Of a stretch of 64,000 nucleotides of DNA, positions 1-64,000 are shown piece by piece. The notes below the pieces were generated by a model. The model searched no databases. It was not told the origin of the DNA and saw only the letters and a list, made by a program, of their open reading frames with translations. This DNA comes from Chrysaora quinquecirrha (taxonomy: Eukaryota; Cnidaria; Scyphozoa; Semaeostomeae; Pelagiidae), in assembly GCA_014526335.1 (NCBI GenBank), contig JACTAT010000037.1, forward strand, positions 10,306,952-10,370,951. The letters run 5' to 3'. The position numbers were made by a program, and so were the translations under genes. Numbering within the stretch: position 1 is the stretch's first letter; each line of letters opens with the position of its first letter.

Positions 1-1768
1 AACTTAAGAACTGAAATCCTTTTTTCAGCTAAAACTACAAGTCAAACATAATTGATTTATATCTTGCCACGCGAAAAACGAACGGTGTATGGAAAAATAC
101 TTCAAATTCTATCAATAAAAATAGAAAATAAACTTAAATTGTAAGCAAGACATGTGTTAAAAAAGAATTTTTGCAATATTCTTTGCAAGAATTTTTGAAA
201 ACTTCTTTATTGTTACATTTTACACTTATAAGATTTTTGGCCCATAACTTTTATCCTATCCCTGTTAGGTGTCTTTCTTAGTGAAGGTACAGTAGAGAAA
301 GTCTATCTTCATTAAAAGTTTCTTTGGTTTTGAAGAGTTTTAGAAACATTTTCTATTTATAAATATTTGGAAACCATATGAAAAAATGATATCTTGATTT
401 GATTTGGCATTCTTTGAGTTTCTTCGGTTTCAGGTCAAGAGTTTTTGAGTTATTTATGGGTTTCTTATGAGAGGTTTTTTAGAAGAGAAAAAGAAAATGG
501 GGATTTTTCCTAGTAATAGAGGATATTTTCATGACTTTCTTGAAACGATGATTGTTTCTGCGTTTTATGGGAGCAGTAGTGGAGGGATATTCTGCTCAGC
601 TTTATTTCCTCGAAATCCAAAGGTTTTATTTTCGATTGAATATCAATGTAACTGAGTATTGAAATCAAACTGTTCATACAGATCAGAAAAGCAATTAAAA
701 CATCAGAAACAACAATGAAACCTTGGCATGCTTTCATCATATTATATGGCTTGGAACCAACCTTCGCCACAGCCTTCGCTGAACAAAGCGAGAGGAATGT
801 CGTTGGAAAAATGCTTCTCTCGCCGTACAGACAAAATAAATAAATAAGGAAAAGTATTTTTTGGTATATTAAAACACTGTTAGAGGAGCTAAAGTTCAAT
901 TTTTTTAACTTCTACTCGGGTAACGGGTGTAAAGAAATCTGGAACTTCTAAGACTTCTCTATTTATCCTGAGATCCGACACAAACACTTACGTCACAGTG
1001 AGCTGGGACGCCGCGGCCTGACCGTGTTCTTCCCGGGACACTTTTTGTTGTAGAGTGGGTGAAGTAAAACCCATATTTTGTAGTGAAAAATTTTCAAATA
1101 AAAAAACAAACTACACCATCGTTATCAGCGATGTTTGTTTCATAAAATAAGACAATAAAAATTTTGGCGTCGTAACCACTTTAAAGTAGCTGCAGAGAAA
1201 GGCAACTAATAACTTAGTTAAAAGGAAGAGAGCAGGTAAGTAATATTGCTGTCCTTAAAAAGTGTGGACTTGATTAAGTTTCTAGTTGCGCAGAATTAAA
1301 CTTTTGATTCGAAGTTTCAAAGTAAATAATGTTGTTTCTCCAGAAAACCATATGCTCAAAGAAACCGAGTTTATGGCTTGAAATTTTTCTCTCTTTGATC
1401 TTTAGTTACTGCAGATTTTTTGAGGATTCTGTAGCCTTATATAATGTAGAATTGTATTTCAACATCTAGTCACTTCGGTGCTTGGTCACAAATTCTTACT
1501 AAAGCTCTGCTTTGTCAAGAGTTCACTAGGTTGTTCCTGCTTTGTTTTTGAGGTAATTGCTAAAGGATACTTCAGCATGCAGCTGCTCGAGCATTTAGCT
1601 GTTCACATTAGACGCACGTGAAGCTCAACTCTTAGCTATGATTTAGACTTAAAGACAAGCATTTATTCCAATTTCATATTTTAAATATTTGAATTTTTCT
1701 GAAGCTGAGAACTTTTTCTGAGCGAAAACGTAACTCCAAATTGACACAATTATATGTTCCATTTGTAG
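1..1768. other. Upstream of first recognised MCM8 exon
   Basis: No exon could be assigned here. The missing N-terminal MCM8 exons should lie here or to the left of the window. One pair of good-looking splice sites brackets 1196-1235 (acceptor ending at 1195, donor gtaagt at 1236), but its 40 bases translate to nothing recognisable and it may be an untranslated exon or chance. The rest is AT-rich sequence with stop codons in all frames. Confidence 0.4.
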
Positions 1769-4700
1769 GCTCTAATTGACTGCAGTTTCCGCGAAGAAGC
1801 ACAAAGTATCCCAATACTTTCTGATATACCATCCATGAACGTGAGATTGTACAATTATGAACCAATTACATACCTGAGAAATCTCAAAGCGAATTATTAT
1901 GGTAAGGATTTTTGTCTGCTACACTGCTTTCGCTTTTTTGTAGGTAACTACATCGTTGCAATTTTGAAAACCGTTAGCTATATTTTTGACTCCCAGCTTT
2001 TCGACAACTGTTCCTACCATGTCCAACCGATGTGAACTCCCGTTGATTTTGACCTTCAAATCACATTTGTGTTAACCACCTTAACAACGTTTACAAGCCA
2101 TGCTTCCACTATTATATTTTTGGCTTAAAGCCCAAGTGGAGGCTATTTCTTAATCTGATTTTCAGTCCTTTATTAGCAATATCAAATCGCCGTTTTATGT
2201 TGTGCTATATATATTGCTTTTTATGAATTGTTATAAGGAATCCCATGCCATTTGGGGTGAAAATTACAGTAACCTGACAAGCTAATAGAGCTTGAAAATC
2301 ACCTTTTCTCGTGACGAAAATTGGTTGCATTGATTGCCTTCTCAATGATCAAGTTTTCATTATCAATTACTATATTGCATGACTGCTATCACTGCGACAG
2401 GCAACGTTGTGATTAGCATTGTTTCCATTGAATATGCTGAAGCGCTTCTCGAGTAATGGTCCCCTTCATGTTTCTTAATCATCCCGTTAATTTATTTAGG
2501 ATAATTTCTTGATGGCAGAATTTATCTATTATAGATTTTCATTTTTCGTTATTGAGTTGTTCGATTTTCAGGTAAATTCGTATCTGTACGTGGTACAGTT
2601 GTCAGAGTGAGTAATGTGAAACCAATGGTAACCCAAATGGCATTTACTTGTTCTTCTTGCAAAGCTTGTCAGGTACGCGCCAGCTTAATTAAAACTAGCC
2701 ATATTAATATTTAATACACTAAGGTTTGAGAAGTATTGCACCACCTTGCTCAAAATGGCGGCAAGCTGTGGCTCTAGGCCTAAAGCAAATTATTTCCATA
2801 ATATAGGCAACAGGGCTCAGGAGCCCCTAGACTTTAATCTTTGCGGGAAAATATTCTCCATTTTCCTGGCTTTGAGTTAGAGTTCAAAATTACGAATAGT
2901 TAAAAGTTTTGACAGAGAATTTCATTCAAAAGTTGAAGCAAAGTCTTCTAAATGTTTAGGAACAATCTCTTTCTACTGGTGTCAAATCCATGATAAATTC
3001 ACGGGGTAAACTGGCAGAAAAATAATACATTTTGTTGATATCCTATGAAGAATTCTCTGACCTTAATTTTAACTGTTTGTTACTTTTAATTCTAACGAAT
3101 GCCAGTAAAATGGCGAATATTTTCCCGCCAAAACTGTAAGTCAAGGGGCTCCTGAGCCCTGTTGTCTTTGTTATGAAAATAGTTTGCTTTAAGCCGAGAG
3201 CCACAGCTAGCCGCCATTTTGAGAAAGGTGGTGCAATACTCTTCGAACGTAAGTGTAGCTATATATAAAAACCATTGTTTCTTCATCAGTTGACTCATTC
3301 AGTTTGGTCTTATGAAAGATATTGTCGGAACAATTGTTTAATTCTAGGGACGTCTTCACGCTTTCTGTCTTTATTTTTACACAGAAAACTGTCGATAGAT
3401 ATGGTTGCTTGGTAATCTGCAAGTTTTTATCTCGCACACAATAATAGTACCGTAAAACTATTTGGGAATCGACTGGAGTCATTAAAGTCTTCATTTGTTT
3501 GGATCGATCGGCAAATTATTATAAGTTTTTTCTGATCACGGATAGTGAAGAATCAGCTTGTATTTCGACACATGAGATTCTAAATATGGCAGTAAATTTT
3601 TTTGTACGGAGTGTATTTTGCAGTGCCTTAAATGAAGAAATTTGACATCATAAATAGGCGCAATCAAAAAGCTTAAAATATTTAGACCCGAATTTTGATC
3701 GAAATTCGCCAGTCAAAAAGTGCAACTAATCATTTATCTCTAATTATTAATCAGCCTTTATTTATGACACTTTATGCTCTGAAATTTGTCAGAGGAACTA
3801 AAGTTTTTTGACAATTTAAACATCTTTTGCTGTTTTACGCAATGTTGAACTTTATGCTGGCAAAGTTTGTAATCAGTTTGTTTCTCACACAATTTACTCG
3901 TTTTTTAATCCTTTCTATTTTCAAGTTTGAATTTTTTCATTTAGTTGTAACTTTGTTTTATTTGATATATATTTGTAAATGTTTAATTGAAACCTCTTTC
4001 AGAATACTTTTAAACAGATTCGCTGAAGCAGTCGTCTTTTTCTGTTTTATCAATGTAGAGTACTCGTTTAACGTTGGGGTCATTGTGATTGCCCATGAGT
4101 TTTGGATAAACCATACTTCCCTACTCAACGATAAGCATAACCATACTAACGATAACTATGGCTTAGGACATTCGATGGATGCAAATACATTATTTCCATA
4201 TAAAGCGCAACTGAAGTAATTAAGCGTTGCTTTGAGGGAAGTACAGAGAGACAGCCGTTGGTGTAGTTTTTATTTCCGTTGCTTTGAGGGAAGTACAGAG
4301 AGACAGCCGTTGGTGTAGTTTTTATTTCCGTTTTGATAGGTCTTGACTTTATCAGATGGACGGTATAGCACTCCTAGCAAGGTAAGCTGAAACATAGTCA
4401 TAACGATCAGTAACATTTGCTCTACTGAGCTTGTTATTTTGATGTCACTCTCCCTTTGATTGGCTATCTTCTTCTTTCTTCTTTCTCATCCCGGCCTAAA
4501 TCGTTTTTAACTTTCTCTGTCTGATGCTTTCAACACCATTTAGCTTGCGGGATACAGCGGGAAGACGAAAAAATTACGACAAGGACTTATTTCAAATTAT
4601 TTGCAAAGCAAGATCTTTGTTTCAGTGGGGGTTTTGTAAGCTGTCCATATCAAAACCAAACGGCCAGATTTTCTCATTTGCACTCTTCAATTGAATCTAT

Positions 4701-7700
4701 CGGTCTTCACGCTGTATCTCGCAAGTTGACTGATGTTTAAAACACAATTCAAATAAATAAACATTTAGAATATTGAGAGCAGTGCCCAAGGAACCCTTTT
4801 TTTGTTTGTCTTCATATATAAGAAGGTTTTCTTTCTGATTGGTGCATTTAGATCTGCGTCTGGGCATGAATTGCTCCTACTCAAAAATCGCAAATGTGTC
4901 TGTGAATGTCAAATCTAATTAAATATGGTTACAGAACGTTCGAAATTATCCATCATCGTTTAGATATGACTGATCTTCAAAACTGACATTGTTGGCTGAG
5001 TGGTGTGTTAGACCAAATTGCTCTGTACTGAAGTTTTGATAATGCACGAGTTTGATTTCTCCATAGTGTACAACTCAAGAGTGCAGATCACATTCATTCA
5101 TTCCTAACAGAAGTTCCAAGTTGACGACTACTATTGATAGTCAAATAATCAAGTGAGTCATAGCTATCCCTACATTCTGTTATCATAACAACTCGATTTG
5201 TTGAATTCACGTATTAGTCGAAGCTTTACATTGATATCTCATCCATTCTATTCAGGATTCAAGAGATTATGCTTGATGAAAAAAGAGAAGCTGGCAGAAT
5301 TCCTCGAACTGTTGAGTGTGAACTGTTCTCTGACCTTGGTAACTTTCCTGCAAATTGCGCTATCTGAGGCATTTTTCATTGTTTGTATTCTTTCTTGCTC
5401 TCTTTTGTTTAAGTTTCTTTTATCTACTGAATGTCAAGGATAATGGCAACTCTTGTCCTTTTACGTGACGTAACTACTTTCTTTTAATTGAAGAGTGGTC
5501 ACTTAGTGACTGTCTACAACGGTATTCGAATTTCTATGCCTAGAGTTGATATGTTTATCTTCCTGCAGATGCTTATGAAGTAAACGTTGGCCGCCTGCCT
5601 ACCGAAGGGCCAAGCGAAAACGTTTAAAATATATTTTGGCAGGCAAGGTTAAATCTTAAGATTTACCGAAAAACTCCAGACACATTTCAAAATGATAAAA
5701 GGCAAGCGAAAAATATCGTGGTTACGACGCCAACAGATTAAGGCAACTTCAGATCAAATTGTTTCATATCAAGACGCGGTTTAAGAGTTTCTTCGTGTAG
5801 GTTATTCAGTGGTAGTTTATAGTGCCTAATTTCGGATGTTTTGGTGCAGCTGCATCACAATTTTGATAACGTTGTTGCTCAAGCCAATATGTTTTGTATT
5901 ATAGTTGACGTTTGTGTACCTGGTGATATGGTTACTGTGAATGGCGTGGTCCGGCTTTCTAATAATGATGACCGTAAGTTTGTATTCAAAATTTTAGTAC
6001 TGTTTTTGCAACATTTATTAACAGCTAATCACACAGTAAGCCAAATTCTTTAGAAACTGCCAATTTTCGTTTTCAGATTTGCTTCCAGTATCCTGCTTTG
6101 TGGATGTATTAAAGATAAACTTAGCAAAGAACAGAATTTAGCAACTGCTTTGAAAGTGACTACCAGAATAATTGCGAAAGAATACATGAAAACATTTTAC
6201 CATTACATTCATAGAACTAAAAGCGAAGCTTTTTGGTGTTTGATAGAATGCTATTTGAAACAAAAATTCATACTTTAATTTCGACATCAAATCCCTATTG
6301 AAGATGTGCTCCCAACCAAGTTCTATTCTTGTGTTCAATGTGGGGACAATTTTTAGTTGCGCGCCAAAATATCTGTAATCCGAAATATGGAATTGTGGAA
6401 AGAACGGTTGGAAACTCTTTGCCTGCGGCAGCCTGAGGGTATCGCTGGCTGCTTATGCTAGCGGCTAACGTCGGCATTAACGGATATATGGAAACCAAGC
6501 TTTAAGTCCCAGTCAAACGGTCCAAATTTTCTCTTTAAATACATAGAAGTGTTGAATATCCTCGGCCAAAATTATTACGTGAATCAAATTTTGTTTTGTT
6601 CCTGTTTAGTTGTATTACCAGTATGATATAGGTTGAAATTATGATTTACATGCTGCATTGTTTGTGCCGGGCTAGCCTTCATTTCTTCATTTGAATTAGC
6701 TATTTATCAGAGTTATTTTTAGACTCATTTAGTTCGTGATATTTCTATTTTGATTTCAGATTCTTCTAAGAACAAAGAAAAATGCATGTTTTTACTTTAC
6801 ATTCATGCAAACTGTCTGATGAACTTTCGTGAAGCCAAGAGCAACGGCGAAACTGGAAATCAAAATAACGAATTCTCTTTAAAGGTTTGTAGCCACGTTA
6901 TTTATCAGATTCAATGAAACAAATTAAATTAACTAAAACTCCAGTTCAGCAATTCATTCCAGAAAGTGATGTCATCTTCTAGTTTTGGATAATATTTCAA
7001 TGTACATAATCGTCTATCATGGAGATCTCAAACCATATCAACATCACCGTAATAAAGGTTCATGCATTCACAATATAACACGGTAAAATTAAAAGTTTTC
7101 AACGAAATCCATGACGGTAAATGAATGAAGCAAAATGTTTGAAATGGGAATTGAGAAAGATCTATTGCCATTCCTAAACATTTTGTATTCATAAAAGAAA
7201 TAAGTATGATGCCTAAGACCAATAAGAAATATTTCAACAATGGTTTTAACAATATTTGAGAGTGATACCATGATAGGACATTTAGGAGCATATTTGACGT
7301 CAATACGTTATGTTATCATTTAAATGTACATATAATGTGATAACAATTCATTTAGGAACTTTATGCAATCAGGGAAATTCATTCGGAAAAGAATTTGTTC
7401 AAACTTATCGTTGGGTATGTAAGTTTTCATCCTTGAGATAAGCATTATTTATTATTGAAATATTAAACAAAGGATATTCTTGGTTGGTAATATGAGTGCT
7501 TAACCTTTTTTGACGTGTTTCTTCTTCATTACCAACATTAACATCTTAAGATAAGTCTTTCATCCATTGTTAAATAACGGTTGGATTTTCTGATGCCGAA
7601 CGTTCAGAAGTAAGGAAGATTGACACTTCCAAGTGTATTTTTCTTGAATATCATTGTTTACACTGATGGAAGTTGTAACAAAGGGTGTATCGACTGATCA

Positions 7701-9212
7701 AAAAAGCATTCAGTTTCAAGGTCATAAAGAGATTTCTCATACGCTAGTTAGAGAATTACATGTTACTGTGATTGTCTTTTCTCTAATGCTTACGATTTGA
7801 AAGTAAGAATGCACAAAACTCCCACGCTTACGGAATTTTCCACTGCAGCACATGGTGCAATTTGTTGCGTGTTTTTATTCCAAACCATTTTTATGCAGGT
7901 CACTGTGTCCATTAATCTATGGCCACGAGGTACGTTGCTTATCCATAGTGCTATCTATTTTTTCGTAGAAAAATATTTTGAGTGAGAGAGCCATGATGAA
8001 ATGTTGCAAAGCTACCAAACGTCTTCATTACTGCAATACCTTAAGGGAATTAATTTTCGCGGGAACTTATTTTCGCTGATTTTTTCTCAAAGATTTTGCG
8101 GAAAAACGGAATTTATTTTCGCGGTTTTTCGTGGATTCGTTGATGAAAGGAATTTCGCGGGAACTTATTTTCGCGGATCAAATAATTTTCATATAAAAAA
8201 GAAAGGAAACAAGGAATAGTTTGAGTGCCTTTCTTTCTTTTTTGGACTAGAAATCTTACAAAGGATACAAATGATACTGTAAATACAGAAGCAAAAGCCA
8301 TATTTAGTTTTTCAGTGAAATATTTCTCTAAATTTGACAAAAGCCTGCAAAATTTGCAGATTTTTTTGAAATTTTGGAAATTTCGCGGCAATTTATTTTC
8401 GCGGACAAGCATATTTTGGGAATTTCGCGGGAACCAATCTTCGCGGAAATGACCAAAATCCGCGAGAACCGCGAAAATTAATTCCCACCAAAATATATTC
8501 CCTTAAGATAGATGATGAGTGTTAACCCAAGAAAAGATGAGAATTATCATTTGTAACTTATCAGATATTCTTTGCATTGAGCAAATGTTTGCAATTAACA
8601 TCCTAAATATATCTTGAAATTTAGGTTTGAATTACTGCTTGTTTTAAAACGGACTAAGCTTTCCATGTCTTCTGTATATTACAAAAACTTTGCCGAGCGA
8701 AAACAATATGACAAGTATGAAAATATATCCAATCGGGCATACAACGTAATTATGAATAGTATAACCAGAAGCTTAAACATAGAAAACAAACGAGAGATGA
8801 CAATTGTTTGTTTATTAACTGTATATTCGACTGTACTTTCCAACAGTCATCATCAGAGTAACGATTTACTTACTGCAACGGTTAAACATAGAATTCGAAA
8901 TTTGAAATTATACAATTGTTGCCATAGAGACTTTACTGGATTACTAACAAAAGGGGAAACCTGAATCAAAAATGACGTAAATAACGGTATTAATTGAAAA
9001 GTTTTAGTGGTATTGATTTATCTTGCTGTTTCAATGATGGTTTGAATTTCTTTATTTCCAGAGCCTCTGATATTTTCTTTTATAATAATTGCGATGATTT
9101 TTCGATAATAGCGTAAAGTCTTCCAAATTAACAGTATTATGTCCAGAATCCATTGAGTGTTTTAAAACGTGGGGATTACAATCTCTGCCGCTGTGATCTT
9201 TGATGATATATC

Positions 9213-9256
<44 letters not shown>

Positions 9257-12200
9257 AACATATAATATATATGATATGACAAGTATTGTATAAAACGATT
9301 GCGAAAAGCTTCGGGACTTTTGTCAATTGACTGGCATATCTCTTCATATTTACAGCTTGTAAAAGCTGGATTGGTCCTTGGCTTATTTGGAGGAACACCA
9401 AGGTGTTCAGATGACAAAGTACGTTTTATATCTCAATGTTATTTTATCTTTTTGTAATCTTAAAGCAATGAATACACAATTAGAGGACAAAAAGTACTTC
9501 TAGATTTTCAGCTAAATATATCAAGAGTTGTCTACAAAAGCAGCTATGCAAGAACCTCTTCTCTTATTTTTTGATATAAAATTTCATGGTTTTCCGAGAC
9601 AAAATGGTGGTTTACCATTAACATTTTCGTTTAAAGTGCACTTCCAGAGCAGATAAATTGGATTGAAATTTTAATAATGCTTTTAGGTGAGTAATATTTG
9701 AAGCTGCTGAATTAGTAGCTACGAAAAATTGCCATTTACAGCAGTCTTCAATTATGCAGGAAAATTCGCATTTTTCAAAACTAGATATTGTTGCCGTGAA
9801 GTAGTTCAAATTATTATTCACGCCAGTTCCTGACTTTTGTGAAAGAGGAAATGAAAAATTAGCACCATTCCCTCCTTTGTGTCTTACCAAAGGTACTCAT
9901 TTAAAATTGTTATCAACATGTCAACCCCATGCATTGTCTCTTCAAGTACATGTTCCCTGAAAAGTTTAACGGTAAACACGTTTGGACTAGCTTCACCAAA
10001 ACACCATAAAATTTTCTGTTAAAAGATACGAGAAGTTGTTTTTGAAGCTTGACGATATACTTTTCTACTTTTCTGTATTACTCATAGAGTCAGATTCCAA
10101 TGAGAAGTGACCCACATGTCCTCACTGTTGGAGATCCAGGACTGGGAAAAAGTCAGGTGAGGACTCAGAAATTTCTAGGATGCATAATATCTTTATTTAA
10201 ATTTAATTTACTGAATTTTCAATTTTCAGCTCGCAAGGCCGGCCTTTTGACCACAAATACATTTATATTTATCAAAGTGTAAACTCTTCTAACTGAACTA
10301 TCATGTATATTTGCAATATTTAAGCGTGTGCTTTTGTTGTTGTCTGAAGGTTTTCAATATCGCACTTCATCGTGGTGCAACTACGTTTTATTCAGCCACT
10401 TAACATTAAATTTATATTTTAGATGTTACAAGCGGTAGCGAATGCAGCTCCAAGAGGTGTCTTTGTTTGTGGAAATACAACTACTACATCAGGACTTACT
10501 GTATGCTGAGCATATTCTTATATCTAACTTATTTAACGCAATATTAACGCACATTCCATACCTGAATAGACTTTAGCATGTACTCGCGTTGTAAACATTA
10601 TTGTCGCTTAGAAAAATTATATTCATTAATATTCTATAATTTCAGGTGACACTGTCTAAGGAATGTGGCTCGGGAGATTATGCCTTAGAAGCTGGAGCAC
10701 TGGTGTTAGCTGACCAAGGTAAAGCAAGTTTCTTCCTTTAAATTTCTTTCCATTCTAGTTTAGAGAACTAAAATGACTGACTTCGAGCGCGATATCACTA
10801 CAAGTGTTACGACACATTTCTTCAAGTTTGTTGTTTGCACTCTTTCATGTTAATATCTTTCTAGCATGTAATTAATAAACGGTTTGAATTTTCTGCCTTA
10901 AGTTTCCTAAAACTCGTATGAAAATGCATCTCCTTGGTTGCATGTCAAGGGCACAGTTTTATCCTAACAAAACAGGGCGATTACGTTCTTTCCTCGTCTT
11001 CGCCACTGATACTATGAGTTCATCATTATTTACCGTTGGCGTGAAATATTTTCTAGACTTCTTAGCAATTCTGAATTTTTGCGAGGTTCTTTATCAGGCA
11101 ATAGGAAACAAAATAGATGCATAATCAACAGAATCTTTAACTGCAACTTCAAAAAAATATTTCCGTTTTCCTACAGATACATAAGATGATCAAAAATGAT
11201 AGAAATTACATTTCTAGTTTTGAGTGGGTTTAACCTCATTTATATTGCTTAAATGTAGCCCTTCATCATGTTTAAGAGAAAAAATGGGTCTCTATGGTGA
11301 ACTAAAAGCCCTACAAGATCCTTACCATCATCATTTTAGCAATGAATTTCACATTTTTATTCATCTTATTCATCTGTGATTTTGACTACTGCTTTTAAGA
11401 TCGAAATCATTATTTTTTCATCTTTAGTAACTGAATATCAATTAGGAATTAGTCGAAGCAATTTTTTTAATGTTTTTAAACAGGTATTTTCATCGTTTTA
11501 TAAAATTTTGATCGTTGAATATTAAGGTTGCTGCTGTATTGATGAATTCGACAAGATGGGAAATCAGCATCAAGCTCTGCTGGAAGCCATGGTATACTGC
11601 AATTAATCATGTTTTCAATATTGCTTATAAGATAACTAATTTATAGTATCATTCTTCATTAGCTGAAGATGTCGTTGATTTTTAGTTTGTTTATTTGTTG
11701 TTTTTAGGAGCAACAGAACATTAGCATTGCAAAAGCAGGCATTGTTTGCAGGTATGTCAACCATTCAACCCCCTGAATTCAAATGATAATTGCCAATTTG
11801 TTTTCTCTGATTTCCCTTATTTCCCTGATATCCTTTTCTAAACATGCTGAAAATCATAAATCTACAGTAATCTCACCGCATATTACGCCCGTCTGCTAAC
11901 ATTTAGAAATCGCAAGCAAATAATTGACAAATTTAGGAAATATCTCTGCCAACCTACCTTAAATATACGACTTATCAAATATTTAAAACAAAAATAAAAT
12001 GACCGATTATTTGTTACTGTTAAGCAATTTGTAATTTTGTTACTACGAAAACAATGTCCGATGATGATGCAGCATAGAAACTTTAGACAGATATTGCATT
12101 TTAAGCTTTGCTAATTATTGACTTGTAGACTTTTCATGTGATTGTTTTTGTTTTAGTTTGCCAGCTCGAACGTCCATAATTGCAGCCGCGAATCCTGTTG

Positions 12201-15200
12201 CAGGACATTATAACAAAGCAAAGACTATATCTGAAAATCTGAAGTAAGATGAGTTTAGCAGGACAAAATTCCCTATAACTTTTAAGTAATTAGGTATAAG
12301 ATGTCAAAATATATGATAACATGTAACTTGCAAATTGAAAGACATTTAAGTTCAGAATAAGTCGTTTTTTGCTTTTTAATGCGATTTTTGGTATTGATGA
12401 AATAAAACTCAGCTGCAACTCAGGTTTACGATAAGCTGAGGTAGATCCTTATTTAGTCGAATTAAGTCTGCTGATCATCTCCAACTTTTTCTTTTTTGGA
12501 ATAACTTTCATTTAGAACGCAAGATTGGTTCACAGCTTTACTGAGTTCTCTGATAGCTACCTGTGATAAACTCATAAATAACTATATCTGCACCTGCACT
12601 CTCTTTCAGTATATAGCTTAATATGATGTTCCTCGTTTTTCTTCTAGATTAAACAGTGCCTTACTTTCAAGATTCGACCTGGTAAAGAATCTATTGAATT
12701 CCTTTTCATCCTACCCCTTCGTTATGATTATTCAGCTATAAACGAGTTTTATCATCTGAATTTAGGACTTTTGTTGTAAAACTATTATTTTTTTCAGGTG
12801 TTTATTCTTCTGGATAAACCCGACGAGGTTGGTTAAATTTAATATTATACGAAACGTATTTGATAATGTCACATTGCTGTACTATTCCTTTCATTACACT
12901 AGAAGCAATAATATCATTGGTGGACAATAGAATTGCATCACCTAGTTGAATATGATACTCTGAAGCCATTAAAAATATAAAGAGGTCATGTGGCCATGTT
13001 CCCACTAAAATTAGGTGGCATAAAACGTCATTTCATTCACCTTCACATAAAGATAAATTTGCTGACGTATAACGGATTGATATTTGAAAAAGAAAAAGAA
13101 CACAAAAAATGAGGTGCTGTGACTTCGTAAACCAACGGAATGTTTTTACGACTAATTATTAATAAGAAATTTTGACAAGGTAAAATACTTATTTAAATGA
13201 AAATATATGAAATATTATATTATATTTTGCTTTCAAACTTGAAGTTTGGTATTATGAAAATATCAAGTGAAAATATTCAATTTACTCTGATTTAAAGCCT
13301 GAGTCTGGAAGCTTTGCTTACGTAATTAAGGTTTTGCTAAAAGTTTGTCTTCTACGAAGGAAACGAAGATTAAGGTGTTGCTTATGATAACATTTCTTTA
13401 TGATCAGATTCTACACTTTGGCTCACCAAGTGTAGATTGAATTTTAACAAATAGCTTCATAAAATAGAATATACAGGCATATGGCATCTCAAGTGATTGA
13501 CAGAATCCGTGATCCTCTGTTAGCGCTGCATGCCAGTTCAGCTCTTGAGGTTTTTTTTAAACGCCTAGAGTGTCTTTTGAAGGGGCTTGTTTGTCCATTA
13601 TGTACCCCTCTGACTTACTCATGAGACAGGTTGGAGTCGGAGGTCCTCCTCCAGTCTAGCTGCACTGATATATGGTGCAACTAGTCTTAAGTCTACTGGT
13701 CGCATTTTTATTGGTTTCCTTATATCTCTATTGAGAAAATGCTAAATCAAATGGTTGAAAGCCCATTTGCAGCCTCTTAGTGCACTTAATGTCGGTATTG
13801 CTCTGTTGCAACCCTTGGGTGCTGTTTAATAGACTATCTGTGTCTCCAGGTTGCACGTGTTCCTTGCTCAAACTTTGGTATCTCGATGACGTTGTTTGAG
13901 CATCACAAGGAATGCAGCAGCAATCGTTGCAATAGCTTCACAATTAACAATAAAGCTTCTGTTTGACCATGATCGCTGAATATTGCTCATCTTTATTTTT
14001 CCAACTATTCAGTTGATGTGAGGTTGAATTCCAAAGATTGATTTTTATAAACTCGCTGAGTGATGTCATATTTTCTTGTAGCTTGTAGTTTTCAAAAGAT
14101 AATGTAGTATTCTCTTGTAGCTTCTTGACTGTATCATATCTGAACATGTAATGGCTATGCATTCGGGAAAACAAAGGTATTTGCTTGTTGAAAATATTAT
14201 AAACGCTTTTTCATTAATTGATGCTGTATATGCAAAATGACCCCCAAGTCCTGCTTAGGCTTGCTCCTGGTATTGTTCGTTTTTTATTAAATTAATTTAT
14301 CGTACTCAATATCAATTTTGTATGTCCTGTCTCCGTTAAACTCTTATTGTAAGATTGTCATCATGATGTTTACAATTTTTGAAATCTTCACTTATGTTTA
14401 ACATTTTCTAGCGCACCTCCTACAAAAGAACACTCCAATGAGGTAATACCAAAGATTTGATTCTTTTGCCTTCTACCACAAGTTTGTTCTAAACTTTCAT
14501 TGAAATTGATCAGATTTCATCTGATTTAAATAAGTAACAATATTGTAAAGGGTTTCGTTCCAGGTGATTCAATTCAATAGCTCGGTTAGCGAATTTAGTG
14601 TGAAATCTTTTTATATAGGACTCCTATAAAATTCTGGTTTACTTATCGACAATTTTGGTGCTTCCTACTTGCCCTGCAGAAACGATTCTAGGTCAGTAAC
14701 CAGAACTGAATGGAGTTTCGTATGAGAAATTTGCAGCATGTCTGCCAACATCTTGCCATTGTGGACAAATCGAGATGTTCACTGCAACTCGTTTCCTCCA
14801 TATGAGCAAAAATATCATGTTAGTGTTGGAATAGGATACTGAAGAAAACAACACAGAATACTCATACCAGTAATTTGCTTGTTTGCATCCTTAAGAACAC
14901 CCCCTTATTTGTTCGTGCTGTAGTTTACATATCCGGTTTTAAGTAAATAAAAAACATTTCAGAAAATCCCAGAAACTCCTGATCCATCAAAAGAGCAATG
15001 GGATGCTGATAAACCCCTATGTGAAAGATTAAAAGTAAGTATACGAATATAAATTGTCACACATTTGCTTGAACGTCGAATGTTTATTTCTCTCGTTTGA
15101 CGTTAAGACGTTGGTTTCTTTACTCTACAGGTATTAAAAAATGAGAAGTTTGATCCTTTGCCTATTCCCCTTCTTCGAAAGGTAGGACATAATAAACTTT

Positions 15201-18200
15201 CACTAATTTGTCTTTATTATTGAGCATTAACCTTTCTCACAGGCACGCTAGTATTATCCTAATATAAGCACACAAAATATGACACCATTTCACTGCCTTT
15301 GGCTTACTATTTTCTTAACAGTTATTTTATATTGTGTCTTATTCGAATGTTTTATTAGATATTTTATTCGAATAAAGTAGACTAATGCTTGTGCAGAAAG
15401 GATTGGCATGAACCGAAAATGCGAGGATTAGTATGGAGACTTGATACTGTGAAAGGAAATGGTGCTGATGAATCATAAGTGATGTTAGCGTAGTTAAAAG
15501 CAGAAGAATTAATTACCTGAAAATAACTTAGCCCGAGTGGGGAAAGGCCAAAGGATTACGACACTTTTGTTAAATAAACAATGGTTTCTTCACTGTACAC
15601 TTTACAGTAACATCCTTAGAAAAATATTCTGTTTGATGCAGAATTTACAATCCATTTCCCTGTTTTACAACTAATATGTGTCGCATATTAAACAATGAAC
15701 ATTCGCATAGGCATAAAAATCTGACTGTCCTTTTATATAATATGCTGCAATTCTAAAATCTAGAATAAAGATTCAGTATAATTTTATACCAATATGATGT
15801 AAAATATATATATAGTACAAGATTTTTCCACAAGTGGCATACCACAATAGATGGGATTCGAACCTGGACTGCATGATCAGAGAGCCAACGACGTTTCCAC
15901 TGAGCTATAGAGCTCAATGAAATCGCCGAGTAACTCTTTGAGTCATACAGCCCAAGGCTCTCTTCCGTTTGACTTTTGTGTTTCGGCTATGTTGAGCCTT
16001 CTTCAGCGCCATACATATTTGTACATATTTTTCATGAATGGCGAACACTAGGATAAATCTATCCTAGTGTTCGCCATTCATGAAAAATATATATAGTACA
16101 AGATGTATCACAAATTAAAGTATGATCGTAACAATGACCAATAAAACTTTGGTAAAGTGGTTTTCTATTCTTATCTCCCTATCATATTGACGTTAATTAA
16201 TGGTTCTCTTCTTCAGATTATCGTCCTTTTGATCAATTTAGCTAATGCGTTTATATCAGTCTTGCTTTAATATTATCTCTTGTTTTATTTTCTTAAATCT
16301 TAGTATATTGCATATGCAAGAAAATATGTTCATCCAAAGCTGTCCGAGGAGGCTGCCAATGTACTTCAGGTAACAACCGAAATACCGTGTTTCCTTCAAC
16401 AAAGTTTTAGTTTTTAATGAATTTGAAGTGGCATTTATTAGAGCGCATTTCTTAATAAGTTATCGAAACAATTTACTGAGGTTTTTCATAATGAGAAAGA
16501 TTAACAGAAATTTTTTCATTTCGGAATATTTAATGGATCGTTTTAAAGTAAATATAGATGCAGATATGTATAAACTTCAGAAGGAAGAAATTAATAATAA
16601 TGTTGAAATTGTTCCGTTTTTGTCACACTGAACTTAAAAAAAGTAGACTTGATAGTTTAGGACCTCCTATTCCTTTTACCTTTTAAGCCCTTGATCACTT
16701 GAGCACAGAAACCTGAGGCTTTTCCGTTGTTTATTTTTCTGCATAACGGCAGTAAAGTTAACACAAATAAATTTCTCCTTGTTTTTTTTCTGATTTTTCA
16801 TGCATCCTAATCACCATTCCCCAAAGACACTGAAAGGAATCATAACAACAGTCCTTGACAAGAGCAATGATATATTTGATACATTTGGAAGCAAACAAAT
16901 ATGGCGCGCCAAACCGGCCAAAAATATAACTTTTTCTGACAGCAATTTTATATATTTTTCTGCACGACTTTATATTTTTGTTGCACGACTTTACAACTTT
17001 GCAGACAGAACAATATTTGTGCTCGATGATTATCAACTTTTGCTGACAGCAAAAAGTTTTACGTTTTTTACTGTCAGTAAAAGTTATTTCGCTGTCAGCA
17101 AAAGTTATATCTTTTTCAATTTCAACCTGTCAATCAATCAATCAAAAATGTTCACGGGGTTTATATGACAAAGCCTTTGTGGTTTATGGAGCGATTCTCA
17201 GCGAATACTCCTTTAGCCTCCTACCTCGCACGTTTATAGATTGTTAGTGGTATTTGTAACAAGATGGGAGGAAAAGATGAAGAAGCTGGTGGATAATTAA
17301 CATGGAATAGAGTATACACTCTCTTTATGAGCAACTGGCCAATAAGAACCAATTAGACACTGTATAGACTACATATACAGTACATCATGGCAAACTTGAC
17401 GATTCCCGGGTATGTGCCGCCCATACATACATATGGGTGGGTGGGTTTTTGGCCCAGAAATTCTGTAAACATGGATGATTTTCGAACTACTATGAATGTT
17501 GAAAAAGATGCAAAAGATAAAACATTTTCTCTTACTTTCTCTGAGAATGGTAATATGATTGAGCTAGATAGATCTAAGTACTAAAAAGTGGATCTCAAGG
17601 TAATCATATAACAAAAATAGGGGCACTGCATACACAAGTTGAACAGCCGCAGTTTGATACGTGGTCACTTGGTTAGGAAGAAATGCTCAAAGAAAGAGGG
17701 GAACAGCCATTGAGGGTTGAGTTTCATTGCATAGACGTCAACTCCATAACATCAATAGGTATGTCCATTTCAGTCGACAAGATTGGCGAAAGACCAGAAG
17801 AAATTGCGCGGCCATTTGCCAGCTACTAGCGATTGCTGAAATGAACTGGAGCGAATCTTAGCGAAGCCAATCGACCAATTCAGTTTCAGTTCAATATTAT
17901 AGCCACAAGCCAGATAATATCTGAAAATATTAGTTTTGCGTTTTCATGACGTCACACGAATTTCGAATCGTAATAACTTCTGAGTATTAAGCCAAATCGA
18001 ATTGGCGTTTTATTATTTTTTGCTCCATTTGAGATGTTCTTTCTGACCATATCATTAAAAACACAAAATTCAAAAGTCAGATTTTAACTGACCGTAACTT
18101 TTCTACGTCATCGATGACGTCACAACCATTGATTTGCCAGAATGTTCCCAAGTCTTAAAATGACCACCAACCACCAAAGAGTCCAAAACTACTTTAAAAT

Positions 18201-21200
18201 TTCCGGTTACCCAGTTTGCTAGAATGTTGCCAAAAATGCCCTGTCTATTGGTGCAATGGCTTAACTGTGTAATCGTTGGCAATAGTGCATTTTATGAAGC
18301 AAGCATGAAAATTGGCATACCTACCCAGTTTGATGCGCTGAAGATGATGGGATACAGACCCCAATCGAAAAATGCCCCCAGATGCTATTTTTAGACTGGG
18401 GTACTCGGTACCATACCTCTACAAGGTTTTCTACCATAACAATGCTGGGAATAACGATACTGACATGAAACTTGGCAAAAATGCACAGTTTGATACGCTG
18501 AAAAAGATAGGATGCAGACCCCTCCGGAAAAATGCCCCCTTATTCTATTTTTAGACTGGGGTACTCGGTACCATACCTCTACAAGCGTTTCTATTGTAAC
18601 TATGTTGGGAATTAAGATATTGCAATGAAACTTGGCAAGTATACACAGTTTGATAAGCTGAAAAAGATAGTATGCAGATCCCTCCGGAAAAATGCCTCCT
18701 TATTCTATTTTTAGACTGGGGTACTCGGTACCATACCTCTACAAGCGTGTCAATTGTAACTATGTTGGGAATTAAGATATTGCAATGAAACTTGGCAAGT
18801 ATACACAGATTAATAAGCTGAAAAAGATAGGATGCAGACCTCTCCGGAAAAATGCCCCCTCATTCTATTTTTAGACTGGGGTACTTGGTACCATACCTCT
18901 ACAAGTGTTTCTATTGTAACTATGTTGGAAATTACGATATTGCAATGAAACTTGGCAAGAATGCACAGTTTGATAAGCTGAAAAATATAGGATGCAGACC
19001 CCTCCGGAAAATGCCCCCTTATTCTATTTTTAGACTGGGGTACTCGGTATCATACCTTTACAAGTGTTTCTATGGTAACTATGTGGGAAATTACGATATT
19101 GTAATGAAACTTGGCAAGAATGCACAGTTTGATACGCTAATAAAGATAGGATGCAGACTCCCTTTGAAAAAGTGTCCCCAGTTCTATTTTGAGACTAGGA
19201 GACTCAGTTCCATACCATTCTCAAAACGTTTCAATTATAACTGTGATATACTACGTTAAGATATTACAGTAGGAACATTCCTCGTATCTATATGCTTCAA
19301 TGCTGCGTCAGACTGGCGTACCTACTTTCAAGCATCTCTATTTCAATAACTATTAATTAGATGTTTCCACAAGTGGATACCACAATGAGTGGGATTCAAA
19401 CCTGGGCTGCATGATCAGAGAGCCAAAGACGTTTCCGCTGAGCTATAGAGCTCAATGAAATCGCCGAGTAACTCTCCAAGTCATACAGCCAAAGGCTCTC
19501 CTCCCGTCTGACGTTTTTGTTTCCGCTATGTCGAGCCTTCTTCAGCACCATATCAATAACTATTATTCACAAACTTATCATAAACTTAAAATATGTTTGT
19601 ATGAAACGTTAATAATAAATTAAATAAGAAATAGTGGTCTAGTACAAACCCCTCGCTAAACGCGGCGTAACGCACTTTCAAGTATACAGTAAGTTGTATA
19701 AAACTGATGGAGAGTTGTTTATCATATTTACAATGCATTTTGCTATACTCATCAGCTTATCTTACCTTAACTAAAGAGCATCTGGGGCTACGGCTCGTGT
19801 GCTCCGTTCATCTAAGGGCGCACCCATGTTCTCGCATTCAAGAATATATAAGAGCCAATGTATATGATAGAGGGTCTGTATGCTGAAAGTTTATAAATTT
19901 GCACAGTATAGAGAGGCAATTTGTACACATATACATGGCGAACACAATGAGACCTATAACCATAATTCAAGGATATACAAATCATATGTTCATACTGTAT
20001 GTACAAGCAGCTAAACCTGATAACAATTTGAGTATATGACCTCTGTGCAAATTTAAAAAACTTTCAGCATACATGACCTCTATAGTATACACCGACTCTC
20101 ATATACTACCAATCTCCTCAGACCGTGTTCTTTGACGCGAGAACACGGGGTGCCGGAGCATAGAAGTTATCCCTCCTAAATTCTCTTTAAGGGAGATTAG
20201 ATGCTGAGTACGGTGTGAAGGGGGCTGGTATTGTTAAATATATATTCATTATGATATACAACATTGCATCAGTTTTTATACACCATACTGTATAGATGAA
20301 ATGCGTTGCAAGGCGTTTAGTGCGGGCTGGTACTAGGCCATTATTTCTCTTTTGATTATTAATTATTATTTCATTAAAAAGATCCAAAGTCTAAAAATAG
20401 AATGAAAGGTCATTTTTCCGAAGTGGTCTGCATCCTATCTTTTTCAGCGCATCAAACAGTGTATACTTGCCAAGTTTTATTGCAATATCTTAATTCCCAA
20501 CATAGTTACAATCGAAACGCTTGTAGAGGTATGGCACCGAGTCCGCCAGTCTAAAAATAGAATAAGGGGGCGTTTTTCCGGAGGGGTCTGCATCCTATAT
20601 TTTTCAGCTTATCAAACTGTGTATACTTGCCAAGTTTCATTGCAATATCTTAATTCCCAACATAGTTACAATTGACACGCTTGTAGAGGTATGGTACCGA
20701 GTACCCCAGTCTAAAAATAGAATAAGGGGGCACTTTTCCGGAGGGGGTCTGCATCCTATCTTTTTCAGCTTATCAAACTGTGTATGATTGCCAAGTTTTA
20801 TTGCAATATCTTAATTCCCAACATAGTTACAATCGAAACGCTTGTAGAGGTATGGTACCGAGTCCCCCAGTCTAAAAATAGAATAAGGGGGCATTTTTCC
20901 GGAGGGGTCTGCATACTATCTTACTCAGCTTATCAAACTGTGTATACTTGCCAAGTTTCATTGCAATATCTTAATTCCCAACATAGTTACAATAGAAACG
21001 CTTGTAGAGGTATGGTACCGAGTACCCTAGTCTAAAAATAGAATAAGGGGGCATTTTTCCGGAGGGGTCTGCATCCTATCTTTTTCAGCGTATCAAACTG
21101 TGCACTCTTACCAAGTTTCATGTCAGTATCGTTATTCCCAACATTGTTATGGTAGAAACCCTTGTAGAGGTATGGTACCGAGTACCCCAGTCTAAAAATA

Positions 21201-24096
21201 GCACCTGGGGGCATTTTCGATTGGGGTCTGTATCCCATCATCTTCAGCGTATCAAACTGGGTAGGTATGCCTATTTTCATGCTTGCTTCATGAAATGCAC
21301 AATTCTGACAACTAGCTGATATACCAGCTTTTCCTACGATTTGTAGAGGGAATAAACCTACTATTAGGCCATATGAATAAAATGCTTTGATTTGCTCAGA
21401 GCTCTGTCTTCGTCTTTTTCTTCCATCTTTGCACGCGGAGTGGAATGAAGGCTAAGAGAGATTTCCCGTAGGTTTACAAAAGTTATATGTGCCCGATTAA
21501 AATATGTGCCCGTTTATAATGATCGAGCACAAATATTTAAAGTCGTGCAGTAAAGATATAAAGGTGTGCGATACAAATATAAAATCGTGCAACTAAAATA
21601 TAACAAATTACTGTCAGAAAAAGTTATATTTTTGGCCGGTTCGGCGCGCGATAAATAAATGCTACAAGTTGCACTGACTGACTGCAAATGATTTGTGCGA
21701 AATGGTTCATTTCCTAGGGACTTCTTAGCAACATTTCTTATACTTCTGCAAAATAAGAAACAATATTCCAGAGGTTCAGGTTCAACATTTTCTGCTTGCT
21801 AAAGCCAAAACAAAAGCGCTGTTTTCTGTGACAGTGCAGATTTTTGCCTAATTTCCAACCTTTTCGATCTAGCTAATACAAGAACAGAATTTAAATACGT
21901 ATCAAGTAAATGTTGTAATGAATATTGAGGAAGTAAGTTGCAAAATAGATTTGTTGAATACGCATCTCGTATAAAGTATAGCTATAGAATCTTTTGCAAT
22001 GTTTGAAAATCAAAGCTTTTGCAATGAGTCTACTTAACCTAAGTTAGACATGAAATGTTTCTGAAAAGGGATAAATAGCTTTTTAAGTCAGGCCTCTGTG
22101 GCGTGCTTTTCCAATGCCATTGTATCAGCACTCCATTTATCTCGTTAACAGCTTGTACGAATGAGCTCGAAATGTTGCTTGCATTAATTTTGATTCAATT
22201 ATTTTCTTGCAGGAGTTCTATCTTACATTAAGGCGACAGTATAGAGGTCCAGAAAGCACCCCGGTTACAACAAGGCAGCTAGAGTCACTAATTAGGCTAA
22301 CAGAGGTAAGCTGATCATTAGTTGGTTGTTTTATTTAGTGTACTTGCCGATATTGTGGATTAGATTTTAACTAAACTATTGTTGCCCATTTATTTTGATA
22401 ATGTGATATAACAGAGATTTTGAAAAGGCTACTGTGGCCCGTTTTCCCTTTTTTTCACTAAACAAATGCTTAATATCACACTCAAAAGATTCTAGAACAT
22501 GTACGTCCCTACTCGTTTTACATGGGTTACAAAGAAACCTGAAGATAAAGTAACATACATTATGACAATCACGAAAGATTGCAATAAGTATTACCTTTCT
22601 ACACTTTTCTACACGATTTGAATTCTGCTTTTATTCCAGTAAGGTTATACGCAAGACTGTCAAACATCATTAATCCAAAGTTGCGGTCCTCAATTTTGGG
22701 TCTTCTTTATGATTCAACAAGAAAAGAACGACCATTTCGATTATGTGATTTAGGGGCGTTCTTAAAATCTAAGGAAGATTTGTCTCACAGACTCACGCTC
22801 TAGCTTATTGCTCTGTATGCGCCATGTTTCAGTTTATTTCTTAAAAAAAAATATTCATTATTCATCAGGTCAGGTAGCTATTGTATTTGTTTACATCATT
22901 TAACAGGCTAGAGCAAAGCTAGAATTGCGTGAAAAAGCTACGCGAGAAGATGCTGAAGATGTCATTGAGATAATGAAATTCAGGTATGTACTTGTGAAGT
23001 GATATCTCCTTAACTCCATTTCATTCTAAGCTTTGTATTATTCGCATTAGATCTGAAATGAGTTTTGATTTTTCCAGTCTTGTTGATATATACGTTGATG
23101 ATGTGGGAAATTTGAATTTGGAAAGGTCTTTGCAAGGATCAGGAATGAGCAAACGTAAACAGGTAGAGATTTCATGTTTTTATGTTTGATACCATCATGT
23201 GTTAATATCATCATGTGTCACCTTAACGGAATGTACAATACTTTCTTCATTGTCGCTTTCTCTTATTTGCGTTGTCGCTTAAGCACATTAGCTATCTCGT
23301 CTTATTCATACTGCATCGATTTTTCGGTTTCATTGGAATTAATTTGTAATATGACCATTTTCTTCAATTTTTTTATTCTATTATTTTTTAGATTAAAAAA
23401 TTCATTACAGAGTTAACAAGAATAGCAGATCGAGATTGCAATTCACTCTTCAGTTATGATCAAATGAAACAACTGGCTTTGGTAATAGCTTGCATTATAA
23501 ATTTTAAGTTGAAATCTTCCAAAGTTTATTTTTCTAAATACCTAAAATATGTCTAATGAATTTAACTAGTGCCATGCCATATCTGATGAACTTAGAAACT
23601 GGTCTGCATGATTGGAGAGCTAACGTCAAGTCGTCCAGTCTACTGAGCTAAATATCTCAATGAATTGAACACCCAACTCTCCATGTCATTCGGTCACAGG
23701 CTCTTGTCCCTGTAGCCTGTGCCGTAGACCCAAATCTCGAAGGAGAAATCTTCGAGATTTGGGTCTCCGGTGCGAGGTGTTGTTCCCGTTAGTCTGAGGT
23801 TTTTCTAAAGATCTTTTGATCATCACTGTTCGATTGTTGTTCATCTTGTTCATCAGTGCTTTATTGGCCCTCATATGATTCCATTGATTTTCATCGATGT
23901 TCACTGGTATCAATTAATGTTTATCAGTGTTCCAGCCTGTATGGTCCTGCAGTTCAAAATATTAAAACACATTTTATTTCAGAGCATGAAGCTACAGACC
24001 GGTAATTTTCAAGAGTTCGTTGACAGCTTGAACATTCAGAATTTTTTAATTAAAAAGGGATCTGGTTGTTATCAGCTGCAAACGACAAATTTCTGA
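1769..24096 (+). CDS. MCM8: DNA helicase MCM8 (minichromosome maintenance 8), 28 exons, N-terminus missing
   Basis: AAA+ helicase subunit that acts with MCM9 in homologous recombination and crosslink repair in the nucleus. Exons: 1769-1901, 2572-2672, 4340-4381, 5067-5152, 5256-5338, 5905-5973, 6760-6884, 7356-7414, 7899-7929, 9356-9418, 10088-10156, 10423-10500, 10646-10718, 11527-11591, 11708-11751, 12157-12243, 12648-12681, 12798-12827, 14121-14176, 14412-14442, 14963-15034, 15131-15181, 16304-16369, 22213-22305, 22907-22983, 23078-23162, 23392-23481, 23983-24096 (TGA). All phases agree, giving 668 codons against roughly 840 in vertebrates. Visible motifs: RLYNYEP; zinc ligands CSSC and CTTQEC; Walker [20 protein letters not shown]; Walker [32 protein letters not shown]; arginine finger [40 protein letters not shown]; a C-terminal winged-helix segment ending YQLQTTNF. 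In-frame TAG abuts the first exon, so at least one further coding exon lies upstream. Identification is very secure; small exons 4340-4381 and 7899-7929 rest on phase and homology. Confidence 0.96.
2716..3256. repeat. Foldback MITE-like element in an MCM8 intron
   Basis: Two arms of about 165 bp (around 2716-2885 and 3095-3256) are inverted copies of each other. Shared blocks include the pair around GTATTGCACCACCTT, the CAAAATGGCGG block and the GGGCTCAGGAGCCCCT block. No coding capacity was seen, so it is a non-autonomous element. No clear target-site duplication was found. Confidence 0.75.
4225..4328 (+). repeat. 52-bp perfect tandem duplication
   Basis: The unit 4225-4276 is repeated exactly at 4277-4328. 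The second copy ends 11 bases before the acceptor-proximal start of MCM8 exon 4340-4381, so the duplicated segment includes the likely branch-point region. Confidence 0.9.
8041..8506. mobile_element. MITE with TTAA ends and repeated TTTCGCGG motifs
   Basis: Flanked by TTAA at 8041-8044 and 8503-8506 with inverted ends GGGAATTAATTTTCGCG and CGCGAAAATTAATTCCC. Inside, TTTTCGCGG-type motifs recur several times in both orientations. TTAA flanks fit a piggyBac-type non-autonomous element; that family assignment is inference. The right end carries about 16 extra bases between the inverted motif and the TTAA. Confidence 0.7.
9204..9276. repeat. AT microsatellite
   Basis: Runs of TA dinucleotides with occasional interruptions, about 80 bases upstream of MCM8 exon 9356-9418. 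Confidence 0.9.
15823..16086 (-). mobile_element. Hammerhead-ribozyme plus tRNA-like retroelement, copy A
   Basis: Read on the minus strand, the element opens with a ~28-bp hairpin, then a hammerhead fold (15978-16048), a spacer, and a tRNA-like module whose A box (complement of 15897-15907, TAGCTCAGTGG) and B box (complement of 15854-15864, GGTTCGAATCC) are both good pol III promoter matches. It ends in CCACTTGTGG plus a short A run. The direct repeat ATATATAGTACAAGAT flanks both sides (about 15807-15822 and 16089-16104), the signature of target-primed reverse transcription. It lies in the MCM8 intron 15182-16303. A tRNA gene is ruled out because the module has no proper acceptor stem. Inference: short retroelement mobilised in trans. 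Confidence 0.82.
15978..16048 (-). ncRNA. Hammerhead ribozyme, copy A
   Basis: Minus-strand reading: GTGTT, cleavage point (between complements of 16044 and 16043), stem I strand CGCCAT, a ~25-nt loop, stem I strand ATGGCG, core CTGAAGA, stem II GGCT...AGCC, then GAAACAC. The conserved cores CUGANGA and GAAA are present (position 7 is free in the family consensus), stem I is 6 bp and extends by 3 bp after a mismatch, and stem III is GTGT with ACAC. One extra A sits between CUGANGA and stem II, which may affect activity. Confidence 0.72.
18298..19200 (+). repeat. Tandem array of ~160-bp repeats, left arm
   Basis: About six copies of a unit marked by TTTTTAGACTGGGGTACT, GGTACCATACCTCTACAAG and TGAAACTTGGCAAG. 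Copies differ at many sites, so this is an old array. Short open frames across it are by-products of the repeat, not genes. Confidence 0.88.
19356..19552 (-). mobile_element. Hammerhead/tRNA-like retroelement, copy B, 5'-truncated
   Basis: Minus-strand copy starting inside stem I of the ribozyme, so the cleavage half is missing; core CTGAAGA and a mutated stem II and GGAAAC remain. A box complement 19435-19445 and B box complement 19392-19402 (one change from consensus) are present. Target-site duplication TCAATAACTATTA lies at 19343-19355 and 19553-19565. It is nested within the large foldback element, so it inserted after that element, or was carried with it. Confidence 0.85.
20386..21301 (-). 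repeat. Tandem array of ~160-bp repeats, right arm (inverted)
   Basis: About six units matching the left array in opposite orientation. The outermost unit and its flank (to 21301, GCTTGCTTCATGAAATGCAC) mirror the start of the left array, so the two arrays are arms of one inverted duplication. Confidence 0.88.
23585..23722 (-). mobile_element. Diverged tRNA-like element related to copies A and B (copy C)
   Basis: On the minus strand the order AGAGCC..., GGAGAGTT, TTCATTGAG, TTTAGCTCAGTAGACTGG, AGCTCTCCAATCATGCAG parallels the spacer and tRNA-like part of copies A and B. The B box is degenerate (CAGTTTCTAAG) and no ribozyme core is recognisable. It lies between the last two MCM8 exons. Confidence 0.55.
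23727..23765. repeat. Perfect 16-bp hairpin
   Basis: Arms 23727-23742 and 23750-23765 (GACCCAAATCTCGAAG and its complement) with a 7-base loop. It sits at the 5' end of copy C in that element's orientation, the same place as the hairpins in copies A and D. Confidence 0.85.
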
Positions 24097-24439
24097 AATG
24101 TTGATAATTAGTCACCAAACTGTCTGTATATTTACTGTATGATATTTCGACAAAGAATATAGTTCTAAACAGAATAGTACTGAGTTAAAAGTTATATTGT
24201 TTGTGTATAATATTTCATTCAATACATATTGCAGTTTTTTGAGTTAAGAAGATTTGAGTAAAGAATGATGGCGGCTTGAAATTAATAATAAGATAAGTTT
24301 ATTAGGAAAATTTTCCATGCCAGGAAAACCCATGGAAGACATTAAAGCCTGGGGCTCTATAACATAGAGTAGAAACAATAAAACAGAAGAGTAGAATAAT
24401 AAGATCCATTTGTTGGGAGTATTTGTGATCTTTTTTGGC

Positions 24440-24969
24440 TTAAGCCAGGCGCAAACCGTGTCAACATGTTGGCCAACATCGCTGCCAACAATTGTTGGCC
24501 AACATGCTGGCACGGTTTGCTATAGATGTTGGCCTAATAAGCAACATTTTGTTCACGAAAAAATGTTGGCCAACATTTTTTACATGTTTAAAAATGTTGG
24601 CCAGCATTTTCATAGATTTAATCAAAATTGGTGTGTTGGCACGGTTTGTTATGTCTCGCCAACTTTTTGGCACAACATTTTCAATTTTTTTTGTTATTTC
24701 GGAGTCCTTGAAATAATGAGAAATGGATTTAAGCTTGCGTTTTGAGTTGTACCACGAGTTTTTTCTTCTTCGTCGTCAACAAAAAGAGCAAGCAATAAAT
24801 AAACAGCTGCTTCCTTTTTGGCCATGTTTGCAAGCGATCATTTGTAGATGAGGTAGGCAACCCAAACATCTCAGATGCTGTGATGGTATGGCAAACCGTG
24901 CCAACATGTTGGCCTATTCTCAGTCAACATGTTGGCCAACAATGTTGGCACGGTTCGCGCCAGCCTTAA
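24440..24969. mobile_element. TTAA-flanked MITE with CCAACATGTTGG-rich interior
   Basis: TTAA at 24440-24443 and 24966-24969. Inverted ends share GGCGC, then AACCGTG, CAACAT and TTGGCCAACATG. The interior repeats TGTTGGCCAACAT and GGCACGGTTTG many times. TTAA flanks fit a piggyBac-like origin (inference). Confidence 0.78.
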
Positions 24970-25952
24970 TTAATGCGATTATAATCAGAATATGATTCTT
25001 ACTTGTGTCACCAAACCCTTAGGTTGCAAAATCCGCGTTCATCCGTCTTTGTTTTTTTTTGTTTCAAATATGATCGAATTTTTTTGTACAGTGCATTCTC
25101 AATCAATCCAACTTCGATTAGAGTAACGAGATTTGAAAGTATAAATTTTCTGTAAATTACGTAGTTGGTCTAGTAGCCCAGGGCTACCATATCTGCTTGT
25201 GCATGAAATGGATAAATATTTTCTGTGCGTTGTTAAATGCTTCAGCGTTTTCAGCAGTCTTGCGCGATACCAAGGTATCAGAACGAAACAGCTTCAAAAG
25301 CGAACGATCACAAGAATTTTAAACTTGACTGATTTTGATCGGGTTTCAAAACTTCAGGCGGATAAAGTAAATCTTGTTAGAATCCAGCCTGTTAGTCACT
25401 ACGACAACCTTCTAGCAGTTTTCAAGAATTACTGGCGTGCGTGATTGTACATTGTCATGATGATCACCATAAACAAAATCTTGTACCCTTATGCGGCGCG
25501 AAGGGCACTGCGTCCCTAACCGGAAAATCTGAAGAATTAGCGCATTTTGTAGATGAAAGTGTGACCGATAATGCGGGTTAACTCTTGTTCGACCCGACAT
25601 TTGAATGAGACCTTGCATTTTTTGCAAGAAGATTGAAAGTATTGTATAGTAGTACCTGTCTTCTAATAATAGGACTAAACCTCCAAGTGTCTTACAAAAT
25701 TAGATAAAGATCAAACCTCAAGACGCTAACTTCTTTTGAAAGGATATCGCGAGGCTTTTTTGGAAAACAAATCAGGCTCCTATGTTGAACACATTTTCAG
25801 ATGCAAACCAATCTAAGTTGTTAAAGTTGTCGTTTCCAGTGTTGATTAGATGTACCTGTCATGGCTTCTTACTTCATTATTCTTCTTGTTAGTTTTTGCT
25901 ATTTTAATTCTTTAATTTCAATTTTATTTCATTGTTTATTGACGTGATATAG

Positions 25953-26182
25953 ACCCCGTTTACACGGTAAAATACCATTAGGGTGCAATATGGATACGAT
26001 TTCATTGCGTTTACACTGAAACTCATCAGGAACGGATCCAAATGGATCTACCAGATTACCATAGATGACCAAAAAAGATAGGATCCGATCCCGTTCCGAA
26101 AAGGGAACAGATCCATACCCGTGTAAACAAAAAGCCTTCGTGGCCTTTTTGGGAACGCATCCGTTCCCGTTTAAACGGGGGT
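25953..26182. mobile_element. MITE with ACCCCGTTTACACG ends
   Basis: Left end GACCCCGTTTACACGG and right end CCCGTTTAAACGGGGGTG are inverted copies; the interior holds GGATCC-rich and TTTACAC motifs. It belongs to the same family as the element at 58815-59558. Confidence 0.65.
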
Positions 26183-26399
26183 GTTAGTCCCACTTCTATC
26201 TACTTTGTTGTGATGTTTCTATTTAAAAATTAATTACTTCTTCTTGTTTTGTTTTGTTTGCAAGCTTTAAAGTCTCGATACGCTTTGCTTCTTCTGCGGC
26301 GTATGAAAATTTATGAATTTAGTTTTTCAATATATATGTTTTCCTTAAATCAATGTCATCGTCACACTCTGTGGTCTGTTTCTGACTTTTATCCTCTGA

Positions 26400-26610
26400 T
26401 TAGCACCCCGTGTAACGTGTGTGCAGTACCGTGGGGGATACGCAGTACTGTGGGGACTTGGGGAGTGTTTAGTACATGTGGGGAGGCATCCCTGAGTACC
26501 GTGGCGGGTGTTCAGTACCGTTGGGGATACCATGATTTCCGTAGGGAGGCATCCTGAATACTGTGGGGGGTATTCAGTACCAGGGAGCGCCTTTTAAGTA
26601 CCGTGTGTGA
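26400..26610 (+). repeat. Imperfect GTACCGTGGGG minisatellite
   Basis: Around eight degenerate copies of a ~25-30 base unit containing AGTACCGTGGGG. It is GC-richer than its surroundings. Confidence 0.65.
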
Positions 26611-28563
26611 TTAGCGTCCAGATGATAAATAGTGTAATACAGCTACTTTTTAGGACTATATGTTTCTGTAAAATGTATTTCTCTTTCCAGTTTTCTAGTG
26701 TTTTCTAGTATTTCTTTACGTTTCTGTTAGATTTACTTTGTATTTAGCACATTAGGTAATCGTATTTTCTAGGTATCTTAGTTGCGTCATGCTTTGTTAG
26801 TTGGCAGCTTTCGCTTTCGTGCCCTTTCTAACTGTTTTTCCAATGATTTTCTTTGTTTTTTTTTTGCGTCATGTAGTTTCTGTGCGTGGGTCATAAGGCA
26901 TCTTGCGCGCTTATTAGCATGGCTCATGTGTCGCTGGCTCCTCGTTATCAGTTTATTAGGCAGCTATAGTTATTATCATGTTTAGCTTATTCTTTTCTCT
27001 GTTTGTAACAATGCTTTGTTTTACTTCTTTGCCAATTCGGCTAGATGCTTCATTTGTGTATTTAAGTCCGCTCATTTCATCATTTTCTTCAATTTACACT
27101 TAACAGTTGAGTTCATCGGATATGAGTTTGTAGTGAATTAGACATTCTTTAGTTTAGGCCCTTCCTTATCGTTTTTAGGCCATTTCTATAACCATTCATT
27201 CATTCTGTTGTTTCACATCACTCAGCAACGCATCTCATTATTTCGGCATCACCCACGTCATTCGCTACACCCACACATGCCTGCATTACATCATCTCACC
27301 AGGTCATTCCCGCATTGCTTCTACATTGCCTTATTTGTCACACTTTTCGATTCTCGTTGCATTTCCTTCAACATCTATTTTCCTTATTTGTAACGTTCAT
27401 ATTCTCAACCAACTTCCGTATTTCAACTTTAAATATCTGTGTTTCCTTGTAAATATTTAGTTCAGTAGATTGTTAATACGAAACGCTCGTCTCTTTCTCT
27501 GGTCTTTCTCTGGCTCCGTGTTCCTTGCACGTTAAATCAAGCATCAATCGACGAAAGACAGTTCCTTTTGGAGTTCACAAGCAGTTAAATTAGTAAAGCA
27601 GTAACACACGCATCTGTTTTACTAAAAGTTTGTGAAAATTATATCCAAGTGTTTTACTGGTGTTATGTCTGCGGCGCTCATTAGGTGCTTGTGAAAGACC
27701 TAAATGGAGTTTGCCTGTCGTGAGGATGGGGTTGGTGCCTCTTGAAGCAGCAACAACGTGTAACGTGTGGGTTCTTTGGATAGCGCGAAAGGAAGAAAGA
27801 ACACGCTTAGACCCTTAGGCCTTAGGCCTAAGTTAAGAAAGACTGCAACTTTATAAACTACAAGATGTTATTAAAATATGATTACACACAAATATATAAC
27901 ACAGACTAATTAGACAACACAGCAATACATCACACACACGCTGACAACAAAGACAAAAGAACGCACATTTCCCCGAAAAGGAGTAACTTACACTAACACG
28001 GGAACTACACGCATTTTTTTATAAGGAAGTTCGGCTCAGGGTCAGTAATGAAAATTCCTTAACTGATGGTGAAAATTGAGTACTCAATATTCCTTAGCAA
28101 GTCCTTAACTTCTTACTTTGTGATTTATGGTCAAGGAAATATACGCCATAAAGGTGTCAGAAGACGAGTAGAAATGAATACTGATTGAAAACCATTGGCG
28201 ATAAGTATTGCTTGCTCTGTTAATTCAAAGCTTAATTTTTTTAATCGAAATGCTAAGTTAAAGAAAAAGTCAGATTTGGTAGTCTTCGTTCCAGTACTAG
28301 AAATACCTTATATTTTTGCCAGCCCGAGTACTACCTTCCTTATAAAGCACTTCCTTATAAAAAAAATTCGTGTACACGCAAACATTGAAATCAGGACAAT
28401 TTACAGAAACGTAAAAACGAAATCAATGAATGAATATTAAAATACAAAATTAATTAAAACACAGATACATGACAAACGTGTGTTGTGTGTTTTCGGCCAA
28501 ATTTTGGGAAACAGCATTACAAATATACCCAATGAAGTTTGTCCATCGCAAAAATTATGCATC

Positions 28564-28853
28564 TTAAGCCCCGGCCAAATGACTAAATTTTTCGCTCGAT
28601 TTTTTCAATATGCATTTCGGCTTCGAAATTCTAGCGAAGTATAGTGTTCTGGCCAAACGGCTTAACAATCCATATTATACTACAAATTTCGCACTTATTT
28701 ATCTAGTGAGACAATAAAGGCGCATGAAGAGGAAGAATGAACGATTTTAACGCGCTTCTTTACGAAGTACCCCGAAGTACCTATGCGTGCGCGAACAATA
28801 CGAAAACCCGGATACTGGCCAAATGAAATCTAGTTGTTTGGTCGGGGCTTTAA
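28564..28853. mobile_element. TTAA-flanked MITE, GCCCCGGCCAAA ends
   Basis: Left end TTAAGCCCCGGCCAAATGAC mirrors right end TTTGGTCGGGGCTTTAA; TGGCCAAA motifs recur inside. About 290 bp, non-coding, 280 bases upstream of the RAB3GAP2 start. Confidence 0.65.
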
Positions 28854-29136
28854 ATCACTTGAGACAGAATTTCTACCGCTCGCAAGTGGCTGCTTGTTCA
28901 ATTCCCGAGTTCTCTGTTTGTTCTGCAATTTTAATTTTGTCCTTAATTTCAGAAAATTAAATTTAGTTGTTGCTGTTGCTCTTGCTTTCAATTCAATTTC
29001 AGTAGAAAATTGTCAAAAAATTGTCTGATGGTGGTGTGATTTTAGCACTAAATAAAGGCACATTTCTACTTCAGCAGTAACATAATGGGCCTTTGAGAAA
29101 GATTATTTAATCAGCTGGATAATATTCATTTGAACA

Positions 29137-32100
29137 ATGTCTTGCCGACTTTTGCAGAGAAATAAAATTGCTCAGCTTGATAAAATAACAACTTTTCTAA
29201 ATAAGAAAGATGATGGCCTAAATGCTCCAAATCAAAGTGAAGGTAAAAACTATAGCGTAGCCTTGTACCTGTAAAAAGACCACGTGTGATTTGTTTTGTT
29301 GTATTTAGTGTTAAGGAGTTAAGGGTAAAGTTTTGGACAGGGTTTTAGGGCTAGGGTTTTTGATTATGAGTTTTATATCAAAGAAAAAGCGGAAGGGAGA
29401 TTTTTTGTTTTGAAATTAACTAAACTTGTACATACTAGATATTATGATATATTGAAAAAAACTGTTGCAAAGACATCGATTTCAGGTCAGTGACCCCAAG
29501 AATAAAGCTCTGTACTACTGTTATGGTTTTCTCCTTAGGTCCAAATTTTGAACTACGAAATGAGTCCCTTTAAAAATTTTGAACAAAAATATACTTCAAC
29601 AGGTACCAGACTCAAATTTGAATCATCAAAAATGCGAATCTTTTTCCAATGACATTTAAGTGCATTATGTTATTAATAAAATTTCAAGGCTGCATTCCAT
29701 TTTCTTCTTAGGCCTGAAGAGGCCTTCAGCATGGGGAAAACAATTCCTATTGTTTCTGGTGTAGATGTAAATACTGTTGGTGTAACCTCTGGTGCCAGGT
29801 TTACACAGAATGTGCCCCAGTTTGAGAAGATCAGGCATTCTACTCATTGATTAGAATATTAACAAACATATTTCAGGCACAATTATACAGTGTTATGTTT
29901 TCTTATGAAGCACTATTATTATTTTAATTATTCAAAATCTTTATACAGGATTACATTTCAATTGTACATACATTGCTAATAACATTAGTCAATCAGCTGG
30001 CATGATTTTACTACTCACCTGGCTGAATCAAGCAAAATATAGCTCAAAAGATAGCTGTTTAGGACCTTGAATAAGAAAAATGATTTTGAAAATGGTAGCC
30101 TAGCGGGGAAATCGGGGGGGGGGGGGGCAAAGGTTTCAGAAGTGGCTGCGGAAGAGAAAATACAGTTTTCATCTTATATCTATCTGCAAGGCTTTGAAAA
30201 AAGAAGTAAACAAACTTTCCAAGAACAAGCAATCAGACCCTTTTAATGAGATTCCTAGAGTTGATGCAGTGAAAAGCTCAACGCACTTCAGTGTAAAAAC
30301 ATCTGAAAGGAACAGATCTCAAAAGTTCAACATGATTCAAATCAAGATAACTTCTGGAATAAATGGAAGAAGGAATTTGATGAAAATATCTCACAAAACC
30401 CATGGCAATTCAGGATAGTCTAATATGGGAAGACTAGTAAAAAAAAGCTTTTTGCATCGGATGAATTAGAAGGTACTGGACAATACTTTGAGACAGCTAA
30501 TAGCGTTAATAGTGATAAACCAATGCTATCCAAGGAAATGGATAATAAAGAATTCTCTAAAGCTGTTGGAAAATTGAAAAACAAAAAAGCTTTGGGATTT
30601 GACGGTATATAAGCAATAAAATGATAAGAAATAGCCCTTGCGACCTGTTTTAATTGATAAAAATGACATTTAACTTGGTCCTTACAACAGGAACAATGCC
30701 TAAAACTTGGTGCAAAGGACTTATTACGCAAATAAACATGTTGAGCGTAGAAAGGAATAGAATGGTGGTATGTCTGAAAATTTAAAAATGATCGGCAAAA
30801 TTCTATGAAGTCAAAAAGCACAATTCTTCAAAGATGAGTGCTGAATCTGATGTATAACAAAGCGATTTGATAGACAGTGCCGGGTGGTGAAAAGTAATTC
30901 AAGCCCTGAAAGTGCCAGGTTCTAGAAATTTCTGTCTGATCAAGCTATCAATCGAATGATACCATTCCTTACATAAATGAATGGTTTCGTCCCAGGCTGG
31001 GAAGAAATCACATTTGGCTACCAATTGTTAAAATGATAGAATGCCATAAGTTGCGCTGAATACATTCACAAACCGTAGCTGAGCGAGAGAGTATATAAGA
31101 AGAAATGGAAGAAGTTACCCGTTGTGATTTTCCGTGTCACGGACGGTGAAGCAAATTCTTCACGAATTCAAGATGGTTTTCCTATTTAGCTTATTCATAA
31201 TCATATCTGATATCTAGAGATATCTGAAAAAGGTACAGGTCCAAGTTCAACATTGAAAATGAGATAAATCTCTACGACCTTTTTTTAAGATTGAAGCACT
31301 TCTGGCCTTTCGCCGTGTTTCTTGTCAAACATTGAAAGGTTTTTAAGAATTTTCTCGCCAACTTTATGAAAAGAAGATCAGGGACACAAATCTTTTGCGA
31401 TATAACCTCAATAATACCGTTTCCTTATAGTATAACCAATTGTCAATAATAGCTATTTTGTAAAGAGCCAAATTTACATGCTCTGATATTTTGTATCCAT
31501 TATTTTAAGATTTCCAGCAGTTTCTTTACTACAAATGTTTAGCATTTAGGTCACTTTCTCTGACGAATGACTCCAGAAATTTAGGGCTGTCATCTAAATC
31601 TTGCAAAAAAGCTGTAACCAAATAATATTGCTACAAGAAACAATTGCGGCTGCTTTGGCTGATGGACTTTAATTCACCGACTCGAACATTCCTTTACAAA
31701 TTTTGATAATATCAGCCAGCAGTCATGATTCATGGGGGGAAGCGTGATAAAGAGTAAATTCGAAAAAGGCAATATTTGTCTCAAAAAATGCCATTGTCCA
31801 GTAATTTTGCCCAAATTTCTAGAGTTTGTAATTAAAAGAAATAACCAGCACTCAGAGACGTCTTTATATAAATGACCTTATATGGTAAAGGGTTACATAA
31901 CGTGACCAGTCAAGCTCCTGTTAAAATGAAAGATTAAGGCCTAAGCTCTTATCTTGGGTGTCTTCCTTGGCATTAAGGCTAGTATTACGAATTTATGGCA
32001 AAGAAGAGTATTTCTCATCCGTAGAGGCTTTTTACCGGAAGCGACAAGTTTACCCCCCCCCCCATTTTCACCTTAAGCTACTATTTCCAAATGTCCATCA

Positions 32101-35100
32101 TCATTTTTCATTACCAGGGTTCTAAGAACTCTCTTTTGAGATATTTTTCGTTTGATTGGCCAGGTGGTGTCCTGTGAAAATAACGGTCAGATTTAAAAAT
32201 AGGTAAAAATATGTAACAAAGTTAAAAGTTATGTAAGGTAGTATGCAGGATACAATAATTTATTTACATTTTGAAATAATCAGTTGTAAGATCTCTAAAG
32301 GATGATAAACTGTCAATTTCACGTTGTTCTGAAGGCAATGAATTATAGAGTTTCATTCCCACTATTACACAGCAAGATTTTGCAAGCTTAATATTTTTGG
32401 AATCTGCAGCATAAGTCTATTATTTCTTGTTGTTTTTTCGTGTTTCCTCATAACAAACAAATTCTTGACTGGCATGACAGCATGTTTCTTCATTTCATTG
32501 TGTATAAGTGTTTGCTTTTTATGTTTTCTGAGTGATTCGGTTATCTAAAGATAATAGTTTTGAAAGCTGTGTGTTTGTCCGATTCATGTTGGTTGTGCAG
32601 CTATACAAAAGAGAAGGCAATAAAATCTTCTTGTAGACTCTCACAAGGGATTCTGGAGAAGATTATAATTAAGTGACGATTGCTGACGTTTTATGGTAAA
32701 AGTACGATGGAAATTTGTACTAAAGTAGAGTATTTGGTCAAATATTGTGCCTATAAATACTTGTACTCTTTTGTGGAAGCAATTGTTTGGTGTTGTATTT
32801 GAGATTAATGACGTCACTATGTTGATTTATTTTTTTGGGTGCAAAATAGCATGGACCCTGTCTTGCCTGCTTTCAGATTGATTACAAGTTCATTTCTGGC
32901 AAAACAATCTGCCATACTTCCTTAATCAGTATTAAGATCTTGTTGACTGTTAACATATGTTGTTCTGGATAAGTAGATGACTGTGTCATATGCATACATA
33001 ACAGCTTTTGAAGTCTTAAATAGCTCTTGAAATCATTGAAATAGATAAGGAACATAATAGGCCCCAGAATAGACCCTTGGAGAACGCCACAGGTTAATGG
33101 GCACCGCTCAGATCTTTGACCATCGACTTGGTAAGACAATGATCGGTCGAAAGGGCAATCTTTGAACCAACACAGAGCATTTCCTGTTTTGCCTTTAAGA
33201 TTCCATTTTCGAGATCAGGATAGAGTGGTTGAATATTTCGAACGCCTTGATAGATCGTCAGTCAGGAACAATGTAGCGAGCTCAGTTGAGCGCCCTTTTC
33301 TATATCTGAATTAGTATTTTGACAGGATGTTGTTTTTCTCAACGTGCTTTGTTAGTTGGTCTTGGGTTGCTCGTTGAAGGATCTTTGAGATAGCTTGTCA
33401 TTTCATCCTTCGCACCAACTTTATTCAGGGCTACAACCTTGGCAATTTTCCGATCATTTGGTACAGTGCTGGATTGGAGAGACAGGTTTATCATGAATGA
33501 AAGCGGGTCTGAGAGCACTGATGCGGCATCTTTTAACCTGGAGGTATTACCTGGAGGTATTTCAACAATGCCGGGTGCTTTCTTTCTCTTTAGGTTTTTT
33601 AGTTGGTTTTCACAAAATTTCTCGTTACGTGATTACAAGAACTTAAAAGTCAGCCAATCAACGTCTTTTCTGCCTTTCCTTGCTTTCCTTAACATTTTGT
33701 CGCGAGCAGCCATTGTGGTTTTGATTTCTGTAGACAGCAATGGCCAAAATCAGCCTTTTACTCGTTTCTTTGCCAATGGTGTATGGCGGTTTATGGTGAC
33801 GAGTAAGATTTTTTTAAGACTCTCACAGAATCTTTTACAATCGAACAGCAGTAAAGGGGTTTCCAATCATATGATCAAAGTTCCTTCGTGAAAATATCTG
33901 AATCATAATCTTTATTATTGCGGGAAGTGATTTATCTCGGAGAATTTTTTATATTGCTTAACTTTTGTACAGTCATGATCACTTATGCTCAAAGAAAGGT
34001 ATAACTTCTATTTTTGATATGTTTAACGCCCTTTTTGATAACGATAAATCGATAACCGAACTTGAATCTCTGGTTGCTCTCGTGGGATCCTTTATAAGTT
34101 GTTTAAAACCTTGACCTACAATTATCTCTTTTACATCACGATTTTCTGTTCTTTTGAGGTAATCGATATTAAGTTAAACTCTCCCAAAAGGATAACCTCG
34201 TTTTTGAGCTGTTGTTGTTTATTAACATCTCATTGAAGATGTCTTTTCAGTTTTTAGGTGGATATGATCTGGGAGCCTGTAGAAAGGCAACGGATTAGGA
34301 TACCTTTCGCATTTTCAGGGCAGATTCCGATCCAAATACATGCAATATTTGCATTTTCGAGATCAGATCGATGAGTCCAATTTATGTTGTTCGGAATATA
34401 CATCTGTATACCTCTGTTCAGTTTATGCAGGTTTTTTGATCATTTGGTGCATTAAACTCTTTTTGAAACCTGGTTCTTTTTTCAGGAAAAGAAGAAAAAG
34501 ATGATGACCCTCAGGTACAGTATTTCCTAACATTTATTCATGTTAATAGAAAAATTACTATCGTACTTCAATAACGTGTCAAGAAATTTATGTTTTGGAA
34601 CCTGCCTTACTTGAAAGCTTGTTTTTCATTACCTTGTAAAGAGGATGACCCGGATGACAGGTAAATCTGGTTGTTGAAGAGACGGTTGTTCTGTGCAAAG
34701 TGGCTTTTGCCAGAAGCCGGTGCATGAGTTGTACAATACGTTTCTTCAAAATTTAAACGCTACTCAAAAGCATGAAAAGAAGCAATAGAAAAGAGGAATT
34801 TAAAATAAAAAAAAATCGGAAAAATTTGCATCAATCAAGTTTAAATATATGATTTATAGTGAATATTTATGTGTGGTAAATTTGTCCACAAATTATTCAA
34901 AAAATTTCAAAGCTACTAAGTGATTAGGTTATTATTTGTTGTTGAAATTATTTGTAATTGTTATTTGCAATATTGTTATTTGTAATTGCTGTTTGTAATA
35001 TGTAATTTGTAATATTTAAATGTAATTTGATTAAGAATCTCTATGTTAAATTTTATGCCGCAGGGTTGCTATATATTTCCATGCTCCCTGTGGCATCGTC

Positions 35101-38100
35101 TTGTATAACCTTTGTATGTTGATTGTAAATTTTATGGGAATATAAGAAAAAATTATTAGGTCACTATAGATATAACCGAACTGAGACAGACACAAACGGA
35201 CACAAATAATATAATTTCAGAAGTAATCAACAAAAACCCTATTATAACAGTGATGATGAAATATATGAAAAATCCATGTGATACTTAAATATTTGCAATA
35301 TTTATGTCTCACGGATCATCCCAAGTAATTAGATTGATAGTTTGTTCATGTCCACGGTTTCTGATCTTCTGTTCGATCTCACTCATAGATTCACATCAAC
35401 GCTCTCTCGCACATACTACCTTCTTTGAAGCATTTCATGACAATTTCATTGCAACTGAAGAATTGTTTTTCAAATTGTTTCACTCCCTCTATTTGGTGTC
35501 AAATATGACTTTTCCTGTTAAGATTGCTGGTAATGCTATTTCCATGGGGTCATATATTGCTGAAATGGTGCTTAAAAATCTCTTTTTGTCATTGGCGTCT
35601 CTTTCTTTTGAAAGACAATTGACTGACTATCTTCCAATTTGTTCTACCTTATCTCAAGTAATTTCGTTTCAGTGCTCTTCAAATCCAAATTTAACTTTGC
35701 AAATGGCGCCTCACTGTTTGTTACTATTGGTTCTCCATCAAGCTCTGCTGCACTCGAGTGCCACACAAGCTCGAAACCACAATCTGCAAATATTTAATCT
35801 GGTGTTTCCGTCATCTCTGCTACTTCTTCTAAATTGTTTCCTCCGAGGTGAACATAATCGACATCAATACCTTTAAATTTTCCTTTATACAATTTCAATG
35901 TGTATCATCCTTTTTCTTCTGAAAATGTTGTTGTAAATTTTCGATATCAATGGACTATGGCCTAGGCCGAAAATAATTCTTGTTAACACTAGGTTTGCTT
36001 TTTACTCTAAAGATCCTAAATCAACTCAAACCACAAAGCATCACGTTCACATTCGCGTATGATAATTTGTAAAAAGGCTTGTTTGATATCTTCAGGTTAT
36101 TTAATTAAATTTCCCGCAAAACTTGCTTGTGTGGGATATAATATTCTCAGCTTTGGGCTGTATTTGTGGCTACTTCTACTATCTCTTCTTTAAGCTGAGC
36201 ATCACGTTCACGTTAACATTACACCCTTGTACTCTTTTGACATTTCTGGTTGTCTGTCCATCTTTCGTATAAGTGAGCTTGCTTCTGCTACTTGGTAATG
36301 AAGTTTCATACTGTCAATCTGGTTTTCAATTCTTGATAGATACACTGCCTCTTGGTCTCTTTCGCAGTGATCTTCCAGGCCCAATACACCAAGACTACAT
36401 CAAGTCCATATAGTCCTCTTGAGAGGTTTTTGTAAATCTTAGGGTAGCCTGTGTACTCTCCTGCCCGGGAAACATCATAGCACAGCCAAACGTTTTATAC
36501 TCTGCGATTGGTTGTCCACTTTGGCTGGCGTTGGTGTATTAATCATTGGCACTCAATGTCATGAGAACATGTAGTTTGTCTTTTGAATCATCATCCATCA
36601 CCGCACCCTAAAGATGTGATTTTTCTTTAATTACTTTTTATATTCTGAGGTTTCTAATGTTAGAAGAACTTTTCGATCAACTTTATTTACTTCTGACCTG
36701 ATCCAAACTTTTCCCTTTACCGCATTGATTTGCATTTATTAAAACACATTCATCCTTTTGCTTGTTTTCTGCAGCATTTTCGACTTATATTCATGACGCA
36801 CTGGATGATACATCAGATACTGCTAGAGCCTGTATTTAACAATGCTCTACGCTTCATCCCCTCAACACAGACAGCAACAACTGGGTGTATAAGCTTTCTA
36901 TGATTTTTACTGCCAACAACTGATCCCCTTGTATTTTATCGCATATTGAGGCGTGGTGTCGTTTCATGGACTGTTGGAAGCGTGTTGTTGTTTACCTTTT
37001 TTATGTACTTTTTGTTTTGATTTTTGTATGTCTCGTTAAGCCTGGTTTCCATCAAGTCGTTGAGGGTCGTTGATGGTCTTTCAGTCTTTGCAAAAACCGA
37101 AATATACCGTCAGCAACTTTATGAAACCATTTAGACAAAATTTACAGGTTCTGTAAAAGACCGTCAAAGCCCCAGGGTGCTGGTATAGAAATCTGTTCTA
37201 TCTCGGCTACTCTTGTCAACGACTTTATGGTAATCTCGTGTGTGGCTGATTGACATCAAATCGAGCCATTCAAACTGTGAGCTGAACCTGAAACAAATAA
37301 TCACAAATGGCGCCAAAAACAACAATACATCAACGATAATCAACATATCCCCCACCGTACTGCACATACATTACATGGATGTATTAACGGTAATAAAAGT
37401 GAATCATGTTCTTATTTTCATGATTTCTTGACCTTTGTCTTTTATTGGAAAGTGGAGGTATAGTTAGTTCATTCATGCTGTCAGATAATCTTTAAAATAT
37501 CAAAAAGGAGTTTCATCAACCCAGTCGGTCGTTTCTTCATTCCAGTGCATTATTCTATTCTTAAATTCCTTCTTTTATTATTTAGTGTTTAAAAGATAGC
37601 CTCAGTTTGCCCCAAGGCTGATTTCTACTACAAAGTTTCTATGACAATTTATTTGTCAATAAGTTTAAGATAATAGTCACGTCGCTGAGGGACAGAAACA
37701 AGGGGTCAGACTGCAAAATCGGTGGGCAATGCAAAAAAATGGTTTAAAACAAGCGCAAAAGCTTGTAGATAACAAATCAACTTGGTGGACAGCGCCAAAT
37801 TACTTGTGTGGGTAATCCAACAGCATTTTGTGGATTCCCCATACAGTTTTTCATTTACTTCAAAATCTCGAAAATGCTCGAAATCCAAATTCACTGCATA
37901 AAAATTTAAACTACTGCCAGAAAGGACTTATTGAGTGCATTCAAAAGAGACCTTGTTTGTTAAATTTGAGCTCATCTGCCGGGAGTAATCGAAAGGTGAA
38001 CTTTGAGTGCCCCCCTGCAATCTTGCGCGAGCGAGAAATTAATCGTCTTTGCAAGGGGGAACTCAGGTTTTACCAATCAATAACTAGGGAGGAGAGTGAC

Positions 38101-41100
38101 CGATTTTCAAAAGCAGCATATCTTCTGAATGTACTCTGCAAGCACTTTCTGACTGTTGTTTTCAATTTCTCATGCCCCGATTTTAAATTTGTATCATTTT
38201 CAAGGTTTCGAAGTATAGAAAAGTATACGGGAAAAGCACAAAATGCTGCCGGATTACAACCATAAGTAATTTGTAGAAGTCCAACAAGTTGATTTGTCAT
38301 CTACAATCTTCTGTGCTTGTTTTAAATCATTTTTTGCATTGCCCACAGATTTTGCATGCTGCTTTTACCATAGCGCCCTGACTATAAGAGCTCTTAAATC
38401 TCAACGGGCAGAACAGATAATGCTATCTTGAAAGCAAGCTTCAAGGTTAATGGAACTGGGAACTAGACATGCCAAAAATTCTCAAATTCTATTGGCTGAA
38501 GTGCTTGGCGGAAAAATGTACCTCAACCTTTTCGCCAAGAAACCTTTTACGATACAACTATATACATTTTTCTACTGCGCATGTGCCATTATCTCTATTA
38601 CTAAACTCCTTAATATGTAAATGAGTTGCTCCATTGTTGTGGCCCATTGTTCGATTGTGCACGAAAGGCTCCACTCCTGGGGCACCTGGAAATGCGATTC
38701 TTTTTTTGATCGAAGCCCATTCTGCCCAGGTAGTGCATGCGCTATTCTTCTAAATCTTTTGAGAAGCGAAAGATAGTTAAAATTTCGATTTTTTCTTGGC
38801 CTCAAAAAGTTTCCTTTTTAATGGCGGCCATCTATTATGTTCTTTTCACTACACGCACAGTGAATCATTAAATCTTTTGTTCTGCGGTAGTTTGTCGTGC
38901 TTACTAAAACGCGGAACCACCCGAAACGACCCAAAACCAGTCAAGATCACCCAAAACGACCAATAATCAGATTAAACAACGCAATACCACCTAAAATTAT
39001 CCGAAAAAAGTAATTTTCATTTTTTAGGGGCCAGAAGACCCTCAAAATACTCAGATTCTAGCAAAACATCATTGCTGTGTAGTAAATTATCTTTTCCCTT
39101 TGGGCCAATAACGTGAACAATTCAGACTAAATCTTTTGCGTGCAACTCTCAGGGGTTTATTCAATCACTTTCCCAACGGTACATTTATTGGCAGCGTGCG
39201 ATTGTGTCTTATCTCTCAACTTCACGCTAAAATACAATTAAATACAATACCACAGTACTGTTGTTAACAAAAAAGGCTTTTCCAACTCCAGCGATGTAAA
39301 AGCTTTTTATGTCAACAAAAGTCCCAAGACGAAAGTAGAATTTTAAGAGTTTTTTTATGTCAACAAAAGTCCCAAGACGAAAGTAGAATTTTAAGAGTTA
39401 AGAATGAAATTTCAAAGAACATCAGAGAGTTTCTGTTGATTTTGCAAGGATTTTCTGCCACTTAATAGATGATTCCAGGTGAATTGGACATTTCTGGGTG
39501 GTTTTGGATGCTTTTCATCAAGTTATTGTTCGTTTAAAGTGCTTTTGGCGGGTTTTGGGCAATTTTGGGTTGTTTCGCGTTTTTGGTAAGTACGTTTACA
39601 CGTTTTCAAGGGTCAAGAGACGTTAAAGGGCACAAGGAGACTGTAGTTCATTTTAGAATCTTACTCATATTTCGTTTTCAAGAAGAGTTCTTGCTTCGAT
39701 TATTTCTATAAACGCCACGCTAAACTTTGTGTTTCACTGTTACAATGCATATGCAACACTAATAAGAGGCCATAACGTTTTCGGGTTTCAAGTTGAATGT
39801 TCCTTTGAAAATTCAGAGCACAAACACACAAAATGAAAATCGTTCCGATCGAGGTTCCGATGTAGTGGGATATTTACTGTTCATGAAGGACATTTAAAAT
39901 TGAAATCTGCGGTGAGATGGGGATAGGATTTTCGAATTTACGCAGCAGCAATGCTACTAATTTTGCGTCTTAAGTTATCACAAAAGCGTTTGGAATATAC
40001 TCAGTCTCTCTGCAAAAAAATATCATTGACCATTTACCATCGAACTGTTTGACTTTCATTTAAACTGTTAATAATAGTATTTTCTTTCGACTGAGACAGG
40101 GCATTAAAACGTTTTGTTGCATTAGTATTCAAGCTGATGGAACACAGTCAGAGATACCCTTAACCTCCGTGACTCACTGGCTCACAATCCCACCCATTCA
40201 AGGTTTTGTTTTATAAAACTTGGCTTATATTTGAGCTTCAACTTTCATATTATAATGATGATGATGATTCTGACTTTCATGACCTGAAGATAATGATGAT
40301 TGTGATGATGATGATGATGATGATGATTATTATTATGATTTTGATGGCATGACGAAATTTGATGGCATGTTGGTGATTATGATAATGATCTGATGATGAT
40401 TATGATAATGATGATGGTAATGATTTTGATGATGTGGATGATTCTAATGGTGATTATAATGTTATGGTTGACGATGGCGATAATGATAATTTTGACGGTG
40501 ATGATAACTATGATAATGATGATGATGATGATTATAATGATGATGATGATGGTGATGACGATAATGATGAAGGTGACAACGGCTATGCTATGGAATAAAT
40601 ATTTACGTTCCCTGAAGAGAAATCGATTTCTTGCCAGGTCTACTGCTATAACTTTTTTATTTCTATGTCACTCATGATGTTCTTATTTTGTCCAGAATTT
40701 AAACTTTATGATCTCACTTATATGTTTACCATTACAAGTAGACTAGCTTTTTAACTTGACGCCCGCCATGCGGGCGAGCTTTTTACCTTGACACCCGCGA
40801 TGCGGGTGCATATTAGTACCAGTTTAGCCTTGGAAAGACAAGATACCACTCAGCTGCCTTTTAACTTGCAGCCTTCTGAACTTTCGCTAGAGTCCGGGGA
40901 GGTTAGCTCCCCATGGCATCCCACAACCTCCCCGGACTCTAGCGAAAGTTCAGAAGGCTGCAAGTTAAAATACTAAACTAATGACCATGCTGAAAATTCA
41001 TCTGATGGAGATTGGGCTTCATAAAAGCTTTTTCATAGCGGTCATGCATTGTTATAGTTTTGATTGTCGATAGACTACATGAAAGAACTTAGTATTCCAT

Positions 41101-44100
41101 TTAAGATAATAAAATCAATCTTTTTCTCTTACCATTTCAAGGAATGGAATTCTTGGTTATCAAACTGCATAATTGCTATTTCTCCGGCAGAGGATCTTCT
41201 TGCACTTGCTCAGGGGAAAAAGGCATTATTTTTAACAAGTAAAGTACCATTTTACATTTCATTTTGAGATTCATTGACACATTTCTAGTCATTCAGAAAA
41301 ATTGGCATGGCAATATGTAGAGAAAACTGCAAAGTATCTAATGGCTTAGCATATATCCTTAGTATCAGAAAGCATGATTGATAGCCCTGGTGCTAAATGT
41401 CAATGTCAAAGATTTCTCTGTCACAGAGTGTTCAATGTCCCTGTTCCGCATGGCAGATGAAAACAAATTAAGTTATTTGGTGCAGCGCAGAAAAGTGATT
41501 CATACTCTCTGTTATTCTTAATATAATATCCTCATCTCATCAAAGGACACCGAATATATGCTGTTAAAAAATATTGGGGACCTGGCTATAGTCATCTCTC
41601 TCCAATGCAGATACCATGAGGAAAAGCTATTCTTTGACTTTTATTACATTTCTGTTTTATGGGGAATATGATATGATATGAAAGGCTATAATTAGCTATA
41701 ATTAGGGTACTGCTCTGTCGGGTTTACCCTTTTTTTCTAACATTAGCAAAGATAGAAGGGAAAATGTGTTAACTAGCAAATGCCTAATTTCACATCTTTC
41801 ACCAGATTCTGGTTAATTAAAACTTGCAGATTCATTTTTCAAGATGGGCCATCGTGAAATATTTTTAGATGGCACTTAATTCGTGACGTCATCAAACATA
41901 CAAAAATTCAACATAAAGGCTAATATCTCTCATCGCACATGTTACATTATGAAAAAGATTGCATATTCTGATAGCTCTAAGAAGTTGGGTTTAAATGTGC
42001 TATGTAAAGATAATCCACGATGGCCCATATTGGAAATTTCCAGCCTTCTAAATATCAGAATCTGGAGAAAGATTTGAGATTAGGCATGTGCTTTGTTCGA
42101 ACCGCTAACCCAAGAACACATGCACAGTTTCAACATTTGCTTTAACGAGAATCGGGCCGAAAATATACCAACGGAAGTAAGAGTGCCTTTGTTTCGTTTC
42201 CCTCACATGTTTATTGTTTATTTACGTGACGGAAGGAAGTTGAAGAAAAGATCTGAAATGTCCTCCTCAAACTTCCATCAATCACGCATGCTTCCTTTTT
42301 TGTAAGAGTAAGCCTCAGCTCGGGTATTCGTGTCTTGCAGCAATGCTAAGAAACCATGTAAAAGAGATAACCGGTCCAAGTCCTAGGTCTTGAATAACAT
42401 CTGCGAATGAAAAATAATTCCAAATACGGTTTATGAGCGAAGAAAAACACATGTTCTAATCGTCCCAGGAGCTATCTAGCAAGTTCATGTTGTGCAGTAC
42501 CGGGTAGCTATAGATAAAATAGAGCTTAGAAAGAGGGACGTTGGGTTTTTGAGTCTTACATAGCACATACATCCGTGGATGCTGTGAACGCATTTGCCTT
42601 GTTCGATCGTGAATTTTCTGCTCTATTGTAGCAAGTTCGAAGGTGCCTTATTTGTTGATTTTTTTTATCTAAATTGATCTCTTTAAATTATCTGCTCTTT
42701 GGAAGTAACGTTGCCGGCCAGTTTTATATCGTGTGGACAAAAAAGTAGCCAAACCCCCAAACTAAATCATTAATATAAAATCTCCTATGGCAAAATCTTG
42801 TCAAATTTAAACTTCAACCCAATAAACACCTCTTGTGGAAAAATGAAAACCCAATCTGCTTTGTTCTCAAAGTCATCCAAACTCGGGAATTTGTAGTCAC
42901 AAAAATGCAGGTGTAATGGATTGTAAGATTTGCAACAGGAAATATTTTATATCAATTTTTTGTTTGAGGTTTCCTTTTGCCCACCCGATACGTACACATG
43001 AGACGTTTTCATGCCACTCCACGTTTCAGGCCCTGGCTAAGCGATCGAACATTGTTGGTTGAACATTAAAATTTCCTTTACAACAAATGTTTGACCGTTT
43101 GCCCACGTTTTGCTTGACGCAAACAAATAATGTTGGAAGAGCAATGTTTTTGGAAGTGGTCAAGCGATCAAACATTTTGCTTGACAAGCAAATTTCAAAT
43201 GTTGGACCAACAATGTTTGGTCCTTTGGCCAAGGCCTTACTTATCTAAATTAGGTATACCAAATGAATGTATCTAAGTTATATATTTGGAAATTAACAGT
43301 ATTGTTCACAAATTAATTTCTTCGAGGACAGAACTGTCAAGTTTCTGGACAGATCTTAAATCAGGGAAAAGCCAAGTTTTAAACATACAGGATCACTGTG
43401 TCCATTGGGCCATAATGTCCCTGCTATTTTACAGGGAAGTTTCGCATATAAATCAGTAGCAATAAAATTTGAGCATCCAATCCTATTGGTGAAAATTGAC
43501 GGCGTTGTCAAATTATGCATGTCGTTTCAACATTTATCTTACCAAACAGTTAAGACAGTAATGTTTATTTCCTATATGTGATTGAGCCCGTTGCTCTTAC
43601 TGAATAATCCAAAGCATGTCCATGTGCTACCTTCAACTGGTCTAGTACAGTTTAATTACAGTAACATTCAATTGTGAAATTGCATTGTGGTGAACTGCTA
43701 ATGAGTGTATGGTTTGAATTTAAAATTGTTCCTTACGTATTGAAAAATATATTAGGTCAATACTGTGTATGATTTTATTGATAATAACAAATTTCAAACC
43801 ATTCTTTACACTGAAAAGACTCTTAAATGAAAGTCGTTTCTACTTGCAGAAAAAAAAATCCGAAAAACTGAAGATGACGTTTTACAATGGAACGAAATAT
43901 GTTGGAAAGGCACATTATGCGCTGATGATCAGTATGTATAATTTTTGATATTGAAGCAAATAAAAGATTGTTTAGAACTTGCTGATTTTAGGAAGGTACT
44001 ATAAAGTGCCTGCATTGCTTATTATATGCAAGACATGAAGCTAAATTTAGTTGATTATTTGCAACTTAAGTTATGTATCTGTTTTCAGTGAAAGCGTTTC

Positions 44101-45951
44101 ATCTTTACTTTGTTTACCCTTGGCATCACAGCAAAGGTAATGTTTAATGTTTAGACTTCTGCTTTAGAATCATTTATCACAATTCAGTTTATCGCTGTAT
44201 TCATAGTAAGCGATAAAATATAAAGGTTTAAAGGAAAACATGGGAGTTACCATTGAAATAATTTTCAATGTTTGGGCCCATAACGCATAAACCATATGAG
44301 GGTGATAAATATCCACAATGTCTTTTCATAGCGCTTAAATTCATGATAAATAGTTATGTACAAATAGCAAATCTTTGCAAGAGAGCTAGTAGCAAAGGAG
44401 AATATTGAGCTAATTTGTTACCTTAACATTTAAGGCAGCGGTCTTGATGAAGCTGTTTGTGATAGTATTTTGGGACTGAGTTTGTGCGAGCTCTGAAAGC
44501 ATAATGTCTAATTATGTAAATTAACATCTTTTATAGGTCGTCTCAAGGATCTCCAGATTGGTCGTGCATCATTGCAGGATTCACCTCAGGTTTTATAAGA
44601 ATTTACATGCAGGTAAATTTTTGCGAAGTTGCAAACTCATTGTTGATTGTCTGACAAAGAGCTGCATATAGTGGGTGAATAGCCGCTCAACTGAATCTGA
44701 CATTACAAGCGTTATTGAAATATGAACTAAGTTTGTTATGGTTGTTTTAAAATTGTTGCCAACCGCAACAGTTAAACATGTGTCACCAACATATTGAAGT
44801 TATTTAAATTCTCTAATACCCAAGGCAGATCCCTCATACATACGTTTTATTGATTCCACGATTCCATTTCTTCTTTAATGGATCATCTGATTGGCGTCCA
44901 AGTTGGCCACCTGCATATGTCACCCAACTTCACTTACATTTCTTGAACAAACAAATTATTTCGCCGGTCGAATTTGTGGACAAATCACAAATCTCGTGAG
45001 AACAAACAAAATTTGTGGTTTTGCAATTACAAATGCGTCGAGAAAACTACTTCGTATTAGAAGAGGATAAAAACCAAAGAGTCAAGAAGTTGAGACCTTC
45101 ACTAATAGCATCAATTCTGTTTTAGCTGTTTGTTGTTCATTTTAGATTTTGCTCTTTGATTCATCTCATTTTGTGCCCTATATTTTGTCTTTAGAACGGG
45201 GAACTGCTAATATCCCAGTTTCTACATGACAGTCCAGTATTTAGCTTCAGCCTGAGGACAAAGCTGGTAACAGATTCTTCTGATCAGGTAAATGAAAATA
45301 ATATCTAATTTATGAAAAGGAAACACTGTGTTTCAGTTAAGTTTCAAGTTTTTGATGTGCTGCATTCTTATGTTTTATGCTCTGCTTTTTGCTTTCGTTA
45401 ATTGCCTTTTCTTGGACAAATTGTTTCGAATATTTTAACGAGAATCAAGGGGTCTAAAGTTGGCTTCAGCCAGAGGACTTGGCAGGCTATAAATAAGAAT
45501 TGTCTTTCGATTATCAGCGATGAACTTACTCACTTGTGCGGAGTACTAGAACATATCCGTGATAAAGTGTCTATAATTTGCAAGGAACTCTATGGTTTGT
45601 TTTTCAATGCTTGGTCTCATCTTTATTTAGTCACTTTAGCAAAGCAGTAACTATATCCAAGTGAAAGGAAATTAATTATTTAGGCTTCTCCATTACTGAA
45701 AAAGGTATCAATCATTTACTCTACCATTCTGTTTCTGTTAGTTGTTTTTATTTCCTTTTCTTTTCGTAACTTATCATCCCTCTCAATTTCTCTGACATAA
45801 CACAGATATCTTCACCAGCTCACCAGTTTGTTGATCCTTTTGAATTTCAAGGTTGAGGAGTTGGCTATATTGTATTCAAAAGCAATTGTGGTAATCGACG
45901 GTTTTAGCCTTTACCAGTCACTTAGAGCGTGCCGTAGTCAATTGGCAAAGG
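29137..45951 (+). CDS. RAB3GAP2: Rab3 GTPase-activating protein non-catalytic subunit, first 8 exons
   Basis: Regulatory partner of RAB3GAP1; the heterodimer controls Rab3 GAP activity and Rab18 exchange in membrane trafficking. Exons: 29137-29242, 34486-34514, 41142-41238, 43850-43931, 44089-44136, 44537-44612, 45195-45287, 45852-45951; phases agree over 631 coding bases (210 codons). Family-diagnostic stretches are [79 protein letters not shown] and [13 protein letters not shown], the N-terminal beta-propeller part of a ~1400-residue protein. The ATG at 29137 is chosen because it opens the frame that splices correctly; the first two exons are poorly conserved and less certain. The remaining ~85% of the protein is absent: nothing similar appears between 45951 and the assembly gap or after it. 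Confidence 0.9.
30190..30830 (+). pseudogene. Dead non-LTR retrotransposon reverse transcriptase (+ strand)
   Basis: Plus-strand frames, broken by stops and shifts, read [20 protein letters not shown] followed after a stop by [18 protein letters not shown], the typical start of a LINE RT fingers domain; the lysine-rich frame just upstream fits the pre-RT linker. It lies in RAB3GAP2 intron 29243-34485. Truncated before the YADD catalytic box. Confidence 0.7.
32880..34470 (-). pseudogene. Dead non-LTR retrotransposon, endonuclease to RT (- strand)
   Basis: Minus-strand order: degraded endonuclease-like sequence (34460-34000), then [12 protein letters not shown] and [20 protein letters not shown] (about 33690-33550), [20 protein letters not shown], and [20 protein letters not shown] near 33090. 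The catalytic box appears as YAYD (frame [12 protein letters not shown], near 32995) rather than YADD and is out of frame with the preceding block. Several frameshifts and stops. Family looks like jockey/CR1-type from the linker and RT motifs (inference). Confidence 0.82.
35600..36590 (-). pseudogene. Decayed coding remnant of unknown family
   Basis: Minus-strand frames have coding-like composition but are interrupted: one near 36410-36210 reads [19 protein letters not shown] then [20 protein letters not shown], likely helical; another near 35870-35680 reads [20 protein letters not shown] and later [21 protein letters not shown] do not recognise the family. It could be a transposon ORF or processed pseudogene in a RAB3GAP2 intron. 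A 190-residue plus-strand frame over 35304-35876 is judged to be a shadow. Confidence 0.35.
37037..37237. mobile_element. Possible small MITE
   Basis: Left GCCTGGTTTCCATCAAGTCG is partly mirrored by GTCAACGACTTTATGGTAAT at 37217-37236, with CGTTG and GACCGTCA motifs between. Weak inverted similarity. Confidence 0.35.
37708..38360. mobile_element. Foldback element, ~120-bp arms
   Basis: The left arm (37708-37830) and right arm (38235-38360) are inverted copies, for instance GGGCAATGCAAAAAA, AACAAGCGCAAAAG and GATAACAAATCAACTTG. A 145-codon plus-strand frame spans the interior (37828-38265); it matches no family I know and may be chance or a relic ORF. Confidence 0.75.
38899..39592. mobile_element. 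Foldback MITE with internal 48-bp tandem duplication
   Basis: Ends GCTTACTAAAACGCGGAAC and the complement of CGCGTTTTTGGTAAGTAC are inverted copies, followed by iterated ACCCAAAAC/ACCACCC motifs. Inside, a 48-base unit is repeated in tandem at 39304-39351 and 39352-39399. Confidence 0.7.
40254..40582 (+). repeat. GAT-rich microsatellite
   Basis: Long run of GATGAT and GATAAT units with scattered changes. Open frames over it (methionine/isoleucine-rich) are artefacts of the repeat. Confidence 0.95.
40763..40970. repeat. Palindrome cluster with a perfect 46-bp hairpin
   Basis: Two short hairpins (GCCCGCCATGCGGGC at 40763-40777 and ACCCGCGATGCGGGT about 30 bases on) precede a perfect 46-bp inverted repeat: arms 40859-40904 and 40925-40970 separated by 20 bases. 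No mismatch was found between the arms on direct comparison. It lies 170 bases before RAB3GAP2 exon 41142-41238. Confidence 0.95.
41781..42086. mobile_element. MITE with TGCCTAATTTCACATCTTTC ends
   Basis: Left end TGCCTAAT...ATCTTTC.CCAGATTCTG mirrors the right end CAGAATCTGG.GAAAGAT...ATTAGGCA. The interior contains a TGACGTCA (41884-41891) and the motif GATGGGCCATCG/CGATGGCCCAT, making it a likely relative of the 46351 foldback. Confidence 0.72.
43029..43237. mobile_element. Small MITE with AACATTGTTGG ends
   Basis: GGCCCTGGCTAAGCGATCGA on the left mirrors TTTGGTCCTTTGGCCAAGGCC on the right; inside, AACATTGTTGG and AAATGTTTGA motifs recur in both orientations. Similar in style to the element at 24440-24969. 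Confidence 0.68.
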
Positions 45952-46350
45952 GTGAGTGTCTAAAGGATATTTTGTGGCTCATATATGGCAACTAGACTCG
46001 CATTACGACTCTCTAGTTTACGTTCCTCTAATGATTTGTCACTCAAACAGAGGCTCCTGGCCTTGCAGCTCCGGAACCGGCTAATAAAAGCTGCTTCATT
46101 TTCATTTCATCGGTATTTGGAAAAATCTAGAATGTTACGGACCAGAGCCACTTAAGGCTGTCTTGCTTTAACTATTGAAACAATTATAATTTTTATTTCA
46201 ACTTCTGATCTAAAATTTCAAAGTGAATCTAATGATTGTTTCCATCTCTTTGATAAGATTCACAACTTGTTTCAAGTGGGCTGATATTCCGCATCAAGAC
46301 TCTGCCCTAAATTCTGCAAAACTAAAATGGATTAAAGAACAAGGTTTCTT

Positions 46351-47432
46351 AGGCAGGGAATTTTCTATAACAATCTGACTTTCAACCTAACTTTGAATTT
46401 TATTACACATTCTTGGTAAATCGATTGCGCTGATCCCAAATCCGAGATGGGCCCTGTGAAATTTTGACCGGAAGTTGGAATTTTCGATGACGTCATCAAT
46501 GCGCCTCTTTGCCCTTTAACTGAAATAACTCTCTACTGGTGCATCAACAGAGGTTTATAAGGGCAGATATGTATTCTCCTGGTTTAGAGCTTTCAACTGA
46601 TATATAGTGAGTTCGATTTTACTGAACTTCAACCAAATCATGACGTCATCACGATGACGTCACCACCGAAAAAAATACTTATTTTGACAACAACTATACT
46701 TTGCAACATAAATAATAGAAAAAAGTCATAGTGGCTGTACTAGCTTATATTTAAACAAATTTTACCTTGCCATAGCCTGTTTTGTACTGATTTGCTGGCG
46801 GTGATATGTTTTATTGTACTGTTTGTGTCTCACTTTGTGACTGATATTCTAATTAGATAAAGCAATGAAAATGGGAATATTTCCACCCTACATGCAATGA
46901 TTGAATCTACGTTAAGGTCTCACAAAGTCGGAACATGTTTTTAAGCAAAATCACTACACTAAACCATGCCAAAAACCCATAACAGTAATGCGTATCCATT
47001 ATCCATGGAAAAATTTGGTGTAATATAAGAAGTACAGATACTGTGACTTTTCTACTATTTGTGTTGCTAAGTATAGTTTCCACACAAAGTTTTTTGTCAA
47101 AATAAGTATTTTTTCAGTGATGACGTCATCGTGATGACGTCATGATTTGAGTGAAGTTTAGTAAAATCGAACCCACTATATATCAATTGAAAGCTCTAAG
47201 TCACGAGATTACATATCTGTCCTTATCAATCTCATTTGATGCACCAATAGATAGTAATTTCAGTTACAAGGCAAAAAAGGTATTTTAATGACGTCATAAA
47301 AAAGTCCAACTTCCGGTCAAAATTTCAAAGGGTCCATCTCGGATTTCGAATCAACGCTATCGATTTACCAAGAATGTATAATAAAATTCAAAGTTAGGTT
47401 GAAAGTCAGATTTCTATGGAAAATTCCTGCCT
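46351..47432. mobile_element. Foldback element with ~380-bp arms, cut by the assembly gap
   Basis: The arms 46351-46730 and 47040-47432 are inverted copies, from AGGCAGGGAATTTTC on the left to GAAAATTCCTGCCT on the right, where the assembly stops. Each arm carries TGACGTCA boxes: 46488, 46641 and 46655 on the left; 47121, 47135 and 47289 on the right. Non-coding. Confidence 0.85.
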
Positions 47433-47932
47433 NNNNNNNNNNNNNNNNNNNNNNNNNNNNNNNNNNNNNNNNNNNNNNNNNNNNNNNNNNNNNNNNNNNN
47501 NNNNNNNNNNNNNNNNNNNNNNNNNNNNNNNNNNNNNNNNNNNNNNNNNNNNNNNNNNNNNNNNNNNNNNNNNNNNNNNNNNNNNNNNNNNNNNNNNNNN
47601 NNNNNNNNNNNNNNNNNNNNNNNNNNNNNNNNNNNNNNNNNNNNNNNNNNNNNNNNNNNNNNNNNNNNNNNNNNNNNNNNNNNNNNNNNNNNNNNNNNNN
47701 NNNNNNNNNNNNNNNNNNNNNNNNNNNNNNNNNNNNNNNNNNNNNNNNNNNNNNNNNNNNNNNNNNNNNNNNNNNNNNNNNNNNNNNNNNNNNNNNNNNN
47801 NNNNNNNNNNNNNNNNNNNNNNNNNNNNNNNNNNNNNNNNNNNNNNNNNNNNNNNNNNNNNNNNNNNNNNNNNNNNNNNNNNNNNNNNNNNNNNNNNNNN
47901 NNNNNNNNNNNNNNNNNNNNNNNNNNNNNNNN
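47433..47932. other. Assembly gap of 500 N
   Basis: Exactly 500 N, probably a placeholder of unknown true length. RAB3GAP2 lacks its 3' exons on the left and the LRR-like gene lacks its 5' exons on the right, so sequence is missing or the join is wrong. Confidence 0.99.
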
Positions 47933-48477
47933 TTCCTGTTTGTGAAAGTGTACAGCTCCCAGTAAGTATATACCTTTTCTTAAAACAAATTTGCCTCTTT
48001 TTTTGTGCGCCGGGTATAGAAAGAAAGCACTTCTCTAGAGCCAGGTGCCAAAATGATAATGTGTATAGAGTGGACTGTTACGTTAATGTTGCGCAGTGCA
48101 TTTTTCACACTTTGGAGTATACTTTTCGCCGATTTTTCTAATGCCAGGTCTCATTTGGGAGGGGAAAGCTGCGTGAAAAAATTCTTGGACTGCACACCCC
48201 CGTCTGATTAAACTCATGTTCCCCCAAGCCCGGGTCAAGTTTAGGAAACCATTTGAAGAAAACTTCACGCATTCAACATGTTGCATTCGTTTGCGCTTAA
48301 ACAGTTTCCGTGAGGTTTTCACTTTCTGAGACACTTATTTACTTAATGAAATTGAATGCTTTAAATGATACCAAAGTAAGAGCCACCCTCTTTCTTAATA
48401 TAAAGTGTTCTGTGTTCTTTAATTTACTATACAATCATAACATGTTAACAATTTCTCTACTTTTATATTCAAACCAG

Positions 48478-49126
48478 GTGTTGAAGAGCATCCAGGGCCA
48501 TCACCCAAAGCTCACAGCCTTAAGTTTACAAGGGTATGGTGATTTCATGCTGCTTGCTGGAAATATAATTGGTTCAATGCATGAATTACAGCAGCTGTCC
48601 ATAGCACATTGCCAACCAGAAGATATTTTAGAATTCAACAGGGAATCTTGTTTGCAAAACCTTTGGTACGTACAATAAGATACAAAATTATGAATCAATT
48701 CTTCCAATTCAGTTTTCTCATATTACAAGCAATCCTGACAGAAACATTTCATTATATAAGCTGTACCAATTTTTTTGTTATGCAATAGTAAATGCTCTTA
48801 AGTCTATTAATTCATTGATCCTTAGGTTCTTGGAGATTGGTCCACCAGCATTCAAAGCTCCTATGTACATAGCAGACTTATTGGAATGGACAGTAAAACT
48901 TGAGTCACTGGAAGTGCTTTCTATATATAATATGACCATAAGTACACGGATGTCACAGGAACGCATATTATCATTCCTGAATGGACACAAAAAGTTAAAA
49001 AAAATTTTCTCATATAGCTGCTCTCCTGCACTGAAGTATCACCTGAGCAATATTTGTGAAGAATTGAGTTTGGACTTTGAATTAAAGGGAGAAACAAAAT
49101 TTAAAAAAATTGAGGATATTGATTAG
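48478..49126 (+). CDS. Leucine-rich-repeat-like protein, last two exons
   Basis: Exons 48478-48665 and 48826-49126 (TAG) join in phase to give 162 residues. Leucine-spaced segments such as HPKLTALSLQGYGDFMLLAG, MHELQQLSIAHCQPEDIL and KLESLEVLSIYNMTIS resemble FBXL/NLR-type LRRs: an xxLxxLxLxx core every 25-35 residues. The C-terminus is lysine-rich (GETKFKKIEDID). The acceptor at 48476-48477 and donor gtacgt at 48666 are canonical. Upstream exons would lie in or beyond the gap. The exact family is not recognised; function unknown. It is not part of RAB3GAP2, which has no such repeats. Confidence 0.72.
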
Positions 49127-49152
49127 TTATATTTGTATAGTTGTATTTATAT

Positions 49153-49341
49153 TTGTAAATAAAATCACCAGAAGCTTGTACATGATTATTTATTTATTAT
49201 TTTGAGCGTACTTTCCAAAGGTCATCATCAGAAAGGATCATGGACAGCAAAGGTCATCATTCTGATGATGACCATTTGAAAGTAAGGTCAAAATATCAAA
49301 TAAATAATTATGTACAAGATTCTGGTGATTTTATTTACAAT
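49153..49341. mobile_element. Short foldback MITE supplying the poly(A) signal
   Basis: Left arm 49153-49230 and right arm 49262-49341 are inverted copies (GTAAATAAAATCACCAGAA, TGTACAT.ATTATTTATTT, GGTCATCATCAGAA). The only good AATAAA after the LRR-like stop codon (49158-49163) lies inside the left arm. Confidence 0.85.
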
Positions 49342-50853
49342 TCAAATCTTTGCTCATATAAACATTTTTGACTGTATTTATATTATTTTAGTAGAATTGC
49401 TATCAGTAGATATGTTAATTGAAATTTATATTACATGTGTTCTTTTACTCTTCTTCACCCTTGTAATATCTAACCTGTTGACAATTTAAGAGAAATCAAC
49501 TTCATGAGTAACAAGTGTTTATCAATTTCTGAGCTTTCTTCAAAATTCAGTCGCACCAGTACCATTGACATAGACATGCAGCTTGACATGAAAAATTACT
49601 TAGACTGTCACCTAAGCTGCAAACAATTGTTAAGATTTAAAATTTTCGTAGTTTCAAGCTGGATTAAATACTAGAATATGTCCTCCATCATTTTTACAAT
49701 TCAGCAAGTAAAAGTCTAGATAGTCTAAGACCAAGGAAAAAATCCACATAGCTCCTGCCTTTCAACTTTTGTTATTTATTCAGCAAGATCAATCAGCTAA
49801 TAGATCGATGTGATGATGATATAAAATAAAAAAAAGGACGGCACAGCCCACCAGCCTTGACCTTAGTCTTGCAATCTGGTTAATCTTGCAAAATTAAGAT
49901 TAATCTGTAACAAACATTTAATGTACATCCCTATTTGAGACTCGAAGTTGTAACTTATTAGGCCTAGGCCATCTTCTTCAAGCAGTCTCTTCAGCTCGCC
50001 AAAGATAACATGCCTTTTTCCTTGATTTCTGTTGCTGTTCTGTTCATTTTGAGCAAGAGATACCCCCTGTTTGAAAAAGCAGGACTTGCAACGGAAGTAT
50101 AATGAACAGCACACAATGGCCTGGCACTAGGTACGGATTGGTTTTTATGTAGGGTACGTCACAGCATATCTTACCACGATGAGCAGGACTTGCCACGGTA
50201 CAGACGTTTTTATAAAGGAAAATGCTCGAATGGGGGTTGTGTGGGTGAGCGGTTAAGACGTTCTCCTCTCAGGGGGCCTTTGTTGAAAGCGGAAAGCGAA
50301 CAAGGAAAATGAAGGGTTCTGGACAATTCAAAAAAAAATCTTTACTTAAGTTGCAACATTCATAAGAAGATGTTGATAAAAGGAGTTAAAATCCTGAGCC
50401 CTATTTATTGAAAGGGTTTTGTTTAATAACGAAAAGGATTTTTGAAAGTTTCAATAAGATTACAGAGCGTAACCAATGAAGGCGTGATCCAGGGCATCAC
50501 GCAACTTCCCTAAATTGTCCGAAAATTAAAATTGCACATTTCAAAAGTTTGGGAAATTAAATTTCTCCAAAAGAGAGTTTATATTCGTAAAATTTCAAGC
50601 AAATTTCGAGTTCATGACCATAGCACGAAGTCGAAACTTCAATTTAGTTTAAAAACGTTTTCGTCGCGTTTAACCAAACGTGCAGTAGTGCAAACGTACA
50701 AACCGACACGGTACAAAGGTTATGGTTCGCTGTTTTCTGCAAAAAGGCATGCAGTCGTGCATGATGATGGATTATAGATGTAAATAACTACGATTTCATA
50801 TGTCCTAAACAAAGTTTAGAATTAAGAAATATCCACATAAAACGGAAACTTAC
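49342..50853. other. Between LRR-like gene and tetraspanin exon
   Basis: No gene or clear repeat recognised. The next tetraspanin exon would be expected here or further left on the minus strand, but no hydrophobic transmembrane-encoding frame with splice sites was found. Confidence 0.5.
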
Positions 50854-50956
50854 ACAGAAAATACCGTTGGCGACAAACATCATCATCTTCACAAGTCTTA
50901 CTCCACAAGCCATCTTTCAATCTTGTCTTTCGTTGCACCAAAACTCTTGACTTTTT
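50854..50956 (-). CDS. Probable tetraspanin, first coding exon
   Basis: Minus strand: an acceptor (AG complement at 50957-50958), a short 5' leader, ATG at 50913-50911, and MACGVRLVKMMMFVANGIFC, ending in phase 0 at a canonical donor gtaagt (from 50853). Tetraspanins start this way: a short cytosolic tail with a palmitoylatable Cys, a basic residue, then TM1 with K.MMF..N..F. The 20 codons stop at the usual place in TM1. Remaining exons were not found between here and the gap; the gene may run through or under the LRR-like gene. Identification rests on this short match. Confidence 0.5.
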
Positions 50957-53900
50957 CTGGAAATACAAACGAACTTTTATAGACACGGAAAATTCACTTG
51001 ATAGTCGAAAAAACGATATAAACTAAATTGATGTTCAAGATTCTCATAAATGCTGACAAGCAAAACATCTACCTTTCTATAAATTTGATTCAATATTTAT
51101 GAGTGACTAATGGAAATAAAAAACCGGGGGAGGAGTTTGTTTCCACGGGTACACGATTACTCATCCAAAACAACAGAACAATCAGATTATTTGTTGTGAG
51201 CCTGTGTGGAATTCTGTTCATTCAGGGCGAAAATAACACCGCGTTGCTAAGGGAAAATTTATAACATTACGTAATAAGGTTATTTAGTTGTTAATGAGGA
51301 AATTAGGGTCGAATTTAGGGATATTTTAACCCCCTCCCACAGATCGTTTAGAAAATTATTGGCATTGTCACGTGATCTGATGCCGATTCGAAAGTTCGAA
51401 AATCGAACATTGTCTGTCATCAATTTTGCGATTTTTGTATTAGAATTTCGAAAGGCAAGCGAGGGCAGTCTTTTCTCTTCTACGAAGCAACCTTCAAAAA
51501 GATTTTTGGCAGATCTTGAGTTTTTCAAATACAAAAAGGTGATTTAGTTAGTTAAAGCCTTTTGCCGAAGCAGAAGCCTCCATCCTTCCAAACAAAATAA
51601 CTTTTTCACAATCAATGGCACAAGCTCTGATGCTTGTGGTACACTGGAGGAAAATGGCAACAAGGCTGGTAAAAGAAGCTTGAGTGTCGCATTACTATTG
51701 AAATTTTGCTGATGTTACGAAACTCATTTCACTTCAGCGATGACTGGGGAGGGGAACTGCCTCCCCTGTGCCCCCTGGAACACCACACCCATCTTATCCA
51801 AGCACAGTAATTACATTGAAAACAGTACAAACAAAACAGGTAAAGCATTATGTTGCACCAACAAACAAATACTTTAAACAAATACTGCCAATAAAGGAAG
51901 GTTGTTCGAGAGATGAACAGGCAATTTCATTGTCTTTGAACAATAAAATCTTGACGAATCAGAGCCACACGGTAATAACGCATGCGAATAGACAAAGTGA
52001 TTTCTACCAATCAGATTTGAGATTTTCTCCCGCTGAAACCAAAGAAGTTTGGCGCATCCTACTCAAGAGCAACCAGAAGCTGCGAGAGTTTGATGTTTCT
52101 TTTCGGAGTTCTTCAGGATGGCTGGCCTTGAGGAGACAGTTTCAAACAGCAATCTTCTCCACAGGCAGAGCAGCTTGCGAGTTAAATCTTATTCTATTCC
52201 ACTGGGCCTGAGCTTCTCTATTCTGTTTTGTCGCGATAGGGCATGCGGTAGGCGGTAGGCTAGGCCCAGCCTTGGTATGACCCACTACCAAACCTCACTT
52301 CCGCATCTTATTGGGCTTATTTTTTGCTAATCTGATGACATGGCAAGTACAAATCAATGGGATTACGTTATCAATTTTGCTGCACTCTTTTATTTTAATT
52401 GACTTTAGAAATAAAATGCTTTCAATCAAGATCAAGAGAGATCATGTCAGATTTTCCTATTAATAACAGAGATACAACTTACACATTTCATTTGTAAGAA
52501 AACTTTTAAAAATATTAATCCAAGACATTTTTCTAAAAGTCAAGAAACTCTTCTTGAGCTAGCAGGTAAACTACAATCAAAGAAGCTGTCTGTGTTTTAA
52601 TTACCTATCAAACTTTTTATTGATTTTCAAACATAAAAAACAAATTGTACTTCTTATATGATTTTCTTCATTTCCTCTTTGACTTAAAAATGATACTACA
52701 TTAAGCCCACTGGGCACCCCTCAATGAGGTAATTTTAAAATGTTTGATTTTGACAAGTTAAGAAACTATGCAAGGACATTTTACTATACAAAAAGTGCCA
52801 GATGTAAGTAGCCCTACTGTTGTTGATGACCAAAATATTCTTAGGATCCTAATTACTGGGGAGTTTGAATAGGCAGTGGGACAACAACTGCATGCAGGAT
52901 CTAATTGCTGGGGTTGAAAATATGTATTTTGGGAGGTTCAGGACTTGTTTTACAAACTTTGTCATCAAACTACTGATATGCTGTCCAGACCCCAATTAAT
53001 CTCAAATTGCATGGATAAGAATGATCATTACTTCAGCTACTGATGCACTCTGCAATGATATGCCTGGTACAACTGTAGGTGAATCCAAGCATGCAGTGTA
53101 CTTTCAGTGTACTTTCAAGTCAAAAAAAGTATTAATCTATTAATATAGTAAAGTTGAATAACTTTTTTGACATCAGCTATTTTAAAAACATGAAACTGAA
53201 ATTATACTATTGTTCTATCTCATCCCCACAAGCACTGGTTAAAAGTCTCTTCCCTAGCATGGGGCATACCAATCTACCAACATGCACATCTAGGTACAAG
53301 GTACTGTAAATTCCATCCTCTCTTTTGATCTGGATATATGTCAACAATTATCAATTCTTTAATTTTTAATAGGAGTTTCATCTTAACACACAAGATAGGT
53401 AATGGACTAAATCCAGCTTTGCACCCACACACCACAGCAACAGCACACCAGCTCAGCTGCACAACAAAGGACTAGAGACTATATTTAGGCGAGTTGCGAA
53501 AAACTAGGCTTCCTGAAGCCTCATCATCGATAGAAAAATCCATACTTCTTCCTCAAATATGTGAACAACTCCCGTACAACTCAAAAACAATTTAAAAGAA
53601 AGCTGCTGATTTTCGGTCAAAAACACCATTAATTTCATTTCCACAAGCAGAAGCATTGGGCTGGACGAAACACCTTTTGGTCCCCTGTGAAAACCGACAA
53701 CAACAACAGTTTGCCTGCCCGACCTAGTGCGCATGCGAGATTACCGTGTAGTGCCAGGCCTCTTTTAGCACGGTCAAGTCACAGGCTTGTTCATCTCTCG
53801 AACAAAAGGAAGCCAATCATAAAAGATCCTAGAATAGAGAAAATAACTGTAAATGCTTGGTTTCAAGGAATTCGATTAAACATAACCAAACTGAAACAAC

Positions 53901-55059
53901 ATGTAGAAGGCGAGAACTCCCGCAAAAACTTTTGAGCTTCTCTGCGACAACCAGGGAGCTCCCTGGCAACAACCCTTTTCCATGTGCTTTTCTTTTTCCC
54001 CTTCTACAAGAGAAACTTCTTGTTCTTGGGGTTGGGACCTAAACTTTCAGCCGACAGACACAAAACCAGGCATATCAATACAAACATAAAAAGTATCATA
54101 AAAAGTAGCTACAAGAAAACAAAACATATTGAATTCAACCACGGCTTTTCAATCTACATTTAAAAGCAAGAAATGAACGAGAAATGAAGTAATTCATCAC
54201 TCACCAAGCAAATAAACAGAATCCATTTTGAGCTCAACTTCCATCAAACGTCACATCTCATCTATATGATGCAGTCTGCTGCAGGGAAGGCAATATCAGA
54301 AAGGCATTCCACGAAGCTTTCAAAAAATGCTCTTCCCTACCAGAAATCTGTGGAAAATCTCTAGAAACCTTCTGTTCACAAGTTACAACTTATTAGACAT
54401 GTTAATCACCGCTTATCATGACAAGACATCGGGCTCGGTGAATTGAGACTGAGCTCTCCAGAAACGTTGACCCAAATAAATATAAAAGGATTGTCAAAAT
54501 AAGGGGTGATTATCATGTCTAATACGGTGTCAGAAACAGCCTTGATAAGTTCGAAGATATTTACTCTAATTACAAGCTAAGCCAAAGGTGGGGTGTTCAT
54601 GTGAGAAGACTGTTGATTGGGGGAACGGATCAGCCAATCAAACGTGGCTTAGCTCTCGTCAGCCAATCAGAAATGACGAAGCAGCTGCTAAGCAAATTTT
54701 ACGATTATGTATGCGTAGGCCAATTGACACGAATTCTTTGCCTCGGCCACGTTATAACGATACCATACACGATTAAGGAGCCGGTTAAGAAACACAGATA
54801 AATGAATATAAATCCAACTGATACAATTATGCCTTTTCTCGTAAAATATAAAATAAGATACAAAATGTAGCTATGTTGAGATAGTAATTCGATAGAAAGA
54901 TGCTTGTTTACGACAAAGACTGGCGAGATCCACAGCGACTAATATGTTTATCACCCCTGAATATTGTAAAGTTTGCTGCGTAAAAATACGCTATTTTGAT
55001 TGGAAATCAGGGGGTCATGGTGTTAGAGAAACGATGATGATAGGTCCTTTAGACTTCAT
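50957..55059. other. Intergenic stretch without recognised genes
   Basis: Scattered open frames (for example 51768-52211 on + and 53504-53734 on -) show no motif, splice structure or family I recognise and are treated as chance. No clear inverted-repeat element was seen by eye. Confidence 0.45.
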
Positions 55060-55296
55060 GTGTATGTCGAGATTTTTCCTCATGTTGTGGAACTCAACAG
55101 AGAGCAGCTGAAATCATTAGGAGCTTTGTTTGTTGAAAGACAGGACACATTCACCATATTGCCAACTGGCTTTGGAAAGTCACTGATATTTCAGGCGGCG
55201 CCTCTCTTCGCAAAGAAGTTAGGCCTTGATTGTGGAGAAACCAGTGGTAGTTGTGATACTGCCTTTGTTGTCTGTGATGAAACTGTTCACATCTAA
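55060..55296 (+). pseudogene. RecQ-like DNA helicase fragment
   Basis: Encodes LNREQLKSLGALFVERQDTF and TILPTGFGKSLIFQAAPLFA, i.e. RecQ motif 0/I with Walker A PTGFGKS. After about residue 55 the frame shifts: the continuation IVEKPVVVVILPLLSVMK (motif Ia) is found in the next frame near 55230-55285, then stops. No DEAH box or later motifs follow. Such RecQ-like fragments are common as dispersed copies in cnidarian and other invertebrate genomes, possibly captured by transposons (general knowledge). A truncated, frameshifted copy. Confidence 0.75.
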
Positions 55297-56671
55297 ATAT
55301 AAACATTTTAATTGGTACATACTAATCATATCTGCAATGGTTGTATCCTAAAGTGTGCTAGTATTTTCATGGCATTGTTAAGAGTGATCAAACTGACATC
55401 AACAAATCAGAGAACTCAGGGAAATGTTTACAAAGAGCATCATGTGAATGTACACTAGGTCTAGTCAAGCACTACAAATCATCCTTTAGTTTTCTCATAT
55501 GATCTTTACCATCTGTTAAGTGATCAAACTTCAAGTTTGGAGAGCAGATTTCTGTCGAATTTCTGAAAATGTTGATGTCTGTGCCCTGGTATCTTAGTGA
55601 ATACATTTCTGGTGCAAAGATTTATCACAAGTTGCTGCATGTCACATTTTCAAAAGAGACCTTTGTGGAAAATAAAAAAGATTTCAATTGATTTCTCTGA
55701 AATAACTTTAACTTATTATCTGTTAGTTTGCACAAAATTTTCCCTCAAGAGACAATTCTCTTTTACACACAAGCCACAAAAGTCTTTGGAGTGGCATATT
55801 GCTCAAATTAAAGAAAGAATAGTACCAAGTTAGATAAAATTTTAACATTGCACCCAATTTGAGAAGTTAGGTGCAATGACAGATGGTCAATGCTGAAAAA
55901 AGTCAATACATGTAAAACAACATTATCTGAACCATGCAATCCCTGTCAGAAAAAACTGCTACAAAATTGAAATTGCTGCAAAATTATAAAACATTTTGTT
56001 TAATAAGAATAAATAAGAACTATCGTTAAAAACATTTACTATAACTTAATTATTGCATTGTGCATTGTTTTAAGCCTGACAGACAGTACCTATGTATGTT
56101 GTCAATTTTGCCTTCATCTTATTTTATTTGAAAACAATGTATTACAAAGGATGCCCTAATTGCCAACAAGTGCTTTTTCATAGTATCTTGAGTTGAATCA
56201 TATTCTGTCAAGTAGTGGTATTTGTTATTGTGCCATGAAATAAAAGAATCATAAATTAAGAGTTTAACTGTACATATACTTTCAAAAGTTAAAATGTTAT
56301 TTTAAATAGAAAACTATTGGTGATGTGGGATAATCCAAGTTTGTGTAAAATATTTGAGCGTCTTCAATGAAACAACTCGGCAACTTTTGGTGGTGCAGTG
56401 CTGACACCAAGCACTGTGTTTACAACAATAGTTTGATATTATCTAATCAACCAATTAGCATGTCTGTGTGTGATTTAAAATTTCATCTGCTACGTGCAGC
56501 TTTCATATATTTCACATCATGATGCTGTTGCGTAATTTCCTTAAGTTCAATTTCGGTCTTGTAAAGTTTTTATTAGAACATAGGGGCCCTATGGGCATGT
56601 TCAAGAACGACTCTGGTTGAATATAGCTATTTCGGTCAAATGATGAAAGATGTTCATCGGTATGCACAACG
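55297..56671. other. Intergenic, nothing recognised
   Basis: AT-rich sequence without recognisable exon, RNA gene or repeat. Confidence 0.45.
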
Positions 56672-57070
56672 ATGACGATAATGATTATGATGATAATGGT
56701 GGTGGTTATGATGATGATGTTGATGAACACGATGATCATGATGCTGGTTGGTAGGGGTGATTGTGGTTGTATGGTGGGTATGGTGGTGGTGATAGAGGTG
56801 GTTGTGGTGCTGAAGGGTGGTTGTGGTGGTTGTGATAGGGTGATCGTGGTGATGGTTGTAGGGGTAGTTGTGGTGGTGGTGATAAGGGTGGTCGAGGTGA
56901 TGGTTGTAGGGGTGGTTCCGTGGTGGTGATAGGGGTGGTCGAGGTGATGGTTGTAGGGCTGGTTGTGGTGGTGGTAGCGTTCCTTTAGATGTTGCACACC
57001 GTCAATGGTGGTGATAGTAATCATGATGATGATGATGATGATGATTATCATTATTATTATTATTATGACG
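56672..57070. repeat. GAT / GGTGGT compound microsatellite
   Basis: GAT-rich run, then a GGTGGT-TGTAGGGGT-type minisatellite of ~30-50 base units, then a second GAT/TTA run. The Thr/Ile-rich and Met/Val-rich open frames over it are artefacts. Confidence 0.93.
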
Positions 57071-58278
57071 ATTTTCATCGTGAGGATAATATTAATGATG
57101 ATTTGTTTTGAAAACTGTTTTGAAATTGCCGCTCTTTGGCAAAACTCTTTGTTAAATGTTGAGAATGCCTGAAATGTCATTTACCAAAGCAAGGTGGCAA
57201 TTTTCCAGTTCCATTTAGTAAACAAGGATGAGTCAGTTGTCACATGACCCCAGATTGACAAAAGTGCTTGCAGGCCGAATTGTGAACAACTAACCGCAAA
57301 TTGCGCATAAATGGCCGAGACAATGGCCCTAATGGCATTCTTGACAATGGCCCTATTGTTACACGTTTTCCATTGTTCAAGCGTTGGTTAGTTGGTGAGT
57401 GTGTGAGTGTGTGAGTGAGTGACATCCACCCCACACCAATGTGTTCGAAGTTCTTCGAACACAAAAAGACGCTGGATGGAAAAGGATGCAGTTGAAACGT
57501 CTGTCTGGCCACATCGCTGCTCTAAATCATCGATCCATCACCCAGCATGTCAATCCATCTGTTTGTGCCGTAATTATGATTCTTTGACAATGGTATATGT
57601 AATATCTTAAACAAATCTCTCTCAAACTCCAGCATATGTTTCAGACGAACTCCTCCTTGTACAGTCGTAGTCCAGTCAGTGGAATTGGCAAGAAGAACTT
57701 TCAAATGAGTTCAGGCGGTCTGCACAGGAACGAGGTCAGGGCGCACTGAACCAGACTCTCGTTTTTTAATTTCGAGAGTCTGGCACCCAGGGTATTACCC
57801 ATGTTAAATTAATCAAAATAGCATTAACAAATCGATAATATAGGACAACGAATGATTATAAATTTTTAAAACACAATTAATATCAAAGCAACTTACAGCA
57901 CTTGCAATGGAGGGGGGGGGGGAGAATCTTTAAAGAACCTAAGTGGCCTCTGGTGCACAGGTAGTAACCAGCGAAGAAAGGGTATCAATGGAAAAAGATG
58001 GTTAAAGAAATAGGAACAAGTACAACATTATCCCACCTTCAAGCAAGATGACCGAAGAGGGGCGAGTACGATAACAATGAGGCTGCAATTCCCGAGGGGT
58101 AAAGACTGACTACATTCTAAGACAAAAGTGAGGCAGTAACGCTGCAAAGCGACGAGAAGACGAAGCAAAAAAATACGAATTTTTTTATACTAATATTTCG
58201 CCCCGGCATTCAGGGCTTCATCAGAGTAATGAACGGATAAAATATTTTACATAGATTCAAATTTGGTGGTTGATTGTG

Positions 58279-58811
58279 ATTGGTGGAGCTCAGTTGGTGG
58301 TGTGTAGGTGACGTAATAGTGGATGAAGATGTAAGGTGAAATGAAAAGAGGCGGACAGGAAAGCACAGGATGAGATGAAATTGGACGAGAGTAAATAAAA
58401 TAGATAGAACTGGTTTGGAGAGAACATTTTATGGATATGAGTAATTAATCATTATTGATATAGTTACGCCTGTTACTAAAAATACATGATAAAAATAGAG
58501 GGTTAGCGGTCCAAAGAACAATACTTCATTGGCTTGGCTAACTCTCTTGCACCTAACGGACTTAAGTAGAACTACAGACCGCTAACCCAGTCGTTTTTCA
58601 TGTAGTTTGTAGTAACAGCGTAACTATATCAATAATGATTAATTACTCATATCCATAAAATACCCTCTCTCCAAACCAGTTCTATCTATTTTATTTACTT
58701 CCTTCCAATTTCATCTCATCCTGTGCTTTCCTGTCCGCCTCTTTTCATTTCACCTTACATCTTCATCCACTATTACGTCACCTACACACCACCAACTGAG
58801 CTCCACCAATT
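58279..58811. mobile_element. Foldback element with ~235-bp arms
   Basis: Left arm 58279-58511 and right arm 58572-58811 are inverted copies with few differences, e.g. GATGAGATGAAATTGG and its complement, TTGGTGGTGTGTAGGTGACG and its complement. The loop is about 60 bases. The right arm ends directly against the next MITE (58815). Confidence 0.85.
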
Positions 58812-58814
58812 CTT

Positions 58815-59558
58815 AGACCCCGTTTACACGGGATCGGATCCGAATGGATCCGAACCCAAAAGTATTCGGATAGGCCTTGCGTTTACACGAGACCTGATGG
58901 ATCCGTATACTTTTGGATCCGCTATCCGTATACTTTCGGGATCGCTTTCAGAAGCGATCCAGCACGGTTCTGATTCCACTGAGGTCTCGTGTAAACGGGC
59001 TGGATCGGATCCAAAAGTATCCGGAAAGGGAACGAGGTTAATAAAAATGTAAAATCGAGGGCATTTTAACATGGCAGACTGAACTCAGCTTTGTTTTCTT
59101 CGCTGTCAGACTCAAAAAAGACATATTTCTGTTCTTTCATGCTCGTCTTGGTGTTTGCAGCCTCAAATTTGAAGCAATCGCTTTTCAAAATTAAAAAATA
59201 AAATTTTACAGCATAAAATCAAGCTGAATTTGCAGTAAAATGATAACTATTGGCATAGCAACTGTGTAGAAACATCTCCTGGTTTGAACGTTTACTTAAA
59301 TATCTCAAAAGCAAGGCCCTAGCAAGGCTGGTGACTTATCTCAAGACTGTTATTTTCGAATTTCAGGTGCCATTTTAGTTGATAACACCTCTGGTGCGAA
59401 GTAAACACAAAGAAAATTTCAGCGGATCCTTTTGGATCCGATCCCGTGTAAACGCGAACAGTTTTGGATCCGATCCCGTGTAAACGCCCGTCAAAAAACG
59501 GGATCGGTCCCAAATGGATCCGATCTCTTTTGGATCCGAACTCGTGCAAACGGGGTCT
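58815..59558. mobile_element. MITE with AGACCCCGTTTACACG ends and GGATCC arrays
   Basis: AGACCCCGTTTACACG at the left and CGTGCAAACGGGGTCT at the right are inverted. Both sub-terminal regions carry many GGATCCGAT/GGATCC motifs and short GTTTACACG units; the centre (59047-59410) is AT-rich. Same family as 25953-26182. Confidence 0.8.
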
Positions 59559-59882
59559 GGGTAGGGGTTACAATAATTTAATTCTCAAGAGGACTGCATA
59601 TGCTATAGTGGAAAGGGCTGTAGGATTTGTAATAGGGAAAAAATATTAGATCAAAGAGGCTTTCGACTGAAAGGTTAACTTCTAAAGGGCATGCTTGATT
59701 ATCGCTAAGGCTAAATTATCTTGTTGGTAATCGGAATTCACTGAGAATTAATTAATTTGAGAATCAATATTATCATTTTTTAATCAGCTACAGAGTTCAA
59801 TGTTGATTGGTTCTACTATTTTGCTTGTTCTAATAAATGTATTAATGAAACAGATGTATTATAATAGAATACTTATCGTTAA

Positions 59883-62800
59883 TCAAAACTGATCGCATAA
59901 AGAGTCAGCCAAAATGCTGGAGATTCCATCCCTAGATGAGCGAATCGTGAGTCGATACATCTACGACAAAATCAAAAGAAACAGCGAGTAGTGATGAATA
60001 TGGAGAACAAAATGCAGGGGTTATGTGGCCGAATGGTCAACGAGTTCGGCTCACGATCTTAAGGTCTTGGGTTCGAATCTCGTTTGGACGACTTTCTAGA
60101 AGCAAACAGTCAACTCAGCCGTTCATCCTTCCGAGGACAGTAAATAAATACCCAGCGTGTTCCTTCTAAAACATTAGTCTGGGGGCACAAGATGCGGATC
60201 GTGGGTGATCCAGCTCTAAGTTAACTAAAAGCAAAGAATCTCGAGTACCCACAACCCTAATGACGTTATTTTTCGATTTAGATATTGGAGAATAAACATA
60301 ATCCTTGCCTTTTGGGTGAAAAATTAGGGGGGGGGGGATCACAGCAGAAAGGTTGGAGTAATTTCATCAGCCAATCAAACTTGTCTATTCTAATTTCGGG
60401 AAATCTGATTGGTGATTGGAAAGACCAAAAGTTGTCAATAAGACGAGATTTTGGGATGAAACATTTAAGAGCGAATGCATTTGGCGTTCAGTAGTTCAAC
60501 TAGTAGTACAATACCCAAATTATAAACACTAATGGAGAAAGTTTAGCAAGTGTCAACACGGGTAAAGCCTCCAAAGAAGAAAGTTTAGATCAGAGGGACA
60601 GATGGATTTTTGCAAGTGTTTGCAAATATGAATTTTTTGTTACCTTTCCTTGTTTATTTGGCTCTAACCGAATCAAGCAGCCAGCTTGAAACGCTTTAGT
60701 ATGAATAATTCCAGCCATGACAAAATTATCTGGATTAGGATCAATGTTTTCCAATAGACTTAGACCAGAACCAAGTAACTAAAATCAAAAATTGATAAAA
60801 TTATTTCAAACACATCAAATGCAGATGAGTGGGGAGGACAAGCAAACAGAATGCCTCTAGAATTCGACGCAATCGTACGTTGATCAATATTCATCATCAG
60901 TGGGCTACCACAATTAGTGGTAGCCCACTTATGATGAATATAAATCATGTGTCAGCATATGTCCAGTTCACTATATGTTCTATGCTCTGATGAAGGCTTT
61001 TAGCCGAAACACAAAGTAACACCTTGGCTGTGGAGGAGACGTGTGGCTGGAAGGACCTCGAGTTGGGCTGGCTACTTCATTGCACTGTGTAGTGCAGTAA
61101 AGTAGTCGACTGGCTTGTTGTCCAGAAGGTCACTGGTTCGAATCCCAGTCAAGGCAATTATAACAATTGTGGTAGCCCACTTATGATGAATATATATCAT
61201 GTGTCAGCATATGTCCAGTTCACTGTACATTGATCAATTTAGAGATACCCACTTCTAATGATTCGAAATTTATTCCTTCTGTAGCTAAGACAACATACGA
61301 CACCCCAGTATCAAAAACTGACATGATGAACGTTTCTAAATTCTTTAAAATTATTTTATGGGGAAGAAAAGTAAAAGGCAGATATTCCAAACCTTTGTTG
61401 ATGTTGCATCTTTATCAATCGCAAAGGCAGCTGGAAAAATTTTCTGTGTCTCTTGCCCAGGACTGAAAAAATGAAAAATTGATTCTAAAATCTGCTCTAA
61501 AATTTCTAATCATATACATACTCATTGGATGTGTAATAATTTCTAAATGGACGCGTGCGGGGACCTGTCGCTGAAAACTGCGCCTAGTAGCTACTTAGAG
61601 CATTGAATTCAAAGGAGCTATGTAATTAACTGAGTTGTTTGGAAAGCTTTTTGGTGCTGAAGTGAGAAGTGGAACTTGCGATAAAAGCCTGTCGTAGCGA
61701 AATATTATTACCGCAAAAGCCCCGTCAAGTTTGGAAGTATTCGAGGGAGGGACTTCTTAGAGAGTGAGGCTTAACTGAGATGAATGCTATCAAGACGAAT
61801 GCAAAGCAAACAAGGAAGTTTTAGCCTTAAATCATATGAATTGGTAGACAAAAGTAGTTATTAGTAGCCAGGACACAAGATTTTGAATATCAAACACATT
61901 ATCACAAAACTTTGTATTTAATTCTGTTCCCTGGCTACTGAATTGTTTATTGGCTCAAAAAAGGGGCTCCCCTTCTCTATAAAAGAAAGGAATATACGGG
62001 AATCAGGATAACAGAAAAAATCATACAGTGAAAGCTCAAAAATATAAGAACCAAGTGTCTTGGTTGATAGAAGAAATGGAGGGAGTTCAAAATAGTCTTC
62101 ACTCACCTACTCAACTGTTTCCATCTATTAAAGAAATCTTGCGAACTCATCGAAGCCCCTTGAGCAAACTTGATAAGGAAAACTGGCAATTTTAGAACAA
62201 CTCGATGTAGTGTTCCAGTTACACTGTTGAAAGATAGGAAATATAAATTAATGAAATGCGTAGAAATGAGAACACTTTGTGAGATTCTTTGCCGTCTCAA
62301 AAAAGTTCTGGAGCTAGAAAGTTTCAAAAATGATCAAAACAAGGGACCTACGCTTCCGACGATGACGACAACGACGATGATGTTGTTGATGATTGTGATG
62401 ACAATGATGATGATGATGACAATGATGGTAATAATGATGATGACGATGATTTTTATGCTGAAAATGATGAAGATGATGATTGTGATAATGATGATGATGC
62501 TGATGATTGTGATAATGACAATAACGAAAGTTACTACGACGACGAGGATGATAATTAAGTCGTTGGATCTGACGATGTGACTGACAGCCTTTAAGTGAAA
62601 TGGGAACGCAACTTCACACGTTTGCAGATGTTTAACGTTTAACTGTACCGTGTAGCTGAAAAGTTCATCCGAGTTCATCCACTTCATCAAGCAACAAAAC
62701 AAAAAACAGTATCGTGTAGAGTTCAATAGACTTACCTAAACTGAACGAAGAGGAGTGGTTGTTCCGTAAAATCACCGACACATTCAAAGTTAATTGTCTG

Positions 62801-63976
62801 TTGTATCTGTGCTCCACCATCAATATTAGGAGGGACATCTTCTTGTTTCCCGTTTAGTTCTGTTTCTTTGTCAAGGACTTACTTCAGTTTACCAACTTTT
62901 AGAGAAAAATTATGAGTGGAGTCATCTTGAATTATCACCAGTTAGATAGACACTAAAAATCTTTGTGCTATTTAGGGGTTTTGGATTATATCCCCATTAC
63001 AACCAAAAGGCCGGTTCTTTGTAGACAGAAAGAGTTCGTTTTCTCACTTGGACTTTTCAATTAATTCTACTTGTCTTCCCACTGTATCCCACAAGCTGAT
63101 TGGTGCTCGAAACACAGTACCAATCCTTCAGCTTCGAAATTTCTGATAGGCAAATATCGACCCACATCTGGCCTCTGCGAATTCATGTCATTTTAGTTAA
63201 TTACTCGGCTATGCTTCTTACCATTTTTTAATCTAAAGAACGTGAGATGAGCTCTAAAGCTCGTTGACAATGTTACCGCTTTAATCGCATTATTGAAGGA
63301 ATGTACGACTAATAAAGTATAAAAAATAGAATAGAAAAAGGATACGTGATTGGAGAGAATCGCTCATTTGAAGTGCTGTAGAAAATCCAGTGAGAGAGTA
63401 TGATGTTTTGTTTCCATAGAAGATTTTTATTTGACCTGAAAAAAATGAAGGTATTTACAAAGCACCACCATAGTAAGCAGTCTCTTCTTCTGTGCGAGTG
63501 CATTCTTTTGTAACGTTTATCTCTTCTGAATTTTAAAAAAAGTATACTTCGGAGGCCTCCGAATCCAGACGGCAAAGCGCATTTTCTTGAAAAACGTAAA
63601 ACTTTAGAGAAGTTGATTCGGAAATAATTTCTCTTCAAAGTCAACGAAATCTTACAGTACAGGAGTCAGGAGAACTTGGAGCCTTGAAAGTCTCCGATTT
63701 TCTCGAGAGTTGTCCAAAAGAACGGACTATCGATCTCTCGCAAGTCTCCAGAAAAAAGAAGACGCAGAAAAAGGTCCTAAAAGCACGCTTTCTAAACAGA
63801 AAACAAGGCTTGGTTTCAAAAGTCATTGAGCACCTGAGAGGCTTTTATGATCTGGCCTAACCTAAGAATCAAGACCTACATATTCACACTTACCAAAGTT
63901 GTTTTTGTATTCTGATTTTATTCCAATTTGTATCAGTTCACTCTCGTAGAGAACACCATTATTCTTGCAGACAAAC
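59883..63976 (-). CDS. AP2A: AP-2 complex subunit alpha, last 7 exons (appendage domain)
   Basis: Large subunit of the clathrin adaptor AP-2 at the plasma membrane; the C-terminal ear recruits endocytic accessory proteins. Minus-strand exons: 63894-63976, 63346-63435, 62736-62877, 62107-62223, 61393-61462, 60644-60778, 59883-59960 (TGA). Phases agree, 237 residues. Motifs: [104 protein letters not shown] and the C-terminal SLCDQF. The platform-subdomain Phe and Trp of FFxRWKQL, which bind DPF/W and FXDXF ligands, are kept. The acceptor of the third exon is ambiguous (62877 or 62865; both keep the frame, four residues apart). The trunk and linker lie beyond the right edge. Confidence 0.95.
60021..60180 (+). 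mobile_element. tRNA-derived SINE with conserved tail motif
   Basis: tRNA-like head with A box TGGCCGAATGG (60026-60036) and B box GGGTTCGAATC (60069-60079), most like a Leu/Ser-type tRNA, but with mispaired stems. Downstream, CATCCTTCCGAGGACAGTAA then ATAAATACC resembles the conserved central domain of some invertebrate SINE families (from memory). It lies in the last AP2A intron. The right end is unclear. Confidence 0.65.
60889..61224 (+). mobile_element. Hammerhead/tRNA-like retroelement, copy D, 1.2 units
   Basis: Order: 23-bp hairpin (60889-60911 with 60917-60939, one mismatch), hammerhead ribozyme (60948-61013), spacer, tRNA-like module with A box TAGTCGACTGG (61103-61113) and B box GGTTCGAATCC (61135-61145), then a second copy of the first 56 bases (61169-61224, one difference from 60917-60972). 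The monomer is 252 bp. The target-site duplication GTAC(G/A)TTGATCAAT lies at 60875-60888 and 61225-61238. It is in the AP2A intron between exons 61393-61462 and 60644-60778, on the opposite strand. More than one unit between a single pair of duplications points to a concatemeric or circular RNA template (inference). Confidence 0.85.
60948..61013 (+). ncRNA. Hammerhead ribozyme, copy D
   Basis: Stem III strand TGTGT, cleavage base C60953, stem I AGCATA (60954-60959) with a 21-nt loop and TATGCT (60981-60986), core CTGATGA (60987-60993), one extra A, stem II GGC...GCC (60995-60997, 61003-61005), then GAAAC (61006-61010) continuing stem III ACACA (61009-61013). All invariant core positions are present. 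The extra A and a short stem II are the weak points. Confidence 0.78.
62357..62553. repeat. GAT/GAC microsatellite
   Basis: GATGAT, GACGAT and GATGACAAT units in the AP2A intron between exons 62736-62877 and 62107-62223. The Met-rich and Ile-rich open frames over it are repeat artefacts. Confidence 0.93.
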
Positions 63977-64000
63977 CTGCAAGGAAGTTATACACAGTAT

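Follow-up and report, generated by a model that had tools for sequence, protein, structure and literature searches.

A dispersed retrozyme-like repeat of Chrysaora quinquecirrha that combines a type III hammerhead with a tRNA-like module: copy ends suggest insertion by Penelope-type retrotransposons

RESULTS

A single inserted copy of a 252-nt unit

The window analyzed here, a 64,000-nt stretch of a Chrysaora quinquecirrha contig (JACTAT010000037.1), contains at positions 60889-61224 a single inserted copy of a dispersed repeat (family A), spanning about 1.2 of its 252-nt units. Positions within the unit are given as q, counted from the expected hammerhead cleavage site; in the full unit, the window position equals 60953 + q. 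The features of the copy are the following.

60875-60888, no strand: left target-site duplication, GTACGTTGATCAAT (repeat and flank comparison)
60889-60915, minus strand: inverted piece of the unit, 27 nt; its outer end lies at the "no-tail" site, q239-246, depending on how letters shared with the duplication are assigned
60917-60953, plus strand: last part of an incomplete first unit, which includes helix III's 5' strand and C60953, after which cleavage is expected
60948-61013, plus strand: hammerhead of type III form (letters, descriptor scan, fold of the family majority)
60954-61205, plus strand: complete 252-nt unit between two successive cleavage sites (repeat spacing)
61090-61100, plus strand: site of the A box in the tRNA-like module; the box is degraded here (letters)
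61135-61145, plus strand: B box, GGTTCGAATCC (letters, pattern count)
61206-61224, plus strand: "tail", the first 19 nt of the next unit, stopping within loop I of the hammerhead
61225-61238, no strand: right target-site duplication, GTACATTGATCAAT (repeat and flank comparison)

From left to right, the copy comprises the 27-nt inverted piece, the end of a truncated unit, a full unit and 19 nt of the next one. The first-pass annotation of this DNA had described a retroelement inserted as 1.2 units, with a 56-bp direct repeat at a distance of 252 bp and a 14-bp target-site duplication, and the repeat, the unit boundaries and the duplication bear this description out. The direct repeat (60917-60975 and 61169-61227) measured 59 nt, with 97% identity and a spacing of 252, and the two copies of the duplication agree in 13 of 14 letters. 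The inverted piece at 60889-60915 had been overlooked. No open frame of 180 aa or more was found in the unit region. Matches of the copy to microRNA and snoRNA families of Rfam were rejected, as they fell below gathering and the best ones lay on a palindrome (60881-60947).

Elsewhere in the window, two arrays of a 160-bp repeat lie in opposite orientations about 1.2 kb apart (18322-19216 and 20388-21263), a reverse transcriptase fragment, LINE-like by eye, occupies 32885-33214 (minus strand), and a run of 500 N at about 47.4 to 47.9 kb marks a scaffold gap. Searches of 20 window frames against Pfam yielded no gene and two weak matches, to RVT_1 (E of 0.00098) and zf-MYST (E of 0.086). In the rest of the genome, copies of mitochondrial COX1 were encountered inside large contigs at two loci (L063, C179:1325925-1327262, and L064). 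By eye, these copies adjoin COX2 and ATP6, and COX1 is opposite in orientation to the genes named by eye as COX2, ATP8 and ATP6. In the COX1 copy TGA is read as Trp and AGA/AGG as Arg (two readings against solved COX1 chains), i.e., code 4. Taken together, this code and the orientation of COX1 point to a medusozoan cnidarian.

Copies and arrays of family A

A search of the same genome (328 Mb, 740 contigs) with the window copy as the query gave at least 75 matches; the best 40 of 391 candidates were scored, and all family A counts therefore concern the best-matching copies. The sample consisted of 39 fetched places plus the window copy (40 loci). L027 and L028 (duplicates of L025) and L035 (duplicate of L034) were excluded from the counts of ends, unit comparisons and variants, and were retained in the 40-locus duplication count and in one unit alignment.

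Tandem arrays cross the cleavage point in unbroken register, reaching a family A maximum of five full units in L019. The tandem copies elsewhere in the genome that the earlier proposal called for were thus found, both here and in an array of about 7 kb formed by a second family (see below). Two or more complete hammerheads, judged by unit junctions, are present in 5 of the 40 loci (L016, L019, L021, L024 and L043), and by layout it is these loci from which whole units could be released. This is not so for the window copy, in which the one complete hammerhead (60948-61013) precedes the A and B boxes (61090-61145) and the second is cut off at 61224. The earlier idea of a 252-nt unit cut from this copy's own RNA polymerase III (pol III) transcript is therefore not possible by layout.

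Units within one array differed by a mean of 2.3% (26 pairs), compared with 5.0% between loci (1,199 pairs), and none of 5,000 permutations gave a value as low as the within-array difference. In L021, about 2.75 units are enclosed by one 17-bp duplication with one mismatch. Both observations fit, though not decisively, a circular template read for more than one turn or a homogeneous multimeric template. One L016 unit matches a unit of another locus letter for letter, and the L043 units differ by 0.4 to 6.4% and partly alternate (ABAB), a pattern that copying or amplification of a dimer could give. The 5' ends cluster at q185-226 among the 40 scored copies, which were selected by their match to the query.

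The hammerhead of family A

In the window copy, helix III is formed by 60948-60952 and 61009-61013, followed by C60953 and by helix I (60954-60959 and 60981-60986). The core CTGATGA (60987-60993) precedes an extra A (60994), helix II (60995-60998 and 61002-61005) and GAA (61006-61008). The corresponding family A letters are TGTGT/ACACA for helix III, C17, AGCATA/TATGCT for helix I, CTGATGA, the extra A, GGCT/AGCC for helix II and GAA. A complete core with three pairing stems, as claimed earlier, was confirmed by these letters and by a descriptor scan. The descriptor, composed after the motif had been seen and allowing an extra letter, matched the window once on the plus strand, never on the minus strand and never in 100 letter shuffles (one strand); CTGATGA-N12-GAAAC occurs once in the window, against a chance mean of 0.03. 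The predicted minimum-energy fold of the majority stretch (74 nt) contained all 15 expected hammerhead pairs, with the core, the three helices and the open helix III that define a type III topology. A first reading by eye as a minimal type I hammerhead was dropped, since it left stem I unpaired and the type III reading pairs fully and matches the fold. An extra A between A9 and 10.1 is found in the hammerhead of one viroid, CChMVd, a plant pathogen RNA unlike the family A element.

Covariance-model searches of family copies, the check proposed with the first-pass annotation, gave a mixed result. The window copy had no hammerhead match in Rfam at gathering and none at an E value of ≤10. RF00008 (Hammerhead_3) matched two of five family loci, in both cases at the expected place and below threshold: L019 (29.4 bits, E of 0.0081) and L038 (23.2 bits, E of 0.48). 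When searched alone, L019 reached an E value of 0.00015. It contains five hammerheads, of which the five-locus search listed just one, and in the alignment the extra A appears as an inserted letter. No family A locus searched reached the gathering score of 48.5 (best, the 29.4 bits of L019), and five further family loci gave no hammerhead at an E value of ≤1. The RF00008 genome search yielded no match at an E value of ≤0.001 among the best 68 of 48,184 candidates; the controls were without a match too, so this negative carries no weight.

The core, helix I and helix II were intact in 43 of 50 units (helix III was outside this count). Variants were then classified at 41 hammerhead core and paired positions, fixed from the structure before counting and after the alignments had been viewed, with the extra A and the loops excluded. 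Shared variants (two or more loci) fell at none of these 41 positions and at 38 of the 211 others (Fisher P = 0.0013), the excess outside the hammerhead being one that recurrent CpG changes could inflate. Private variants (one locus) fell at 16 of 41 and 91 of 211 positions, respectively (P = 0.73). Shared variants mostly arose in source copies, and private ones mostly after insertion. Since the former avoid the core and paired positions and the latter do not, constraint probably acted on the ribozyme during the spread of the family, with decay after insertion.

Folded as a circle, the majority unit had a predicted energy of −87.5 kcal/mol (z of −4.9 against 200 dinucleotide shuffles). The predicted circle kept helix II, and helices I and III were replaced by other pairing.

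The tRNA-like module of family A

Type 2 A and B boxes of pol III, as in tRNA-derived short interspersed elements (SINEs), are present in families A and B. The first-pass annotation had placed such boxes downstream of the hammerhead; a module on the same strand with an exact B box was indeed found, and the A box proved to be degraded in the window copy. The B box at 61135-61145 is one of two in the window (chance mean, 0.05), and the A box, TAGTGCAGTAA (61090-61100), lacks the GG with which the majority A box of the family ends. The majority A box was exact in 21 of 50 units and the B box in 34 of 50. Shared variants occurred at 5 of the 22 positions of the A box (q137-147) and B box (q182-192); the boxes thus appear to lack a hammerhead-like constraint, which speaks against family A depending on a pol III promoter. 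No tRNA was detected by ARAGORN (bacterial setting) in 34 loci, or by Rfam in any stretch of either family that was searched. A run of four T is absent from the majority unit and present in 5 of 50 units; by its letters, the window copy has one in the loop of helix II.

Insertion ends and duplications

The right ends of the 37 independent loci lay at q9-28 (21 loci), q238-252 (15 loci) and q199 (1 locus). Thus, 36 of 37 fell at either of two sites about 30 nt apart. An inverted left part was present in 13 of the 37 loci, and 7 of these 13 pair one tail end with one no-tail end. The left end has the tail and the right end does not in L023, L030, L038, L040 and L042, the arrangement being the opposite in L046 and the window copy; the no-tail class is defined as q225 or more, and L023 (right end at q252) and L046 (left end at q251) lie at the cleavage point itself. 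L033 has an inverted left part and is no-tail on both sides. Five of the 13 inverted left ends lay at q191-226, outside both sites (L009, L013, L017, L022 and L026).

Duplications of at least 10 nt, with one mismatch allowed, flanked 22 of the 40 loci, compared with 4.8% of 1,553 swapped flanks; their lengths ranged from 10 to 22 bp in about half of the loci. The targets were slightly AT rich (69% in the 15-nt flanks versus 63% further out). Poly(A) or simple-repeat 3' tails were not consistently present at the junctions, individual copies such as L012, L019 and L024 bordering simple sequence.

A second family in the same window

The second exact B box of the window led to a copy of another family (family B), at 16086-15821 on the minus strand.

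15806-15820 and 16087-16101: 15-nt duplication, TTGTACTATATATAT, on the two flanks
15821-16086, minus strand: family B copy, with an inverted tail piece at left, one unit and a no-tail right end
15978-16048, minus strand: hammerhead-like fold, with helix III 16048-16045/15981-15978, T16044 at H17, helix I 16043-16038/16012-16007, core CTGAAGA 16006-16000, extra A 15999 and helix II 15998-15995/15988-15985
15854-15907, minus strand: tRNA-like module, with A box TAGCTCAGTGG (15907-15897) and B box GGTTCGAATCC (15864-15854)

The family B unit measures 235 to 237 nt by core spacing. The two families are collinear, with 67% identity in the tRNA-like stretch (E of 2e-5), a match in the helix II region (E of 0.004) and a third stretch, ATTGTGGTA..CCACTT (E of 0.03). 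The extra A and helix II are conserved in family B, whose helix I is re-paired (CGCCAT/ATGGCG versus AGCATA/TATGCT in family A): in the window copies, four of the six pairs differ on both sides between the families and still pair. This re-pairing was read by eye because in the hammerhead alignment of the two families a gap interrupted helix I on its 5' side.

Ten family B cores were present in four sequences, nine of them scorable and one at the end of its stretch. All nine have six pairs in helix I and four in helix III, counting G-U pairs, and three have a G-U pair in helix II. The predicted minimum-energy folds held the three helices in six of the nine, with one or two extra pairs tying core letters; two others folded otherwise and one lost helix II. 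H17 is U in the family B copies, which is a weaker choice for a hammerhead, and Rfam found no hammerhead in this family. For its part, the A box TAGCTCAGTGG of the window copy is closer than that of family A to the type 2 promoter consensus; in the four sequences the A box was found at 10 places (loose pattern) and the B box at 11. A genome search gave at least 138 matches, with the best 39 of 2,336 candidates scored, and the family forms the array of about 7 kb mentioned above (C2:7733413-7740396). Its window copy pairs an inverted tail end with a direct no-tail end.

Penelope-like genes in the genome

A genome search for GIY-YIG domains gave at least 124 matches, with the best 150 of 245 candidates scored, not each of which need be a Penelope-like element (PLE). 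Three loci (L060, L061 and L062) contain open frames of 722 to 922 aa with RYIDD or RYMDD, and Pfam placed a C-terminal GIY-YIG domain in two of them (L060 and L062). In L061 (920 aa, RYIDD), hmmscan found no GIY-YIG domain at an E value of ≤10, though the genome search had placed one there. The L062 frame had 519 database relatives among 7,999 scored; among the best 120 listed, many carry GIY-YIG and none is named. Comparison of 15 GIY-YIG loci with the unit revealed no common sequence (best E value, 0.24). Hammerhead-like motifs (CTGATGAGGATGTAAATCTGAAA) lie behind PLE-like frames in L050, L051, L053 to L059 and L062, some of these loci overlapping; read by eye, they appear to be minimal type I hammerheads.

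DISCUSSION

Families A and B resemble the metazoan non-LTR retrozymes described by Cervera and de la Pena (2020, PMC7229834), which are noncoding tandem units of 170 to 400 nt with a hammerhead, a range that includes both 252 nt and 235 to 237 nt. They share with them target-site duplications of more than 4 bp, larger than those of plants, and, in family A, a highly self-paired predicted circle. Such retrozymes are reported there in jellyfish, co-occurring with PLEs. They have type I hammerheads, unlike the present units, which combine a type III topology and an extra A with a tRNA-like module per unit, and we have therefore not placed the element in the metazoan type I family. Animal hammerheads are described as mostly type I (PMC7229834, PMC4918200), which makes the type III form of these animal-type units unusual. 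That form is shared with plant LTR retrozymes, which differ in having LTRs, a PBS, a PPT, duplications of 4 bp (not the length seen here) and about 700 nt (PMC4918200, PMC7229834). Plant retrozymes have a circular RNA, as is predicted here, and a "blocked" hammerhead is described in their circular folds (PMC4918200).

The joining of a hammerhead to a tRNA has a precedent in the Sm-alpha and W36 repeats of schistosomes, which are likewise SINE-like (335 bp for W36.2_W001) and in which a full tRNA-Gln (Glu in the legend) is joined to a type I hammerhead (PMC4918200, PMC8490949). These repeats differ from ours in the hammerhead type, in the tRNA-Gln and in belonging to flatworms, and the passages of those two papers that deal with them contain no end analysis of the two-site kind.

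The copy ends suggest that Penelope-type retrotransposons insert the repeat. In a lizard PLE, Frangieh and others (PMC11167929) describe reverse transcription from two adjacent internal sites, the stretch between which is an optional tail of 30 to 40 bp, and both target strands are cut and extended. A rotifer PLE has a 31-bp tail at one inverted repeat (PMC3846280). Similarly, 36 of 37 family A right ends use two sites about 30 nt apart, and 7 of 13 inverted copies (6 do not) pair the two; partial tandems, inverted end copies and short duplications are common to both systems, and PLEs too carry a hammerhead, in their terminal repeat (PMC11167929, PMC3846280). Since this pattern resembles the PLE tail signature, PLEs are named here as the probable inserting machinery, and the "LINE or PLE enzyme" of the first-pass annotation is narrowed toward the latter. 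There are differences. The lizard start site did not differ between strands, whereas seven family A copies pair different sites at their two ends, and in vitro the lizard PLE did not need hammerhead cleavage (PMC11167929). PLEs, moreover, encode reverse transcriptase and GIY-YIG, and the 252-nt unit has no such frame.

Three other readings were weighed. The unit might be a tRNA-derived SINE moved by a LINE, in which twin priming made the head-to-head pieces, later DNA recombination made the tandems and the hammerhead was a passenger. The A and B boxes, the varying length of the duplications and the LINE-like reverse transcriptase fragment within the window (a reading by eye) agree with this, but the junctions lack a consistent poly(A) or simple-repeat 3' tail, the 3' ends fall at two sites with inverted/direct pairing in 7 of 13 copies, and it is the hammerhead, not the boxes, that shows constraint. 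The enclosure of about 2.75 L021 units by one duplication also speaks against it, and we consider this reading unlikely.

A noncoding PLE derivative that kept a terminal repeat and its hammerhead, i.e., a pseudo-LTR relic, would account for the PLE-like insertion pattern (PMC11167929, PMC3846280) and for hammerhead-like motifs behind PLE-like frames in the same genome. Nevertheless, the unit is dissimilar to the 15 examined GIY-YIG loci (some overlapping), the PLE motifs are minimal type I by eye and the unit is type III, and a tRNA-like module is part of the unit, all of which make a relic quite improbable. Less probable still is a satellite amplified mainly at the DNA level, with a hammerhead that has no present role: the 7-kb array of family B and the partly two-unit period of L043 are what it would predict, and dispersed copies with duplications, the constraint on the hammerhead and the 43 of 50 units with an intact core and helices I and II are not.

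A retrozyme-like noncoding retroelement inserted by PLE machinery is thus the best explanation of the whole, with a probability of roughly 0.7. The unit structure, the hammerhead fold and its constraint, the insertion ends, the duplications and the PLE-like genes are shown by the sequence; from them we infer transcription, cleavage, circularity and the use of a PLE protein, in the following manner. Multiunit genomic copies would be transcribed, perhaps by pol III from the tRNA-like boxes and otherwise by read-through, and type III hammerheads one unit apart would cut the RNA into 252-nt units, to be closed into circles, probably by a host ligase. A PLE protein with reverse transcriptase and GIY-YIG would insert this RNA, opening both target strands; cDNA would start at either of two internal positions, one on each side of the hammerhead cleavage site and about 30 nt from each other. 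It would then extend across that site, often beyond one full turn, to yield partial-tandem copies, sometimes with a head-to-head inverted piece and about half of them inside duplications of 10 to 22 bp. A more specific proposal is tentative, its chances being close to even: some animal retrozymes would form a lineage that has type III hammerheads and its own internal pol III promoter, and a PLE protein would insert the RNA of this lineage, circular or multimeric, by two-site initiation.

The element is a variant of the retrozyme kind, with a ribozyme showing signs of selection and PLE-type insertion. In the literature searched, whose coverage of work on PLE hammerheads is incomplete, we met no type III animal retrozyme, none with PLE tail ends and no report of such an end signature. 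A 2020 review states that retrozymes seem to harbor no promoters and that animal retrozymes have no motif revealing their autonomous partner, with PLEs/Terminons named as likely candidates (PMC7761336). On both points the present families have something to add, as their copy ends point to PLEs and their tRNA-like module offers a candidate promoter. The copies would provide a natural 252-nt template for the two-site initiation seen in vitro with one PLE and, if this reading is true, insertion ends would be a genomic signature naming the machinery behind animal retrozymes.
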